Shown: in pieces, positions 1 to 64,000 of the stretch
Position numbering within the stretch: the first letter of the stretch is position 1
How the letters are laid out: every line of letters starts with the position of its first letter
NCBI RefSeq assembly: GCF_000283655.1
Contig: NC_016622.1
Coordinates: forward strand, 62,001 to 126,000
Origin: Azospirillum lipoferum 4B
GTDB lineage: Bacteria > Pseudomonadota > Alphaproteobacteria > Azospirillales > Azospirillaceae
DNA length: 64,000 bases
Direction of reading: 5' to 3'
Position numbers and translations under genes: made by a program
Notes under the pieces: model-generated
Database searches by the model: none
Seen by the model: the letters and a program-made list of their open reading frames with translations, nothing else
What the model was told of the DNA's origin: nothing

Positions 1-98
1 CCATCGTGACGGTGCAGAGCGCCTATGACCGGGCGCTGGAGGACATCTCCAACGACATCACCACCCGCGTCGCCATGTATCTCGGCCGCGGGTCCTGA
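1..98 (+). CDS. lptE: LPS-assembly lipoprotein LptE, C-terminal end (partial)
   Basis: Only the last 31 codons are in the window, ending in TGA at 96-98. The residues read IVTVQSAYDRALEDISNDI, then a short basic tail. This resembles the C-terminal helix of alphaproteobacterial LptE, the outer-membrane lipoprotein that plugs LptD for LPS insertion. The main support is context: lptE commonly sits directly upstream of holA, and here the gap to the holA start is 18 bp, suggesting one operon. The lipobox and core fold lie outside the window, so the assignment is an inference. Confidence 0.55.
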   Translation, partial: IVTVQSAYDRALEDISNDITTRVAMYLGRGS

Positions 99-116
99 CC
101 GGCGGGAGAGGTTCGG

Positions 117-1142
117 GTGAAGCTTCAGCCCAAGGCGATCGACGGTTTCCTGCGCAGCCCGGACCCCAAGGTCCGGGCGGTGCTGCTTTATGGCCCCGAT
201 TCGGGCCTCGTGCGCGACCGTGCCCAGACGCTGGGCAAGACGGTGGTCACGGACCTGTCCGATCCCTTTCGGGTTGCCGAGTTCCTCGGTCGCGCGCTGG
301 CCGACGATCCGGCGCGGCTGGCGGACGAGGCTGCGGCGATCTCCTTCACCGGCGGCCGGCGCCTGATCCGCGTCCGTGACGCCGAGGACAACAGCACGGC
401 CGCCTTCACCGCCTTCCTGGAAAACCTGCCGCCGGGCGACAGTCTCGTCGTCGTCGAGTCGGGCGATCTGTCGGCCCGTTCCAAGCTGCGGCTTCTGTTC
501 GAAGGCGCCGACGGCGCCGCCGCCATTCCCTGCTATGTGGAGGAGGAGGCGTCGCTTGGCCGGGTCATCGCCGACATCCTGCACGGCCATGGCCTGACCG
601 CCGATCCCGATGCGCTGAGCTTCCTGTCCGCCAACCTCGTCGGCGACCGCATGGTCGCCCGCGGCGAGGCGGAGAAGCTGGCGCTCTATATGGGCGAAGC
701 GAAGCGCGTGCGGCTGGAGGATGCCCAGGCCTGCATCGGCGACAGCGCCGCCCTGTCGATGGACGAGCCAGTGTGGGCGGCGGCGGAGGGCGATTTCGCC
801 ACCCTCGACCGCTCGCTGGCGCGGCTCTTCGCCGAGGGCACCTCGCCGGTGCCGATCCTGCGCGGCGCCCAGCGCCATTTCCAGCGCCTGCAGCTGCTCT
901 GCGCCCAGGTCGCCGCCGGCAAGTCGCCGGAGGCCGCCGTCGAGTCGCTGCGCCCGCCGGTCTTCTTCAAGCTGAAGACCCGGCTGGTCAGACAGGCCCG
1001 CCACTGGTCCCCCGGCCATGTCCGCCAGGCTCTGGAACGGCTGGTCGATGCCGAGGCCGACTGCAAGCGCACCAACATGCCGGACGAGACCCTGTGCGCC
1101 CGTGTGCTGTTCCAACTCGCCTCGCTGGGGGCGCGGCGCTGA
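117..1142 (+). CDS. holA: DNA polymerase III subunit delta
   Basis: The 341-aa product is the delta subunit of the clamp loader, which opens the beta sliding clamp and loads it on primed DNA. The N-terminus MKLQPKAIDGFL followed by LLYGPDSGLVRDRA is the typical alphaproteobacterial HolA opening, with a degenerate P-loop as expected for delta, which does not hydrolyse ATP. The length matches the family (about 330-345 aa). The start is GTG at 117, chosen because homologs begin at this point and a purine-rich GGGAGAGG stretch lies just upstream. It follows the lptE end by 18 bp, probably in one transcript. Confidence 0.92.
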   Translation: MKLQPKAIDGFLRSPDPKVRAVLLYGPDSGLVRDRAQTLGKTVVTDLSDPFRVAEFLGRALADDPARLADEAAAISFTGGRRLIRVRDAEDNSTAAFTAFLENLPPGDSLVVVESGDLSARSKLRLLFEGADGAAAIPCYVEEEASLGRVIADILHGHGLTADPDALSFLSANLVGDRMVARGEAEKLALYMGEAKRVRLEDAQACIGDSAALSMDEPVWAAAEGDFATLDRSLARLFAEGTSPVPILRGAQRHFQRLQLLCAQVAAGKSPEAAVESLRPPVFFKLKTRLVRQARHWSPGHVRQALERLVDAEADCKRTNMPDETLCARVLFQLASLGARR

Positions 1143-1189
1143 AAGGGCGCTGACTTGACCATTGGGGCCGGCGCGCTATCTCGCGGGGC

Positions 1190-1720
1190 ATGAGCGACGC
1201 CAGCTATACCGCGCCACCGCCCGCCCCCTTCCGGGTCCGCTGGTGGCAACCCCTGCTGTTCTGGGTCATCGTGAACGCCTGGGGCTTCGTCGAGCGTGGC
1301 GGCCAGCCCTTCGAAGGGCATCAGCCATCGCCGCTGCAGCCGCCGGGCTGGGCGTTTCCGGTGATGTGGTTCACGCTGAACGTCTTCCAGATCTGGGGTG
1401 ACATCCGCCTGCTGGACCCGGCACGGCGCATCCGCGACCGCGGCCTGCTGATCGGGCTCCAGGCGGTGACCTGGGTGATATACGCCACTTTCAGCCTCGT
1501 CTACTTCACGCTGGGCAGTTCGATCCTCGCCGCGGCCTGGACGGTGTCCTTCTTCATCATCACGTCGATCTGCATCGCGCTGGTGGCGCGGGACGACCGC
1601 AGCATCGCGCTGATCTGGACGCCGCTGATCCTGTGGACCGGCTTTGCATCGGTCGTCGGCATCCACAACGCGCTCATCAACCCCGATCCGCTGTTCGGCA
1701 CCCCAGCCCTCTGGGGATAA
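1190..1720 (+). CDS. TspO/MBR-related integral membrane protein
   Basis: The 176-aa protein is predicted to have about five hydrophobic segments. Its region around residues 51-60 (PPGWAFPVMW) matches the hallmark PPGW-FP-W signature of the TspO/MBR family (tryptophan-rich sensory proteins that bind porphyrins or cholesterol in characterised members). It is a little longer than usual (about 160 aa) and the rest of the tryptophan pattern is weaker, so the ligand cannot be stated. The ATG at 1190 follows holA by 47 bp with GCGGGGC as a possible ribosome site. The stop TAA overlaps an inverted repeat. Confidence 0.6.
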   Translation: MSDASYTAPPPAPFRVRWWQPLLFWVIVNAWGFVERGGQPFEGHQPSPLQPPGWAFPVMWFTLNVFQIWGDIRLLDPARRIRDRGLLIGLQAVTWVIYATFSLVYFTLGSSILAAAWTVSFFIITSICIALVARDDRSIALIWTPLILWTGFASVVGIHNALINPDPLFGTPALWG

Positions 1721-1760
1721 TACCCGGATAAAAAGCTTGTGCCGAATATCACCCGGGTAT
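1720..1760. repeat. Inverted repeat between TspO-like and GIY-YIG genes
   Basis: ATACCCGG at 1720-1727 is repeated in reverse complement as CCGGGTAT at 1753-1760, with a 25-nt AT-rich loop. It lies directly after the TspO-like stop codon. It could act as a weak terminator or an operator; there is no U tract, so the role is unknown. Confidence 0.35.
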
Positions 1761-1799
1761 AACCAGCCGGGAACGATGACGCTTGCGGCGAGGGTGGAC

Positions 1800-2138
1800 A
1801 TGGTTGGTAAAGAGGATCGCAAGGCTGCGGTGGCGGCTTACAAGGAGCGCAAGAGCGTGGTCGGCGTGTTCGCCGTGCGTTGTGCCGCTGCCGGTACGGT
1901 ATGGGTGGGCGGCGCGCCGGATCTCGACAAGATCCAGAACCGCATCTGGTTCCAGTTGAAGATGGGCGGCTGTCCGCACCGCAGCCTGCAAGCGGCATGG
2001 AACGCCCATGGGTCCGAGTCACTGGCCTTCGAAATCGTCGAACGGCTGGAGGTCGAGGACCTCGCCTTCGCCCGCACCGCCGCGTTGAAGGCGCGGGTCG
2101 CCCATTGGGCCGCTGCACTGGCGGCGGAGGCGATCTGA
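1800..2138 (+). CDS. GIY-YIG nuclease-like protein
   Basis: The 112-aa product has a small GIY-YIG-like fold: GVFAVR stands for the GIY strand, VWVGG for the YIG strand, followed by the helix around IQNRIWFQL. This short conserved type, opening with KEDRKAAVAAYKERK, is common in Alphaproteobacteria and has no established function. The catalytic tyrosines of active GIY-YIG nucleases are replaced, so nuclease activity is doubtful. The ATG at 1800 is preferred for its fit to that opening and the upstream GAGGGTGG; an in-frame ATG at 1776 is possible. The stop codon abuts the TA target of the IS630 element, so the insertion spared the gene. Confidence 0.7.
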   Translation: MVGKEDRKAAVAAYKERKSVVGVFAVRCAAAGTVWVGGAPDLDKIQNRIWFQLKMGGCPHRSLQAAWNAHGSESLAFEIVERLEVEDLAFARTAALKARVAHWAAALAAEAI

Positions 2139-2227
2139 TACCAGCGGCTTTGAAGTGTGACTCGTCACGGTGGATTCCCTTTTGGTCCGCCCTGTGATTC
2201 GCTGCCAGCTCTCGGAAGGAGGCGGGT

Positions 2228-2824
2228 ATGGCGGCGATTGCGATCACGCGGCTGGAGCTGAGTTCAGCGGAGTTGCGCCAGCGGGCGGTGCGTTTTGGCG
2301 ATCCGGATGTAGCGCGGCGCCTTCTCGCCCTAGCTCTGGTTTTGGAGGGGCGATCTCGCGAGGACGCCGCGCGGTCTTGCGGGATGGATCGGCAAACGTT
2401 GCGGGATTGGGTTCACCGCTACAACGCCCAAGGCGTGGCGGGGCTGCGGGATCGTAAGGCACCGGGAGCCAAGCCGAAGCTGTCGGCGGAGCAGGAAGCG
2501 GAGGTGGCGTCCTGGGTCCGCTCCGGTCCGGACCTCGCCGAGGATGGCGTGGTTCGGTGGCGGCGGTGCGATCTGGCCCGCAAGATCGAGCGCCGGTTCG
2601 GCGTGGTGCTGGCCGAGCGCAGCGTTGGCGGGCTGTTGCGCCGTCTGGGGTTCCGTCGCCTGTCGGTGCGCCCCCAGCATCCTCAGCAGGATGGCGAGGC
2701 GCTCGAGGCTCACAAAAAAACTTTGCCGCTCTGGTTGCCGGCGCCCTCCCCGACACCGCCCGCGGCAAGCCGCTGGAGCTCTGGTGGCAGGACGAAGCCC
2801 GGGTCGGCCAGCAAGGGACCCTGA
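2228..2824 (+). CDS. IS630 transposase, N-terminal part (orfA)
   Basis: The 198-aa frame contains the DNA-binding half of an IS630 transposase. It has an HTH with ALVLEGRSREDAARSCGMDR at about residues 36-55, a second winged helix (RRLGFRRLSVRPQHP), and then reaches a run of seven A at 2714-2720. Past this point the frame is out of register and ends at 2824. The ATG at 2228 has a strong ribosome site (GGAAGGAGG) just upstream. A -1 shift, or transcript slippage at the A run, joins it to the catalytic part. Confidence 0.88.
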   Translation: MAAIAITRLELSSAELRQRAVRFGDPDVARRLLALALVLEGRSREDAARSCGMDRQTLRDWVHRYNAQGVAGLRDRKAPGAKPKLSAEQEAEVASWVRSGPDLAEDGVVRWRRCDLARKIERRFGVVLAERSVGGLLRRLGFRRLSVRPQHPQQDGEALEAHKKTLPLWLPAPSPTPPAASRWSSGGRTKPGSASKGP

Positions 2825-3291
2825 CCCGGGTGTGGGCCGCCAAGGGCAGCCGGCCACGCGCGCCCCGCGACCAGCGCCATAGCTGGGCCTACCTGTTCGG
2901 CGCCGTCTGCCCGAGCCGTGGCGCCGCCGCGGCCTTGGTCCTGCCCAAGGCCAACGCCGCGGCAATGACCCTGCACCTGGCCGAGATCAGCGGCCAAGTG
3001 AGCGACCACCATGCGGTGCTCATCCTCGACGGCGCAGGCTGGCACCAGCCGGGCGACAAGCTGGTCGTGCCCGAAAACATCAGCCTTCTGCATCTGCCGC
3101 CCTATTGCCCGGAACTCAATCCGGTCGAAAACATCTGGCAGTTCCTGCGACAGAACCACCTCAGCCATCGCGTCTTCGATTCCTATGCCGCCATCGTCGA
3201 GGCCTGCTGCGAGGCGTGGAACGCTCTCGCCCAGGCACCCGAAATCATTCGCTCAATCGCCTCACGCTCGTGGGCAGCGGTCAATGTCTAA
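2557..3291 (+). CDS. IS630 transposase, catalytic part (orfB)
   Basis: The functional part of this frame starts after the A7 run at about 2714. It carries the DDE catalytic core: WQDEARVG (first D), LILDGAGWH (second D) and NPVENIWQFL (E), in the spacing of IS630/Tc1 transposases. The upstream stretch from 2557 is probably only an open shadow of orfA, so independent initiation is unlikely. Fusion through the A run would give a protein of about 350 aa, normal for the family. The stop TAA at 3289-3291 lies just inside the right inverted repeat. Confidence 0.85.
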   Translation: MAAVRSGPQDRAPVRRGAGRAQRWRAVAPSGVPSPVGAPPASSAGWRGARGSQKNFAALVAGALPDTARGKPLELWWQDEARVGQQGTLTRVWAAKGSRPRAPRDQRHSWAYLFGAVCPSRGAAAALVLPKANAAAMTLHLAEISGQVSDHHAVLILDGAGWHQPGDKLVVPENISLLHLPPYCPELNPVENIWQFLRQNHLSHRVFDSYAAIVEACCEAWNALAQAPEIIRSIASRSWAAVNV

Positions 3292-3315
3292 AGCCGCTGG
3301 TATGAGAGCGGAGGC

Positions 3316-4353
3316 TCAGCCGCGGTAATCGTGAACCCGGCCGGTGAAGTCGGTCACGCGATAGCTACCATCGCGCTGTTCTTCGATCCACGCGGGGGCG
3401 GCGGGTGCCTTGCCATGGCCGCCGGGGATGTCGAGGACATAGGTGGGCTGGCACAGGCCGGACAGCCGCCCCCGCAGTCCGGTCACCAGCGCCTGCCCCT
3501 CGGCCAGGGTCGGGCGGAAATGGCTGGTTCCGGCGGCAAGGTCGGGGTGGTGCAGGTAATAGGGCTTCACGCGGTTGCGCACCATGCCGCGGAACAGCGC
3601 CTCCAGCGCCGCATGGCTGTCGTTGATTCCCTTCAGCAGCACGGTTTGGCCGACCAGCGGGATGCCGGCCTCCACCAGTCGGGCAAGCGCCGCCCGCACC
3701 GGCGGGGTCAACTCGTCGGCGTGGTTGATGTGGACGGCGACCCATGTGGCGAGGTCGGGGGCGGTCAGCGCCTCGACCAGTTCGGGGGTGATGCGGTCGG
3801 GATCGGCGGCGGGGATGCGGCTGTGCAGGCGGACGATGCCGACATGGGGCATGTCCGACAGCGCCTGCACGATCCCGCGCAGCCGGCGCGGCGACAGCAG
3901 CAGCGGGTCGCCGCCGGTGACGACGACCTCCCACACCTCCTGGTGATCGCGGATATAGGCGAGTGCCGAATCCAACTCGTCGGCGGTCAGCGCCTCTCCG
4001 CCCGGACCGACCATCTCGCGGCGGAAGCAGAAGCGGCAATAGACCGCGCAGGCATGGAGCGGCTTCAGCAGCGCCCGGTCCGGGTAGCGGTGAACGATGC
4101 CCTTCACGGGACTGCGCGCCCCGTCGCCGATGGGGTCCTCCAGCTCTTCCGGCGTGCTGTACGCCTCGGCGGGGGAGGGGACGTACTGGGCATAGAGCGG
4201 GTCCTGCGGATCCGTCCGTCCGGCCAGTGTATCGCGCAGGTACGGGGTCAGCGCCACGGCATAGCGGTCGGCGACCGTACGCACGGCCTCGCCGGCCTCC
4301 GGCGTCATCAGCCCGGCGGCCACCAGATCGGAAACGCTGTGCAGGGCCTTCAT
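3316..4353 (-). CDS. EpmB-like / lysine 2,3-aminomutase family radical SAM protein
   Basis: The 345-aa protein carries the radical SAM cluster motif C102-AVY-C106-RF-C109 and a C-terminal PGGHGK whose K315 matches the PLP-binding lysine of lysine 2,3-aminomutases. The family moves the alpha-amino group of lysine to the beta carbon. The length equals EpmB (about 342 aa), which acts with EpmA to modify elongation factor P, rather than the longer catabolic KamA (about 416 aa). Neither epmA nor efp is in the window. The 3' end lies 15 bp from IS630 copy 1, so the original downstream neighbour may have been displaced. It is divergent from the phosphodiesterase gene. Confidence 0.82.
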   Translation of the reverse strand: MKALHSVSDLVAAGLMTPEAGEAVRTVADRYAVALTPYLRDTLAGRTDPQDPLYAQYVPSPAEAYSTPEELEDPIGDGARSPVKGIVHRYPDRALLKPLHACAVYCRFCFRREMVGPGGEALTADELDSALAYIRDHQEVWEVVVTGGDPLLLSPRRLRGIVQALSDMPHVGIVRLHSRIPAADPDRITPELVEALTAPDLATWVAVHINHADELTPPVRAALARLVEAGIPLVGQTVLLKGINDSHAALEALFRGMVRNRVKPYYLHHPDLAAGTSHFRPTLAEGQALVTGLRGRLSGLCQPTYVLDIPGGHGKAPAAPAWIEEQRDGSYRVTDFTGRVHDYRG

Positions 4354-4419
4354 CGCTCTTTCCCGTCTCGACGGAATGGGTCATGTAGGAAAGCGACCGC
4401 TCTTACTCCTGCGAGACCC

Positions 4420-5163
4420 ATGCTGTCGACTCTTCCCCGCCTGATCGGCCATCGCGGCGCCAAGGAAAATGCGCCGGAAAACACGCTCGCCTCGATCCGG
4501 GAGGCCGCCCGCCAGGGCGCCCGCTGGGTCGAGGTGGATGTCATGCTGACCCGCGACCAGTGCCCGGTGCTGATCCATGACGACACGCTGGACCGCACCA
4601 CCACCGGCACCGGCCCGGTTCCGCTCATGGATCTGGCGGACCTGCAGCAACTCGACGCCGGACGCTGGTTCGATGCCGGTTTCGTCGGCGAACGGGTGCC
4701 GACGCTGGAAGAGGCGGTGGCGCTGATCCGCGACCTCGGCCTCGGCCTGAACCTGGAGATCAAGCCCTATCCGGGGCAGGAGGAGATCACGGCGGAAGTG
4801 GCGCTGAACAGCCTGCGTCCGCTCTGGCCGTCCGACCGGCCGCTTCTGCTGTCCAGCTTCGAGGTGCCCTGCCTGGAGGTTGCGCAGCGGCTGTGGCCGG
4901 AAATCCCGCGCGGCTACCTGCTGTGGGATCCGCCGGCCGACTGGGCGGCCATCGCCGACCGCATCGGGGCGGCGACCCTGAATGTCGACCAGAAACGCCA
5001 GACGGCCGACAGTGTGGCGGAATACCGCGCCACCGGACGGCCGGTGCTGAGCTATACCGTCAACGACGCCGGCCGGGCGCGAACGCTGTTCGGCTGGGGC
5101 GTGTCTGCTGTCTTCACCGACGCACCGGGCCGGCTGGCGCGGGAGTTGGGTGCGGACGCCTGA
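4420..5163 (+). CDS. Glycerophosphodiester phosphodiesterase
   Basis: The 247-aa product hydrolyses glycerophosphodiesters to glycerol-3-phosphate and an alcohol. The GDPD motifs are present: GHRGAKENAPENT with H11 and R12, then E38 and D40 in VEVDVM, and H53 in LIHDDTLDRTT. The TIM-barrel ends with VLSYTVNDAGRARTLFGWGV and VFTDAP, typical of the family. There is no signal peptide, so it is cytosolic and UgpQ-like. The ATG at 4420 was chosen because the GDPD motif follows immediately; in-frame codons further upstream run antisense through the aminomutase gene. Confidence 0.9.
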   Translation: MLSTLPRLIGHRGAKENAPENTLASIREAARQGARWVEVDVMLTRDQCPVLIHDDTLDRTTTGTGPVPLMDLADLQQLDAGRWFDAGFVGERVPTLEEAVALIRDLGLGLNLEIKPYPGQEEITAEVALNSLRPLWPSDRPLLLSSFEVPCLEVAQRLWPEIPRGYLLWDPPADWAAIADRIGAATLNVDQKRQTADSVAEYRATGRPVLSYTVNDAGRARTLFGWGVSAVFTDAPGRLARELGADA

Positions 5164-5327
5164 CGGTACATGTCTCAGGGGCATGTCCGACGATGTGCCG
5201 GAGGAGCGGTCGACACGCTGACGCTTCCGTTCGCAACTGCGGCAAATCGTGAACGTTTTTTGCGCGAGGGGCTGAATCCGCTCGTAGGGCGGGCCAATTC
5301 CTCATATATAGAACCGCGTTGGCGATC

Positions 5328-5355
5328 CCGCCGGAACCCACGTGGATTCCGGCGG
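5328..5355 (+). promoter_or_regulatory. Perfect 9-bp hairpin in the leader of the nitronate monooxygenase gene
   Basis: CCGCCGGAA at 5328-5336 pairs with TTCCGGCGG at 5347-5355 around a loop that contains CACGTG. It lies about 80 bp before the TTG start. It could be a terminator of the preceding gene (a short GCTTTT follows) or a leader structure. The role is not determined. Confidence 0.35.
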
Positions 5356-5433
5356 AGCTTTTCGTCGTCTGGTTGTTCGCCGCTTTTGATCCGGTGTCCC
5401 ACAGGGCGCCACGTTCGGTCTTTGGAGGGTTCG

Positions 5434-6831
5434 TTGAAGGCGTTGAAGCCGTTGCAGATGTCCGGCCGGGAGGTTTTGCCGCTCGTCGAGGGTGGCAAGG
5501 GTATTGCCGTATCCAACGGCGAAAGCTCCGGCGCCTGGGCGGCAGCCGGCGGGATTGGCACCTTTTCGGGTGTCAACGCCGACAGCTACGATGAGAACGG
5601 CAACCTTCTGCCGCAGATCTACAAGGGCAAGACCCGGCGCGAGCGCCACAACGAGCTGATCGCCTTCGGCATCGAGGGCGGCATCGCCCAGGCGCGCATC
5701 GCCCACGAGACGTCGAACGGCCAGGGCCGTATCCACATGAACGTCCTGTGGGAAATGGGCGGGGCGGAGCACATCCTGCACGGCGTGCTGGAAGGCTCGC
5801 AGGGCCTGATCCACGGCGTCACCTGCGGCGCCGGCATGCCCTACAAGGTTGCCGAGATCGCGGTGCGCTACGGCGTCCATTACTACCCGATCGTGTCGTC
5901 GGCCCGCGCCTTCCGCGCGCTGTGGCTGCGCGCCTATCACAAGTTCCGCGAGCATCTGGGCGGCGTGGTCTACGAGGATCCGTGGCTGGCCGGCGGCCAT
6001 AACGGCCTGTCCAACTCCGAAGACCCGCAGAAGCCGGAGGATCCGTTCCCCCGCGTCCTGGCCCTGCGCCAGATGATGAACAGCTTCGGGCTGAACGACA
6101 CCCCCATCGTGATGGCGGGCGGCGTCTGGTGGCTGTCGGAGTGGGAGGACTGGATCGACAACCCCGACCTGGGGCCGGTCGCCTTCCAGTTCGGCACCCG
6201 TCCGCTGCTGACCCAGGAGAGCCCGATCTCCATGGCGTGGAAGCGCAAGCTGGTCGCGCTTCAGCCGGGCGACGTCTTCCTGAACCGCTTCTCCCCGACC
6301 GGCTTCTATTCGTCGGCGGTGAAGAACCCCTTCCTGCTGGACCTGATGGCCCGGTCGGAGCGCCAGATCGCCTATCTGTCCAAGCCGGTGGGCGAACATT
6401 CGGCCGAATTCCCGGTCGGTCCGCGCGGCCGCCCGGTCTATGTGACCGAAAGCGACAAGCAGCGCGCCGAAGGCTGGCTGTCCCAGGGCTTCACCACCGC
6501 GCTGAAGACGCCGGACAGCACGCTGGTCTTCGTCACCCCCCAGCAGTCGGAAAAGATCCTGCACGATCAGGTCGACTGCATGGGCTGCCTGTCGGCCTGC
6601 GGCTTCTCCAACTGGGCGCAGAACGAGGAAGGGACGACGGGCAAGCGCGCCGATCCGCGCTCCTTCTGCATCCAGAAGACGCTCCAGGCGGTCAGCCACA
6701 CCGACGACTGCGAGAACCAGCTGATGTTCGCGGGGCACAACGCTTACCGCTTCGCCAGCGATCCCTATTACAATGACGGCTTCATCCCGACGGTGAAGCA
6801 GCTCGTGGAGCGGATCGCCACCGGCTACTGA
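5434..6831 (+). CDS. Nitronate monooxygenase family protein (2-nitropropane dioxygenase-like)
   Basis: The 465-aa protein belongs to the FMN-dependent nitronate monooxygenase / PfaD-related TIM-barrel group. It shows GGIGTFSGVNADSYDENG near the N-terminus, HGVTCGAGMPYK in the barrel, and VMAGGVWW with FQFGTRPLL in the FMN phosphate region. Near the C-terminus DCMGCLSACGFSNW and a further Cys form a conserved cysteine cluster of this long subfamily, which is not found in short NMOs. I chose TTG at 5434 as the start because GGAGG lies at 5424-5428 and homologs begin MKALKPL; the frame is open further upstream but without a ribosome site. The substrate in this organism is unknown. Confidence 0.8.
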   Translation: MKALKPLQMSGREVLPLVEGGKGIAVSNGESSGAWAAAGGIGTFSGVNADSYDENGNLLPQIYKGKTRRERHNELIAFGIEGGIAQARIAHETSNGQGRIHMNVLWEMGGAEHILHGVLEGSQGLIHGVTCGAGMPYKVAEIAVRYGVHYYPIVSSARAFRALWLRAYHKFREHLGGVVYEDPWLAGGHNGLSNSEDPQKPEDPFPRVLALRQMMNSFGLNDTPIVMAGGVWWLSEWEDWIDNPDLGPVAFQFGTRPLLTQESPISMAWKRKLVALQPGDVFLNRFSPTGFYSSAVKNPFLLDLMARSERQIAYLSKPVGEHSAEFPVGPRGRPVYVTESDKQRAEGWLSQGFTTALKTPDSTLVFVTPQQSEKILHDQVDCMGCLSACGFSNWAQNEEGTTGKRADPRSFCIQKTLQAVSHTDDCENQLMFAGHNAYRFASDPYYNDGFIPTVKQLVERIATGY

Positions 6832-6855
6832 CCGGCAGGGATCCCTGATCGACAG

Positions 6856-6886
6856 GGCCGCCGGCGGGTGACTGCCGGCGGCCTTT
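6856..6886 (+). terminator. Rho-independent-type terminator after the nitronate monooxygenase gene
   Basis: GGCCGCCGGC (6856-6865) pairs with GCCGGCGGCC (6874-6883) over an 8-nt loop, followed by a short TTT. It begins 25 bp after the stop codon. Confidence 0.65.
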
Positions 6887-7052
6887 GCATTGGACCGATC
6901 CGGCTGACGCCTTTCTGGTTGACGTCGGTGCGACAATAACTTGCGCCGTCTTTCCGAATGGTTTTACAGTTGAACGGTCTGCGGCCTTGTGCCGCGGTCC
7001 TGTCCCGGACCTTCGTGTCCGCCCCTGTGTCGACCGTACGGGTGCCTCGCCC

Positions 7053-7484
7053 ATGATGACCGCCGAACGCCCTTTCAAGCGAGCCCTCGACCGGCTGAAC
7101 GGCGTCGGGCTGCGCCCGACCCGCCAGCGCCTCGGCTTGGCCCGGCTGCTGTTCGAAGGCTGCGACCGGCACGTCACCGCGGAGCAACTGCATGGCGAGG
7201 CGCTGGCCGCCGACCTGCCGGTGTCGCTGGCGACCGTCTACAACACGCTGAACCAGTTCACCTCCGCTGGTCTGCTGCGCGAGGTGGTGGTGGAGGCCGG
7301 CAAGTCCTATTTCGACACCAACACCAGCGACCACCATCATTTCTTCGTCGAATCCACCGGCCGGCTCGAGGATATTCCCGCAGATCGTCTGATGGTGCGG
7401 AACCTGCCCACCGCGCCGGCCGGCACCCGCGTCGCCCGTGTCGACGTGATCGTCCGCCTGATCGAGGACGACGGTACGGCCTGA
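7053..7484 (+). CDS. irr: Iron response regulator Irr (Fur family)
   Basis: The 143-aa protein has the Fur-family winged helix (LRPTRQRLGLARLLF, then VSLATVYNTLNQFTSAGLL). The HHH triplet at residues 94-96 (SDHHHFFVESTGRLEDIP) is the haem-binding and metal-sensing signature of alphaproteobacterial Irr. The C-terminal CxxC zinc motifs of Fur and Zur are absent, which also favours Irr. The N-terminal haem regulatory motif of Bradyrhizobium Irr is not obvious, although a Cys-Asp pair (GCDRH) lies at residues 36-40. The ATG at 7053 (doubled ATGATG) is the natural start; an upstream in-frame extension has no family similarity. It probably represses or activates iron and haem genes in trans. Confidence 0.85.
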   Translation: MMTAERPFKRALDRLNGVGLRPTRQRLGLARLLFEGCDRHVTAEQLHGEALAADLPVSLATVYNTLNQFTSAGLLREVVVEAGKSYFDTNTSDHHHFFVESTGRLEDIPADRLMVRNLPTAPAGTRVARVDVIVRLIEDDGTA

Positions 7485-7515
7485 TCCCGCCCCGCCGTTA
7501 AGCGCCTATCGACCT

Positions 7516-7752
7516 TCAGCGCTCGCCGTCCGGCACGCTCGGACTGGCGGGGCGGTCGACGAAGGGCCAGCGCATATAGGCGAAGACCCACACGGCCACG
7601 ACGTTCAGGTACGGGAACAGCAGCAGCAGGATCCACAAGGGGCTGCGCCCGGCTTTCGCCAGCACCCAGCCGCCGGCGATCAGCGTATAGGTCGTGACGA
7701 TCGACCCGATCAGCAGTTCCCAGAAGCCCAGATGGATGATGGTGTCCGTCAT
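7516..7752 (-). CDS. Small two-helix membrane protein B
   Basis: This 78-aa protein has two hydrophobic segments (ELLIGSIVTTYTLIAGGWV and LWILLLLFPYLNVVAVWVF) with a basic turn KAGRSPLW between them. The layout resembles the PLDc_N / DUF-type small membrane domain, but no catalytic residues are present and no function can be given. Its start overlaps the stop of the upstream gene by ATGA at 7749-7752, so the two are translationally coupled. The RAGFSPLW / KAGRSPLW turn and the MAHSRWP / FAYMRWP ends are shared, so the two look like tandem paralogs. Confidence 0.65.
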   Translation of the reverse strand: MTDTIIHLGFWELLIGSIVTTYTLIAGGWVLAKAGRSPLWILLLLFPYLNVVAVWVFAYMRWPFVDRPASPSVPDGER

Positions 7753-7979
7753 GCGGTCCTCCGCGCCTTGACCTTGCGGGCTTCGCGCACCGGCAGAACC
7801 GGCCAGCGGCTGTGCGCCATCACGCCGATTGCGACCACATGGCCCAGCGGCAGCAGCGCGAACAACGCCCACAACGGCGAGAAGCCCGCGCGGCGCAGGA
7901 TGCGTGCCATCGGCCAGACGATGGCGACCTGGAACAGCATAAGCCCCAGAAGCGGGCTGTTGACGTAATCCTCAAGCAT
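7749..7979 (-). CDS. Small two-helix membrane protein A
   Basis: This 76-aa protein is a paralog of the downstream gene: LGLMLFQVAIVWPMARIL, then RAGFSPLW, then ALFALLPLGHVVAIGVM and a C-terminal basic tail. The start ATG at 7979 has GAGGATCC upstream; an in-frame ATG eight codons earlier is possible. The unit is divergent from the sensor kinase gene with 229 bp between them. Function unknown. Confidence 0.6.
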   Translation of the reverse strand: MLEDYVNSPLLGLMLFQVAIVWPMARILRRAGFSPLWALFALLPLGHVVAIGVMAHSRWPVLPVREARKVKARRTA

Positions 7980-8208
7980 GCCGGCCCGGATCCTCCTCCC
8001 CATGGTTGAGGGGCAGAGAAGCGCGGGCCGTCGGCTTTGTCGAGCCAAACTTTTCCAGCACCGGCTTTCCGGCATCGCCCGCCGCCCCACAAGTTCCCTC
8101 CCCCATCGGGAGTGCACGAGCGTGAAATCACCCGGTAGGGCATGCTACAGTTCGTCGCGTCCGGCCGAACCGGCTTGACGTTCTCTGGAATTCAGCTGCG
8201 GCGGACTC

Positions 8209-10344
8209 TTGCCTTTGACGGATTTCTCCGAACCGGCCGGTGCCGCGCGCGGATGGTGGCGGCAGTGGCGACCGGGCGTGCCGCCTCTATCGCCGGTGGC
8301 CGGTATGCGCATCGGCCTGCTCGCGGCGGTGATCGCCGGCTTCTGGCTGGTGGCCTATGCCGATCTGGAACGTGCGCGCGACCGGGCGCTGCAGGACGGC
8401 CTGCGCCAGACCGCCAACCTGTCGCGCCTGCTGGAGGAGGATGCCCGCCGCATCCTCGTTGTTGCCAAACGCACGCTCTACGCGATGGCCGAAGGCGGGC
8501 GGATTCCCCCCCATCTGCTGGCTGACGCAGTCGGGGTTTCCGGGGCGGAGACCGGTCCGGGGCTGGCGCTGCGCAGCCTGCTGGTGGTGGAGCCGGATGG
8601 GCGGGTCAGGGAAGCCGTCGGGCTGGATGCCCCGACCTCCCTTGCCGGAACCCCGCCGGCCGAGGCGGCGCGCAGCGGATCGGCGGCCTTCGTCGGCCCT
8701 TATCGGGAAGCCGGCGGCGGCTGGCGCGCCGCCCTGGTCCGGCCGCTGGCCGATGGCGGCGGCGTCGCCATGGCGATACTCGACCTCGACCGCTTCGCCC
8801 GGCTCTACGCCACGCAGGACATCGGCCCGCGCAGTTTCATTCTGCTCTATGGCGAGGACGGGGTGGTCCTGGCCTATTCACGGCCGAGCGAGCTATTGGA
8901 CCGTAACCGTGCCGTCTTCGCCTCCGTCCTGCCGCGCCTGCCCGGCGGGGAAAGCGCGAAGACGCTGTCCGGCTTCGATCCGTCGGAAGGGCGCGACCGC
9001 ATCGGCACGGTCCGTCGCGTGGCCGACCTGCCGCTCTATGTCTATGTCCGCATCAGCGCCGACGATGTTCTGGCCGGCTGGTATGCCGACCGCTGGAAAC
9101 GCGTGCTGGAAACCACTGCGGTGTCGGTGGTGGTGATGCTGCTGGCCTTGCTGGCCTTGCGGCAGCTCGGCCGGCTGGAGACGACGACCCAGGCGTTGCG
9201 GGCCAGCGAACGCCGGTCGCAGGCTCTGTTCGACAGCAGTTTCCAGATCATGGGGTTGCTGTCCCCCGAAGGACGGGTGCTGGCATTGAACCGGCCGGCC
9301 TGCGCCCTGGCCGGATTGCCGGCGGAGGCGCTGATCGGGCGCCGCGCCTGGGAGTTCCGCGGCTGGGCCCGGACGGGCGAACTGGCGGAGGCCTTCCGTC
9401 AATCGATCGGAAAGGCGGCGTCCGGCCGACTCGTCCGCTATGAGACCGACGTGATCGCCGACGGCGTCACCCGGGTGATGGATGTGACGATCAAGCCGGT
9501 CTTCGACGACCGGGGCGCCGTGACGGTGCTGGTGGTCGAGGCGCGGGACATCACCGAACGGGTGGAGGCGGCCGAACGGCTGGCCGCCGCGCTCGATCAG
9601 GCGGAGTCCGCCAACCGTGCCAAGAGCGCCTTCCTGGCGACCATGAGCCACGAGTTGCGCACGCCGCTGAACGCCATCATCGGCTTTTCGGACATCATGC
9701 TGCACGAGCTGTTCGGACCGCTGGGCAGCCCGCGCTACCACGACTATGCACGTCATGTGCAGAACAGCGGGCGCCATCTGCTGGACCTCATCAACGACGT
9801 GCTGGACATGTCGAAGCTTGAGGCCGGGCGCTACACGCTGGACGAAAGCTGGCTGGAGCCGGCCAACGCCATCGAGACCTGCCGGGCGCTGACCGCGGTT
9901 CCGGCCGATGCCGGCGGGGTGACGCTGGCGGTCGACTGCGCCCTCGGCCTGCCCAGACTGCTGGCCGATGAGCGGGCCTTGCGGCAGGTCCTGCTGAACC
10001 TGCTGTCGAACGCGGTGAAATTCACGCCGCGCGGCGGCCGGGTGACGGTGACGGCGGGGCCGGAGGCCGACGGCGGGCTGACCATCGCGGTGCGCGACAC
10101 CGGCATCGGTATCGCCGCCGACGCGCTGGCCCGCATCCTGGAGCCGTTCCAGCAGGCCGACAACAGCATTCCCGGCCGTTTCGGCGGCACCGGGCTCGGC
10201 CTGTCGATCTGCCGCGACCTGATGGCCCTGCATGGCGGCAGCCTGTCCATCGACAGCGAGCCGGGCCGTGGCACAACCGTCACCGTCCGCTTCCCCGCCG
10301 AGCGCGTCGCCCAGCCGGTTGCGGCCGACGGGATGCAGGCGTAA
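8209..10344 (+). CDS. Membrane PAS sensor histidine kinase
   Basis: The 711-aa protein has a first membrane helix at about residues 33-52, an extracytoplasmic Cache-like sensing region to about 300, and a second helix near 305-322. A PAS domain follows (ALFDSSFQIMGLLSPEGRVL, to DITERVEAAERL at about 455). The HisKA helix has the phospho-acceptor H481 in MSHELRTPLNAIIGF, and the HATPase_c has DTGIGIA and GGTGLGLSICRDL. There is no receiver domain and no adjacent regulator, so its partner is elsewhere. The listed start is TTG at 8209; ATG at 8305, at the first helix, is an alternative. It is followed closely by a small gene at 10381. Confidence 0.85.
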   Translation: MPLTDFSEPAGAARGWWRQWRPGVPPLSPVAGMRIGLLAAVIAGFWLVAYADLERARDRALQDGLRQTANLSRLLEEDARRILVVAKRTLYAMAEGGRIPPHLLADAVGVSGAETGPGLALRSLLVVEPDGRVREAVGLDAPTSLAGTPPAEAARSGSAAFVGPYREAGGGWRAALVRPLADGGGVAMAILDLDRFARLYATQDIGPRSFILLYGEDGVVLAYSRPSELLDRNRAVFASVLPRLPGGESAKTLSGFDPSEGRDRIGTVRRVADLPLYVYVRISADDVLAGWYADRWKRVLETTAVSVVVMLLALLALRQLGRLETTTQALRASERRSQALFDSSFQIMGLLSPEGRVLALNRPACALAGLPAEALIGRRAWEFRGWARTGELAEAFRQSIGKAASGRLVRYETDVIADGVTRVMDVTIKPVFDDRGAVTVLVVEARDITERVEAAERLAAALDQAESANRAKSAFLATMSHELRTPLNAIIGFSDIMLHELFGPLGSPRYHDYARHVQNSGRHLLDLINDVLDMSKLEAGRYTLDESWLEPANAIETCRALTAVPADAGGVTLAVDCALGLPRLLADERALRQVLLNLLSNAVKFTPRGGRVTVTAGPEADGGLTIAVRDTGIGIAADALARILEPFQQADNSIPGRFGGTGLGLSICRDLMALHGGSLSIDSEPGRGTTVTVRFPAERVAQPVAADGMQA

Positions 10345-10380
10345 GCCTGTCTCCCATGAACGGAGAAAGAGGCGGACGGG

Positions 10381-10602
10381 ATGATCGGGAATGACGGAAA
10401 GCCGGTGTCCAAGGAGGACCTGCGCAAGCACATCGCCGCCTACAACGGCCAGTCGCGCGGCTCCAAGGAGTTCGCGGCGATTCCGCGGGCGCTGGTGACG
10501 ATCCTCGATGGGCTGAAGCCGGGCAAGACCGGCTACGTCAAATGCCTGGACGGTCAGGTGCAGCTGTCGCGCCGCAAGGACAACAGCGTGTCGGCGGGCT
10601 GA
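10381..10602 (+). CDS. Conserved small hypothetical protein
   Basis: The 73-aa soluble, basic protein (SKEDLRKHIAAYNGQSRGSK, then LKPGKTGYVKCLDGQVQLSR) has no domain I can name. The ATG at 10381 follows a purine-rich GGAGAAAGAGG region, and a strong terminator follows the gene. It sits 36 bp behind the sensor kinase and may be cotranscribed with it. Its codon use matches its neighbours. Confidence 0.6.
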   Translation: MIGNDGKPVSKEDLRKHIAAYNGQSRGSKEFAAIPRALVTILDGLKPGKTGYVKCLDGQVQLSRRKDNSVSAG

Positions 10603-10611
10603 CAAAAGGAA

Positions 10612-10642
10612 AGCGCCCTTCCCCGGGGTGGGGAAGGGCGCT
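10612..10642. terminator. Bidirectional terminator between convergent genes
   Basis: AGCGCCCTTCCCC (10612-10624) pairs perfectly with GGGGAAGGGCGCT (10630-10642). It stands between the small gene at 10602 and the 3' end of actP at 10664, and can serve both. U tracts are weak. Confidence 0.7.
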
Positions 10643-10663
10643 GTCTGTTGGAAAATCAGACCG

Positions 10664-12346
10664 TCAGTGCTTCGCCGCAGCCGCGGCGCCGATGCCGGTC
10701 TGGGAGCGGACGAACTGGTCCTCGAAGGCGTCGCGCTCGGCACGGGCGGACGCGCTGCTGTCCAGCTTCGACACGATGATGGTGACGATGAAGGCCAGCG
10801 TCATCGAGAACAGGGCCGGCTGCTCGTACGGGAAGATCGGCTTCGGGTTGTTCAGAACGACGACCCACACCGCGTTCGACAGGATCACCAGCGTCACCGC
10901 GGAAATCAGGCCGGCGATGCCGCCCGCCAGCGCGCCGCGGGTGGTCAGGCCCTTCCAGTACATCGACAGGATCAGCACCGGGAAGTTCACCGACGCCGCG
11001 ACGCCGAAGGTCAGGCCGACCAGGAAGGCGACGTTCTGCTTCTCGAACGCGATGCCCAGCACGACGGCCAGCACGCCCAGGACCAGCGACGCGATCTTGG
11101 ACACGCGCATCTCCTCGCGCTCCGTCGCCTCGCCCTTGCGGATGACGCGGGCGTAGAGGTCGTGCGCGATGGCCGAGGCGCCGGCCAGCGCCAGACCTGA
11201 CACCACCGCCAGGATGGTGGCGAAGGCGACCGCCGACAGGAAGCCCAGGAACAGGTCGCCGCCCAGCGCCTTGGCCAGATGCATCACCGGCATGTTGCCG
11301 CCGCCGATCAGCTTGCCGCCGACCTTGCCGCCTTCGAAGAACTGCGGGTCGGTGCCGACGATGGTGATCGCCGCCATGCCCAGCACGCAGACGATCAGGA
11401 AGAAGAAGCCGATGAAGCCCGACGCGTAGAAGACCGACTTGCGGGCCTCGCGCGCGTTGGGGACGGTGAAGAAGCGCATCATGATGTGCGGCAGCGCGGC
11501 GGTGCCGAACAGCAGGCCCAGCGACAGCGACACCGCCGACACCGGGTCGGCCAGCAGCGTGCCCGGCCCCATGATCTTCACCCCGTCCTTGTGCGAGGCG
11601 ATGGCGCTCTTGGCGATGGCCTCCAGGCTGAAGCCGAAGCGCGACAGGGCGAGGAAGGCCAGGATCACGCCGGCGCCCAGCAGAAGCACCGCCTTGATGA
11701 TCTGCACCCAGGTGGTGGCGATCATGCCGCCGAAGGTGACGTAGACCACCATCAGCACGCCGACCACGATCACGGCGACGTTGTAGTCCAGCCCGAACAG
11801 CAGCTTGATCAGCTGGCCGGCGCCGACCATCTGGACGATCAGGTAGAAGCACACGACCGTCAGCGAGCCGATGGCGGCGAAGGTGCGGATCTTGCCCTGG
11901 TCCAGCCGGTAGGACGCGATGTCGGCGAAGGTGAAGTGGCCGAGGTTGCGCAGCCGCTCCGCCAGCAGGAACAGGATGATCGGCCAGCCGACGAAGAAGC
12001 TGATGGTGTAGACGAAGCCGTCATAGCCCTTGGCGAACACCAGGCTCGACAGGCCCAGCAGGGTCGCGGCCGACATATAGTCGCCGGCGATGGCCAGCCC
12101 GTTCTGGAAGCCGGTGATGCCGCCGCCCGCGGTGTAGAAGTCGGAGGTCGAGCGGGTGCGGCTGGCCGCCCAGTAGGTGATGCCCAGCGTCATCACGACG
12201 AAGGCCAGGAACATGCCGATGGCCGACAGGTTGACCGGCTGCTTTTCCAGCTGCCCGACATCGCCGGCGGCCAGCGCCGGCACGGCGGACAGGGTGGCGA
12301 ACAGGGTGGCGGCAGCCGCCGTCAGGAGGATCCGGCGGGCGGTCAT
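10664..12346 (-). CDS. actP: Cation/acetate symporter ActP
   Basis: The 560-aa sodium:solute symporter family protein takes up acetate and other short monocarboxylates. It opens with a cleavable-looking signal ([19 protein letters not shown]). It then shows the ActP pattern [20 protein letters not shown] with [17 protein letters not shown], and about 13 hydrophobic helices. The start ATG at 12346 overlaps the DUF485 stop (TCAT at 12343-12346 on the plus strand), the usual yjcH-actP coupling. It is divergent from the Cache hybrid kinase, which may control it. Confidence 0.93.
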
Positions 12347-12666
12347 TGCAGCGTCTCCCGCGTGATCTCGTCGGTCAGGTCCTGGAAACGGCCGTTGGCG
12401 AAGTGGGAGTAGACGCCGGTCAGCAGCCAGGACAGGATGATGATCGCCGCCCCGATGGGGAAGCCGATGCTGAGGGCCGAGTCGTCGGACATCGGCTTGT
12501 GCAGCAGGTCCGGCGCGAAGGCCACGACCATCATGAAGCTGTAGTAGCCGACCAGGACGATGGCCGACAGGATCAACGCCAGCCGGCTGCGCTGGCGGAC
12601 CAGTTCCTGGAATTTGGGGTTCCGGCGGACCCGCTCGTAGACCGGAGTGTTCGCGGGGGAGTGCAT
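12343..12666 (-). CDS. DUF485 membrane protein (YjcH-like)
   Basis: This 107-aa protein has two transmembrane segments ([20 protein letters not shown] and [20 protein letters not shown]), the standard DUF485 shape. It is the usual partner encoded just before actP. The ATG at 12666 has an excellent ribosome site, GGAGGAAAC. Family members are thought to assist or regulate the acetate permease, but the mechanism is not established. Confidence 0.9.
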
Positions 12667-12832
12667 GTTTCCTCCAGACGGTAGACGTCCTTGTGGCACC
12701 CTGTTCGGGCTTATGGTCTTCCGGCTAACAAAACACTGTTTCGCAAATTTCCCGGAAATATGACGAATTGTTTCAGCGCAATTCCGGTAACAATTCCACC
12801 GATTCGCATTGAGCCGGGGCGGCGAAGCTGGA

Positions 12833-15673
12833 ATGATGCCGGGGATTCCACCGATCCCCGTATCCCGCCGCGTTGTCCGGAAAATGATCCGCTCGCCCCT
12901 GTTCCTCCGGCTGTTCTCGGCGATCCTGATCTCGCTCGGGCTGTTCTCGGCGGCGGCCTATGTCTTCTCCGTTCCCTTCATCGAGGAGAAGGCCTACGAG
13001 ATCGAACGCGACGCCAGCCGCACCATCCTCGACAACGTGTTCGAACTGGTCAGCCGCATCCGCGGCGGGCTGGAGGAGCAGCGGACCACCACGGTGGAGT
13101 CCTACAAGACCCGCCTGCGCGACGTGCTTGAACTGGCGGTCGGCTACATCGAACATGTCCACGCCCGCGCCGACCGCGGCGAGATCACGGCGGAGGAGGC
13201 ACGGCGCGAGGCGATGGAGGGGCTGCATGCCTTCCGCTACGGCAACGGCGATTATGTCTGGGCCATCGGCTACGACTCGGTGATCCTGTCGCATCCCTCG
13301 CCGGACTATCAGGGACGGAAGTCCGACGACCTGCGCGACAATCTCGGCCGCCACATCCTGCCCACTATCGTCGCCACCGCCAAGCGGCAGGGGGAGGGTT
13401 TCCAGACCTATCCGTGGTGGCGGCCGAACGGCGACGAACGGGCGCCGAAGCTCAGTTTCTTCAAGGATCTGCCCAAGCGCGGCATCATCGTTGGCACCGG
13501 CGCCTATCTCGCCGACGTCGACGCCGAGGTGGAGCGGCGCAAGGCCGAGGCCATCGAGGATCTGCGCCAGGCCCTGCGCAAGCTGCGCATCGCCCGCACC
13601 GGATACCTCTACATCTTCGATTCGGCAAACCGGATGATCATCCACCCGAATTCGAACATCGAGGGCACGGCCTTCGGCGACCGGCTGAATTCGGCCACCG
13701 GGCGCCCGATCGCCGAGGATCTGAAAGCCGCCGCGGCCAGGGGGGAACCGCTGACCTACCTGTGGGACAAACCCGACGATCCCGGCAACTACGCCTATGA
13801 AAAGATCAGCTGGGTCCGGCATTTCGAAGGCTTCGACTGGTACATCGCCTCGTCGGTCTATGTGGACGAGCTGCGGCGGTCGTCGGTGGTGCTGGGCAAC
13901 CGCATCCTAGCCATCGGCATGGCGCTGATGGCGGCGGGCAGCCTGTTGGGCTACATCGCCGTCGGCCGTCTGGTCCGGCCGCTGCGCCGGCTGGCCGACA
14001 CCGCGGCGCAGGTGCGGGCCGGCGACCTCGGCGCGCAGAGCGGCATCCGCCGCGGCGACGAGATCGGGCTGCTCGGCTCCGCCTTCGACGGCATGGTCCG
14101 GCAGCTTCGCGACACCGTCGCCACGCTGGACAGCCGGGTGCGCGACCGCACCGCGGCGCTGGCGGAGGCGGAGACGCGCCAGCGCGTTATCCTGGACGCG
14201 ATCCCCGCCAGCATCGCCGGGCTGGACCGCGACGGGCGGCTGACCTTCGCCAACCTGCGCTGGGCCGAGCTGGTCGGCCGCGACAAGGCAGAGGTGATCG
14301 GCCGCGAGCTTGCCGCCGTGGTCGGCCGGCGCGCCATGGCGGTGCTTCGTCCCCATCTCGACCGTTGCCTGTCGGGGGAGGTGGTGACCTTCGAATACAC
14401 TTTCCCGCGCGACGGCCGCGACATCGTCACCAAGACCACGCTGATTCCCCATCGCGGCGAGGGCAGGGCGGAGGACGGTACTGTCACCGGCCTGTTCGTG
14501 CTGACGCTGGACATCACCGACGAGAAGCAGACCGAACGCCAGCTGGTGGAGGCGCAACGCCTGAAGGCGGTCGGCCAGCTGTCGGGCGGGCTGGCGCATG
14601 ATTTCAACAACCTGCTGTCGATCATCATCGGCAACCTTGCGGCGGCGCGCGACCGCTACGCCGCGGTCGAGGGGTTGGACGCCTATCTGGAGCCGGCCCA
14701 GCGTGCCGGTCGCCGCGGTGCCGACATCACTGCCCGGCTGCTCGCCTTCTCCCGCCAGCAGCCTTTGAAGCCTGAGCCGATCGAGCTGTGCGGACTGCTG
14801 CGCGACATGGCGGTGCTGCTGCGCCGCTCCTTCCCCAGCTCCATCGCCATCGGCGTGCCGGAGGAGGGGCGGGAATGCTGGACCATCGCCGACCAGACCC
14901 AGCTGGAGAACGCGCTGGTCAACCTTGCCATCAACGCGCGCGACGCCATGCCCAACGGCGGCCGGCTCGACATCGCGGTCGGCATCCGCCGGGTGGAGGA
15001 CACCCTGTCCTTCGACGAGCCGGTCCGCCCCGACGATTACCTGGAAATCCGCGTCTCCGACACCGGCACCGGCTTCACGCCGGAGGCGCTGGCCCGCGCG
15101 GTGGAGCCCTTCTTCACGACGAAAGCTCTGGGATCGGGGCTGGGGCTGTCGATGGTCTACGGCTTTGTCAAGCAGTCGCGCGGCTATCTGCGCATCGACA
15201 GCCGGCCGGGGGAGGGGACCGCCGTCACCCTGCTGCTGCCGCGCGCCGAACCGGTGGCCCGCCTGCTCGATGCCGAACCGGCGACGGCCGAACCCTTGGG
15301 CGGCGGCTGGTCCGGCCAGTTGGCGCTGGTGGCGGAGGACAACGACGATGTCCGGCAGGTGATGCGCCAGCAGTTGGTCGACCTCGGCTTCTCGGTGGTG
15401 GAGGCGGCGAGCGGCGACGAGGCGGCGGAGCTGGTGGAGCAGATCGACGGGCTGTCGCTTCTGGTCTCCGACATCGTCATGCCCGGCCTGTCGGGGGTGG
15501 AGCTGGCGCGGCGCGCCCGGCTGCTGCGGCCGGACATGCGGGTGGTTCTGGTCAGCGGCTTCACGGTCGAGTATGGCGACATCCCGGCCGATGCCGTCAT
15601 ACTGGGCAAGCCATGGGACAAGCGGGATCTGGTGGCGGCCATCGGCCACGCCGCCCAACCCGCGCCCGCCTGA
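12833..15673 (+). CDS. Cache-HAMP-PAS hybrid sensor histidine kinase
   Basis: The product has about 946 aa. An N-terminal helix (LFLRLFSAILISLGLFSAAA) is followed by a double Cache (sCache_2-like) periplasmic sensor, with YGNGDYVWAIG and then RTGYLYIFDSANRMIIHP. Next come a second helix, HAMP (RLVRPLRRLADTAAQV), PAS, HisKA with H589 in GGLAHDFNNLL, HATPase with DTGTGF and GSGLGLSMVYGF, and a C-terminal receiver with D880 in LVSDIVMPG. Start ATG at 12833 is preferred; TTG at 12809 extends the frame. It lies next to its response regulator and divergent from actP, so control of acetate uptake is a fair inference. Such Cache domains often bind small carboxylates. Confidence 0.88.
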   Translation: MMPGIPPIPVSRRVVRKMIRSPLFLRLFSAILISLGLFSAAAYVFSVPFIEEKAYEIERDASRTILDNVFELVSRIRGGLEEQRTTTVESYKTRLRDVLELAVGYIEHVHARADRGEITAEEARREAMEGLHAFRYGNGDYVWAIGYDSVILSHPSPDYQGRKSDDLRDNLGRHILPTIVATAKRQGEGFQTYPWWRPNGDERAPKLSFFKDLPKRGIIVGTGAYLADVDAEVERRKAEAIEDLRQALRKLRIARTGYLYIFDSANRMIIHPNSNIEGTAFGDRLNSATGRPIAEDLKAAAARGEPLTYLWDKPDDPGNYAYEKISWVRHFEGFDWYIASSVYVDELRRSSVVLGNRILAIGMALMAAGSLLGYIAVGRLVRPLRRLADTAAQVRAGDLGAQSGIRRGDEIGLLGSAFDGMVRQLRDTVATLDSRVRDRTAALAEAETRQRVILDAIPASIAGLDRDGRLTFANLRWAELVGRDKAEVIGRELAAVVGRRAMAVLRPHLDRCLSGEVVTFEYTFPRDGRDIVTKTTLIPHRGEGRAEDGTVTGLFVLTLDITDEKQTERQLVEAQRLKAVGQLSGGLAHDFNNLLSIIIGNLAAARDRYAAVEGLDAYLEPAQRAGRRGADITARLLAFSRQQPLKPEPIELCGLLRDMAVLLRRSFPSSIAIGVPEEGRECWTIADQTQLENALVNLAINARDAMPNGGRLDIAVGIRRVEDTLSFDEPVRPDDYLEIRVSDTGTGFTPEALARAVEPFFTTKALGSGLGLSMVYGFVKQSRGYLRIDSRPGEGTAVTLLLPRAEPVARLLDAEPATAEPLGGGWSGQLALVAEDNDDVRQVMRQQLVDLGFSVVEAASGDEAAELVEQIDGLSLLVSDIVMPGLSGVELARRARLLRPDMRVVLVSGFTVEYGDIPADAVILGKPWDKRDLVAAIGHAAQPAPA

Positions 15674-15735
15674 TACATTCGGGCCAAATGAACGCACCTG
15701 GGAAAAAGCAGGGCGAAGAGTAAGGGGAAACGCGC

Positions 15736-16458
15736 GTGGCACAAAAGAAGCGCATCTACCTGATCGAGGACGAGGCCGACATCCGCCGGCTGGTGAAAGA
15801 GGTGCTGGAGGGATACGGCTACGAGGTGTCCTGCTGGGCCAGCGGGCGGGAGGCGCGGGCGGCGATCCAGCGTCAGGCACCCGACCTGTGTCTTGTCGAT
15901 CTCGGCCTGCCGGACATGGACGGGCTGACCCTGGTTCGCGAATTGTGGGAGGATGTCCGCTTCGGCGTGATCATCCTGTCCGGGCGCGGCGGCACCTCCG
16001 ACCGGATCCTGGGGCTGGAGCTGGGCGCCGACGATTACATCGTGAAGCCCTTCGAGCCGCGGGAACTGGTCGCCCGCGTCAACAGCGCCATCCGCCGCCG
16101 CGAACAGCTGGCCGGCGCCACGGCCGCGGCGGAGACCGCGCGGGCGCGCTTCGGCAATTGGGTCTTCGACCTCGGTAACCTGACGCTGAGCGCCGATGAC
16201 GGCCGCCAGGAAAGCCTGACCGCGGCGGAGGCCTCGCTGCTGCTGACCTTGCTGAAGGCGCCCAAGCGCGTGCTGTCGCGCGAGCATCTGCAGGGGCCCG
16301 ACCAGGACCGCGACGATTTTCCCTATGACCGCAGCATCGACGTCCGCGTGTCGCGCATCCGCAAGAAGATCGAGGAGGACCCCCGCGCCCCGCGGCTGAT
16401 CAAGACGGTCTATGGCGCCGGATACCTGTTTGCCGGCGACGTGACCTGGCTGCGGTGA
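15736..16458 (+). CDS. OmpR-family response regulator
   Basis: The 240-aa regulator has an N-terminal receiver (acidic pair E11/D12, phospho-acceptor D55 in LCLVDLGLPD, K in IVKPFEP). Its C-terminal winged helix (LTAAEASLLLTLL, RSIDVRVSRIRKKIEEDP, IKTVYGAGYLF) is typical of OmpR/PhoB proteins. The start is GTG at 15736 with AAGGGGA upstream. It begins 62 bp after the hybrid kinase, in the same direction, and is presumably its cognate output, making a phosphorelay with the kinase receiver. Confidence 0.9.
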   Translation: MAQKKRIYLIEDEADIRRLVKEVLEGYGYEVSCWASGREARAAIQRQAPDLCLVDLGLPDMDGLTLVRELWEDVRFGVIILSGRGGTSDRILGLELGADDYIVKPFEPRELVARVNSAIRRREQLAGATAAAETARARFGNWVFDLGNLTLSADDGRQESLTAAEASLLLTLLKAPKRVLSREHLQGPDQDRDDFPYDRSIDVRVSRIRKKIEEDPRAPRLIKTVYGAGYLFAGDVTWLR

Positions 16459-16628
16459 CCGGGAGCAGGGTGAACGGGGCACCTCGATTGCCCAGCGTCG
16501 AAACAACTCCAATAACAATTGGTCATAATCCTGAGAAAGTTGCGCAAAGCTGATCTGGTACAGGCTGTTTCCAACACAGCCGCGTCCAATGCCGGCGCCT
16601 AACAAGAACCCCTGGGGAGAACGGTCCG

Positions 16629-18281
16629 ATGAATGCACCTGCCGCCGCAGTCGAAGCCAGCCTCAACCCGTATGAGCGCGACCTCGACCGCAACGCCGCC
16701 AATTTCGTCGCGCTGACGCCGCTGACTTTCCTGGAGCGCGCCGCTTCCGTGTGGCCCGACCGGTTGGCCGTCGTCCATGGCCCGGTCCGCCGGACCTGGG
16801 CCGAGACCTTCGTCCGCGTGCGCCGTCTGGCCGCGGCGTTGGCGAACCTGGGGATCGGCAAGGGCGACACCGTCGCCATGCTGGCCGCCAACACGCCCGA
16901 GCTGTTCGAGGCACATTTCGGCGTGCCGCTGGCCGGCGCCGTGCTGAACGCCGTCAACACCCGCCTGGATGCCGAGGCCATCGCCTTCATCCTGAAGCAT
17001 GGCGAGGCGAAGATCCTGATCGTCGACCGCGAGTTCTCCGGCGTCGCGAAGAAGGCGTTGGCCCTGCTGGATTCGCCGATCCCGGTGGTGGACATCGACG
17101 ATCCGACCTACACCGGCGGCGAACTGATCGGCGACCGCGACTATGAGGCCTTCATCAGCGATGTCGGTGCCGAGCATCCCTGGACCCTGCCGGCCGACGA
17201 ATGGCAGGCCATCGCGCTGAACTACACCTCCGGCACCACCGGCAACCCGAAGGGCGTCGTCTATCACCACCGCGGCGCCTATCTGAACGCGGTGTCGAAC
17301 GCGCTGTCCTGGAACATGGGCGACGCGCCCGTGTATCTGTGGACGCTGCCGATGTTCCACTGCAACGGCTGGTGCTTCCCCTGGACCATCGCGGTCACTG
17401 CCGGCACCGCCGTCTGCCTGCGTCAGGTCCGCCCGGACGCCGTTCTGAAGCTGATCCGCGAGGAGCGGGTGACCAACTTCTGCGGCGCGCCCATCGTTCT
17501 GAACATGCTGAACAATGCGCCGGCCGAGCTGAAGCAGGGCATCGAGCAGACGGTGAAGGTGATGGTTGCCGGCGCCGCCCCGCCCGCCGCCGTCATCGCC
17601 GGCATGGAGCGCATGGGCTGGGAAGTCACCCATGTCTACGGCCTGACCGAATGCTACGGCCCGACCGTGGTCTGCGTCTGGCATGACCGTTGGGACGGCC
17701 TGTCGCTGGACGAGAAGGCGGCGATCAAGGCGCGCCAGGGCGTGCGCGGCCCGATGCTGGAGGCGGTGATCGTTGCCGATCCCTTCACGCTGGAGCCGGT
17801 GCCGAAGGACGGCCGCACGATGGGCGAGATCATGATGCGCGGCAACAACGTCATGAAGGGCTACCTGAAGAACCCCAAGGCGACCGACGAGGCCTTCGCC
17901 GGCGGCTGGTTCCACACCGGCGACCTCGCCGTCTGGCATGAAGACGGCTATGTCGAGATCAAGGACCGCTCGAAGGACATCATCATCTCCGGCGGCGAGA
18001 ACATCTCGTCCATCGAGGTGGAGGACGTGCTCTACAAGCACCCGGAAGTGCTGGAGGCCGCGGTCGTCGCCCGCCATGACGAGAAGTGGGGCGAGACGCC
18101 CTGCGCCTTCGTCACGCTGAAGGACGGAGCCACCGCGACCGAGGCCGACATCATCGCCTTCTGCCGGTCGCACATGGCCCACTTCAAGTGCCCGCGCACG
18201 GTGGTGTTCGGCCCGCTGCCGAAGACCTCGACGGGCAAGATCCAGAAATACGTCCTGCGCAAGCAGACCGAGGGGCTGTAA
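16629..18281 (+). CDS. AMP-forming acyl-CoA synthetase, DmdB-like
   Basis: The 550-aa protein activates a carboxylic acid to its CoA thioester. Motifs seen are YTSGTTGNPKGV at about residues 199-210, YGLTECYG, the hinge KDIIISGGENISS, and the C-terminal catalytic lysine in KTSTGKIQK. The overall pattern resembles the medium-chain / 3-methylmercaptopropionyl-CoA ligase (DmdB) group. It is followed by etfBA and a DmdC-like dehydrogenase. The ATG at 16629 has CTGGGGAGAACGG upstream. The natural substrate is unknown; medium-chain fatty acids or methylmercaptopropionate are possibilities. Confidence 0.85.
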   Translation: MNAPAAAVEASLNPYERDLDRNAANFVALTPLTFLERAASVWPDRLAVVHGPVRRTWAETFVRVRRLAAALANLGIGKGDTVAMLAANTPELFEAHFGVPLAGAVLNAVNTRLDAEAIAFILKHGEAKILIVDREFSGVAKKALALLDSPIPVVDIDDPTYTGGELIGDRDYEAFISDVGAEHPWTLPADEWQAIALNYTSGTTGNPKGVVYHHRGAYLNAVSNALSWNMGDAPVYLWTLPMFHCNGWCFPWTIAVTAGTAVCLRQVRPDAVLKLIREERVTNFCGAPIVLNMLNNAPAELKQGIEQTVKVMVAGAAPPAAVIAGMERMGWEVTHVYGLTECYGPTVVCVWHDRWDGLSLDEKAAIKARQGVRGPMLEAVIVADPFTLEPVPKDGRTMGEIMMRGNNVMKGYLKNPKATDEAFAGGWFHTGDLAVWHEDGYVEIKDRSKDIIISGGENISSIEVEDVLYKHPEVLEAAVVARHDEKWGETPCAFVTLKDGATATEADIIAFCRSHMAHFKCPRTVVFGPLPKTSTGKIQKYVLRKQTEGL

Positions 18282-18297
18282 GGGGCGGAGCGCGTTG

Positions 18298-18466
18298 CCC
18301 CCTCCCTGACCCTCCCCCACCTTCGGACCGGCCTTCGGCCGGCCGAGGGTGGGAGAGGGGACTGCCGCCGCTCCTTTGCAGAACTCCCGCAAGCGTCCTG
18401 CCCCCTCTCCCGCGATCGGACCGGCCTTTGGCCGACCGAGGGCGGGGGAGGGATGGGGAGGGGGCC
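18298..18466. repeat. C/G-rich palindromic intergenic element, copy A (before etfB)
   Basis: The element starts CCCCCTCCCTGACCCTCCCC and ends with the near-complement GGGGGAGGGATGGGGAGGGG. Inside are two smaller hairpins built on GACCGGCC-TTCGG and the shared block GCAAGCGTCCTGCCCCCTCTC. The same plan recurs at 19286-19408 on the other side of etfB. Confidence 0.75.
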
Positions 18467-18515
18467 AGTGCTCCCTCATGCCCACATGCTGCCCAATCCT
18501 TAGGGGACCCGCGCC

Positions 18516-19265
18516 ATGAAGATCCTCTGCGCCGTGAAGCGCGTCGTCGACTACAACGTCAAGATCCGGGTCAAGACCGACCAGTCCGGTGTCGAGACCT
18601 CCAACGTGAAGTTCTCGATGAATCCGTTCGATGAGATCGCCGTCGAAGAGGCCGTCCGCCTGAAGGAGGCCGGCAAGGCGACCGAGATCGTCGTCGTCTC
18701 CATCGGTCCGGCCCAAGCGCAGGAGACGCTGCGCACCGCTCTCGCCATGGGTGCCGACCGCGCCATCCTGGTGCAGACCGATATGGAGACCCAGCCGCTG
18801 GCCGTCGCCAAGCTGCTGAAGGCACTGGTCGAGAAGGAGGCGCCGGGGATGGTGATCCTCGGCAAGCAGGCCATCGACGACGACTGCAACCAGACCGGCC
18901 AGATGCTGGCGGCTCTGCTCGGCTGGGGCCAGGGCACCTTCGCCTCGAAGATCGTGGCCGGTGACGGCGCGGTCGCAGTGACGCGCGAGATCGACGGCGG
19001 GCTGGAGACGGTGGAACTGAAGCTGCCGGCGGTGGTAACGGCCGACCTGCGCCTCAACGAGCCGCGCTATGCCTCGCTGCCCAACATCATGAAGGCGAAG
19101 AAGAAGCCGCTGGAGACGATCACGCCGGATGCGTTGGGTGTCGATGTGACGCCGCGGCTGAAGACGGTGAAGGTCGCCGAGCCGGCCAAGCGTCAGGCCG
19201 GCATCAAGGTGCCGGATATCGCCACCCTGGTCGACAAGCTGAAGAACGAGGCGCGGGTGATCTGA
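18516..19265 (+). CDS. etfB: Electron transfer flavoprotein subunit beta
   Basis: The 249-aa protein is the AMP-binding beta subunit of ETF, which takes electrons from acyl-CoA dehydrogenases and passes them to ETF:quinone oxidoreductase. The opening [20 protein letters not shown], the [17 protein letters not shown] stretch and the [18 protein letters not shown] signature are diagnostic. It stands between the ligase and etfA but is separated from each by a palindromic repeat element, which may modulate transcript stability. The ATG at 18516 follows AGGGGACCCGCGCC. Confidence 0.96.
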
Positions 19266-19285
19266 GGACTGGTCGTATCGGGGTG

Positions 19286-19408
19286 CCCCCTCCCTAACCC
19301 TCCCCCGCTTCGCAGGGGAGGGAACTGCCGCCGTTCCGCGGATAGATCTCACCCCCGCAAGCGTCCTACCCCCTCTCCCGCGAAGCGGGGGAGGGATGGG
19401 GAGGGGGC
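19286..19408. repeat. C/G-rich palindromic intergenic element, copy B (between etfB and etfA)
   Basis: This is the same family as 18298-18466. It begins CCCCCTCCCTAACCCTCCCC, contains GCAAGCGTCCTACCCCCTCT and ends GGGGGAGGGATGGGGAGGGG. The ends are mutual reverse complements, so the transcript would fold into a long hairpin. Confidence 0.75.
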
Positions 19409-19453
19409 ACTCGACGCAGACACCTCACCACCCGCCAACCAAGGACCCGCCCC

Positions 19454-20380
19454 ATGCCCATCCTGATCCTCGCCGACCACGACAACGCCAGCATCAAGCC
19501 CGCCACTGCCCATGCGGTCACCGCCGCTGCCAAGCTCGGCGCCGACATCCACCTCCTGGTCGCCGGCCGCAATGCCGCCCCCGCCGCGGAGCAGGCCGCC
19601 AAGCTGGCCGGCGTCGCCAAGGTGCTGCTCGCCGACGATGCAGCCTACGAGCATGCCCTGGCCGAGCCGGTTGCAGCATTGCTGGTCTCGCTCGCTTCCG
19701 GCTACAGCCATCTCCTCGCCGCCGCCACCTCGGTCGGCAAGAATGTGCTGCCGCGAGTCGCCGCCTTGCTCGACGTGGCGATGATCTCCGAAATCACCGC
19801 CGTGGTCGCCGCCGACATTTTCGAGCGGCCGATCTATGCCGGCAACGCCATCGCCACCGTGCAGTCGGCTGACGCGGTGAAGGTCGTCACCGTCCGCACC
19901 ACCGCCTTCGAGGCCGCCGCCGCCACCAACGCCGCCCCGGTGGAAAGCGTCGCCGTCGCCACCAACCCCGCCCTGTCGAGCTTCGTCTCGGCCGAGCTGT
20001 CGAAGTCGGAGCGGCCGGAACTGACCTCCGCCCGTATCGTCATTTCCGGCGGGCGCGGCATGCAGTCGGGCGACAACTTCCATCTGCTGGAGGCCATCGC
20101 CGACAAGCTGGGCGCGGCGGTGGGTGCCAGCCGCGCCGCCGTGGACGCGGGCTTCGTGCCAAACGACTATCAGGTCGGCCAGACCGGCAAGATCGTCGCG
20201 CCGGATCTCTATGTCGCCGTCGGCATCTCGGGCGCCATCCAGCATCTGGCCGGCATGAAGGACAGCAAGATCATCGTCGCCATCAACAAGGACGAGGAGG
20301 CCCCGATCTTCCAGGTCGCCGACTACGGCCTCGTCGCCGACCTGTTCAAGGCCCTGCCGGAGCTGCAGCAGGCCGTCTGA
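19454..20380 (+). CDS. etfA: Electron transfer flavoprotein subunit alpha
   Basis: The 308-aa FAD-binding subunit of ETF starts [18 protein letters not shown]. It has the C-terminal FAD motif with [33 protein letters not shown] and [20 protein letters not shown]. It forms a heterodimer with EtfB. It is placed in the same direction as etfB and 37 bp before the dehydrogenase gene, consistent with one functional module. Confidence 0.96.
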
Positions 20381-20417
20381 TCCCGTTCATTTCCTCCGCT
20401 ACCCGAAGAGGTCCCCC

Positions 20418-22238
20418 ATGACCGCCGCTGCGATCCCCTATACCCCGCCGTTGAAAGAGATCCGCTTCGTCCTCGACCACCTCGCCGGCATGGCCGACGT
20501 GGCGGCTCTGCCGGGTTTCGAGGATGCCAGCCCCGACATGGTGGACAGCATCCTGGGCGAGGCGGCGAAGATCGCCGAGAACGTCCTGGCTCCGCTGAAC
20601 CGCATCGGCGATGTCCAGGGTGCCAGGCTCGACGCCGACGGCATCGCCCGCACGGCGGAAGGCTGGGGGACGGCGTGGCAGGCGCTGGTCGAGGGCGGCT
20701 GGAACGGGCTGCCCTTCGATCCGGCGCGTGGCGGCATGGGGCTGCCCAACCTGCTGAACACCGCGGTGCAGGAGATGTGGCATTCCGCCAACATGGCCTT
20801 CGCGCTCTGCCCGATGCTGACCCAGGGGGCGGTGAACGCGGTTCAACTCTATGGCTCCGAGTCGCTGAAGGACATCTACCTGCCCAAGATGATCTCGGGC
20901 GAGTGGACCGGCACCATGAACATCACCGAGCCGCAGGCGGGGTCCGACCTTGCCGCCACGCGGTCGCGCGCGGTGCCGAACGGCGACCACTACCTCGTCA
21001 GCGGACAGAAGATCTTCATCACCTATGGCGACCATGACCTGACGGAGAACATCGTCCATCTGGTGCTGGCCCGCCTGCCCGATGCGCCTCCCGGCGTGAA
21101 GGGCATCAGCCTGTTCGTCGTGCCGAAATTCCTGGTCAATGCCGACGGCAGCCTGGGCGCCCGCAATCAGGTGAAATGCGTGTCGCTGGAGCACAAGCTG
21201 GGCATCCACGGCAGCCCGACCGCCGTGCTGTCCTTCGGCGACGAGGGCGGGGCGACCGGCTTCCTGGTGGGCGAGCCGAACCGCGGCCTGGAATACATGT
21301 TCACCATGATGAACCACGCCCGGCTGAACGTGGCCATGCAGGGCCTGTCGATCGCCGAGCGCGCCTACCAGCAGGCTTTGGCCTATGCCCGCGACCGCGT
21401 GCAGGGCAAGCCGCTGGGCTGGACCGAGGGGCAGTCGAAGGGCATCGTCAACCATCCCGACGTCCGCCGCCTGCTAATGGGCATGAAGGCGCGGATCGAG
21501 GCGATGCGCGGCATCCTCTACACCGCCGCCGCCGCGGTGGACGTGGCGCATCACCATGCCGACGAGGCGGCGCGCGGCCGGGCCGCCCTGCTGGTCGACC
21601 TGCTGACCCCCATTGCCAAGGGCTGGTGCACCGAGACCGGCCAGCAGCTGGCGTCGGACGGCGTGCAGGTTCATGGCGGCATGGGCTTCATCGAGGAAAC
21701 CGGGGCTGCCCAACATCTGCGCGACGCCCGCATCACCACGATCTATGAGGGCACGACCGCCATCCAGGCCAACGACCTGATCAACCGCAAGATCCTGCGG
21801 GACGGCGGGGTGACGGCCAACGGCCTGCTCGACGAGATCGCGGCGCTGGGCGGCGAGCTGTCCGGCCATGCCGATGACGCCTTGCGCGTCACCGGGGCCG
21901 AACTGGTCGCCGCGGTGCATGAGGCCAAGCAGGCGGTGGCCTGGGTGCTGACCGCGGCGAAGCAGGACCCGCGTCTGCCGGCCGCCGCGTCGGTGACTCT
22001 GCTGGAGCTGATGGGCGTGGTCGCCGGTGGCTGGCAGCTTGCCCGCGCCGCCAAGGTGGCGGCGGAGCGGCTGGCGGAGGGCGATGCCGACACCGCTTTC
22101 CTGTCGGCCAAGCCGCTGACCGCCCGCTTCTTTGCCACCCATGTGCTGCCGAAGGCGGCGGCGCTGCGGGCGACCGTCGTCAACGGCTCCGCGAGCGTGA
22201 TGGCGCTGAGCGAGGAGCAGCTGTTCGGCGCGGCTTGA
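20418..22238 (+). CDS. Acyl-CoA dehydrogenase, DmdC-like
   Basis: The 606-aa flavoprotein is longer than ordinary short/medium-chain acyl-CoA dehydrogenases (about 380 aa). It has the extended C-terminus and N-terminus of the DmdC (3-methylmercaptopropionyl-CoA dehydrogenase) group. Seen are [40 protein letters not shown] and the catalytic base E444 in [14 protein letters not shown]. It introduces a double bond into an acyl-CoA and reduces ETF, encoded just upstream. The 3' end overlaps the convergent pseudouridine synthase frame by 59 bp. Many DmdC homologs act on fatty acyl-CoAs, so the DMSP-related substrate is not proven. Confidence 0.88.
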
Positions 22239-22851
22239 CGGGGCCGCGCTTACCGGTTGGTGGCTTTGAACCGGGGGTGGCCTTTGGCCCTGCTGGGGGT
22301 GTCGCGGGCGGTTGGGGGACCTCCCGCCACTGCCCCGGCGCCAGCCCGTCCAGCGTCCAGTCGCCAATCGACCAGCGGATCAGCCGCAGGGTGGGGAAAC
22401 CGACCGCAGCGGTCATGCGGCGGACCTGCCGGTTGCGTCCCTCGCGCAAGGTCAGTGCGATCCAGCTGGTGGGGATGGCGGCGCGGTAGCGCACCGGCGG
22501 GTCGCGCGGCCACAGCGCCTCCGGCTCCTCCATCCGCCGCACCTCGGCCGGCAGGGTGGGGCCGTCCTTCAATGTCACGCCGCGGCGTAGCGCCTCCAGC
22601 GCCTCGTCGGTCGGCACGCCCTCCACCTGCACCCAATAGGTCTTCGGCATCTTGTTGGCCGGCGACGCGATGCGGGCGATCAACGGTCCGTCGTCGCTCA
22701 AGGCCAGCAGCCCCTCGCTGTCGCGGTCGAGCCGACCTGCGGCATAGACGCCCTTCACCGGCACCAGCTCCGCCAGGGTCGGGCGGCCCTGGTCGTCGGT
22801 GAATTGCGGCAGCACGCCATAGGGCTTGTTCAGCAGGATCAGGCGGGGCAC
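22180..22851 (-). CDS. 23S rRNA pseudouridine synthase, RluE-like
   Basis: The 223-aa protein belongs to the RsuA family. [16 protein letters not shown] and the catalytic [11 protein letters not shown] (Asp that attacks the uridine) fit RluE, which modifies U2457 of 23S rRNA in E. coli. It has [12 protein letters not shown] near the end and lacks the S4 domain, as RluE does. The C-terminal tail after about residue 175 is rich in Pro, Arg and Ser and is probably disordered. The start is GTG at 22851. Its 3' end runs 59 bp into the convergent dehydrogenase gene; the low-complexity tail makes the true stop less certain. Confidence 0.8.
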
Positions 22852-22929
22852 GGGCTTGCTTCCTTGCGCGGTTCGGGAAAGGCGCTATCGTTCGCACCCC
22901 AACACAGACCTAATAGCAGGGGTTCGGCC

Positions 22930-23856
22930 GTGACGCTTCTGTTCTGCTCCGCCAGCGACAGCGCCGAGGATTGGCGCCGGGAAATCGCCCGCCATCTTCC
23001 CGACCTGGAGATGCGCGTCTGGCCCGAGACCGGCGACGTCGCCGACATCGAGGTGGCGGTGGTGTGGAAGCCGCCGGCCGGCATGCTGGCGACGCTGCCC
23101 AACCTGCGGCTGATCGTGTCGCTGGGCGCCGGGGTGGAACCGATCCTGCAGGACTCGACCCTGCCCGACGTGCCGCTGGTGCGGATGGTGTCGGAGGGAC
23201 TGACGGTCGATATGGCCGGCTATGTGGTCTATCAGGTTCTCTACTGGCACCGGCTGATGGATGCGTATGCCGCCTTCCAGGCCGAGGCGCGCTGGGAGCA
23301 GCGGGACCATCGCCCGGCCTCCGAGGTGACCGTCGGTTTCCTGGGGCTCGGCGAGCTGGGGGTGGCGTCGGCCCGCACGCTGCGGACCCTGGACTATCGC
23401 CTGAAGGGCTGGAGCCGCAGCCCCAAGAGCATCGAGGGGGTTGAGAGCTTCTCCGGTCCCGACGGGTTGGCGGCGATGCTGCCGCAGTGCGATGTGCTGG
23501 TCTGCCTGCTGCCGCTGACCGACGAGACCCGCGGCATCATGAATGCGGCGCTGTTCGCCGCCCTGCCCAAGGGGGCGGTGGTCATCAATGCCGCGCGCGG
23601 CGGGCATCTGGTCGAGTCGGACCTGCTCGACGCGCTGGAGAGCGGTCATCTGCGCGGCGCCAGCCTGGACGTCTTCGCGACGGAGCCGCTGCCGGCGGAC
23701 CATCCGCTCTGGCGCCATCCGAAGGTCCGCATCACCCCCCATGTCGCCGGCGTCACCCACCCGTCGCTCTGCGCCGTGCAGGTGGCCGATGCGGTGAAGG
23801 CCCTGCGCGAGGGCCGGCCGCTGCCCAATCTGGTGGACCGCAGCCGGGGATATTGA
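22930..23856 (+). CDS. Glyoxylate/hydroxypyruvate reductase A-like D-2-hydroxyacid dehydrogenase
   Basis: The 308-aa NAD(P)-dependent enzyme reduces glyoxylate or hydroxypyruvate in characterised GhrA proteins. The Rossmann motif is GFLGLGELG. The catalytic features are a conserved Arg in INAARGGHLVESDLL, Glu in the ATEPLPADHPLW region and His in ITPHVAGVTHPS. Length equals E. coli GhrA (312 aa). The GTG start at 22930 is chosen because family members begin here and the upstream extension overlaps the divergent pseudouridine synthase. IS630 copy 2 is inserted 9 bp after its stop. Confidence 0.85.
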   Translation: MTLLFCSASDSAEDWRREIARHLPDLEMRVWPETGDVADIEVAVVWKPPAGMLATLPNLRLIVSLGAGVEPILQDSTLPDVPLVRMVSEGLTVDMAGYVVYQVLYWHRLMDAYAAFQAEARWEQRDHRPASEVTVGFLGLGELGVASARTLRTLDYRLKGWSRSPKSIEGVESFSGPDGLAAMLPQCDVLVCLLPLTDETRGIMNAALFAALPKGAVVINAARGGHLVESDLLDALESGHLRGASLDVFATEPLPADHPLWRHPKVRITPHVAGVTHPSLCAVQVADAVKALREGRPLPNLVDRSRGY

Positions 23857-23874
23857 GCCCTTATACCAGCGGCT

Positions 23875-24612
23875 TTAGACATTGACCGCTGCCCACGAGC
23901 GTGAGGCGATTGAGCGAATGATTTCGGGTGCCTGGGCGAGAGCGTTCCACGCCTCGCAGCAGGCCTCGACGATGGCGGCATAGGAATCGAAGACGCGATG
24001 GCTGAGGTGGTTCTGTCGCAGGAACTGCCAGATGTTTTCGACCGGATTGAGTTCCGGGCAATAGGGCGGGAGATGCAGAAGGCTGATGTTTTCGGGCACG
24101 ACCAGCTTGTCGCCCGGCTGGTGCCAGCCTGCGCCGTCGAGGATGAGCACCGCATGGTGGCCGTCGCTCACTTGGCCGCTGATCTCGGCCATGTGCAGGG
24201 TCATTGCCGCGGCGTTGGCCTTGGGCAGGACCAAGGCCGCGGCGGCGCCACGGCTCGGGCAGACGGCGCCGAACAGGTAGGCCCAGCTATGGCGCTGGTC
24301 GCGGGGCGCGCGTGGCCGGCTGCCCTTGGCGGCCCACACCCGGGTCAGGGTCCCTTGCTGGCCGACCCGGGCTTCGTCCTGCCACCAGAGCTCCAGCGGC
24401 TTGCCGCGGGCGGTGTCGGGGAGGGCGCCGGCAACCAGAGCGGCAAAGTTTTTTTGTGAGCCTCGAGCGCCTCGCCATCCTGCTGAGGATGCTGGGGGCG
24501 CACCGACAGGCGACGGAACCCCAGACGGCGCAACAGCCCGCCAACGCTGCGCTCGGCCAGCACCACGCCGAACCGGCGCTCGATCTTGCGGGCCAGATCG
24601 CACCGCCGCCAC
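23875..24612 (-). CDS. IS630 transposase, catalytic part (orfB), copy 2
   Basis: The catalytic half carries DDE residues in WQDEARVG, LILDGAGWH and NPVENIWQFL. It is read after a shift at the T7 run (24449-24455 on the plus strand, A7 on the coding strand). The frame before the A run is a shadow of orfA. It is intact and likely active if frameshifting works. Confidence 0.85.
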   Translation of the reverse strand: MAAVRSGPQDRAPVRRGAGRAQRWRAVAPSGVPSPVGAPPASSAGWRGARGSQKNFAALVAGALPDTARGKPLELWWQDEARVGQQGTLTRVWAAKGSRPRAPRDQRHSWAYLFGAVCPSRGAAAALVLPKANAAAMTLHMAEISGQVSDGHHAVLILDGAGWHQPGDKLVVPENISLLHLPPYCPELNPVENIWQFLRQNHLSHRVFDSYAAIVEACCEAWNALAQAPEIIRSIASRSWAAVNV

Positions 24613-24941
24613 CGAACCACGCCATCCTCGGCGAGGTCCGGACCGGAGCGGACCCAGGACGCCACCTCCGCTTCCTGCTCCGCCGACAGCTTCGGCTTGG
24701 CTCCCGGTGCCTTACGATCCCGCAGCCCCGCCACGCCTTGGGCGTTGTAGCGGTGAACCCAATCCCGCAACGTTTGCCGATCCATCCCGCAAGACCGCGC
24801 GGCGTCCTCGCGAGATCGCCCCTCCAAAACCAGAGCTAGGGCGAGAAGGCGCCGCGCTACATCCGGATCGCCAAAACGCACCGCCCGCTGGCGCAACTCC
24901 GCTGAACTCAGCTCCAGCCGCGTGATCGCAATCGCCGCCAT
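24345..24941 (-). CDS. IS630 transposase, N-terminal part (orfA), copy 2
   Basis: The sequence is the same as the 198-aa orfA of copy 1, with the HTH domains and the A7 run at the same place. The ATG at 24941 has the GGAAGGAGG ribosome site. Identity to copy 1 over the whole frame points to recent transposition or gene conversion. Confidence 0.88.
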   Translation of the reverse strand: MAAIAITRLELSSAELRQRAVRFGDPDVARRLLALALVLEGRSREDAARSCGMDRQTLRDWVHRYNAQGVAGLRDRKAPGAKPKLSAEQEAEVASWVRSGPDLAEDGVVRWRRCDLARKIERRFGVVLAERSVGGLLRRLGFRRLSVRPQHPQQDGEALEAHKKTLPLWLPAPSPTPPAASRWSSGGRTKPGSASKGP

Positions 24942-25030
24942 ACCCGCCTCCTTCCGAGAGCTGGCAGCGAATCACAGGGCGGACCAAAAGGGAATCCACC
25001 GTGACGAGTCACACTTCAAAGCCGCTGGTA

Positions 25031-26569
25031 TTACAGCATCTGAAGCGCAATCACCGCCAGCAGGGCCGCGATCACCCACAGGGCGGCGCGGTCGGAGCGG
25101 CGGCGGGTTTCCCAGCCGTTCAGCATCTGGCGGACGGTCTGCGGGTGCAGGCGTACACCACCCTCCGCGATGTCGCGGGTCACCCGTTCGGCCTCGCCGA
25201 CCAGGGCGGGGATGCGGCGGACGGTGGAGAGCAGGGCGCCGGCATCGTCGATGAACTGCGCCTCCGGCCCGCGATTTTCGCGCATCCACTCTTCGATCAG
25301 CGGGCGGGCCAGTTCCCACATGTTGATGTTGGGGTTCAGCAGCCGGCCGACGCCCTCGGCGGTCAGCATGCTCTTCTGCAGCAACAGCAACTGCGGCTGG
25401 GTCTCCATCTCGAACTGTTCGGTGACGGCGAAGAGCTGGGCCAGCAGCCGGCCGACCGAGATGTCGGCCAGCGGCTTGTTCTGCAACGGCTCGCCGATGG
25501 CGCGGCAGGCCTGGGTGAAAATCTCGATCGACTGGTGGCGCGGGACGTAGCCGGCCTCGAAATGCACGATGGCGACGCGGCGGTAGTCGCCGGTCAGGAA
25601 GCCGATCAGCATGTCGGCGAGGTAATAGCGCGTCTCGCGGTCCAGCCGGCCCATGATGCCGAAATCGACGGCGGTGATGGTGCCCTGTTCGTTGATGAAC
25701 AGGTTGCCGGGATGCAAATCGGCGTGGAAGAAGCCGTCGCGGAAGACCTGATTGAAGAAGCTGGCCGAGGCCATCGCCAGGATCTCGTCGCGGTCGAAGC
25801 CGGCGGCGGAGATGCGGGCCGGCTCGTCCACCTTGAAGCCGCGGATGCGCTCCAGCGTCAGCACCCGGCCGCCGGTGCGCTCCCAATCGACCTTCGGCAC
25901 GTTGAAGGTCGGATCGTCCTTGAAGTTCGACGCCAGCTCCGAGGCCGCCGCCGCCTCCATCCGCAGGTCCATCTCAAGGCGGGAAGTGCGGGCGAAGGTG
26001 TCGACAATCTCGGTCAGGCGCAGCCGCTTCAGCCGGGGCAGCACCCATTGGGCGAGGCTCGCCAGCCGGTAGAACAGGTCGATGTCGCGCTCGAACGCCT
26101 GCTCGATCCCCGGACGCAGCACCTTGACCGCCACCTCCTGCCCATCGGCGGTGACGGCGAAATGCACCTGCGCGATGGAGGCGGCGGCGACCGGCTTGTC
26201 GTCGAAGCTCTGGAACAGGGACTGGACCGGCTGGCCGAACTCCGCCTCGATGATGGCGCGGGCCTGATGGCCGGGGAAGGGCGGCAGCTTGTCCTGCAAC
26301 TCGGCCAGATCGACGGCCATGCGCTCGCCGACCAGATCGGAGCGGGTGGACAGAAGCTGTCCCAGCTTGATGTAGGTGGGGCCGAGTTCGGCCAGCGCGC
26401 GGGCCAGCCGCTCGCCCTCGCGGCCGGGCACATCGCGGCGGGCGATGCGGCGCCACAGCCACAGCAGGCCGGGGGCGGTGCCGAGCAGGCTGGTGGGCAG
26501 GGCATCGTGACGGGCGACCGTCCGGCCGATCACGGCCATTCGGATCAGGTTGCGCAGGATGCGGAACAC
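25031..26569 (-). CDS. ubiB: Ubiquinone biosynthesis regulatory kinase-like protein UbiB
   Basis: The 512-aa ABC1/ADCK/UbiB-family protein is needed for coenzyme Q synthesis at the inner membrane. It shows the invariant KxGQ motif in YIKLGQLLSTRSD, AASIAQVHFA, VKVLRPG with the ATP-site lysine, and HADLHPGNLF with DFGIMG of the kinase-like core. Two hydrophobic helices at the C-terminus anchor it. It follows ubiE by 6 bp in the same direction, the classic ubiE-ubiB operon. The usual following genes are not present; IS630 copy 2 begins 2 bp after the stop. Confidence 0.95.
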   Translation of the reverse strand: MFRILRNLIRMAVIGRTVARHDALPTSLLGTAPGLLWLWRRIARRDVPGREGERLARALAELGPTYIKLGQLLSTRSDLVGERMAVDLAELQDKLPPFPGHQARAIIEAEFGQPVQSLFQSFDDKPVAAASIAQVHFAVTADGQEVAVKVLRPGIEQAFERDIDLFYRLASLAQWVLPRLKRLRLTEIVDTFARTSRLEMDLRMEAAAASELASNFKDDPTFNVPKVDWERTGGRVLTLERIRGFKVDEPARISAAGFDRDEILAMASASFFNQVFRDGFFHADLHPGNLFINEQGTITAVDFGIMGRLDRETRYYLADMLIGFLTGDYRRVAIVHFEAGYVPRHQSIEIFTQACRAIGEPLQNKPLADISVGRLLAQLFAVTEQFEMETQPQLLLLQKSMLTAEGVGRLLNPNINMWELARPLIEEWMRENRGPEAQFIDDAGALLSTVRRIPALVGEAERVTRDIAEGGVRLHPQTVRQMLNGWETRRRSDRAALWVIAALLAVIALQML

Positions 26570-26575
26570 GGGGTC

Positions 26576-27364
26576 TTAGATCCGCCAGCCGGAATGGATG
26601 GCGGCGATTCCGCCCGACAGGTTGCGCACGCGCACCGCACCGAATCCGGCGGCCTCGATCCGTTTGGCCAGATCGGCCTGTTGCGGGAAGCGGCGGATGC
26701 TCTCGGCCAGATAGCGGTAGCTTGCCTCGTCCTTCGCCACCACGCGGCCCATGAAGGGCAGCACCTGGAAGGAATAGACGTCGTACAGCTCACGCAGCAC
26801 CGGCAGCACGACGTGGCTGAACTCCAGGCAATAGAACTTGCCGCCGGGCTTCAGGACGCGGTGGGCCTCCTTGATCGCCTCGTCGATGCGGGTGACGTTG
26901 CGCAGGCCGAAGGCGATGGTGTAGGCGTCGACCGAGCGCGAGGCGATGGGGAGCCGTTCCGCGTCGCCGACCGTCCATTGCACGCCGGACAGGATGTTGC
27001 GGTCGACCGCGCGGTCGCGGCCCACCCGGACCATCGCCTCGGTGATGTCGCAGACCACCGCGGCCCCGCCGCCCTTCTTGAGGAAGCGGAAGGCGATGTC
27101 GCCGGTGCCGCCCGCCACGTCCAGCAGGGTCATGTCCGGCTTGGGCGCCACCATTTCCATCAGCGTGTCCTTCCACAGCCGATGGATGCCGCCCGACATC
27201 AGGTCGTTCATCAGGTCGTAGTTGGTCGCCACGCTGTCGAAGACGGCGCGGACCAGCCCGGACTTGGCGGACGGATCGACGGGGGTGAAGCCGAACCAGT
27301 TGCCTTCGGCACCGGAGACGGGCTTTTGCGGGTCGGCGGAGGATGGGGGGGTGCGGTCGCTCAT
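26576..27364 (-). CDS. ubiE: Demethylmenaquinone/ubiquinone C-methyltransferase UbiE
   Basis: The 262-aa SAM-dependent methyltransferase performs the C-methylation step of ubiquinone synthesis. It shows VFDSVATNYDLMNDLMSGG (UbiE signature 1), LDVAGGTGDIAFRF (SAM motif I) and ECL-type FGLRNVTRIDEAIKEAHRVL with LKPGGKFYCLEFS. The ATG at 27364 matches the family start. It is divergent from the recombinase gene; the 467-bp intergenic region contains the TGGAAC dyad repeats. Confidence 0.95.
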   Translation of the reverse strand: MSDRTPPSSADPQKPVSGAEGNWFGFTPVDPSAKSGLVRAVFDSVATNYDLMNDLMSGGIHRLWKDTLMEMVAPKPDMTLLDVAGGTGDIAFRFLKKGGGAAVVCDITEAMVRVGRDRAVDRNILSGVQWTVGDAERLPIASRSVDAYTIAFGLRNVTRIDEAIKEAHRVLKPGGKFYCLEFSHVVLPVLRELYDVYSFQVLPFMGRVVAKDEASYRYLAESIRRFPQQADLAKRIEAAGFGAVRVRNLSGGIAAIHSGWRI

Positions 27365-27478
27365 GGCCGGGAAGATAGCGCGCGCAAGGGCCATGCGCCA
27401 GCGGGGGCGTGCGGTGCGGAAGGCGCTGCGGCGAATGGCGTAGGGCGGATGGAGGCGTTGGTCGGGAGGTGGCGGGGA

Positions 27479-27594
27479 TGGAACAGCGTGGAACAGGTTT
27501 CGGAAACTGTTCCATCGGGCGCGGCCGGGCGGTGAGCCGGCGGTTTGCCGGGTGGCGGAACAGGATGAAACAGTTTCCCGGTGATGTTCCATCG
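27479..27594. repeat. TGGAAC/GTTCCA dyad repeats, locus 1 (upstream of ubiE)
   Basis: Unit 1 has TGGAAC at 27479-27484 and then a near-perfect hairpin, TGGAACAG (27489-27496) with CTGTTCCA (27507-27514), followed by TCG. Unit 2 has GGAACA (27557-27562), GAAACAG, and TGTTCC (27585-27590) followed by ATCG. The same two-unit plan is found at 46324-46458. The remaining 27365-27831 region shows only an extra small dyad, GTAGG/CCTAC at 27619-27636, and no gene. Confidence 0.65.
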
Positions 27595-27831
27595 CCGTGG
27601 AGACCTCCTGGGGGGGGCGTAGGTAATCAATCCTACCATGGGGTCGGCTACCGGGAAAGGATGGGGAGAATTCCTGCCTGTCCGGCTTCGCCGTCCATTC
27701 GGCGGAAGAGCCCCAAGGCGCCGGCTGTGCTTGCCATCGGCCAGGGGCTGGCCTACTGACTGCCGGGAAGAACATACGCCCGTATTCCTGTGGCTGTGGT
27801 GGCCGTGGGTGGGAGCCTCTGGTGGATCGGC

Positions 27832-28788
27832 ATGACCCTTGCTGAAGCTTGCGCCGAATTCCTGACCCATTGCCGGGTCGCCAAGAACCTGTCGCCCCAC
27901 AGCCTGCGCGCCTACACCATCGATCTGGCCGAGTTCGAGCGGTTCGCCGGCCCCGCGACAGCGGTGGCGGTCGTCGACCGCCCGCTGCTGCGCCGCTATC
28001 TCAGCCACCTGTTCGAGGTGCGGCGGCTGAAGGAAACCAGCGTCAAGCGGCGGATCGCCTGTCTGAAGGTGATGTTCCGCTGGCTTGAGCTGGACGAGGT
28101 GATCGAGATCAGCCCCTTCCACCGGCTGGACGCCCGCATCCGCCTGCCGCGCCGCCTGCCCCGCAACCTGACCGACGACGAGGTGCGCCGCTTGCGGGCC
28201 GCTGCCTTTGCCGGGGCGGGGATTACCGGCCGGATCACCGAAACCAAGGCAGTGCGTGCCGCCCGCAAGGCCGACCATGACGCCTTCACGGCGCTGGTGG
28301 CGGTGGAGGTTCTGCTGGCCACGGGATTGCGCGTGGGTGAACTGGCCGGCATGCGGGCGGAGGATGTGGATCTGACCGGCCGCGTCATCACCATCGTCGG
28401 CAAGGGCAGCCGCCAGCGCCGGGTCTTCCTGCCCGATGATGCGGTGACGGCGCTGGTGACGGCTTATCAGGGTGTGACGGGCGCGCGGCGGCGTGACCAT
28501 GACCGGTTCCTGATGACGGGAACGGGCGGGCCGGCATCGACCCAGCATCTCCGCTTGCTGATTCGCGGAATTGGCGAGGATGCGCAACTGTCCCGCCGCG
28601 TCACTCCGCACATGCTGCGCCACACGGCGGCGACCCGGCTGCTGGAGAATGGCGTGGACATCCGGTTCGTCCAACGCCTGCTGGGGCACCAGAGCATTTC
28701 GACGACGGAAATCTACACGACGGTGACCGACGCCAGCCTACGGGCGGCGGTGGAAAAGGCAGCGGAGGGGATGAGGGGAGGGAGGTGA
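27832..28788 (+). CDS. Tyrosine recombinase (XerC/D-type integrase)
   Basis: The 318-aa protein has an N-terminal SAM-like domain (LSPHSLRAYTIDLAEFERF) and a full catalytic domain: R167 in GLRVGEL, K in GKGSRQRR, HMLRHTAATRLL, H286 in LLGHQSIS and the nucleophile Y295 in TTEIYTTV. Size and motifs fit XerC/XerD. It could be the housekeeping dimer-resolution enzyme or the integrase of the adjoining island. The ATG at 27832 is preferred over an upstream GTG. Base composition is GC-rich like the chromosome, unlike the AT-rich DNA that begins exactly at its stop codon (TGA at 28786-28788 overlaps the inverted repeat by 2 bp). Confidence 0.9.
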   Translation: MTLAEACAEFLTHCRVAKNLSPHSLRAYTIDLAEFERFAGPATAVAVVDRPLLRRYLSHLFEVRRLKETSVKRRIACLKVMFRWLELDEVIEISPFHRLDARIRLPRRLPRNLTDDEVRRLRAAAFAGAGITGRITETKAVRAARKADHDAFTALVAVEVLLATGLRVGELAGMRAEDVDLTGRVITIVGKGSRQRRVFLPDDAVTALVTAYQGVTGARRRDHDRFLMTGTGGPASTQHLRLLIRGIGEDAQLSRRVTPHMLRHTAATRLLENGVDIRFVQRLLGHQSISTTEIYTTVTDASLRAAVEKAAEGMRGGR

Positions 28789-30800
28789 TAACTAGGAATT
28801 ATATAAGCAGGCAAACAGGCGAGGCCAATGCCCAATACAACACTGAACCAGCTTGCAATTTTTTCAGAAAACGAACTGGTAAAGGCAAACGAAATTCTAT
28901 CGCGCCTCGACCCCAAAAGATTTCATCGAGAACGTTGAATGCGGGCTCTATATTCTGGAAAAACATTCTTAGTGAGGAGAGCGTAAGGCACCTTATTGAA
29001 AAATTGAGAGAGAATGAACTTAATGATGACCTGCTTATTCCGCAATTCGCCGGGATACTGGCGGATAAGGAAAGGTTTATATCAAATGTGCTAAAATATA
29101 GGATTAGCGTATGCGATCAGGGGATTGGTCCTCAAGATTATTTCAAGCAGCTCGAAACGTTAGAGATACTATGCCAATTACGCAATGCTTTGTCATCAGA
29201 TAACTTTGAACTGCACATTCAGTCAGGATACTTACTTGATGAGTTCTCACTTGCGGATGTTGCTCAAAATTGCATGAACCCTGCAAGAAATCCTTACCTT
29301 TCTTTAATTAAGAGAGACATCATACCGGCTATTATGAGCTACTCTCCCGATGTGCTATTTCTGACTGGCCGGATATCATTGTTTAATGCCGCTATTGCAA
29401 ATATAGTAAAAAGCTCCTCCCTTAACACACACATATCTTATACTCAGCACTCAACCGAGTACTATTCTATATCCAAAATGCTGAGTTGCATTCTGATGGC
29501 CTAATTATAAAATTTCCCTCAAGCCCGGTTGAAATTAGCTACAAGGAGTTCGTAGATATACTGCATGATCTACAACCATATTTTGCTCATATACATGATT
29601 ATTTCGCATTGTCAACAATCAGCATGCATTTCGGCGATCAATCGGCGGCATACGAGTATCTATTAAGAGGCCTCCTTCACAGTATTATGCGGCGTGATTT
29701 CCGCATGTTGAGATATTATTGTAAGCTTGCCTCATTCAAGAAATGTTTTACTCCTGATAGGGTCTATGATATACACATAGACCCAGGGAGTAAGTGTTAT
29801 TGGAACAAATGCGCATTTTGCGGCATAAATAAAAAGTACACCTCTGAGGATATTGACCAAATCCGGCGCTACCTAATTGACAACCCGTTTGGTCAATCGC
29901 AAATTCATGTGACTGTGAGCACGTCAATTCCCTATCAGGATATTTATCTCACTGCAATAACATTAGACCATATTAATTATACACTTACTAAGTACCTGCC
30001 AAACTCATCTAATTACATAACAATTAGGCACAATTCACCTATAACAATTGAAATATTTGCCAGCGACACACTGAACCAGCTCGCCGAATCCGGCCTCAGG
30101 GAGCTGCGACTTGGTCTGGAATCGGCTTCACAAAGCGTCTCACGAATCCAGGATGTCATTCTTAAGCACAACAAAATCAAAAGAGTAAAGATAGAGAATA
30201 GCTTGAAGGAATTGAAGTTTCAGAGAGAACTCGCCGGGGCTAACGACACAGCCGTATTCCCTAAGAGCAAAGGATCTGCACGCAAGAACCAATTAAGTCC
30301 GATAAATACCGTTTCGACCCCGAAAAAGAGTCGGAAAATAAGGGATAACGCTTCAATCAATGAAATATCAGAAAATATCGAAACAATCACCCACGTCATA
30401 AGCTCAGATAAAGAAATAAGCGGAGATCTCCGAGAGATGACTGTAGTTAATGAGCGCCGCCGCGTAAATAGTAACAAATAATTGATTATGAACTAGCATT
30501 ATCGTGCTTATGTAACGCTTAAAAAAATAATTTTGATGGACTCGACTGCAGAATCCATCGAACCAATCCCATATAAGGCTGGTGCCGTCTACATCTCTTA
30601 TAGACCCAGTAGTCTACTACAGATTAAGTGAAACGATTCGAAACACACTGACCTGGAAGAGCCAAAGGACAGTGAATTCAAAAATTGAGGCATCTGGCCG
30701 TAGTCAGATAATACTCAATAATAATCTCGTATTTTTGAGAAAACAAGACGGTAGTTATATCGCGTATAACTGGGATAATCATCATTATATGGAGGGCGAC
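28787..30800 (+). repeat. Left arm of a 2014-bp inverted repeat (AT-rich island)
   Basis: The sequence from GATAACTAGG at 28787 to GGAGGGCGAC at 30800 reappears as its reverse complement at 31073-33086. Translations of the two arms are identical over all shared reading frames, and the nucleotide stretches I compared show no mismatch. The GC content falls sharply against the flanks, so it is foreign DNA. The end GATAACTAG, with the preceding T, holds TGA, TAA and TAG in three frames. Confidence 0.95.
28828..30481 (+). pseudogene. B12-type radical SAM protein (RiPP-maturation-like), frameshifted, left copy
   Basis: A reconstructed protein of about 550 aa starts MPNTTLNQLAIFSENELVKA at ATG 28828 (ribosome site AGGCGAGG) and changes frame three times. 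The shifts are at AAAA 28915-28918, AAAAA 28959-28963 and AAAA 29475-29478. The middle part (SYSPDVLFLTGRISLFNAA) looks like a B12-binding-like Rossmann domain. The last frame (TTG 29486 on) has the cluster motif GSKCYWNKCAFCGINKKY and ELRLGLESASQSV. The CYWxxCxFC form is that of B12-dependent RiPP-maturation radical SAM enzymes. The last 100 residues do not resemble the family and may be degenerate. The AT-rich codon use marks it as acquired. It could be a decayed gene or hold sequencing indels. Confidence 0.65.
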
Positions 30801-30938
30801 ACACTTACAGTTTCCTCACTGAAGGTTATCACTTTTCTTGAAGGCACCTTTTTCATAACAGTATCTCCATTGCTACGTTGGACGAAATGTCCAAAACAGT
30901 CTGACCAGCGTCTTAGTTATTGCTGTATCACTAGATGA
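30582..30938 (+). pseudogene. PqqD/RRE-like protein, truncated left copy
   Basis: The first 73 residues (to NHHYMEGD) equal the right-arm gene. At 30800 the inverted repeat ends and the frame runs into unrelated spacer sequence, giving a meaningless 45-residue tail (stop at 30938). It therefore lacks the C-terminal winged-helix half and is a broken duplicate. Confidence 0.6.
30785..30856 (-). CDS. Short ORF cut by the fold-back junction (possible precursor peptide start)
   Basis: Downstream of the intact PqqD/RRE-like gene on the minus strand, ATG at 30856 opens MKKVPSRKVITFSEETVS, then crosses into the left arm at 30800 and stops after 23 codons. The segment before the ATG has a GGAGAT stretch as a possible ribosome site, so a real gene began here before the duplication cut it. 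Its place after a radical SAM and an RRE-like gene would suit a RiPP precursor, but nothing in the sequence proves that. Confidence 0.35.
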   Translation of the reverse strand: MKKVPSRKVITFSEETVSVSPSI

Positions 30939-31291
30939 TGGTATTTAAGCATTTTTGCAAGATATGATCTGACATCATCTTCATGCATGCCGTATTTTTG
31001 GCAGATGTTAGCCAATCCAAAATCCAATTGAAGAGGATTCCTCCATTCTTCGATAATATTTCGTAATGTTTCGTCGCCCTCCATATAATGATGATTATCC
31101 CAGTTATACGCGATATAACTACCGTCTTGTTTTCTCAAAAATACGAGATTATTATTGAGTATTATCTGACTACGGCCAGATGCCTCAATTTTTGAATTCA
31201 CTGTCCTTTGGCTCTTCCAGGTCAGTGTGTTTCGAATCGTTTCACTTAATCTGTAGTAGACTACTGGGTCTATAAGAGATGTAGACGGCAC
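30917..31291 (-). CDS. PqqD/RRE-like small protein (right copy, intact)
   Basis: This 124-aa protein has strands around SQIILNNNLVFLRKQDGSYI and YNWDNHHYMEGD, then helices RNIIEEWRNPLQLDFGLANI and EDDVRSYLAKMLKYHHLV. This is the beta-beta-beta / winged-helix order of PqqD-type RiPP recognition elements, which present a precursor peptide to a modifying enzyme. Partnership with the upstream radical SAM gene on the same strand agrees with this. The start is GTG at 31291 after AAGGCTG; another frame from ATG 31337 (MDSTAESIEPIPYKAGAVYI) also looks coding, so an N-terminal frameshift is possible. The family call is from pattern only. Confidence 0.5.
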   Translation of the reverse strand: MPSTSLIDPVVYYRLSETIRNTLTWKSQRTVNSKIEASGRSQIILNNNLVFLRKQDGSYIAYNWDNHHYMEGDETLRNIIEEWRNPLQLDFGLANICQKYGMHEDDVRSYLAKMLKYHHLVIQQ

Positions 31292-33086
31292 CAGCCTTAT
31301 ATGGGATTGGTTCGATGGATTCTGCAGTCGAGTCCATCAAAATTATTTTTTTAAGCGTTACATAAGCACGATAATGCTAGTTCATAATCAATTATTTGTT
31401 ACTATTTACGCGGCGGCGCTCATTAACTACAGTCATCTCTCGGAGATCTCCGCTTATTTCTTTATCTGAGCTTATGACGTGGGTGATTGTTTCGATATTT
31501 TCTGATATTTCATTGATTGAAGCGTTATCCCTTATTTTCCGACTCTTTTTCGGGGTCGAAACGGTATTTATCGGACTTAATTGGTTCTTGCGTGCAGATC
31601 CTTTGCTCTTAGGGAATACGGCTGTGTCGTTAGCCCCGGCGAGTTCTCTCTGAAACTTCAATTCCTTCAAGCTATTCTCTATCTTTACTCTTTTGATTTT
31701 GTTGTGCTTAAGAATGACATCCTGGATTCGTGAGACGCTTTGTGAAGCCGATTCCAGACCAAGTCGCAGCTCCCTGAGGCCGGATTCGGCGAGCTGGTTC
31801 AGTGTGTCGCTGGCAAATATTTCAATTGTTATAGGTGAATTGTGCCTAATTGTTATGTAATTAGATGAGTTTGGCAGGTACTTAGTAAGTGTATAATTAA
31901 TATGGTCTAATGTTATTGCAGTGAGATAAATATCCTGATAGGGAATTGACGTGCTCACAGTCACATGAATTTGCGATTGACCAAACGGGTTGTCAATTAG
32001 GTAGCGCCGGATTTGGTCAATATCCTCAGAGGTGTACTTTTTATTTATGCCGCAAAATGCGCATTTGTTCCAATAACACTTACTCCCTGGGTCTATGTGT
32101 ATATCATAGACCCTATCAGGAGTAAAACATTTCTTGAATGAGGCAAGCTTACAATAATATCTCAACATGCGGAAATCACGCCGCATAATACTGTGAAGGA
32201 GGCCTCTTAATAGATACTCGTATGCCGCCGATTGATCGCCGAAATGCATGCTGATTGTTGACAATGCGAAATAATCATGTATATGAGCAAAATATGGTTG
32301 TAGATCATGCAGTATATCTACGAACTCCTTGTAGCTAATTTCAACCGGGCTTGAGGGAAATTTTATAATTAGGCCATCAGAATGCAACTCAGCATTTTGG
32401 ATATAGAATAGTACTCGGTTGAGTGCTGAGTATAAGATATGTGTGTGTTAAGGGAGGAGCTTTTTACTATATTTGCAATAGCGGCATTAAACAATGATAT
32501 CCGGCCAGTCAGAAATAGCACATCGGGAGAGTAGCTCATAATAGCCGGTATGATGTCTCTCTTAATTAAAGAAAGGTAAGGATTTCTTGCAGGGTTCATG
32601 CAATTTTGAGCAACATCCGCAAGTGAGAACTCATCAAGTAAGTATCCTGACTGAATGTGCAGTTCAAAGTTATCTGATGACAAAGCATTGCGTAATTGGC
32701 ATAGTATCTCTAACGTTTCGAGCTGCTTGAAATAATCTTGAGGACCAATCCCCTGATCGCATACGCTAATCCTATATTTTAGCACATTTGATATAAACCT
32801 TTCCTTATCCGCCAGTATCCCGGCGAATTGCGGAATAAGCAGGTCATCATTAAGTTCATTCTCTCTCAATTTTTCAATAAGGTGCCTTACGCTCTCCTCA
32901 CTAAGAATGTTTTTCCAGAATATAGAGCCCGCATTCAACGTTCTCGATGAAATCTTTTGGGGTCGAGGCGCGATAGAATTTCGTTTGCCTTTACCAGTTC
33001 GTTTTCTGAAAAAATTGCAAGCTGGTTCAGTGTTGTATTGGGCATTGGCCTCGCCTGTTTGCCTGCTTATATAATTCCTAGTTATC
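31073..33086 (-). repeat. Right arm of the 2014-bp inverted repeat
   Basis: This is the reverse complement of 28787-30800 (a position p in the left arm corresponds to 61873-p). The spacer 30801-31072 (272 bp) continues the right arm operon naturally: it holds the end of the PqqD/RRE-like gene and the start of a further short ORF. The right-hand side therefore looks like the original, and the left arm the added inverted copy. Confidence 0.95.
31392..33045 (-). pseudogene. B12-type radical SAM protein (RiPP-maturation-like), frameshifted, right copy
   Basis: This is the mirror copy of 28828-30481 with the same three frame changes at the same A runs, the same CYWNKCAFC cluster motif and the same odd C-terminus. 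It is followed on the same strand by the intact PqqD/RRE-like gene after about 100 bp. Because all indels are shared, the decay or sequencing errors predate, or were copied with, the inverted duplication. Confidence 0.65.
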
Positions 33087-33427
33087 GTCTAGAGTGTTGA
33101 TGAACACAATGCGCCGAAGCGCATCGCCCTCTGGTAGGCTGCCAGAAATTTGGCATATTCTCAAGCGACAATATGTCTCTGGGATCTGCATCCCTTGGTA
33201 GGTGCGCTCCTCCAAACAGATCGGCTTTCCGTCATCCATGCCCCCGCGCGCGCTGCCTGGAGTTTTCGCAGACTTCAACAAACACCCACCCCCACATCCC
33301 CCTTGCATCCCGCCGTCCCCGCGCGTATAAGCGCATCCTTCCACGGGCGGCGAGGCTGGGCCGTATGGCTCAGGGCATGCCCAACCGTCCGATGGAATTC
33401 CGCCTCATTTCCCTCTAGGAAACGAAA
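33087..33427. other. 341-bp region between the island and rpmI
   Basis: No convincing gene is seen. infC, the common upstream neighbour of rpmI, is missing. A minus-strand open stretch ends LRRIVFINTLDDN with its stop inside the right arm end, but it has no family resemblance. The region should hold the promoter of the ribosomal operon; I cannot pick a clear -35/-10. Confidence 0.4.
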
Positions 33428-33628
33428 ATGCCCAAGCTGAAGACGAAGAGCGGCGCCAAGAAGCGCTTCAAGGTGACCGCCACGGGTAAGGTTCGCGCTC
33501 AGGCCGCCTACAAGCGCCACTGCCTGGAACAGAAGTCCCCGAACATGAAGCGCAACGCGCGCGGCATGATGACCCTGTGCGACTCCAACGCCCGCACGGT
33601 GCTGAAGAACTGGCTGCGCAACGCCTGA
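33428..33628 (+). CDS. rpmI: 50S ribosomal protein L35
   Basis: The 66-aa basic protein opens [20 protein letters not shown] and ends VLKNWLRNA, standard for bL35. The ATG at 33428 follows TAGGAAACGAAA. It is the first gene of rpmI-rplT-pheST here, and is separated from rplT by 35 bp. Confidence 0.98.
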
Positions 33629-33663
33629 TCTCGGCACATCATAGAATTCGGAAGGACTGAACC

Positions 33664-34035
33664 ATGGCTCGTGTTAAGCGCGGCGTCACGACGCACGCCC
33701 GTCACCGCAAGATCCTGAAGCTCGCCAAGGGCTACCGGGGTCGCAATTCCAAGAATTTCCGCATTGCGATCGAGAAGGTCGAAAAGGCGCTTCGTTACGC
33801 CTACCGCGACCGTCGCAACAAGAAGCGCGATTTCCGCGGCCTGTGGATCCAGCGCATCAACGCCGGCGTCCGTCAGTACGGCCTGACCTACTCGCGCTTC
33901 ATCAACGGCATCAAGCTGGCCGGCATCGAGATCGACCGCAAGGTCCTGTCCGATCTGGCCGCGCGCGAGCCGGAGGCCTTCAAGACCCTGGTGGACAAGG
34001 CCCAGGCCGCGCTCGCCTCCAAGGCCGCCGCGTAA
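33664..34035 (+). CDS. rplT: 50S ribosomal protein L20
   Basis: The 123-aa bL20 is an early 23S rRNA-binding assembly protein. [19 protein letters not shown], then [13 protein letters not shown] and [14 protein letters not shown] are diagnostic. The ribosome site GGAAGGAC precedes ATG 33664. A terminator hairpin lies between it and pheS. Confidence 0.98.
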
Positions 34036-34097
34036 CGCGCCTCGCGTTTCCTCGAAGTCAGGGAACGCTTGCCGTCACGGCGTCAGTTGTAAGAGAA

Positions 34098-34135
34098 GGG
34101 AGCCGGGCCGCTGGGCCGGCTCCCTTTTTCTTTTT
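34098..34135 (+). terminator. Rho-independent terminator between rplT and pheS
   Basis: GGGAGCCGG (34098-34106) pairs with CCGGCTCCC (34116-34124), followed by TTTTTCTTTTT. Being upstream of pheS by 37 bp it could also be the terminator part of an attenuator. I saw no phenylalanine-rich leader peptide. Confidence 0.85.
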
Positions 34136-34171
34136 GCACCGTTTTCTTCCCCACGCTTGCCGGGAACCGCC

Positions 34172-35239
34172 ATGCTCGACGCGCTGAAAGACGAACTTCT
34201 GTCGCAGGTCAACGCCGCCGCCGACCTCTCGGCGCTGGACGAGGTGCGGGTCTCCGCGCTCGGCAAGAAGGGGCGCATCACCGGCTTCATGAAGGAGCTG
34301 GGGGCCCTCACCCCCGATGAGCGCAAGGAGCGCGGTCAGGCGCTGAACGCGCTGAAGGACGAGATCGCCGCCGCCATCGACGCGCGCAAGGCCGACCTCG
34401 CCGCCGCCCATCTGAAGGCGCGGCTGGAGGCCGAGCGGGTCGACGTGACCCTGCCGGTCCGCCCCGAGACGGAAGGGCGCATCCACCCGATCAGCCAGAC
34501 GATGGACGAGATGATCGCCATCTTCGCCGAGATGGGCTTCTCGGTCGCCGAAGGGCCGGACATCGAGGACGATTTCCACAACTTCACCGCCCTGAACTTC
34601 CCGCCCGGCCACCCGGCGCGCGACATGCACGACACCTTCTATCTGCCTGATTCGGGTGACAAGAAGATGCTGCTGCGCACCCACACCAGCCCGGTGCAGG
34701 TCCGCACCATGCTGAACAACAAGCCGCCGATCCGCATCGTCGCGCCGGGGCGGACCTACCGCTCCGACTACGACATGACCCACACCCCGATGTTCCACCA
34801 GATCGAGGGGCTGGTCATCGACGAGGCGACCAACATGGGGCACCTGAAGGGCTGCCTCGTGGAGTTCTGCCGCGCCTTCTTCGATGTGGACGACCTGCCG
34901 CTGCGCTTCCGCCCCAGCTTCTTCCCCTTCACCGAACCGTCGGCGGAGGTCGATATCGGCTGCTCGCGCAAGGGCGGCGAGCTGAAGCTGGGCAATTACG
35001 GCGACTGGCTGGAAATCCTCGGCTGCGGCATGGTCCACCCGAACGTGCTGGAAGCCTGCGGCATCGACAGCACCCGCTACCAGGGCTTCGCCTTCGGCAT
35101 GGGGGTGGAGCGCGTCGCCATGCTGAAATACGGCATCCCCGACCTGCGCACCTTCTTCGAAGCCGACCTGCGCTGGCTGAAGCATTACGGCTTCGCCTCG
35201 CTCGACATTCCCAACATCGCCCACGGCCTGACGCGCTAA
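34172..35239 (+). CDS. pheS: Phenylalanyl-tRNA synthetase subunit alpha
   Basis: The 355-aa catalytic subunit of the alpha2beta2 enzyme charges tRNA-Phe. It has the N-terminal coiled coil, class II motif 2 ([20 protein letters not shown]) and motif 3 ([18 protein letters not shown]). The ATG at 34172 is preferred because homologs begin [10 protein letters not shown]; an earlier in-frame codon at 34157 exists. pheT follows by 12 bp. Confidence 0.97.
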
Positions 35240-35251
35240 GGAGCCGGACCC

Positions 35252-37663
35252 ATGAAGTTCACGCTGTCCTGGCTGAAGGACCATCTGGAGACCGACGCCT
35301 CGCTCGACCAGATCACGGAGAAGCTGACCGCCCTCGGCCTTGAGGTGGAAGGCGTTCATGACCGGTCGAAGGAACTGGCGCCCTTCCGCGTCGCCCATGT
35401 CGTCTCGGCCGAGAAGCATCCGGACGCCGACAAGCTGCGCGTGCTGATGGTCGATACCGGCGCCGGCACCCTGCAGGTGGTCTGCGGCGCCCCCAATGCG
35501 CGCGCCGGCATGAAGGGCGTCTTCGCCCCGGAGGGGACCTATGTCCCGGGATCCGACATCACGCTGAAGAAGGGCGTCATCCGCGGCGTCGAGTCGAACG
35601 GCATGATGTGCTCCAAGCGCGAGCTGAAGCTGTCGGACGAGCATGAGGGCATCATCGAGCTGCCGGACGACGCTCCCGTCGGCGCCGGCTTCGCCGACTA
35701 TGCCGGGCTGAACGACCCGGTTATCGACATCAACCTGACGCCCGACCGCGCCGATTGCGCCGGCGTGCGCGGCATTGCTCGCGACCTCGCCGCTGCCGGC
35801 ATGGGCACGCTGAAGCCGCTGACCGCCGGGCATCTCGACACCACCCCGGTGGAGGGCCGCTTCGCCAGCCCGATCGGCGTGAGCATCGCAGCGCCCGAGG
35901 CCTGCCCGCTGTTCGTCGGCCGCTACATCCGCGGCGTGAAGAACGGCCCGTCGCCGAAGTGGCTGCAGGACAAGCTGGTGTCCATCGGCCTGCGCCCGAT
36001 CTCGGCGCTGGTCGACATCACCAACTACCTGACCTTCGACGCCGCCCGTCCGCTGCACGTCTTCGATGCCGACACGGTGAAGGGCAACATCACCGTCCGC
36101 ATGGGCCGCGAGGGCGAGACGCTGGCGGCGCTGAACGGCAAGGACTATGCGCTGGACGGCGCCATGACCGTGGTGGCCGACGACGAACGGGCGGAGGCTC
36201 TGGCCGGCATCGTCGGCGGCGAGCCGACCGGCTGCACCGAGGCCACCGTCAACGTCTTCGTCGAGGCGGCGCTGTTCGACCCGGTGCGCACGGCGCAGAC
36301 CGGCCGCCGGCTGGGCATCGACTCCGATGCGCGCTACCGCTTCGAGCGCGGCGTCGATCCGGCGGCGGTCTTCGCCGGCATGGAGCGCGCCACCCGCCTG
36401 ATCCTGGAACTCTGCGGCGGCGAGCCGTCGGACCTGGTGGTCGCCGGGGCCGAGCCGAACTGGAAGCGCAGCCTGACCCTGCGTCCGGGCTGTGTCGCCG
36501 CGCTGGGCGGCGTCGAGCTGCCGCGCGAGCGTCAGGTGCAGATCCTGACCGATCTGGGCTTCACCCTTGAGGGCGAGGATGCGGAGGGCCGGCTGGTCGT
36601 CGGCGTCCCGTCCTGGCGTGCCGATGTCCATGGCGAGGCCGATCTGGTCGAGGAGGTGCTGCGCGTCCATGGCTTCGACGCCATCCCGGCGACTCCGCTG
36701 CCGCGCGAAACGGTGCTGACCCGCCCGGCCCTGACGCTGAAGCAGCGCCGCGTCGCGCTGGCCAAGCGCACGCTGGCCGCCCGCGGCCTGTCGGAAGCGG
36801 TGACCTGGTCCTTCCTGTCCGGCCCGGTCGCCGAGCTGTTCGGCGGCGGCGAGCTCGGCCTGCGGCTGGTCAACCCGATCAGCAGCGACCTGGACGTCAT
36901 GCGCCCGTCGGTCCTGCCCAACCTGATCCAGGCCGCCGGGCGGAATGCCGACCGCGGCTTCGCCGACGTGCGGCTGTTCGAGGTCGGGGCGGCCTTCCGC
37001 ACCCCTGCGCCGGACGGGCAGGATACCGTCGCCGCCGGCATCCGCGCCGGGGCGGCGGTGCCGCGCCACTGGGCGGAGAAGGCCCGCGCCGTCGATGTGT
37101 TCGACGCCAAGGCCGATGCGCTGGCGGTGCTGGAGGCGGTCGGCGCCCCGGCGGCCAACCTGCAGGTCACCACCGACGCGCCGGGCTGGTACCACCCCGG
37201 CCGCTCCGGCGTTCTGCGGCTCGGCCCCACGGTGATGGCCCGCTTCGGCGAGATCCACCCGTCGGTGCTGGAGACGCTGGGCGTCAAGGGGCCGGTCGTC
37301 GGCTTCGAGGTGATGCTGGACGCCGTGCCGTTGCCCAAGAAGAAGGGCGGCACCGCCAAGCCGATGGTCCAGCTGTCCGCCTTCCAGCCGGTGGAGCGCG
37401 ACTTCGCCTTCGTCGTCGACCGCAAGGTGGAGGCCGACAAGATCCTCCGCGCCGTCAAGGGCGCCGACAAGGCGCTGGTCAAGGATGTCGCGGTCTTCGA
37501 CGTGTATGAAGGTCCCGGCGTGGGCGAGGGACGCAAGTCGGTCGCCGTCTCGGTCACCTATCAGCCGACCACCGCCACCCTGACCGACGAGGCGATCGAG
37601 GCGGTCGGCCAGAAGATCGTCGCGGCCGTGGTCAAAGCCACCGGAGGTAGCTTGCGCACCTAA
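35252..37663 (+). CDS. pheT: Phenylalanyl-tRNA synthetase subunit beta
   Basis: The 803-aa subunit has the tRNA-binding EMAP-like domain at the N-terminus (VVSAEKHPDADKLRVLMVDT), the B3/B4 editing domain (ISALVDITNYLTFD), and the C-terminal ferredoxin-like anticodon-binding domain (RDFAFVVDRKVEADKILRAV). It is full length with no damage. The ATG at 35252 follows AAGGAGCC. A strong terminator comes 41 bp after the stop. Confidence 0.97.
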   Translation: MKFTLSWLKDHLETDASLDQITEKLTALGLEVEGVHDRSKELAPFRVAHVVSAEKHPDADKLRVLMVDTGAGTLQVVCGAPNARAGMKGVFAPEGTYVPGSDITLKKGVIRGVESNGMMCSKRELKLSDEHEGIIELPDDAPVGAGFADYAGLNDPVIDINLTPDRADCAGVRGIARDLAAAGMGTLKPLTAGHLDTTPVEGRFASPIGVSIAAPEACPLFVGRYIRGVKNGPSPKWLQDKLVSIGLRPISALVDITNYLTFDAARPLHVFDADTVKGNITVRMGREGETLAALNGKDYALDGAMTVVADDERAEALAGIVGGEPTGCTEATVNVFVEAALFDPVRTAQTGRRLGIDSDARYRFERGVDPAAVFAGMERATRLILELCGGEPSDLVVAGAEPNWKRSLTLRPGCVAALGGVELPRERQVQILTDLGFTLEGEDAEGRLVVGVPSWRADVHGEADLVEEVLRVHGFDAIPATPLPRETVLTRPALTLKQRRVALAKRTLAARGLSEAVTWSFLSGPVAELFGGGELGLRLVNPISSDLDVMRPSVLPNLIQAAGRNADRGFADVRLFEVGAAFRTPAPDGQDTVAAGIRAGAAVPRHWAEKARAVDVFDAKADALAVLEAVGAPAANLQVTTDAPGWYHPGRSGVLRLGPTVMARFGEIHPSVLETLGVKGPVVGFEVMLDAVPLPKKKGGTAKPMVQLSAFQPVERDFAFVVDRKVEADKILRAVKGADKALVKDVAVFDVYEGPGVGEGRKSVAVSVTYQPTTATLTDEAIEAVGQKIVAAVVKATGGSLRT

Positions 37664-37704
37664 GCTGCCGCACCTTTCGATTGAATAGCGGACTGAGCAA
37701 TGCC

Positions 37705-37737
37705 AAGACCCCCCTGCGTCGCCGGGGGGTCTTTTTT
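37705..37737 (+). terminator. Rho-independent terminator after pheT
   Basis: AAGACCCCCC (37705-37714) pairs with GGGGGGTCTT (37724-37733), followed by T residues. Confidence 0.92.
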
Positions 37738-38035
37738 GTGTAGCGGAAAAACTCATTGAGAGTCGCTACTCTGCTACCCGATCATACAAGCATATGATGA
37801 ATCGCTGATTGAGAAATCCCGGGTGCTTTCGGTAAGGAAAGACCGTGGCACTGTTCGTTGCAATTCAATGTTTGACGAAACCGTAGCGTTCCGTGGAAAG
37901 ATCGGGTCGACGGACAATTTGTCTGCGGAAGGCCTGCGATTGGACCGATGTCACCTCTATGGCACAGGCAACGATTCCATTGCCCGGATGTGTTCGGTGG
38001 CAGACATAATGCTGATGATGAAGCTGGGGTAACCA
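37738..38035. other. Intergenic region before the single-domain response regulator
   Basis: An open frame at 37823-38032 (GTG start, 69 codons) is present but has no ribosome site or family resemblance. I take this stretch as the regulator's promoter and leader. No clear operator was seen. Confidence 0.35.
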
Positions 38036-38449
38036 ATGGCTGAGCCGAAGGACGATCAAGCAAACAAACCGGCGTCGGTTAAACCACTTATCATTGTGGT
38101 CGACGATGACCGGTCGATCGTTGAAGGGCTGGCGATCCTGCTGGACGGCTGGGGGTACGAGGTGATGACCGCGGTCAGCGCCGCCGCCCTGGAGGCGCAA
38201 CTCGGCGGCTTGACCAGGACGCCCAACCTGATCATCGCCGACCACTACCTGCCGGCCGGCCGGACCGGGCGCGAGGTGGTGGAGCGCGTCCGCACCGAAA
38301 CCGGGCAGCCGATCCCGGCCATCATACTGACCGGCGACAGCACCCCCGAACGGCGGGACGAGGCCGAACTGATGGGCTGCCAACTGCTGCTGAAGCCGGT
38401 GCAGGTCGGTCCGCTGCGCGCGGCGGTGGAAGCGCTTTGCCGTCCCTGA
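38036..38449 (+). CDS. Single-domain response regulator
   Basis: The 137-aa product is a stand-alone receiver: acidic DDD after LIIVV, phospho-acceptor Asp in LIIADHYLPAGRTG, Thr in IILTGDS and Lys in LLLKPVQVG. It has a short polar N-terminal extension and no output domain, so it likely acts through a protein partner or as a phosphate sink. It is convergent with the HD-GYP regulator gene, with 30 bp between the stops. Confidence 0.85.
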   Translation: MAEPKDDQANKPASVKPLIIVVDDDRSIVEGLAILLDGWGYEVMTAVSAAALEAQLGGLTRTPNLIIADHYLPAGRTGREVVERVRTETGQPIPAIILTGDSTPERRDEAELMGCQLLLKPVQVGPLRAAVEALCRP

Positions 38450-38479
38450 GGAAGGTGGCCGTCCGATGAAGGCGGGTTC

Positions 38480-40207
38480 CTAACGAGCCGCCGGAGCCGT
38501 CCGGTCGATGTCCGGCAGCACCGCCAGAAAGGCATCGACCACCGCCGGGTCGAAGCGCAGCCCGGCAAGCCGCCTGATCTCCGCCACCGAGTCTTCCCGG
38601 GACAGCGCCTTGCGATAGGGGCGGTCGCGTGTCATCGCGTCGAAGGCGTCGGCGACCGCGACGATGCGGGCGCACAGCGGGATCGCCGTCCCGGTGCGCC
38701 CGTCGGGATAGCCGGTACCGTCCCAATTCTCGTGATGCCAGCGCGCCACCGCCGCCCCCAGATGCAGGTGGGTCGGTCCGTCGGCCAGATGGCTCGCCTG
38801 GTTCAGCAGGGTGGCGCCGGCCAGCGTGTGGGACTGCATGGCGCTGCGTTCCGCCGGGTCGAGGGGACCGGGCTTCTCCAGGATTCCCGGATCCACCGCT
38901 GCATTGCCGATGTCGTGCAGGATCGCCGCCAGCCCGATGATCTCCAGCGTCGAGTCGTCCAGCGACTCGGGAAACAGCCCGTCGGCATGCAGGCGGCGGG
39001 CGATGCGTTCGGTGATCGCCGCGATGCGCAGCGACCGGCTGAATCGGCCGCCCTCCACCGTCTCCGCCGCCCGCCCGTCCAGGCCGAGTGCGCCGCGCCC
39101 CCGCTCGGCCAGATCGGCCAGCGCCGCCAGCGTGCCCTGCTGCGCCCGGTAGAGCTGCTCGTAATGGTGCAGGTTGTCGAACCCGACGGAGATCTTGCCG
39201 CAGAACACCTCGATCAGCCTGCGGTCCAGCTCCGACAGCGGCCGGTTGGAGCGCAGATAGACCACCGTCTCACGGTCGTGCGGCGTGCGGATATAGAGCG
39301 TGCAGTGGTCGCCGCCATAGAGGTGCGTCCGCTTTTCCAGGCAGGCGGTCACCGCATCCAGCACCGCAGGATCGACATGGCCGGCGGCGGGTTCGTTGAT
39401 GAGATCCTCGAAGCGGCCGGAACCGGCCAGCACATAGAGACCGTCGCAGCAGCCTCCGACTCCAGCCCCGTTTCCGCTCCTGCCGCGCTGCATGCAGAGG
39501 ATCGCGTCGGGCCCGATGCCCAGCAGGCCCGACAGCTGAGTCAGCACGCCCGCGGCGAACAGCTTCATGGAGCGGGCGCGGAACAGCGACGACGACGCCT
39601 CGATGATCTTCTCCAGGCCGCGGCGGTTCGCGTCGATCGCCACGATGTCCTCGTAGGAGCGCAGCGCCGCGACCGTGGTGGTGAACAGCTGCTGGGCGGT
39701 CAGCTGGGTCTTCGCCTTGTAGTCGTTGATGTCGTAATCGAGGATCACCGCGCGTTCCGGCGCCTGTCCCGGCTGGCCGGTGCGCAGGATGATGCGGACA
39801 TTGCGGTTCTGCAGCTCCTCGCGGATGTGGTGGACCAGCCGCAGGCCGGCATCCTCCGTTTCCATCACCACATCCAGCAGGATGAGCGCAATGTCGCTTT
39901 CCCGCGCCAGGATCAGCCGGGCCTCCGCCGCCGAATGGGCCGACAGGAAGCGCGCCTTGCGTCCCTTGTAGGCGAAGTCGGACAGGACGAGCTTGGTGAT
40001 CGAATGGACCTCCGGCTCGTCATCGACGATCAGCATGGTCCAGCGGCTGCCGGGGTCCTCCTGATCTTCCGATGGACCGGCGCCGGGAGCCGCATCGTCG
40101 AGGAACACCAGATCCTCGTCGCCAGTCTCCGGCATGGACCGGGGATCCGGCTGGGGCGGATCGGGCTTCGCGTCGTCTTCAGGTCGGGTCGGGTCGGCGT
40201 TGGTCAT
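38480..40207 (-). CDS. Response regulator with DUF3369 and HD-GYP c-di-GMP phosphodiesterase
   Basis: The 575-aa protein has an acidic disordered N-terminus, then a receiver (LIVDDEPEVHSITKLV, IALILLDVVMETED). DUF3369 covers about residues 200-360, a sensing domain common in Rhodospirillales. The HD-GYP output shows HDIGN, HTLAGATLL and the signature HHENWDGTGYPDG. HD-GYP domains hydrolyse c-di-GMP, and the metal ligands and GYP are intact, so it should be active. It probably lowers c-di-GMP in response to a kinase signal, opposing diguanylate cyclases such as the one at 57637. Confidence 0.9.
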   Translation of the reverse strand: MTNADPTRPEDDAKPDPPQPDPRSMPETGDEDLVFLDDAAPGAGPSEDQEDPGSRWTMLIVDDEPEVHSITKLVLSDFAYKGRKARFLSAHSAAEARLILARESDIALILLDVVMETEDAGLRLVHHIREELQNRNVRIILRTGQPGQAPERAVILDYDINDYKAKTQLTAQQLFTTTVAALRSYEDIVAIDANRRGLEKIIEASSSLFRARSMKLFAAGVLTQLSGLLGIGPDAILCMQRGRSGNGAGVGGCCDGLYVLAGSGRFEDLINEPAAGHVDPAVLDAVTACLEKRTHLYGGDHCTLYIRTPHDRETVVYLRSNRPLSELDRRLIEVFCGKISVGFDNLHHYEQLYRAQQGTLAALADLAERGRGALGLDGRAAETVEGGRFSRSLRIAAITERIARRLHADGLFPESLDDSTLEIIGLAAILHDIGNAAVDPGILEKPGPLDPAERSAMQSHTLAGATLLNQASHLADGPTHLHLGAAVARWHHENWDGTGYPDGRTGTAIPLCARIVAVADAFDAMTRDRPYRKALSREDSVAEIRRLAGLRFDPAVVDAFLAVLPDIDRTAPAAR

Positions 40208-40269
40208 GGCTCTTCGTTCGTGAAGGGGTCATGAGGGAGGGCGCGGCCGGCCCGTCTGGTGCAGATCCA

Positions 40270-41232
40270 TCAAAACGTATCCAGCTCGATCACCGTACAA
40301 TCGAGTCCGCGTTGCGCCAACGTGCCGCAGGCGGTGTCGACCTGCAACCGCGTGAAAGGGGCCACCCCCACCTCGTACAGCAGCCGGCCCTTGCGGAACA
40401 CCGGCCACACCATCGGCGGCAGGTCGCGATAGGCGCTGCCCGGCCCGGCGGTGAACTCCTTCCAGGCGCGCAGCCCCTCGGTGTAGCTGACATACTCGCC
40501 GAGCTTGATGCCGTAAAGCATGCCCGGCTCGACCGGCGGCATACCCGGCAGCGGATAGGGCGCCACCACCCCGACCAGCCCCTGCACCGGCGCCACCGCG
40601 CGGGTGCCGGCGGGCAGGGCCAGCGTCGCCTCGCCATTGGCGGCGCCGATCAGCGCCACCACGTCGCCCTTGCGCAGGGTGAAGCCGCGCCGCTTGCGGT
40701 TGCTCAGGATCTCGGTGGCGGAGATCGGGGCGGCGGCGACGACATAGCCTTCCGCCGGGGTCTGGGCCGCCTTGTCCCAGGCGGCGCGGGGCACGACGGC
40801 GGCGCTGCGGTGGGGCAGGGGGGCGTTCGCCGGCTGGCTGGCGCCTGGCTTCGGCGGCCGCGGCCCTTCGCCGCCGATCGCCGGCCGGCCGGTGACCATC
40901 AGCGCCGGATCCAGCGAGTCGGCGGGGACATAGCCGATGGGCTGGCCGCCGATGGCGACCTCCGTCCAATAGGTGCCGCGCGGGGTGCCCAGCGCGTTCA
41001 GCGCCTTGCCCTGCTTCAGCGTCATGACGATGCGGGCGTCCTCGCTGGGGCCGATCCGCACCTCGATGTCGCGGTTCAGCACCACCTCGCCGGTCAGGGG
41101 GGCACCGATGGCGACCGGGCTCTGCGCCTGTGCCGGCGGGGAAACCGTCATTGTGCCGCCGAGGCCGCCAAGGAGGCCGAGGAGGACGGCAAGCGGCGGC
41201 AGCAGCGGGCGGGGAACGGGCGTGGCGGTCAT
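40270..41232 (-). CDS. Exported SH3- and SPOR-like domain protein
   Basis: The 320-aa product has an N-terminal signal peptide (LLPPLAVLLGLLGGLGGTMT, cleavage near AQAQS). An SH3b-like domain follows (LNRDIEVRIGPSEDARIVMT, YWTEVAIGGQPIGYVPADSL), then a Pro-rich linker and a C-terminal SPOR-like stretch (GRLLYEVGVAPFTRLQVDT). Such proteins bind peptidoglycan or periplasmic partners. It follows the LysR gene with an ATGA overlap at 41229-41232, so the two are translationally coupled. Confidence 0.65.
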   Translation of the reverse strand: MTATPVPRPLLPPLAVLLGLLGGLGGTMTVSPPAQAQSPVAIGAPLTGEVVLNRDIEVRIGPSEDARIVMTLKQGKALNALGTPRGTYWTEVAIGGQPIGYVPADSLDPALMVTGRPAIGGEGPRPPKPGASQPANAPLPHRSAAVVPRAAWDKAAQTPAEGYVVAAAPISATEILSNRKRRGFTLRKGDVVALIGAANGEATLALPAGTRAVAPVQGLVGVVAPYPLPGMPPVEPGMLYGIKLGEYVSYTEGLRAWKEFTAGPGSAYRDLPPMVWPVFRKGRLLYEVGVAPFTRLQVDTACGTLAQRGLDCTVIELDTF

Positions 41233-42170
41233 GGCGTGGCTTCCGTGGCGGGCACCGGACCATCGCGGCCCGGCATCCGGCGGCCCAGCATCTGCCGGCC
41301 GACGAGGTCGTGGATGGCGTCGGCCAGCAGGCGCACCGGCTTGGCCGCCGTGCCGCGGGCACGGTGCAGGGCGATGTCGACGTCGGGCAGGTCGGGAAAC
41401 CCCTCCGCGGCACCGATGCGGCGCAGGCTGGCCGGGACCGTGCAGGCTTCCATCGCCGTCACCCCCAGCCCGCCCATCACCGCGCCATGGACGGCGACCA
41501 CGCTCTTGCTGGTGAAGGAGACGCGCCAGTCGCGACCCATCCCGTCCAGGGCGGCGACGGCGATGTCGCGCACGACGCAGCCCTTGGGGAACAGAGCCAG
41601 CGGCAGAGGATCGAGGCTTTCGACCGGCCGGTGTCCCGGTGCCGGCGCCGGATCCTGTGGCGGGGCGACCCAGGACACCGGTTCCTGCCGCACCAGTTCG
41701 CCGCCGGTCTCGCCGGCCTTGCGGGTGATCAGGGCCAGGTCGTAGCGGCCCTTGTCGATCTCCGCCACCAGATCGGGGCTGTTGTCGCAGATCACCTCCA
41801 CCATCACCTCGGGATAGGCGGCGTTGAAGCGGGCCAGCACCTCCGGCAGCAGCATGGTGGCGTAATCGTCGGGCGTGCCGATGCGGACGCTGGCCACCGT
41901 CGGGCTGCGGTGCATCAGCGCCATCACCTCGTCGTTCAGGGTCAGCATGCGCCGGGCATAGGCCAGCAGGACCTCGCCGTCGCGGGTCATCCGCACGCCA
42001 TGGGTGTCGCGTTCGAACACCCGCTTGCCCACCGTGTCCTCCAGCCGGCGCACCTGCTGGCTGACCGCCGCCTGGGTGCGGCCCAGCCTTTCGCCGGCGC
42101 GGGTGAAGCTGGCGCTGTCGGCCACGGCGACGAAGGCGCGGAGCAGATCGGTGTCGAGGTTGGCGGGCAT
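41229..42170 (-). CDS. LysR-family transcriptional regulator
   Basis: The 313-aa protein has the LysR HTH at the N-terminus (LLRAFVAVADSASFTRAGER, then LGRTQAAVSQQVRRLED) and a substrate-binding domain with VRIGTPDDYATMLLPEVLAR. It resembles the LysR group next to transport or amino-acid genes. The ATG at 42170 is chosen because the HTH starts ten residues later. It is divergent from the small ORF and asparaginase gene, which it may control. Confidence 0.9.
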   Translation of the reverse strand: MPANLDTDLLRAFVAVADSASFTRAGERLGRTQAAVSQQVRRLEDTVGKRVFERDTHGVRMTRDGEVLLAYARRMLTLNDEVMALMHRSPTVASVRIGTPDDYATMLLPEVLARFNAAYPEVMVEVICDNSPDLVAEIDKGRYDLALITRKAGETGGELVRQEPVSWVAPPQDPAPAPGHRPVESLDPLPLALFPKGCVVRDIAVAALDGMGRDWRVSFTSKSVVAVHGAVMGGLGVTAMEACTVPASLRRIGAAEGFPDLPDVDIALHRARGTAAKPVRLLADAIHDLVGRQMLGRRMPGRDGPVPATEATP

Positions 42171-42328
42171 GGCAGGCACCGGAAGTTGCCTCCCATTCAA
42201 GCAGAGCGCCCGCCCATCCGCAACGTTGCGGTCATCACGGATCGTAATGACGACATAATGCCTATTCGTTTCCAAGGGAATGGTGCCCGCCCCATTGTCG
42301 GTCTCCGATCGCTTTGGAGTTTCCGACC

Positions 42329-42547
42329 ATGTCCCTGTTCGCCGCCTGGACCAGCGTGGTTCTCGCCGCCGCCCGGATCGATCCCCCCGTGGCTTCTCCG
42401 CCGACGGTGCCCGAGCCGCGGCGCTTCCGCCTCGCCTACAATCCGGTTCCCGCACCCGCACCCGCCCGGCGGCTGGTCGCGGAGGAGGCCCCGGCGTCGG
42501 CGCGGACTCCGATGGCGCTCCAGGACCGGCTGTGTCTTGAGAAGTAG
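42329..42547 (+). CDS. Small Pro/Ala-rich hypothetical protein
   Basis: The 72-aa product has a short hydrophobic start (SLFAAWTSVVLAAARI) and a Pro/Ala/Arg-rich body ending LQDRLCLEK. TTTGGAG at about 42313 is a possible ribosome site. No family is recognised. It lies in the divergent region between LysR and asparaginase, and may be a small exported or membrane peptide or not a gene at all. Confidence 0.35.
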   Translation: MSLFAAWTSVVLAAARIDPPVASPPTVPEPRRFRLAYNPVPAPAPARRLVAEEAPASARTPMALQDRLCLEK

Positions 42548-42597
42548 TGGGACGTCCGCCTATTCTGCCGCCGACAAGATTGCGGGAGGAGCGGACG

Positions 42598-43683
42598 ATG
42601 GCGCGGGTCTATGTGCTGTATACCGGGGGTACCATCGGGTGCGTGACCAATTCCGACGGGGCGCTGGCCCCGGTGCCGGGGCCGGAGTTCGAACGGCTGG
42701 TCCTGTCGATGCCCGGCCTGTCCGGCCATGGGGTGCAGGATTACAAGGACCTGACCTGGACCATGGACTGGTTCGACCGCACGCTCGACAGCTCCAACAT
42801 GACGCCGGCGGACTGGATCGCCATCGCCCGGCGGCTGCTGTCTGTTTATGACCGGTATGACGGCTTTGTCGTGCTGCACGGCACCGACAGCATGGCATAC
42901 AGCGCGTCGGCCCTGTCCTTCCTGCTGCCCGGCCTGACGAAGCCGGTGGTGTGCAGCGGGTCGCAGGTGCCGCTGTCCTTCACGCTGAGCGACGCGCTCG
43001 CCAATCTTGTCGGCGCCATCGTGGTGGCGGGGACCCTGCCGGTGCCGGAGGTCTGCGTCTATTTCGACACCAAGCTGCTGCGCGGCAACCGCTCGTCCAA
43101 GGTCGACGCCAACCGCTTCGCCGGCTTCGATTCGCCGAACTTCCCGCCGCTTGCCACCGTCGGCAGCGTGGTCGCCCGCAACGAGCCCTATTGGCTGCCG
43201 ATGCCGGACGTCGCGGTCTCGCTGGACGAGCCGGAGAACCGCGCCCGCCGGCTGGCGGCGCTGGAGGCGCAGGCGGCGGCGCTGGCGGCGTTCTCGGTCG
43301 TCATCCTGTGGCTCTATCCCGGCATCCGGGCCAGCACGGTGTCGGCAATGCTGACCGGCACCAGCCCGGCGGCGAAGGGGGCGGTGCTGCTGGCCTTCGG
43401 CGAGGGCAACGGTCCGACCGACCCGGAGTTCCTCGACGCGCTGTCGGCCGCGGTGAAGGCCGGGGTCGTGCTGATGGACAACACCCAGGTGCAGCGCGGC
43501 GCGGTGCTGCCCGGCGCCTATGCCACCGGGCTTGGCGCCATCGGCGCCGTCGGCGCCTATGACATGACGCCGGAGGCCAGCTACGCCAAGCTGGTCTGCC
43601 TGCTCGCCGCCGGTCTGGACGCCGACACGGTCAAGGCTGAGATGCCGAAGCCGCTGGCCGGCGAGCTGACGGTGATCGCCTGA
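42598..43683 (+). CDS. L-asparaginase, type I-like
   Basis: The 361-aa enzyme hydrolyses asparagine to aspartate and ammonia. It shows the first active-site motif YTGGTIGCVTN, the second VVLHGTDSMAYSASALSFLL and the nearby SGSQVPLS. There is no signal peptide, so it is the cytosolic type I (AnsA-like) form. ATG at 42598 has GCGGGAGGAGCGG just upstream. Its neighbour is a divergent LysR gene. Confidence 0.88.
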   Translation: MARVYVLYTGGTIGCVTNSDGALAPVPGPEFERLVLSMPGLSGHGVQDYKDLTWTMDWFDRTLDSSNMTPADWIAIARRLLSVYDRYDGFVVLHGTDSMAYSASALSFLLPGLTKPVVCSGSQVPLSFTLSDALANLVGAIVVAGTLPVPEVCVYFDTKLLRGNRSSKVDANRFAGFDSPNFPPLATVGSVVARNEPYWLPMPDVAVSLDEPENRARRLAALEAQAAALAAFSVVILWLYPGIRASTVSAMLTGTSPAAKGAVLLAFGEGNGPTDPEFLDALSAAVKAGVVLMDNTQVQRGAVLPGAYATGLGAIGAVGAYDMTPEASYAKLVCLLAAGLDADTVKAEMPKPLAGELTVIA

Positions 43684-43755
43684 GGGTGACTGGCTCTTGA
43701 ACCGCCTGTCGGGAGGCGCGGGGGCTGTCGACGGCCCCCCGCCTCCGCCGGTGGC

Positions 43756-44274
43756 TTACTGGCCCATCGTGCCCTGGCCCATGGAGCCACGGTTCATGGT
43801 TCCCTGGTTCATGCCGCCCTGATTCATGGAGCCGGCGCCCATGCTGCCCATCGAGCCGCCCATGGAGCCGCCGGTCGAGCTGCCGTAGCCGGTGTTGGCC
43901 TGGCTGCTGTACTGGGCGAGCTGCTGCAGCTCGGTCTGGTCATGCATGATGACGACCTGCCGGCCGCGCCGTTCGAAGGACGCCGGGGTGAGCATGAGGG
44001 TCTGGCCGGTCCTGGCCATCTTCAGCTCCACCATCGTCCGGCCTTGGGCGTCGGTGGTGATGTTCTGGATCGTGCCGGCGACCGGCCCGCCATGGCGGTG
44101 GACCACCCGCTTGCCGATCATGTCGCGGCTGGCCTGGACGTCGCGGGCACCGCTGTCCATCGTGCCGTCGGCGGCAGCGTTGGCCCCGGCGGACCCGCTG
44201 GTCTGGGCGTAGCCCGGAGCGGCGGCGGCCATCAGCATCAGGGCCGGCACGGCGGCGGCGAGAAACTTGCGCAT
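43756..44274 (-). CDS. Exported PRC-barrel-like protein with Met/Gly/Gln-rich tail
   Basis: The 172-aa product has a clear signal peptide (FLAAAVPALMLMAAAAPGYA, cleavage before QTSG). A PRC-barrel-like fold follows (DMIGKRVVHRHGGPVAGTIQ, VELKMARTGQTLMLTPASFE). From about residue 125 the tail is a low-complexity run of GSMGG, NQG and MGQ repeats. ATG at 44274 has GGGAGGATG upstream. The role is unknown; many such small proteins are periplasmic. Confidence 0.65.
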   Translation of the reverse strand: MRKFLAAAVPALMLMAAAAPGYAQTSGSAGANAAADGTMDSGARDVQASRDMIGKRVVHRHGGPVAGTIQNITTDAQGRTMVELKMARTGQTLMLTPASFERRGRQVVIMHDQTELQQLAQYSSQANTGYGSSTGGSMGGSMGSMGAGSMNQGGMNQGTMNRGSMGQGTMGQ

Positions 44275-44398
44275 GTCATCCTCCCGGAATTGAACCACAA
44301 CAGGGAAGGCGCCGCGCAGGCGCGGCACCGTCCTCAGCCGTGATGACACCCGAGCGGCCGGTTTGTTTCGCAGGTTGTACGGAATTGCCGGGTTGCAC

Positions 44399-44425
44399 AA
44401 AAAAGGCGGGCCGAGGCCCGCCTTT
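44399..44425 (-). terminator. Rho-independent terminator of lepA
   Basis: On the minus strand AAAGGCGGGC and GCCCGCCTTT (44402-44411 and 44416-44425) form the stem, followed by a run of six T (44399-44404). Confidence 0.88.
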
Positions 44426-44433
44426 CCGTTTCC

Positions 44434-46236
<1,803 letters not shown>

Positions 46237-46323
46237 CGGGGCCCGGACAAGCGAGAGTTTGCCGGGAACATAGGGCGGACGGGGGATGGGCGCAATGATG
46301 GTGTGGTGGGGCGCCGGGGCGTT

Positions 46324-46458
46324 TGGAACGGCGTGGAACGTTTTCCCGACGGGTGTTCAGTGTTCCATCCGGCGCGGTTCGCGCTGTCGGTAGGGCGGCG
46401 GATGGAACGTTTGAAACGGTTTGGAACGGTTTTCGCGGCTGTGTTCACTGTTCCATCC
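46324..46458. repeat. TGGAAC/GTTCCA dyad repeats, locus 2 (upstream of lepA)
   Basis: Unit 1 has TGGAAC at 46324 and 46334 with GTTCCATC from 46362. Unit 2 has TGGAAC at 46403 and 46422 with GTTCCATC from 46450. Both carry TGGAACGTTTTC or GGAACGGTTTTC in the middle. A TAGGGCGG precedes each cluster, as at locus 1. The rest of 46237-46614 (378 bp) shows no gene. Confidence 0.65.
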
Positions 46459-46614
46459 TGCGGCGTGCGGTGCTTTGGGTGAGTTGGGCAGCGGCTAAGA
46501 ATAGAACGGAAAATGAACGCTTTCCAGCTGTACTGAGGAAATGAGCCGCGCGATTGCGGGTGCCGCCCCGGCTGGTGCATCATCGCGCAATCCTCGTTCC
46601 AAGGCGCGCCTCCC

Positions 46615-48021
46615 ATGACCGACTCCCGCTCCCTATCGCCGGTATTTCCGCAGCCCCATCTCGTTGGGCCGGCCAGGACGTTGCAGGAGGCGGCGCAGAC
46701 CACCGTGCTTCAGCCGCTGGCGGCGGGCGACGACCGCTATGTCGATCTCAGCCCCGGCCAGGAATCGCACCATCTGCTGTTGATGCGGCAATGCCTGGAG
46801 GACATCGCGGAGCGGCCCGGCGACCCGATGCGGGAGAACGACTACACCAAGATCGTGTTTTCCGGTCATCGCGGCAGTGGCAAGACCACCCATCTGCGCC
46901 TGATCGAACAGGAATTCGCCGACCGCTTCTATTGCGTCCATCTGTCGCTGGACGATGAGAATTTGCTGGAGGATTTCGACTACACCGTCTTCCTGCTGTG
47001 GCTGTCGGAACAGTTGGTGCATTGCCTGAAGCGCGACGGCATCGGCATCGATGAGCGGTTGGTGAAGGAGGTGGCGCTGTGGTTCGCCGAACGCACGGCG
47101 ACCGACGTGAATGAGGCCGCCATGAGCGGCTCCGTCGGGCTGGAGGGGGAGGCGTCGGCGGGCGGCGGCCTGCTGGGCTTCGGCCTGAAGCTGCTCGGCC
47201 GCATCAAGTCGGAGGCGCGCGGCAGCGTCACCCGGCGGGAGGAAATCCGCACCAAACTGCAAAGCCACGCGTCCGACCTGATGGACAAGGTCAATCTGCT
47301 GCTGTCGGAGGCACGGGAGCAGCTCAACAAGAACGGCCGACCGCCGCGCCTGCTGGTGGTGCAGGACAATCTGGACAAGCTGAAGAGCGACATCGCCAGC
47401 CGCTTCTATGCTGACACCAGCGGACTGCTGCGTCAGGTTCAGGCCCACATCATCTTCACTGCACCGGTCGCGGAGACGCTGACGCCCTTCAAGATCGAGA
47501 ACGTCTTCGTCGAATCCTTCCAGATGCCGATGATCCACGCCTGCACCCAGGAAGGCCGGCCCTTCGATCCCGGCATCTCGGTTCTGCGGGAGTTGGTGGA
47601 ACGCCGCATCGCAGTGGTTTTGTTCGAGGATGAGGACCTGATCCGCCGCATCTGCATCGCGTCCGGCGGGAATGTGCGCGATCTGGTCCGTCTCGCCAGC
47701 CAAGCGGCCCGTATGGCCCGCGCGTTGCGCCTGCCCCGGATCGATGACCAATGCGTGGAGGAAGCGATCAAGGGGATGCGGCAGGAGTACGAGAAGACCC
47801 TGGCCCCGCGCGCCCGCATCTATTACCCGTTCCTGGCTGGCATCCACCGCACCAAGCTGTATGGCGCGGGGCCGGGCGACTCCGAGGAGCTTCTGCGCGA
47901 CCTGCTCGATAATTCCGCCATCCTCGTCTACAAGAACGGCGATATCTGGTACGACGTGCATCCGACGATCCGCGAATCCAAGGCCTTCCGCAAGGCGTTG
48001 GAGGAGTTGGACGCCCAATGA
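46615..48021 (+). CDS. AAA/STAND-like P-loop ATPase
   Basis: The 468-aa protein has Walker A GHRGSGKTTH (K90) and Walker B LLVVQDNLDKL (D251), then a winged-helix-like C-terminal region (DLVRLASQAARMARALRLPR). The insert between residues 160 and 210 has a Gly-rich GEASAGGGLLGFG segment that could contact a membrane or partner. There are no nuclease or protease motifs. The stop overlaps the start of the TPR gene by ATGA (48018-48021), so the two proteins are coupled. I do not recognise a named system. NTPase plus repeat-protein pairs are used in antiphage and signalling STAND systems, so a sensing role is an inference. Confidence 0.7.
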   Translation: MTDSRSLSPVFPQPHLVGPARTLQEAAQTTVLQPLAAGDDRYVDLSPGQESHHLLLMRQCLEDIAERPGDPMRENDYTKIVFSGHRGSGKTTHLRLIEQEFADRFYCVHLSLDDENLLEDFDYTVFLLWLSEQLVHCLKRDGIGIDERLVKEVALWFAERTATDVNEAAMSGSVGLEGEASAGGGLLGFGLKLLGRIKSEARGSVTRREEIRTKLQSHASDLMDKVNLLLSEAREQLNKNGRPPRLLVVQDNLDKLKSDIASRFYADTSGLLRQVQAHIIFTAPVAETLTPFKIENVFVESFQMPMIHACTQEGRPFDPGISVLRELVERRIAVVLFEDEDLIRRICIASGGNVRDLVRLASQAARMARALRLPRIDDQCVEEAIKGMRQEYEKTLAPRARIYYPFLAGIHRTKLYGAGPGDSEELLRDLLDNSAILVYKNGDIWYDVHPTIRESKAFRKALEELDAQ

Positions 48022-50069
48022 CCGACCCGTCCGGCACGGCTGGTGAGTCTGACGACAGCGGCGATGAGAAAAATGTCGCGCTGAACCGGGCGCTGTTGCG
48101 GGAGTTTCTGAAAGAACAGGTCGGCTTCCAGTTCGCCATCGCCGTGATCGACGACGACCGCGCCCGCGAGGACACCGTTGCCGAACTGGGGCGGGAACTG
48201 ACGGAAGAGGGAATCGACTGGGTCGTCATCGATCTGCGCAGCCTGCCGGAGGATGTGGTTCTGCTGTCGGAGATCCGGCACAGGCTGGAACCGCTGGCCG
48301 GACGGCCGGCGGCGGTCGGCGTGCTGGGGCTGGAATGGCATCTGGACATCGCCAGCGGCGGCATCCGCGATACCAGCACCACGTTGCTCGCCAACGCCAA
48401 TTTCCAGCGCGATGCCTTTCCGGAACTGTGCCCCGTGCCCCTGGTGCTGTGGGCAACCAGCCTGTCACTGCCGGCACTGCCCAAGCTGATACCCGATCTG
48501 TGGCACTGGCGGGTGGGGACCTTCGATCTGTGCGTCGATCCGCCGGATACGCCTTGGGTGGACCGCTTAGAGCGGATGGTGCCGCGGCCAGATGAACAAT
48601 GGCAGGCGCAGCCGAAGGAGGAATTGCGGCGGCGGACTGAATTGCTGCGACAGGTGCTGGAAGAAATTGGACCGGATGGCAGTCTGCGGCGGGCGCGGCT
48701 GCTGATTGAGTTTGCGGAAGTCACGGAACGAGCCGGGGAGAACGATCAGGCGCTGGTGGCGGCACAGGAGGCATTGGAGATCGCCACGAAGACTGATGAA
48801 ACGAAGCTACGAGCCAGCGCTTTGGGTTACGTTGCGCGTCTGAAGGCGGGCCGTGGCTTTGTGGACGAGGCACTGGCCCTGCATGAGGAGAGGCTCGGGA
48901 TATATGAGCGGCTTGGGGATGTGCGGGAACGCGCGGTTACGCTTGGAGACATCGCGCGTCTGAAGGCGGGCCGTGGCTTTGTGGACGAGGCGCTGGCCCT
49001 GCATGAGGAAGAGTTGGCGATCTACGAGGAACTTGGGGACGTGCGGTCACGTGCGGTTACGCTTGGAGACATCGCGCGTCTGAAGGCGGGCCGTGGCTTT
49101 GTGGACGAGGCGCTGGCTCTGCATGAGGAGATTCTCGGGATATATGAGCGGCTTGGGGATGCGCGTGAACGCGCGGTTACGCTTGGTGACATCGCGCGTC
49201 TGAAGGCCGACCGCGGCTTTGTGGACGAGGCGCTGGCTCTGCATGAGGAGATTCTCGGGATCTTCAGCGATCTTGGGGAGGTGCGGTCACGCGCGGTTAC
49301 GCTTGGTGACATCGCGCGTCTGAAGGCCGACCGCGGCTTTGTGGACGAGGCGCTGGCCCTGTATGAGGAGATGCTAGGGATCTTTAGCGATCTTGGGGAG
49401 GTGCGGTCGCGCGCGGTTACGCTTGGTGACATCGCGCGTCTGAAGGCCGGCCGGGGCTTTGTGGACGAGGCGCTGGCCCTGCATGAGGAGATGCTAGGGA
49501 TCTTCAGCGATCTTGGGGAGGTGCGGTCGCGCGCGGTTACGCTTGGTGACATCGCGCGACTGAAGGCCGACCGCGGCCTTGTGGACGAGGCGCTGGCCCT
49601 GCATGAGGAAGAGTTGGCGATCTACGAGGAACTTCGTGAAGTGCGGTCGCGCGCGGTTACGCTTGGTGATATCGCACGTCTGAAGGCCGGCCGGGGCTTT
49701 GTGGACGAGGCGCTGGCCCTGCATGAGGAGAGGCTTGGGATTTATGAGCGGCTTGGCAATCTGGTGGGGCAGGCGAACTGCCGGTGGTCCAGGGCGATGC
49801 TGCTTCTGCTCAAGCCGGACGTTGGGGAGGAGGAGGTGAAGACGGCCCTTGACGATCTGACATTCGCATACCGGACCCTGGGGGAACTTGGCCGGGTGGA
49901 CGGCATCGCCGTCGTCGGGTTCGATCTGGCGCAGTTCCTGGCGGCGGAAGGGCACTCCGACGCGGCGCGTGAGCTTGCCGGGCGGTCCTTGAAGTTTTTC
50001 ACGCAACTCGGCTGGACCCGGCAAGCCGACGACGTTCGTGAGTTCCTCAAGTCTCTGCTGCCCTCCTGA
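48018..50069 (+). CDS. TPR protein with a degenerate N-terminal NTPase-like domain
   Basis: The 683-aa partner has an N-terminal alpha/beta domain (FAIAVIDDDRAREDTVAELG, LPLWHWRV-type end near residue 165) with no Walker A. A helical linker follows, then TPR helices from about residue 235. Residues 275-594 are eight almost identical 40-residue TPR units (core RGFVDEALALHEE, then AVTLGDIARLKA), closing with a diverged TPR (EGHSDAARELAGRSLKFFTQ). Spacing variants YERLG, YEELG and FSDLG are mixed between units. TPR arrays bind proteins or peptides. The near identity shows recent expansion, so the number of units may vary between strains. Confidence 0.7.
   Translation: MTDPSGTAGESDDSGDEKNVALNRALLREFLKEQVGFQFAIAVIDDDRAREDTVAELGRELTEEGIDWVVIDLRSLPEDVVLLSEIRHRLEPLAGRPAAVGVLGLEWHLDIASGGIRDTSTTLLANANFQRDAFPELCPVPLVLWATSLSLPALPKLIPDLWHWRVGTFDLCVDPPDTPWVDRLERMVPRPDEQWQAQPKEELRRRTELLRQVLEEIGPDGSLRRARLLIEFAEVTERAGENDQALVAAQEALEIATKTDETKLRASALGYVARLKAGRGFVDEALALHEERLGIYERLGDVRERAVTLGDIARLKAGRGFVDEALALHEEELAIYEELGDVRSRAVTLGDIARLKAGRGFVDEALALHEEILGIYERLGDARERAVTLGDIARLKADRGFVDEALALHEEILGIFSDLGEVRSRAVTLGDIARLKADRGFVDEALALYEEMLGIFSDLGEVRSRAVTLGDIARLKAGRGFVDEALALHEEMLGIFSDLGEVRSRAVTLGDIARLKADRGLVDEALALHEEELAIYEELREVRSRAVTLGDIARLKAGRGFVDEALALHEERLGIYERLGNLVGQANCRWSRAMLLLLKPDVGEEEVKTALDDLTFAYRTLGELGRVDGIAVVGFDLAQFLAAEGHSDAARELAGRSLKFFTQLGWTRQADDVREFLKSLLPS
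48841..49800 (+). repeat. Eight tandem 120-bp coding repeats
   Basis: Units start at 48841, 48961, 49081, 49201, 49321, 49441, 49561 and 49681, exactly 120 bp apart. Each opens TGAAGGCSGRCCG-GGCTTTG. Most units differ from each other only at a few positions; the eighth diverges after about 49755. Confidence 0.92.
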
Positions 50070-50149
50070 GAGGCGGTCAGGAGAGGGGCATTCCTCTTGG
50101 GCAATCGGGTGGAAGGGGCGGAGCGTTCCCGGAAGTCCATACCGTGGAT

Positions 50150-50224
50150 CCCCCTCACCCCAACCCTCTCCCCGGGGGGGAGAGGGGGATAACTACGGGC
50201 TGAGAGGTGCGGGGGAAGGGGGGA
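50150..50224. repeat. C/G-rich palindromic intergenic element, copy C
   Basis: It begins CCCCCTCACCCCAACCCTCT, followed by CCCC and GGGGGGGAGAGGGGG, which folds back. It lies between the TPR gene and the 3' end of glgA and is related to 18298, 19286 and 57007. It may act as a terminator for both genes. Confidence 0.6.
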
Positions 50225-50234
50225 AGCCGCCCCC

Positions 50235-51701
50235 TCACCGCCCCACCCCCCGATACAGCTCCATGTACTCCTCCGCCGGGCCATGCCAGCCGAAGTCGCG
50301 CGTCATGGCGCGGCGCTGCATCGTCTGCCAGCGGTCGGGCTTGCGGTAGACGGTCATCGCGCGGCGGAGCGCCCACACCAGTTCCTGGCCGGTCGCGTTG
50401 ACGAACTGGAAGCCGGTGGCGCTGCCGTCGGCGCTGGCGGCGGGGTTGGCGTCGATCACCGTGTCGGCGAGGCCGCCGGTGCGGCGGACCAGGGGCAGGG
50501 TGCCGTATTTCAACGCGTAGAGCTGGGTCAGGCCGCAGGGCTCGGAGCGCGAGGGCACCAGGAACAGGTCGGACCCGGCCTGGATGCGGTGGGACAGCGG
50601 CTCGTCATAGCCGATGCGGACGCCGATGGACTGCGGATGCCACTGGGCGAGCTGGCGGAAACCGGCCTCGCTGGAGGCGTCGCCGCTGCCCAGCACCACC
50701 AGCTGGCCGCCCCAGGACACCCATTGGCCCGCCGCCTCCAGCACGAGGTCCAGGCCCTTGTGCCAGGTCAGGCGGCTGACCACGGCGGCGAGCGGCGCGT
50801 CGGGGCGGCGGTCCAGGCCGAAGGCGGATTGCAGGTCGGCCTTGCAGGCGTCCTTTCCGCCCAGATCCTCGGGGCTGTAGCGGGCGGGCAGATGCGGGTC
50901 GGTCGCCGGATCCCACACCGCGTAATCGACGCCGTTCAGGATACCGGTCAGCACATCGGACCGGCTGGCGAGCAGGCCCTGCAAGCCGGTGCCGTGCTCC
51001 GCCGTCTGGATCTCGTTGGCGTAGGTCGGGCTGACCGTGGTCAGGCGGTCGGCGTAGAAGCAACCCGCCTTCAGGAAGCTGATGTTGCCGTAATACTCGA
51101 CGCCGTCGATGCGGAAGCTGGCGGAGGGCAGGCCGATGTCGCCCATCATCCAGGGGCCGAACAGGCCCTGATAGGCGATGTTGTGGATGGTCAGCACGGT
51201 GCCCGGCCGGAAGGGGCCGGCGAAACGGTCGGGGCGCAGCGCCAGATAGGCCGGGATCAGGCCGGCCTGCCAGTCATGGCCGTGCAGGATGTCGGGCCGC
51301 CACCAGGGATCGTAGGACTTATGGGCGGCGAAGCCGGCGGCGACCCAGGCGAGTGCGGCGAAGCGCAGGGCGTTGTCGCCCCAGTCCTTGCCGTCCGGCC
51401 CGAGATAGGGGTTGCCGGGGCGGTCGTACAGCGATGGCGCGTCCAGCGCATAGGCGAGAACGCCGTCGGCGGTGCGGCCGATGCACAGCCGGGCGCGGTC
51501 GCAGCCGGGCAGGTCGGTGATCAGGTCGCCGACCTCGTGCAGGTTCTGCAGGCTGTTCAGAACGGCGGGATAGCCCGGCAGCAGCAGGCGGACATCGGCC
51601 CCGGCGGCGTTCAGGGCCGGCGGCAGGGCGGCGGACACGTCCGCCAGCCCCCCCGTCTTGACCATCGGGTAGCATTCGGACGTGACGTAGAGGACGCGCA
51701 T
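50235..51701 (-). CDS. glgA: Glycogen synthase
   Basis: The 488-aa GT5 enzyme adds ADP-glucose to alpha-1,4-glucan. It shows the ADP-glucose motif KTGGLADV near the N-terminus, HGHDWQAGLIPAYL, and EPCGLTQLYALKYGTLPLVR with TGGLADTV at the C-terminus. ATG at 51701 is the family start. It follows glgC in the same direction, with a palindromic element in the 184-bp gap. Confidence 0.95.
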   Translation of the reverse strand: MRVLYVTSECYPMVKTGGLADVSAALPPALNAAGADVRLLLPGYPAVLNSLQNLHEVGDLITDLPGCDRARLCIGRTADGVLAYALDAPSLYDRPGNPYLGPDGKDWGDNALRFAALAWVAAGFAAHKSYDPWWRPDILHGHDWQAGLIPAYLALRPDRFAGPFRPGTVLTIHNIAYQGLFGPWMMGDIGLPSASFRIDGVEYYGNISFLKAGCFYADRLTTVSPTYANEIQTAEHGTGLQGLLASRSDVLTGILNGVDYAVWDPATDPHLPARYSPEDLGGKDACKADLQSAFGLDRRPDAPLAAVVSRLTWHKGLDLVLEAAGQWVSWGGQLVVLGSGDASSEAGFRQLAQWHPQSIGVRIGYDEPLSHRIQAGSDLFLVPSRSEPCGLTQLYALKYGTLPLVRRTGGLADTVIDANPAASADGSATGFQFVNATGQELVWALRRAMTVYRKPDRWQTMQRRAMTRDFGWHGPAEEYMELYRGVGR

Positions 51702-51753
51702 CGGGAAGGCACTCGGATGAAAGGCGGGAGGGGGGGCGGCCTGTCGCTCACCC

Positions 51754-51845
51754 GGCCGTCATCCCCGCGAAGGCGGGGATCCAGGCTGTTCCGAAGGGGC
51801 TGCTTCGGAGGGCTGGAGTCCCGCCTGCGCGGGAATGACGGCCGT
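51754..51845. repeat. Cruciform-type repeat between glgC and glgA
   Basis: The outer arms are CGGCCGTCAT (51754-51763) and ATGACGGCCG (51836-51845). Inside lie a CCCCGC-GAAG-GCGGGG hairpin, a CCGAAG/CTTCGG hairpin, and a second CCCGC-GCGGG hairpin. It belongs to the common 'cgtcattcccgcg' type of dispersed proteobacterial palindromes. Confidence 0.75.
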
Positions 51846-51885
51846 GGGGGGGATGGTCGGCTTCGGTGGAGGGGGGAGGAGGTTG

Positions 51886-53157
51886 CTACTCCTTCGGCAG
51901 CTTCTCGATCATCTCGCGGGTGATCAGGACGACGCCGCCTTCCGAGCGGTGGAAGCGCTTGGCGTCGAGTTCCGCGTCCTCGCCGACGACGAGGCCGTTG
52001 GGGATGCTGACGCCGCGGTCGATCACCACCTTCTTCAGGCGGCAATGGCGGCCGATGTCGCATTCCGGCAGGACCACCGCCTCGTACAGCTCGCTGTAGG
52101 AGTTGACGCGGACCGAGCTGAACAGCAGCGAGCGCCGCACGGTGGAACCGGAGATGATGCAGCCGCCCGACACCAGGCTGTCCACCGCCATGCCGCGCCG
52201 GTTCTCGTCGTCGAAGACGAATTTGGCAGGGGGAAGCTGTTCCTGGTAGGTGAAGATCGGCCAGTCGCGGTTGTACATGTTCAACTGCGGCGTGACGTGG
52301 CAGAGGTCCAGGTTGGCTTCCCAATAGGCGTCGATGGTGCCGACGTCGCGCCAGTAGGGGACGTCGTCCGGCGCGTCGATGATGGCGCTGTCGGCGTAAT
52401 CATGGGCGATGATGCGGGCGCCGGTCTTCACCAGATGCGGGATGATGTCCTTGCCGAAATCGCGGCTGGAACCGGGGGTGGCGACGTCGCGCTCCAGCTG
52501 GTCATAGAGGAACTGGGCATTGAAGACGTAGATGCCCATGCTGGCCAGCGCCATGTCCGGGCGGCCGGGCATCGGCGGCGGATCGGCCGGCTTTTCGACG
52601 AAGTCGATGATGCGGCGCTCGTCGTCGATGTGCATCACGCCGAAGCCGGTCGCCTGTTCGCGTGGAACCGCGATGCAGGGAACGGTGACGTCGGCCTTGC
52701 GGTCGATGTGGTCGAGCAGCAGCGCGCCGTAATCCATCTTGTAGATGTGGTCGCCGGCCAGGATCAGGACATATTCCGGCTCGTGGTCGCGCAGGATGTC
52801 CAGGTTCTGGAATACGGCGTCGGCGGTGCCCTGGTACCACTCCGTCTCGCTGACGCGCTGCTGGGCCGGCAGCAGGTCGCAGAACTCGTTCATCTCGCCG
52901 CGGAAGACGTTCCAGCCGCGCTGGAGGTGGCGCAGAAGGCTGTGCGACTTGTATTGCGTCAGCACGCCGATGCGGCGGAAGCCGGAATTGACGCAGTTGG
53001 ACAGCGCGAAGTCGATGATGCGGAACTTGCCGCCGAAATAGGTCGCCGGCTTCGCCCGCCGGTCGGTCAGCTGCTTCAGACGGCTTCCGCGTCCCCCGGC
53101 CAGCACCAGCGCCACCGCACGTCGCGGTGCAAGGCGCAGATCCCGTTTGTCGAGCAT
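51886..53157 (-). CDS. glgC: Glucose-1-phosphate adenylyltransferase
   Basis: The 423-aa enzyme makes ADP-glucose for glycogen. The nucleotide-binding site [20 protein letters not shown], the [19 protein letters not shown] stretch and the beta-helix C-terminal domain with [12 protein letters not shown] are typical. ATG at 53157 is preferred because homologs begin MLDKRDLR. It leads the glgC-glgA unit and is divergent from amtB. Confidence 0.96.
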
Positions 53158-53631
53158 GGCCGTTACCCCCTTTGCCTTTTTCTTGCGGCCGCCCGGCGGC
53201 GGCCTTCCCAATGGAGGCGTTGACGGTGCCACATCTCGCCGCCATGTCCAATAGGCCCGGCGGCGGGTTCGCCTCGGCTGACCCGCCGCATGGTCTGTCC
53301 CGCCCGCCTAGGCGGAAAGAGGGGCAGGCCGTTCGGATCGGATGGACGAGGCAGACGGGTTGCCCCATTCCCGCTTCTGCCGGCGGCAGTGACCGCCGCG
53401 CAGGCCGCTATCTGCACATTTTTTGATCAACTGCCGGAATGACAGCCAGATGGCTGCGCCAAAGCTGCGCATCGGGCCTTTCCATTCGGTCGAAAGCCCG
53501 AAAATTGCGGCGAAATGTCGGCTTCGACATCTGCCCATTTCCTGTGCAAACCCACCCCGCGACTCGTAGGGGGGTGCCCGTTCGGGGGTCCCACGCCGGG
53601 ACAACCCTGACGATTCCAAGCCGTTTTGGAC
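53158..53631. other. Intergenic region between glgC and amtB
   Basis: No gene is seen here. It should hold the glgC promoter on the minus strand and activator sites for amtB on the plus strand. I could not identify clear NtrC dyads by eye. Confidence 0.4.
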
Positions 53632-53646
53632 TGGCACGCTTCTTGT
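53632..53646 (+). promoter_or_regulatory. Sigma-54 type promoter of amtB
   Basis: TGGCACGCTTCTTGT matches the -24/-12 pattern TGGCACG-N4-TTGC with the correct 10-nt spacing between GG and G(C/T). It lies 160 bp before the amtB start, where nitrogen-controlled ammonium transporter promoters commonly occur. The -12 element is GT, not GC. Confidence 0.6.
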
Positions 53647-53806
53647 AAAGCTGGGGGCGTCCTCGGTCCCGTCCGCCGCCCCGTCTTTGCCGGGGACGGG
53701 GCGACCGGGACGGGGTCGCCCCAGTGCGGCGTTTGCGCGCGGAATGCCTCCGGTGCCGCGCCGGCCATGCAGGGGTGGGAGCGATTTTGGAGAAAGAGGA
53801 GCCTCG

Positions 53807-55213
53807 ATGAACCGTCTGTTCCTTCTGGCCGCACCGATGATGGCGGTTGCTCTGGGCGCGGTCGGCATGCCGGCCGCAGCCCTTGCCCAGGACGCGGCGG
53901 CTGCCGCTGCTGCCGCGCCGGCGGCTCCGGCGCTGAATGGCGGCGACACCGCCTGGATGCTGGTCTCCACGGCGCTGGTGCTGATGATGACCATTCCGGG
54001 CCTGGCGCTGTTCTACGGCGGCATGGTCCGCAAGATGAACGTGCTGGCGACGGTGATGCAGAGCTTCGCCATCACCTGCCTGGTCAGCGTCCTGTGGTAC
54101 GTCGTCGGCTACAGCCTGGCCTTCACCGGCACCGGCGCCTACATCGGCGGGCTGGACCGGCTGTTCCTGAACGGTCTCGACTTCTCGAAGGCGTTCGTGC
54201 TGGGCGAGGCGACCGGCGCCGGCGTGCCGACGACGATCCCCGAGCCGGTCTTCATGATGTTCCAGATGACCTTCGCGATCATCACCCCGGCGCTGATCAC
54301 CGGCGCCTTCGCGGACCGCATGAAGTTCTCCTCGCTGCTGGTCTTCACCACCCTGTGGTCGATCGTGGTCTATGCGCCGATCGCCCACTGGGTCTGGTAT
54401 CCGTCGGGCTTCCTGTTCGGCATGGGCGTGCTGGACTTCGCCGGCGGCACGGTCGTGCACATCAACGCGGGCGTCGCCGGTCTGGTCGCCGCGCTGGTGA
54501 TCGGCAAGCGCAAGGGCTACCCGAAGGAAGCCTTCATGCCGCACAACCTGGTGCTGTCGCTGATCGGCGCCTCGCTGCTGTGGGTGGGCTGGTTCGGCTT
54601 CAACGCCGGTTCCGCCCTGACCGCCGGTCCGCGTGCCGGCATGGCCATGGCCGCCACGCACATCGCCACCGCCGGCGCCGCCATGGGCTGGCTGTTCGCG
54701 GAGTGGATCGTCAAGGGCAAGCCGTCGATCCTCGGCATCATCTCCGGCGCGGTCGCCGGCCTGGTCGCCGTCACCCCGGCCGCCGGCTTCGTCGACCCGA
54801 CGGGCGCCATCATCATCGGCATCGTCGCCGGCGTGATCTGCTTCTGGTCGGCCACCAGCCTGAAGCACATGCTGGGCTATGACGACAGCCTGGACGCCTT
54901 CGGCGTGCACGGCGTCGGCGGCCTGATCGGCGCCATCCTGACCGGTGTCTTCGCCAAGATGTCGGTGTCCAACGCGGAAGGCGCCTTCGCCGCCGTCCTG
55001 CAGGCCGACCCGTCTGCCACCCTGGGCCTGCTGGAAGGCAACGCCGGCGCGGTGTGGATCCAGATCCAGGGCGTCCTCTACACCATGGTCTGGTGTGCCG
55101 TCGCCACCTTCGTCCTGCTGAAGGTCATCGACGTGGTGATGGGCCTGCGCGTGGACGAGGATGTGGAGCGCGACGGTCTCGACCTCGCCCTGCACGGCGA
55201 GAGCATCCACTAA
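53807..55213 (+). CDS. amtB: Ammonium transporter AmtB
   Basis: The 468-aa Amt/Rh-family channel conducts ammonium at the inner membrane. An N-terminal signal peptide (VGMPAAALAQ) precedes the mature part, as known for AmtB. The signature regions ALFYGGMVRKMNVLATVMQS, GFNAGSALTAGPRAGMAM and DAFGVHGVGG (pore histidine) are present. No glnK/glnB is adjacent on either side, so it is an orphan amtB with its PII partner elsewhere. ATG at 53807 has AGAGGAGCCTCG upstream. Confidence 0.95.
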   Translation: MNRLFLLAAPMMAVALGAVGMPAAALAQDAAAAAAAAPAAPALNGGDTAWMLVSTALVLMMTIPGLALFYGGMVRKMNVLATVMQSFAITCLVSVLWYVVGYSLAFTGTGAYIGGLDRLFLNGLDFSKAFVLGEATGAGVPTTIPEPVFMMFQMTFAIITPALITGAFADRMKFSSLLVFTTLWSIVVYAPIAHWVWYPSGFLFGMGVLDFAGGTVVHINAGVAGLVAALVIGKRKGYPKEAFMPHNLVLSLIGASLLWVGWFGFNAGSALTAGPRAGMAMAATHIATAGAAMGWLFAEWIVKGKPSILGIISGAVAGLVAVTPAAGFVDPTGAIIIGIVAGVICFWSATSLKHMLGYDDSLDAFGVHGVGGLIGAILTGVFAKMSVSNAEGAFAAVLQADPSATLGLLEGNAGAVWIQIQGVLYTMVWCAVATFVLLKVIDVVMGLRVDEDVERDGLDLALHGESIH

Positions 55214-55246
55214 GAACACTCCCTTTCCCACGGGTCTCTTCGAAAG

Positions 55247-55274
55247 GGCCGCCGGGCTTCCCGGCGGCCTTTTT
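55247..55274 (+). terminator. Rho-independent terminator after amtB
   Basis: GGCCGCCGG (55247-55255) pairs with CCGGCGGCC (55261-55269) and is followed by TTTTT. Confidence 0.9.
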
Positions 55275-55416
55275 CGCGTGCGCCTTTCGGGGGTGTCGCC
55301 CGGCGATTGTTGCGCCGGTGGAAACGCTGTGGCGCGGGCGGGCCGGCTTCACGGCGGGGCCGCGGCGGACTACCTCTGGTCCATCGTCAGCGCTCTTCTT
55401 TTCGGGAGTCCCCGCC

Positions 55417-56274
55417 ATGTCCGCCCAATCCGCCACCCCCGGTGTCCGTCCGGTCCTCGCCGCCGTGGAGGGCATGGCCACCTCCGATGGCGCCGGGGTC
55501 AGCATGACCCGCATGCTGGGAACGCCCCGCCTGCGCACGCTCGACCCCTTCCTGATGCTGGACCTGTTCGGGTCCGACCGGCCGACCGACTATCTGGCCG
55601 GCTTCCCCGACCATCCCCACCGCGGCTTCGAGACGGTCACCTACATGCTGGCCGGCCGCATGCGCCATGCCGACAACCACGGCCATGAAGGCGTGATCGA
55701 AACCGGCGGCGTGCAGTGGATGACCGCCGGCCGCGGCCTGATCCATTCGGAAATGCCGGAGCAGACCGAGGGGCTGATGCGCGGCTTCCAGCTGTGGATC
55801 AACCTGCCGGCCCGGCTGAAGATGACCGATCCGCGCTATCAGGAGTTCCCGGCCGCCTCCATCCCGGTGGAGCGGCGCGAGGACGGCGCCACCGTCACCG
55901 TGATCGCCGGCGACACCGCCCGCGGCACCGCCGGACCGGTGCGGGCCGAGGCGACCGACGCCCGTTACTTCGACGTCAGCCTGCCGCCGTCGGTGTCCTT
56001 CGCCGAACCGCTGCCGGCCGGCCACACCGCCTTCCTCGTGCTGTTCGAAGGCACGCTGGATGTCGGCGGCGAGGGGCTGATGTCGGGACCGCGGGTGATC
56101 GTGCTGGGCGACGGCGAGCGGGTGGAGGCGACCGCCGGGGCCGACGGCGCGCGCTTCCTGCTGCTGGCCGGCGAGCCGATCGGCGAACCCATCGCCTGGG
56201 GCGGTCCCTTCGTCATGAACACGCGCGAAGAGGTGATGCAGGCCTTCCGCGACTTCGAGGAAGGGCGCATCTGA
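55417..56274 (+). CDS. Pirin family protein
   Basis: The 285-aa bicupin shows the pirin metal-site motif DHPHRGFETVTYML, then HADNHGHEG and GGVQWMTAGRGLIHSEMP, with the metal-ligand histidines intact. Some bacterial pirins have quercetinase activity or interact with metabolic enzymes; the role here is unknown. ATG at 55417 follows TTCGGGAGTCC; the open frame upstream overlaps amtB and is not used. Confidence 0.9.
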   Translation: MSAQSATPGVRPVLAAVEGMATSDGAGVSMTRMLGTPRLRTLDPFLMLDLFGSDRPTDYLAGFPDHPHRGFETVTYMLAGRMRHADNHGHEGVIETGGVQWMTAGRGLIHSEMPEQTEGLMRGFQLWINLPARLKMTDPRYQEFPAASIPVERREDGATVTVIAGDTARGTAGPVRAEATDARYFDVSLPPSVSFAEPLPAGHTAFLVLFEGTLDVGGEGLMSGPRVIVLGDGERVEATAGADGARFLLLAGEPIGEPIAWGGPFVMNTREEVMQAFRDFEEGRI

Positions 56275-56414
56275 GGTGCATCCGACCGGCGGATGCCGCG
56301 CGCCTGCCCGTCCTGCGGGAGAGGTGCGCGGCATCTCGTGCCTTGCACCCCCGCCATCCCCGGTTATCATGGCGCAATCCGTGTTAATACGAACGATGGC
56401 GGGGAGCCGGGGCG

Positions 56415-56960
56415 ATGCGTGCAAAGGGTCTGTTGGGTGGGTTCAAGGCGGCTGCTGCCGCCGGCGTTCTGGCCCTGACGCTGGCCGCCGGCCTGTCGAC
56501 CGCCAAGCCCGCCGCCGCCGTGGACTTGTCCAAGGCGGCCGCCGATTTCGGGCCGGAGGGCGCCTGGACCAACCAGTGCGACATCGACCGGATGACCGAC
56601 AGCAAGACCTGCCGGCTGATGATCTACCGCCTGTTCGACGACGGGAAGGATGTCGGCTTCATCGCGCTCAGCGTCATCCCGACCGGTAACGACTTCCACC
56701 TGTTCCTGACCACCAGCCAGGGGCTGGTCGACCGCTGCGCCATCCGCGTCGACCGCCAGCCGCGCATCGAATCGCATGTCGCGACGCTGAACATGTGCAT
56801 GTTCCCGAACTTCGTGTCCGGCCGCGTCGCCGACCAGTTCCGCAACGGCTCGACCATCCTGGTCCGCGTCAGCTCGCCGCGCCTGGGCAAGCGCGATATC
56901 GATTTCCCGCTGAACGGCTTCTCCCGCACCTTCGAGGAGATGCAGCGCAGCCTGCAGTGA
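56415..56960 (+). CDS. Exported protein, invasion associated locus B (IalB)-like
   Basis: The 181-aa product has a signal peptide (AAAAGVLALTLAAGLSTAKP, cleavage near AAAVD). Its mature domain has paired cysteines (WTNQCDIDR, KTCRLM, DRCAIRVD, LNMCMFP), the pattern of IalB/YgiM-like periplasmic proteins in Alphaproteobacteria. Function is not established. It stands alone, with a long intergenic region after it. Confidence 0.6.
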   Translation: MRAKGLLGGFKAAAAAGVLALTLAAGLSTAKPAAAVDLSKAAADFGPEGAWTNQCDIDRMTDSKTCRLMIYRLFDDGKDVGFIALSVIPTGNDFHLFLTTSQGLVDRCAIRVDRQPRIESHVATLNMCMFPNFVSGRVADQFRNGSTILVRVSSPRLGKRDIDFPLNGFSRTFEEMQRSLQ

Positions 56961-57006
56961 GTGCGGGGATGCGGTACGTGGCTATCCCGAGACTCCTCGC
57001 CGCGTA

Positions 57007-57103
57007 CCCCCTCACCCTAACCCTCTCCCCGCTTTCAGCGGATCTGCGATCCGCCTGTCGCGTCAGCGCAAACGAAGTTTGCGCTGACGCGGGGGAAGAG
57101 GGG
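57007..57103. repeat. C/G-rich element with two perfect hairpins, copy D
   Basis: It begins CCCCCTCACCCTAACCCTCT. GCGGATC/GATCCGC (57038-57054) and GTCAGCGCAAAC/GTTTGCGCTGAC (57062-57088, loop GAA) form hairpins, the second extending to about 15 bp. It closes with GGGGGAAGAGGGG, complementary to the start. Confidence 0.75.
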
Positions 57104-57636
57104 ATTATCGTGCCTCACCCCGGCAGCCGTTCGCCGGTCACGCCCGGAATCTTCACCGCCAGACCGCGCGGGGTCGACACGCTGTCGGGCTGGATGTCGC
57201 CCGGCGTCGTCGCAGCCGCAGGATCGCCGGATAGCTCTCCGCCCGCGCGAACAGGCCCTGGGCCTGTTCCGCCGGCCGATCGACAGCATGGTTTCCGCCA
57301 ACTCGTCGAAAAGCCGGGCTTCATCGGGGCCGGGATTTCCCCCGTTCCGCCGCGGTGCGTGGATACCGGCATTGGGTTGTTCTTTATGACCTTGAAATGA
57401 TAATTAAAAGCAAATGCAAAACTTCATAAACATCGATGCGCACTCGATGCGGGAAGAGGCGCGTAATATTACCAATCATATATAGAAATTAACCATAAAA
57501 ATGCGGGATAACTTTACGGAAGATCTGTGGTGCCCGGATGATGGCAGAGCCTATCCTTTGGTGGTGAAGAACCGGCACGCTCCGGCGGCGTCGCAGCCGA
57601 CGGAACGCGTTGCGGGGGAGCGATCGAGGGATTCCC
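57104..57636. other. Intergenic region before the GGDEF/EAL gene
   Basis: No supported gene is seen. The segment 57390-57500 is markedly AT-rich and should contain the promoter of the c-di-GMP gene. A plus-strand frame from 57501 runs into the gene in another phase and is spurious. Confidence 0.4.
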
Positions 57637-60600
57637 ATGACCGGTTGGCCCGCTACCTGGATACGCGGTTGCGTTCTGATGCTGATGCTGCTGGCGATGG
57701 CCGCTTCGTCCCTGCCGGTGGAAGGGCGGGCGACGGCGCCGAACCGGATCGTGCTGGTGCTGCATTCCTACCACCAGGGCTATGAATGGACCGACCATCA
57801 GGCCGCCGGGATCGGCAAGGAACTGGCGGCCTCGGCGCCCAACGCGTCGGTTGTCACCCATTACCTGGACTGGAAGCGCTTTCCAGAGGTGCAGGGGCAC
57901 GACCGGCTGCGGGCGCTCATCAGCCATCGGCTCCCCAGGGGCTCCGTCGACGTGATCGTCTCGACCGACGATGCTGCGCTGATTTTGGCGCTCGATCTGC
58001 GGAGGGAGCTGTATGGCCCGGTGCCGCTGGTGCATGGCGGCGTGATCGGAGCCTCGGCGCGCCGGCTGACCGAATACGAAGCCAACGTGATCGGCGTGGA
58101 CGAGGGCAAGGACATCGAAGGCACGGTGCGCATGGCGATGGCCGCCGATCCCGGGCTGCGCCGCCTGTTCGTCCTGCGCGACCACACCGAATCGGGAACG
58201 GCGCTGGACACCCAGATCGATGAGCTTGCCGCCGCCGGCCGCTTTCCCGCCGGACTGGAGCGCCAGATCCTGCCCGACCTGCCCTTTGCCCGGCTGGAGG
58301 AGCAGCTGGCGACCCTGCCGCCGGACAGCGCCGTGCTGCTGGGCACCTACGCGACCGACCGTGACGGTCTGGTCCTGCCGCCCGAGCAGTTCCTGGAACT
58401 GATGAGCGAGAAGAGCAGTGCGCCGATCTATGGCCTGCAGGAATATCTTCTGGGCCGCGGCATCGCCGGCGGCAGCCTGCTGAGCGGGCTGGAGCATGGA
58501 CGCGCGGTCGGCTCGCTGGCCGCGGCGATCGTGAATGGCAGATCCATCGCCTCCCTGCCGGCGGAGCGGCCGGAATCCGTCATCCGGGCGATGGATTACC
58601 GGCAGGTGGACCGTTACGGGCTCGATCTGTCGCGGGTGGGGCCGCTCGACCGGCTGGTGAACAAGCCCTTCTCCTTCCTGGAGACCTACCGCTGGCTGGT
58701 GATTACGGTCGGCATCGTCATCGTGCTGCTGACGGTCATGGTGCTGATCCTGTCCTTCGCGTTGCGCCAGCGCCGGGCCGCCGAGGCGGCCCTGCTGCAC
58801 AGCAATCAGGCGCTCAGCCAATCGCGCCGGGACCTGCAGGCCAAGCTGGAGGAGTTGACCGTCAGCCGGGAGGCGCTGTGCGAACGCGAAAGGCGGATGC
58901 GGCTGGTGGCGGAGGCGTCGCGCGACATCATCTGGAGCTGGAACATTGCGGCCGACACCCGCGTCCTGTCCGGCCGGGTGGTGGAACTGCTGGGCGTTGA
59001 CGCCCTCAGCATCGATTCGCGGGCGGCCTGGCTCGACCGCATCCACCCCGACGACCGTGGCAGGGCGGAAGAGGCGCTGCAGCGCCACCTGTCCGGCGAA
59101 TTGCCGGAATACCGGTCGGAATACCGGGTCCGGCACCGCGACGGCAGTTACCTGTGGTTCTACGCGACCGGCAAGGCCCTGTTCGACGACACCGGAAGGC
59201 CGGTGATGATGGCCGGCTCCTACACCGACATCACGGCGGAGAAGCGGCAGCAGGATTGGCTGGATCACCTGGCCCATTTCGATCCGCTGACCGGTCTGCC
59301 GAACCGGTTGACACTGGAAAAGCATGTCAGCCGGCTGATCGCCGACGACAAGTCCTCCGGCCATTCCCGGCCGCTGGCGCTGCTGTTCCTGGACATGGAC
59401 AATTTCAAGTTCATCAACGACAGCTTCGGCCACAAGGCGGGCGACGAGTTGCTGATGGCGCTCGGCCTGCGCGTCCGCCGGGCGGCCGGCGAGGGGCTGT
59501 TCATCGCAAGGCTGGGCGGTGACGAATTCGTCGTGGTCGTCCATGGCGGCGAGCCCGGCGAGCCGGCCGACGTGGCGCAACGGCTGGAACAGGCGCTGGC
59601 CGCTCCCTTCCTGGTCGAAGGGCAGCATTTCTTCGTCACCTGCAGCGTCGGCATCGCCCGCTATCCCTGGGATGGACGTTGCTTCGACGATCTGCTGCAG
59701 AATGCCGACACCGCCATGTACCGGGCCAAGGACAGCGGGCGCGGACGTATCTGCACCTTCACCCCCGAGATGAACCGCCGGGTGGTGGAGCGCATGCGGA
59801 TGCTGAGCCGGGCGCGGCTGGCCTTCGACCGCCAGTCCTTCAGCCTGCAATACCAGCCCCAGGTGGCGACGTCCGACGGCCGGGTCCGCGGATTCGAGGC
59901 GCTGATCCGCTGGACCGATGCGGAACTGGGGCCGGTCTCCCCCGACCGCTTCATTCCGGTGTGCGAGGATTCGGGGCTGATCGTCCCGCTCGGCCTGTGG
60001 GTGCTGGAGACGGCCTGCATCGAGGCGATGGGGCTGGCCTGCCGCGGCATCGGCAGCATCACGATGAGCGTCAACATGTCGGCGGTGCAGCTCGCCCAGA
60101 ACGATTTCGTGCCGCGGGTGCTGGAGGTGCTGGACCGAACCGGCCTGCCGCCGAACCGGCTGGAGCTGGAGATCACCGAGTCGCAGATGATCGGATCGCT
60201 GGACGCCGCCATCGACAAGCTGAACGCGCTGCGACAGATCGGCGTCCACATCGCTTTGGACGATTTCGGCACCGGCTATTCGTCGCTGACCTATCTGCGG
60301 ACCCTGCCGATCAGCACGCTGAAGCTCGACAAGGCCTTCATCAACGACGTTCATCGCCGGCCCGACGCGCGCAGCATGGTGTCGTCCATCTCGCGCATCG
60401 CCCACGACCTGAGTCGCTGCGTGGTGGCTGAGGGGGTGGAGGAACTGGCCCAATGGGAGGCTCTGTCACGGATGGGCTGCGACATGATCCAGGGCTATTT
60501 CGTCAGCCGGCCGCTGCCCGCCGACCGCATCGACGGCTTCCTGGCGGCTTGGGAGGAGCGGCGTATGGTCTTGCCCATCGTTTCCCGCGACGACGTGGTG

Positions 60601-60657
60601 GTCGGCATGTCAACTGCCGGGGCGAACCGGCAGCCGAATGGCCGCGAGCCGGTCTGA
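57637..60657 (+). CDS. Periplasmic-sensor PAS-GGDEF-EAL c-di-GMP enzyme
   Basis: The protein has 1006 aa. A signal/anchor helix is followed by a periplasmic ABC-transporter substrate-binding-like domain (PNRIVLVLHSYHQGYEWTD, about 35-340) and a transmembrane helix near 350-375. A PAS domain precedes GGDEF (RLGGDEFVVVVHGG) and EAL (GFEALIRW, ITESQMI, LDDFGTGYSSL, KLDKAFI, AEGVEEL). The catalytic residues of both enzyme domains are present, so it could both make and break c-di-GMP, depending on the periplasmic ligand. The ATG at 57637 is chosen because the hydrophobic start follows at once. Confidence 0.9.
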   Translation: MTGWPATWIRGCVLMLMLLAMAASSLPVEGRATAPNRIVLVLHSYHQGYEWTDHQAAGIGKELAASAPNASVVTHYLDWKRFPEVQGHDRLRALISHRLPRGSVDVIVSTDDAALILALDLRRELYGPVPLVHGGVIGASARRLTEYEANVIGVDEGKDIEGTVRMAMAADPGLRRLFVLRDHTESGTALDTQIDELAAAGRFPAGLERQILPDLPFARLEEQLATLPPDSAVLLGTYATDRDGLVLPPEQFLELMSEKSSAPIYGLQEYLLGRGIAGGSLLSGLEHGRAVGSLAAAIVNGRSIASLPAERPESVIRAMDYRQVDRYGLDLSRVGPLDRLVNKPFSFLETYRWLVITVGIVIVLLTVMVLILSFALRQRRAAEAALLHSNQALSQSRRDLQAKLEELTVSREALCERERRMRLVAEASRDIIWSWNIAADTRVLSGRVVELLGVDALSIDSRAAWLDRIHPDDRGRAEEALQRHLSGELPEYRSEYRVRHRDGSYLWFYATGKALFDDTGRPVMMAGSYTDITAEKRQQDWLDHLAHFDPLTGLPNRLTLEKHVSRLIADDKSSGHSRPLALLFLDMDNFKFINDSFGHKAGDELLMALGLRVRRAAGEGLFIARLGGDEFVVVVHGGEPGEPADVAQRLEQALAAPFLVEGQHFFVTCSVGIARYPWDGRCFDDLLQNADTAMYRAKDSGRGRICTFTPEMNRRVVERMRMLSRARLAFDRQSFSLQYQPQVATSDGRVRGFEALIRWTDAELGPVSPDRFIPVCEDSGLIVPLGLWVLETACIEAMGLACRGIGSITMSVNMSAVQLAQNDFVPRVLEVLDRTGLPPNRLELEITESQMIGSLDAAIDKLNALRQIGVHIALDDFGTGYSSLTYLRTLPISTLKLDKAFINDVHRRPDARSMVSSISRIAHDLSRCVVAEGVEELAQWEALSRMGCDMIQGYFVSRPLPADRIDGFLAAWEERRMVLPIVSRDDVVVGMSTAGANRQPNGREPV

Positions 60658-60697
60658 TCGGGGGGATCGTTCAACGAGACGGATGCCCAAACGAAAG

Positions 60698-60728
60698 ACG
60701 CCCCGCAGGCGGGCTGCGGGGCGTTTTT
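60698..60728 (+). terminator. Rho-independent terminator after the GGDEF/EAL gene
   Basis: ACGCCCCGCAG (60698-60708) pairs with CTGCGGGGCGT (60714-60724), followed by TTTTT. Confidence 0.92.
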
Positions 60729-60763
60729 CGAAAGCGAGGCTCGGTGGGACCAGTGTCCCGGGA

Positions 60764-61180
60764 TCAGTGCCGGGTACGGGCCGGGGTGATGTAGACGCCG
60801 TCCCAATCGACACCGAACAGGGCGTCGTCGCCGGCCTCCTCGACCAGATCGTCATATTCATGGGCTTCGATCAGCCCGAAGATGGAGGCGGTACCGGAGG
60901 CGTCCAGATCGCAGGTCACCACATGGCCGTTCACCTCGACCGAGGTGAAGAACACTTCCGGCAGCTCCATGCTGTCCAGGTCGGCGGTGACGGCGCTTTC
61001 GATCTCGTGGATGGTGCGGGAGGAGAGCGAGACCCGGAGCTTCGCCGCCTGGGAGGCCCAGACGATGCGCTTCACGTGGGCCGGCTCCTTCATCTCTGCG
61101 ACGCCCGGCGCCTCGTCGCCTTGGCCGGCCATCGCGATCATCCGGGAAACCAGGGTCGAGGTGCTGCTGGGTGCGCGCAT
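60764..61180 (-). CDS. Conserved hypothetical protein
   Basis: The 138-aa soluble protein is acidic near its C-terminus (EAHEYDDLVEEAGDDALFGV) and contains AHVKRIVWASQAAKLRVSLS. No named domain is recognised. The ATG at 61180 follows GGAGGCTTCC. It stands convergent to the GGDEF/EAL gene and downstream of psuG on the same strand, with a 116-bp gap. Confidence 0.6.
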   Translation of the reverse strand: MRAPSSTSTLVSRMIAMAGQGDEAPGVAEMKEPAHVKRIVWASQAAKLRVSLSSRTIHEIESAVTADLDSMELPEVFFTSVEVNGHVVTCDLDASGTASIFGLIEAHEYDDLVEEAGDDALFGVDWDGVYITPARTRH

Positions 61181-61296
61181 GGAAGCCTCCGCTCGTTCGA
61201 TGGCGACAGATTTGCGCGCAGGCGGTTAACGGGGTCTTAAGCCGGGACCGGGGCCAAAGCCTTACTCCCACTGAGGTATGGCCTATCCGATCGGTT

Positions 61297-62211
61297 CTAG
61301 CCGGCGGCGAGGGCGGCGGCGACCCCGGCGGCGACCCGCGCATTGTTGCGGATCAGCGCGATGTTGGCGGTCAGGCTGCGCCCGCCGGTGATGCGCTCCA
61401 GCGCCGCCAGCAGGTGGGGAGTGATGTCCTTTCCCTTGATTTCCTTGGATTCCGCGTCGGCCAGCGCCTCGGTGACGGCGGCTTCCATGGCGTCGGCGTC
61501 GAGCGCGTCGACGGGCGGGATCGGGTTCGCCAGCAGCACGCCGCCGTCCAGGCCAAGCTGCCACTTCGCCCGCAGGATGTCCGCCACCTCGGTCACGTTG
61601 TCACAGCGATGATCGACCGGCAGGCCGCTGCGGCGGCTGTAGAAAGCAGGAAATTCGTCTGTGCCGAAGCCCAGCACGGGGACTCCGCGGGTCTCCAGCA
61701 CCTCCAGCGTCTTGGGCAGGTCGAGAATCGACTTGGCCCCGGCGCAGACCACGCAGACCGAGGTTCGGGCCAGCTCGTCGAGGTCGGCGGAGATGTCGAA
61801 GCTGGTCTCCGCCCCGCGATGAACGCCGCCGATGCCGCCGGTGGCGAAGACCGGGATGCCGGCCAGCCGCGCCCCGATCATCGTCGCCGCCACCGTGGTT
61901 GCCCCCAGCGCCCGAGTCGCGATGGCGACGGGCAGGTCGCGGCGGCTGAGCTTGCGCACGGCATGGCCGCCGGTCGCCAGACGTTCGAGCGCCTCGTCGT
62001 CCAGCCCGATGCGGATTCGCCCGTCCATCACCGCGATGGTGGCGGGGATCGCCCCGGCGGCCCGCACCTCCGCCTCCAGCGCGCGGGCGGTCTCCAGGTT
62101 GCGGGGGTAGGGCATGCCGTGGGAGATCACCGTCGATTCCAGGGCCACCACCGGGCGGTTGGCGGCAAGCGCGTCGGCGACCTCGGGGGTCGGCAGCAGG
62201 ATCGGGTGCAT
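61297..62211 (-). CDS. psuG: Pseudouridine-5'-phosphate glycosidase
   Basis: The 304-aa enzyme splits pseudouridine 5'-phosphate into uracil and ribose 5-phosphate. It shows RPVVALESTVISHGMPYPRN, TRALGATTVAATMIGARLAG and FATGGIGGVHRGAETSFDIS, hallmarks of the PsuG family. The ATG at 62211 gives the usual length. The kinase partner psuK is not in the window. It is divergent from the exonuclease gene with only 40 bp between. Confidence 0.94.
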   Translation of the reverse strand: MHPILLPTPEVADALAANRPVVALESTVISHGMPYPRNLETARALEAEVRAAGAIPATIAVMDGRIRIGLDDEALERLATGGHAVRKLSRRDLPVAIATRALGATTVAATMIGARLAGIPVFATGGIGGVHRGAETSFDISADLDELARTSVCVVCAGAKSILDLPKTLEVLETRGVPVLGFGTDEFPAFYSRRSGLPVDHRCDNVTEVADILRAKWQLGLDGGVLLANPIPPVDALDADAMEAAVTEALADAESKEIKGKDITPHLLAALERITGGRSLTANIALIRNNARVAAGVAAALAAG

Positions 62212-62251
62212 GCGCTGGGTCTCCGCTGTTGGGCGCCCTATATTAGGACGC

Positions 62252-63316
62252 ATGTCCGCTGCACACCAATTCAATCCAGATCGCCCGCACCCCGACAGGT
62301 GGATCAGGGTCCTGCCCGAGGGCCTCTATGTCGAGCCGGGGGGCTTCCACATCGACCCGGTGCGCCCGGTGGAGCGCGCGGTCGTCACCCATGGCCATTC
62401 CGACCATGCGAGGCCGGGCAACCGCCATGTGCTGGCGACTCCGGGCACGCTCGCCATCATGCGCCAGCGGATGGGGGAGGGGGTGGGGGGAAGCCTGCAA
62501 GCGCTGGAGTATGGCGAGACCTTGCGGATCGGCGATGTCGATGTGCGGCTGGTGCCGGCCGGCCATGTGCTGGGCAGCGCGCAGGTGGTGCTGGAGCATG
62601 CCGGGTCGCGCGTGGTGGTGTCGGGCGACTACAAGCGCCGCTTCGACCGCACCTGTGCGCCTTTCGAGCCGGTGCCTTGCGACGTCTTCGTGACCGAGGC
62701 GACCTTCGGCCTGCCGGTGTTCCGCCATCCGCCCGACCTGGGCGAAGTGGGGAAGCTGCTGCATTCGATGGCGCTGTTCCCGGAGCGCAGCCATGTCGTC
62801 GGCGTCTATGCGCTGGGCAAATGCCAGCGGCTGATCACGCTGCTGCGGGCGGCGGGATACGACCGGCCGATCTGGCTGCATGGCGCGCTGGAGCCGCTGT
62901 GCCGGCTATATCGCGATTGGGGCGTGGAACTGGGGGAACTGCGGCCGGCCACGGTGGCGGCGAAGGAGGATCTGAAGGGCGCGCTGGTGCTGGCCCCACC
63001 GGCGGCGGTGGCCGACCGCTGGGCGCGGCGGCTGGCCGATCCGGTGGTGGCGGTGGCGTCGGGCTGGATGCGGGTGCGCCAGCGTGCCCGCCAGCGCGGG
63101 GTGGAACTGCCGCTGGTCATCTCCGACCATGCCGACTGGGACGAACTGTGCCAGACGCTGGAGGATGTCGGCGCGCCGGAGGTCTGGGTGACGCATGGGC
63201 GGGAGGAGGCGCTGGTCCATTACGCCACCAGCCGCGGCATCCGCGCCCGCGCCCTGGCGCTGATCGGCTTCGAGGACGAGGATTCGGAAGGGCTGTCGGG
63301 AGGAGAGGCGTCGTGA
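62252..63316 (+). CDS. Ligase-associated DNA exonuclease (MBL fold)
   Basis: The 354-aa metallo-beta-lactamase/beta-CASP protein shows THGHSDHARPG (metal site), LVPAGHVLGSAQVVLEH, VVSGDYKRRFD and the C-terminal ISDHADWDEL. This group is called ligase-associated DNA exonuclease (mRNA 3'-end processing factor-like) and is paired with an ATP-dependent DNA ligase. Here the ligase starts in the last codons (GTGA overlap at 63313-63316). ATG at 62252 follows TTAGGACGC. Confidence 0.92.
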   Translation: MSAAHQFNPDRPHPDRWIRVLPEGLYVEPGGFHIDPVRPVERAVVTHGHSDHARPGNRHVLATPGTLAIMRQRMGEGVGGSLQALEYGETLRIGDVDVRLVPAGHVLGSAQVVLEHAGSRVVVSGDYKRRFDRTCAPFEPVPCDVFVTEATFGLPVFRHPPDLGEVGKLLHSMALFPERSHVVGVYALGKCQRLITLLRAAGYDRPIWLHGALEPLCRLYRDWGVELGELRPATVAAKEDLKGALVLAPPAAVADRWARRLADPVVAVASGWMRVRQRARQRGVELPLVISDHADWDELCQTLEDVGAPEVWVTHGREEALVHYATSRGIRARALALIGFEDEDSEGLSGGEAS

Positions 63317-64000
63317 ACCGCTTTGCCGCGCTGATCGACGCGCTGGTCTTCATGCCGTCGCGCAACGGCAAGATCCGCCTGATGGTCGAGCATTTCGCCA
63401 CCGCGCCGGATCCCGAGCGCGGATGGGCGCTGGCGGCGCTGACCGGGGCCTTGAGCTTCCGCGAAGCCAAGCCGGCGGCGATCCGCGAACTGGCGGCGAC
63501 CAGGGTCGATCCGCAGCTTCTGGCGCTGTCCTACGACTATGTCGGCGATCTGGCGGAGACGGTGGCGCTGATCTGGCCGGAGCGTCCGGAAAGGGCCAAC
63601 AGCCTGCCGCCCAGCCTGGACGAGGTGGTGGAGGGCTTGCAGGCCGCCAGGCGCGGGCAGGTGATCGGGCTGGTGGAGGGCTGGCTCGACACGCTCGACA
63701 CGTCGGGGCGCTTCGCTTTGCTGAAGCTGATCACCGGGGCACTGCGCATCGGCGTGTCGGCGCGGCTGGCCAAGACGGCGCTGGCGGACTGGGGCAAGGC
63801 GGCCCGGCCGGAGGTGGGCGTCGATGACGTGGAGGAGGTCTGGCATGGGCTGACCGCCCCCTATGCGGAACTGTTCGCCTGGCTGGAGGGGCGGGCCGAG
63901 CGGCCGGCGACCGGCTCCGGCGCCGGGTTCCGCCCGATGATGCTGTCCCACCCGCTGGAGGAGGAGGACCGGGCGGCGCTCGACCCCGCCGCCTATGCCG
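63313..64000 (+). CDS. Cisplatin-response ATP-dependent DNA ligase (N-terminal part)
   Basis: The first 229 codons are in the window; the gene runs off the end. It opens with GTG at 63313 (MNRFAALIDALVFMPSRNGK), then FREAKPAAIREL and LLALSYDYVGDLAETVALIW, the N-terminal DNA-binding domain of this ligase family. The catalytic KxDG lysine lies beyond 64000. It overlaps the exonuclease gene by 4 nt. The pair, often with an associated helicase, is linked to DNA damage repair in Alphaproteobacteria. Confidence 0.88.
   Translation, partial: MNRFAALIDALVFMPSRNGKIRLMVEHFATAPDPERGWALAALTGALSFREAKPAAIRELAATRVDPQLLALSYDYVGDLAETVALIWPERPERANSLPPSLDEVVEGLQAARRGQVIGLVEGWLDTLDTSGRFALLKLITGALRIGVSARLAKTALADWGKAARPEVGVDDVEEVWHGLTAPYAELFAWLEGRAERPATGSGAGFRPMMLSHPLEEEDRAALDPAAYA

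Follow-up and report, generated by a model that had tools for sequence, protein, structure and literature searches.

A long palindrome beside a Xer-like recombinase gene in Azospirillum lipoferum 4B, probably derived from a two-cassette inversion locus

The G segment of phage Mu is a two-gene inversion switch, with alternative gene ends that point towards each other between inverted sites, and in switches of this two-gene type the neighbouring constant side decides which gene end is used; a pilin inversion in Moraxella was reportedly described by Marrs et al. in 1988. The enzymes of the Mu and Moraxella switches are of the Gin or Piv type. Integrons carry a tyrosine recombinase next to variable acquired gene cassettes, and the core of the dif site reads ATAA-N6-TTAT. 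Tyrosine recombinases also act on short inverted repeats in switches of the FimB/FimE type and in that of C. difficile RecV, according to PMC5903667 and PMC11868660, and the part that inverts in such switches often consists of intergenic or 5' untranslated DNA (PMC5903667).

The locus analysed here lies in a 64,000-nucleotide stretch of Azospirillum lipoferum 4B (contig NC_016622.1, positions 62,001 to 126,000), hereafter the window, and has two of the features of an inversion locus: a dedicated, adjacent site-specific recombinase and a short site present twice, in inverted orientation, with an equal, asymmetric centre (Table 1). Loci of this type resemble the Mu and Moraxella switches in that two alternatives converge between inverted sites beside a constant side, but the enzyme is a Xer-like tyrosine recombinase of the Phage_integrase family and not of the serine resolvase type, and the sites enclose whole unrelated genes, varying from locus to locus, rather than variants of one protein. 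With the FimB/FimE and RecV switches they share a tyrosine recombinase and short inverted repeats, whereas the putative invertible part consists here of coding cassettes of ~2–10 kb with starts mostly at the site. As in integrons, a tyrosine recombinase stands beside variable acquired gene cassettes; an integron was nevertheless ruled out by the score with the integron-integrase model TIGR02249 (99 bits against a cut-off of 265), by the short inverted sites and by the lack of an array of the site, ATAA-N7-TTAT being present as a single inverted pair and in no direct array. The site resembles the dif core, but has a 7-nt centre and an inverted twin, and the XerC and XerD models, which score best with the recombinase, stay below their equivalog cut-offs (197 against 335 bits and 185 against 330, respectively).

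Table 1. Features of the locus (positions in the window)
Feature	Position	Strand	Remark
Whole insert (recombinase, sites, segment, outer right end)	27594..33289		Missing between ubiE and rpmI in nine relatives
Xer-like tyrosine recombinase	27790..28788	+	PF00589 (Phage_integrase), E 1.3e-38
Left arm	28787..30800	+	Inverted duplicate of the right cassette, truncated inside the 124-aa ORF
Recombinase-proximal site	28788..28802	+	ATAA-CTAGGAA-TTAT
Spacer	30801..31072		Holds the end of the 124-aa ORF and the beginning of another ORF, which the 30800/30801 junction interrupts
Start of fourth ORF (MKKVPSRKVITFSEETVSV...)	30801..30856	-	Begins at 30856, cut by the junction
124-aa ORF	30917..31291	-	Open throughout, crosses the arm/spacer border
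Right arm	31073..33086	-	Decayed cassette
Radical-SAM-like ORF	31392-32387	-	Pfam score of 21.8 bits, under the cut-off of 29.5
N-terminal fragment	32369-32938	-	Different frame from the radical-SAM-like ORF
Distal site	33071..33085	-	ATAA-CTAGGAA-TTAT on the - strand
Outer right end	33087..33200		Scattered blocks common with A. oryzae COC8
Small hairpin	33109-33124		ATGCGC-CGAA-GCGCAT, within the outer right end and the blocks shared with A. oryzae COC8

A repeat search of the window detected one inverted pair, with arms of 2014 nt that are 100% complementary, and direct comparison gave 0 mismatches in 2014; the giant inverted repeat with a 272-nt spacer proposed by a first-pass annotation is thus exact. 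The G+C content is 40.4% in the arms and 37.5% in the spacer, against 66.4% over the 286 nt preceding the left arm and 67.8% in the rest of the window, which agrees with that annotation's description of AT-rich, foreign-looking DNA; the tyrosine recombinase that it placed beside the repeat also stands, its gene ending at the left arm. The left half had been taken for the duplicate, as borne out by a left arm that stops within the 124-aa ORF. The right half and spacer, proposed to be one continuous operon, are indeed continuous, with the same ORF spanning their border, but the operon looks broken: its first part is spread across three reading frames. By eye only, the 124-aa ORF appears PqqD/RRE-like, and a profile search gave zero family matches above cut-off for it. 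The inner junction has no recombination-type site and falls within ORFs, so at least one illegitimate step must have taken place there. Plasmids and 45 genomes of the genus yielded no relative of the duplicated cassette with which the junction might be compared for an ancestral form or for microhomology. A search for sigma-70-like promoters gave 12, against 9.8 expected in shuffles, and thus carries no information.

The recombinase is 332 aa long from its GTG codon, or 318 aa from a conserved ATG at 27832, and its residues R167, K191, H260, R263, H286 and Y295, which we presume to have the catalytic roles, are invariant in our recombinase alignment A1. Its stop codon (28786-28788) overlaps the left copy of a 15-nt site, ATAACTAGGAATTAT, found at both outer ends of the palindrome (28788 on the + strand, 33085 on the - strand). 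Each arm's outermost 16 nt (GATAACTAGGAATTAT) form a site that is also present beside homologous recombinases elsewhere. When the window was dinucleotide-shuffled 30 times, no inverted ATAA-N7-TTAT pair with equal N7 arose. Among 45 genomes of the genus, GATAACTANNAATTAT was found in five, all of which have the recombinase, and the backwards pattern in none; the exact pattern is missing in two (G014, G050) of the seven carriers of the recombinase, and the proximal site of G013 and G014 has a degenerate arm.

A survey of this recombinase family covered 16 loci, including that of the window. A site follows the recombinase stop in 11 of them, and ten (the window and 9 of the 15 others) have two inverted sites with one common 7-nt centre, which differs from locus to locus; three (G050, G456, G794) have no exact site within the stretch examined. 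All nine other loci in which both cassettes are readable contain two different, convergent gene sets, with side A adjoining the recombinase in six and side B in the other three, each locus being seen in one orientation. As a raw count, 14 of 17 measured starts lie ≤2 nt from the end of the site. Shine-Dalgarno affinity in the 30 nt before the site averaged -9.2 on the proximal side (11 loci) versus -2.3 on the distal side (10 loci), much of this contrast being due to base composition since shuffled proximal flanks already reach -7.1; the permutation P of 0.0002 is optimistic because the Azospirillum loci are related. The proximal flank of G525 carries no Shine-Dalgarno-like sequence, and the recombinase of G451 is located outside the site pair, at a distance of 593 bp. 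Members of the candidate family occur in Alphaproteobacteria and in a second class of that phylum.

The nine relatives that lack the insert have no recombinase of this family in their genomes. At the same chromosomal place, Azospirillum oryzae COC8 has a recombinase 96% identical in amino acids and the same sites, with different genes inside. Because of the sites, the anatomy of the family, the contents of the A. oryzae locus and the relatives without the element, a two-cassette switch is the most likely origin, and we assign a probability of about 0.68 to the window carrying a derivative of a tyrosine-recombinase inversion locus that has lost one cassette and has the other, as an inverted copy, in its place.

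In a normal locus of this kind the recombinase gene is followed by a site, cassette A, the oppositely oriented cassette B and the inverted second site. If the two 15-nt sites (ATAA-N7-TTAT, with equal and asymmetric N7) recombined, the segment would flip and bring either cassette A or cassette B behind the recombinase gene, whose tail mostly supplies a Shine-Dalgarno-like sequence and whose stop codon mostly overlaps the site; the other cassette would then lie at the far end with no such flank. Most likely two inversion isomers coexisted, on sister chromosomes or in the population, and the palindrome probably arose when they were joined illegitimately or at a microhomology, one of them about 2.0 kb from its proximal site and the other inside the fourth ORF, with loss of the partner cassette. 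Any inversion of the resulting near-palindrome would alter only the 272-nt spacer.

Fold-back reads produce perfectly identical arms around a unique spacer, exactly as found here, and the palindrome might therefore stem from a fold-back or chimeric read or from a population of mixed orientation, the real locus having one copy and a different partner. Assemblies of the relatives do break at the sites, 4 of 23 sites in other genomes lying 55–137 nt from a contig end (twice in G013, both at 127 nt, and once each in G014 and G331). A fold-back copy, however, would show the same outer flank twice, whereas the flanks here are the recombinase on one side and the rpmI side on the other, with the change exactly at the site; because of this difference an artefact would also require that both isomers had been sampled. 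Moreover, the genes checked outside the element (ubiE, L35, L20) match their Pfam families well, and we regard an assembly or library artefact as the less likely explanation, with perhaps one chance in a handful. Nor does plain fold-back alone, in vivo or in assembly, explain why the left copy should stop precisely at the site and there run on into the side of the recombinase; the first-pass interpretation, sound as to the foreign DNA, the recombinase and the continuous right side, had missed the sites and the two-cassette relatives. An ordinary inverted duplication by template switching at a fork, with the recombinase merely a neighbour, would suit the inner junction inside ORFs, but the outer ends coincide to the base with a site that other genera conserve next to homologous recombinases, and we hold it to be very improbable.

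The sites might instead serve cassette capture or exchange, integron-like or recombinase-mediated, rather than a reversible switch, with the convergent order as a by-product. Two species with completely different contents and edges at the sites in one chromosomal place would fit, as would the nearly empty C23 locus of G013, with sites 187 nt apart, and a second G013 insert that has sites and no recombinase in its flanks. Against this, the sites were inverted and never direct in 10 of 10 pairs, which favours inversion over excision, and all nine readable loci hold two opposed cassettes, never an array. Capture as the sole function seems improbable; capture and a reversible switch are compatible.

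Beyond the two-cassette origin of the window, the related loci point, tentatively, to an undescribed family in which a Xer-like recombinase would flip a biosynthetic or modifying enzyme against an NLR-like effector (SIR2-NTPase, Mrr-NTPase or TIR-like), with start codons within the site; the window would be a locked form, the same cassette on both sides, made from joined flip isomers. The usual content is a biosynthetic enzyme opposite a SIR2, NTPase or TIR-like protein, with cargo domains that include SIR2 with NTPase, Mrr with AAA, TIR-like and GT4-conflict. Compared with defence systems of the Avs/Thoeris type, none matched a PADLOC defence model over its full length, matches to SIR2, TIR or NTPase being partial or absent. 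The cargo resembles the STAND, SIR2 and TIR-type immune NTPases and conflict-system glycosyltransferases of PMC7159879, in which a term search showed no inversion locus. Such loci are likewise not described in the titles or abstracts of the literature matches listed, a coverage outside which preprints and most subscription journals fall. If the proposal holds, individual cells would use the recombinase to select either a modifying enzyme or an immune-type protein, and bet-hedging of defence would be open to direct test by long-read counting. The 15-nt signature could be used to find such loci, whose contents vary between species exactly between the sites, and there would be a natural route from an inversion switch to long palindromes otherwise dismissed as assembly errors.

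A phage or plasmid element was considered as well and rejected. At E ≤ 1e-40, the window recombinase had one plasmid match, in Methylobacterium pMRAD01, with the same anatomy; a Methylobacterium bullatum match covering 34% of the query was left out of the count. No relative was detected in viral contigs; among the matches listed, 38 phage records have relatives of 30–34% identity. On Roseobacter-group plasmids the G451 recombinase has seven relatives (35–37% identity), of which the three examined have no site; these were taken as outside the family. In the Omnitrophota relatives (28–29% identity, L053–L055) there is neither an inverted pair nor any ATAA-N7-TTAT at up to 200 nt from the stop; in L054, an imperfect AT-rich local repeat follows the recombinase stop.

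The palindrome is best explained by an invertible two-cassette switch that lost one cassette and carries an inverted copy of the other in its place. Direct comparison of the arms bore out the exact inverted repeat of the first-pass annotation (2014/2014 positions, with a spacer of 272 nt), and its description of AT-rich DNA beside a tyrosine recombinase also held, with 37–40% G+C in the palindrome versus 67.8% in the rest of the window. The palindrome lies between the recombinase gene and rpmI-rplT, followed, by eye, by pheST. The insert was defined by BLAST against twenty relative loci. In nine of these, the ubiE side (ending earlier in a few) was found near the rpmI side with nothing resembling the insert between the two, and all nine genomes lacked the family recombinase, so that recombinase and palindrome form a single insert of about 5.7 kb. 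The other eleven loci, including the element-bearing locus of Azospirillum oryzae COC8, aligned on the rpmI side only.

Coordinates of the features in the window and in two relatives' loci
Feature	Sequence	Position	Strand
Transposase, two overlapping ORFs	window	23646-24941	-
DDE_3 part	window	23875-24612	-
HTH part	window	24345-24941	-
End of ubiE side	window	about 27593	
Xer-like recombinase	window	27790..28788	+
Left arm	window	28787-30800	
Proximal site	window	28788	+
Right arm	window	31073-33086	
Distal site	window	33085	-
Hairpin ATGCGC-CGAA-GCGCAT	window	33109-33124	
Start of rpmI side	window	about 33290	
Apparent insertion sequence	L046	9180-9520	
Nearly empty site pair	L047	7601-7788	

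In COC8 (G016), the same recombinase (96% aa) occupies the same chromosomal place. Its stop codon overlaps GATAACTAGGAATTAT, an inverted copy of this site follows about 2.6 kb on, and the two sites correspond to the exact outer ends of the window arms. Two facing genes different from the window's lie between them, encoding a 387-aa aminotransferase-like and a 493-aa pentapeptide-repeat protein, and for roughly 100 nt beyond the right-hand site conserved blocks are common to both genomes. The two species thus differ in contents, with the edges of the difference at the site. The hairpin outside the distal site of the window has a similar counterpart in COC8 with a changed loop.

The nearest relatives of the window form a single genus, with mostly Azospirillum among its named members. 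Sixteen family loci were compared: the window, seven from 45 genomes of the genus (E<=1e-60), three from 385 genomes of the class, three from 398 of the phylum (48 genomes from their order and class gave the identical three), G794 as the one new locus when 17 genomes from the order of G371 were screened, and the Methylobacterium radiotolerans plasmid pMRAD01. A 15-nt ATAA-N7-TTAT site followed the recombinase stop in 11 of the 16, overlapping the stop codon in eight and lying 5 or 8 nt past it in two and 51 nt in one; two proximal sites (G013, G014) have a degenerate arm. An inverted pair with identical 7-nt centres was present at 10/16 loci, and never arose in 30–60 shuffles of each of eight loci. 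Tyrosine-recombinase strand exchange would demand this pattern of centres, equal within each locus and different between most loci. Two loci (G014, G331) have a single site and then a contig end, and three (G050, G456, G794) lack an exact site over the 11–20 kb examined. G044, the carbamoyltransferase / SIR2 locus (L046), keeps one intact site, its other site and recombinase being cut, by eye, by an apparent insertion sequence, which has perhaps frozen the locus. Within the genus, GATAACTANNAATTAT occurred in 5/45 genomes, all five recombinase carriers; G014 and G050, the other two of the seven carriers, were without it, and its reversed control pattern occurred in 0/45. L047, the G013 locus, is nearly empty, its inverted sites being only 187 nt apart.

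Site centres and cassette contents of family loci
Locus	N7 centre	Side A	Side B
Window	CTAGGAA		
G016	CTAGGAA	aminotransferase	pentapeptide
G051	CTAATAA	GT2 glycosyltransferase	Mrr + AAA
G046	CTACTAA	DegT/radical SAM/acetyltransferase/inositol-phosphate-synthase operon	AAA-type NTPase
G013	CTAAGAA		
G032	CTCGGAA	ATP-grasp match, sub-threshold	no family assigned
G371	CTCGGAA	GT2 glycosyltransferase	TIR-like by PADLOC
pMRAD01	TCGGGGA	D-Ala-D-Ala-ligase-like	AAA-type NTPase
G525	CTAGAAA	GT4, two overlapping ORFs	AAA-type NTPase, below cut-off only
G451	CTAGGAA	aminotransferase + sulfotransferase	SIR2 + NTPase region
G044		carbamoyltransferase	SIR2 + NTPase region

Both cassettes are visible at nine loci besides the window, and are convergent in all nine. 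Side A is biosynthetic, with Pfam matches above cut-offs in 8/9, and side B is of immune-NTPase, SIR2 or TIR type in 7/9; the side-A operon of G046 also ends with a SIR2 protein. Because the PADLOC matches of side B are partial and that of COC8 to the HalA model is far under its cut-off (25.7 versus 250 bits), we call these proteins defence-like rather than members of named systems. One more distantly related recombinase, from a Sulfitobacter plasmid (L085), has no sites; a Qat anti-phage operon is located a few kb away.

Of 17 cassette starts, 14 fall no more than 2 nt from the end of the site and the remainder at +7, +15 and +76 (raw counts from the nine loci, leaving out the damaged G044 end). 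With the start codon at the site, ribosome binding would have to depend on the site itself or on the adjoining outer flank. On the recombinase side this flank is SD-rich (mean affinity for the anti-SD -9.2 kcal/mol over 11 loci, G525 being the exception at +0.9), whereas on the far side it is not (mean -2.3 kcal/mol, 10 loci). The permutation P for this contrast, 0.0002, is optimistic because the loci are related, and base composition accounts for much of the contrast, the mean for shuffled proximal flanks being -7.1. Taken with the stop-codon overlap, the SD-rich flank suggests that only the cassette adjoining the recombinase is translated, the other not, and that inversion would swap them. 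Side A adjoins the recombinase in six of the nine loci and side B in three (G044, G032 and G451, the recombinase of G451 lying 593 bp outside the site pair), as would be expected of a segment that can invert. Known inversion switches whose alternatives converge include the Mu G segment and, reportedly, Moraxella pilin (cited in PMC11868660). Tyrosine-recombinase switches are already known as well (PMC5903667). Among the literature matches listed, none describes an enzyme and an immune-type NTPase paired as whole-gene cassettes that are bounded by an Xer-like recombinase.

Within the window, the palindrome holds one and the same cassette on either side. Its first ATG, 25 nt past the site end, opens a frame of 36 codons, and no ORF of 100 aa starts at the site. 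This cassette looks decayed, since its N-terminal fragment and radical-SAM-like ORF lie in different reading frames and the latter gives only a partial radical SAM match, which scores below cut-off. The right arm and spacer do read continuously, as the first-pass annotation had proposed: the 124-aa ORF, within which the left arm stops, runs through to 30917 and is followed by a fourth ORF, which begins at 30856 and is truncated at 30801. As no relatives of this cassette were found in plasmids or in the 45 genus genomes, we infer the history of the palindrome. In the simplest one, two inversion isomers would have coexisted, a join would have linked a point 2.0 kb into the recombinase-side cassette of one with the fourth ORF of the other, and the partner cassette would have been lost. 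Such a history accounts for outer ends at the sites, unlike flanks and an inner junction at no site. An assembly artefact is unlikely: a fold-back read should give equal outer flanks, but those of the window differ, exactly at the site, and an artefact would require both a fold-back and the two isomers in the data.

G013 carries a second insert, with no family recombinase in its flanks. In two of its contigs (C6, C7; loci L063, L067), the final 127 nt begin exactly where a CTAGGAA-centred site begins. Seven Azospirillum plasmids have both flanks (MFS / AAA ATPase) side by side, 40–57 nt apart, so the two ends are the two sides of one insert. The assembler to which the naming style of the G013 record points has 127 as its maximum k-mer size; the equal stops on both sides are suggestive of an assembly-graph branch at the site, such as would arise from two arrangements existing side by side or from a second copy. 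Elsewhere in the window, the transposase in two overlapping ORFs is, by our reading of its domain order, IS630-like.
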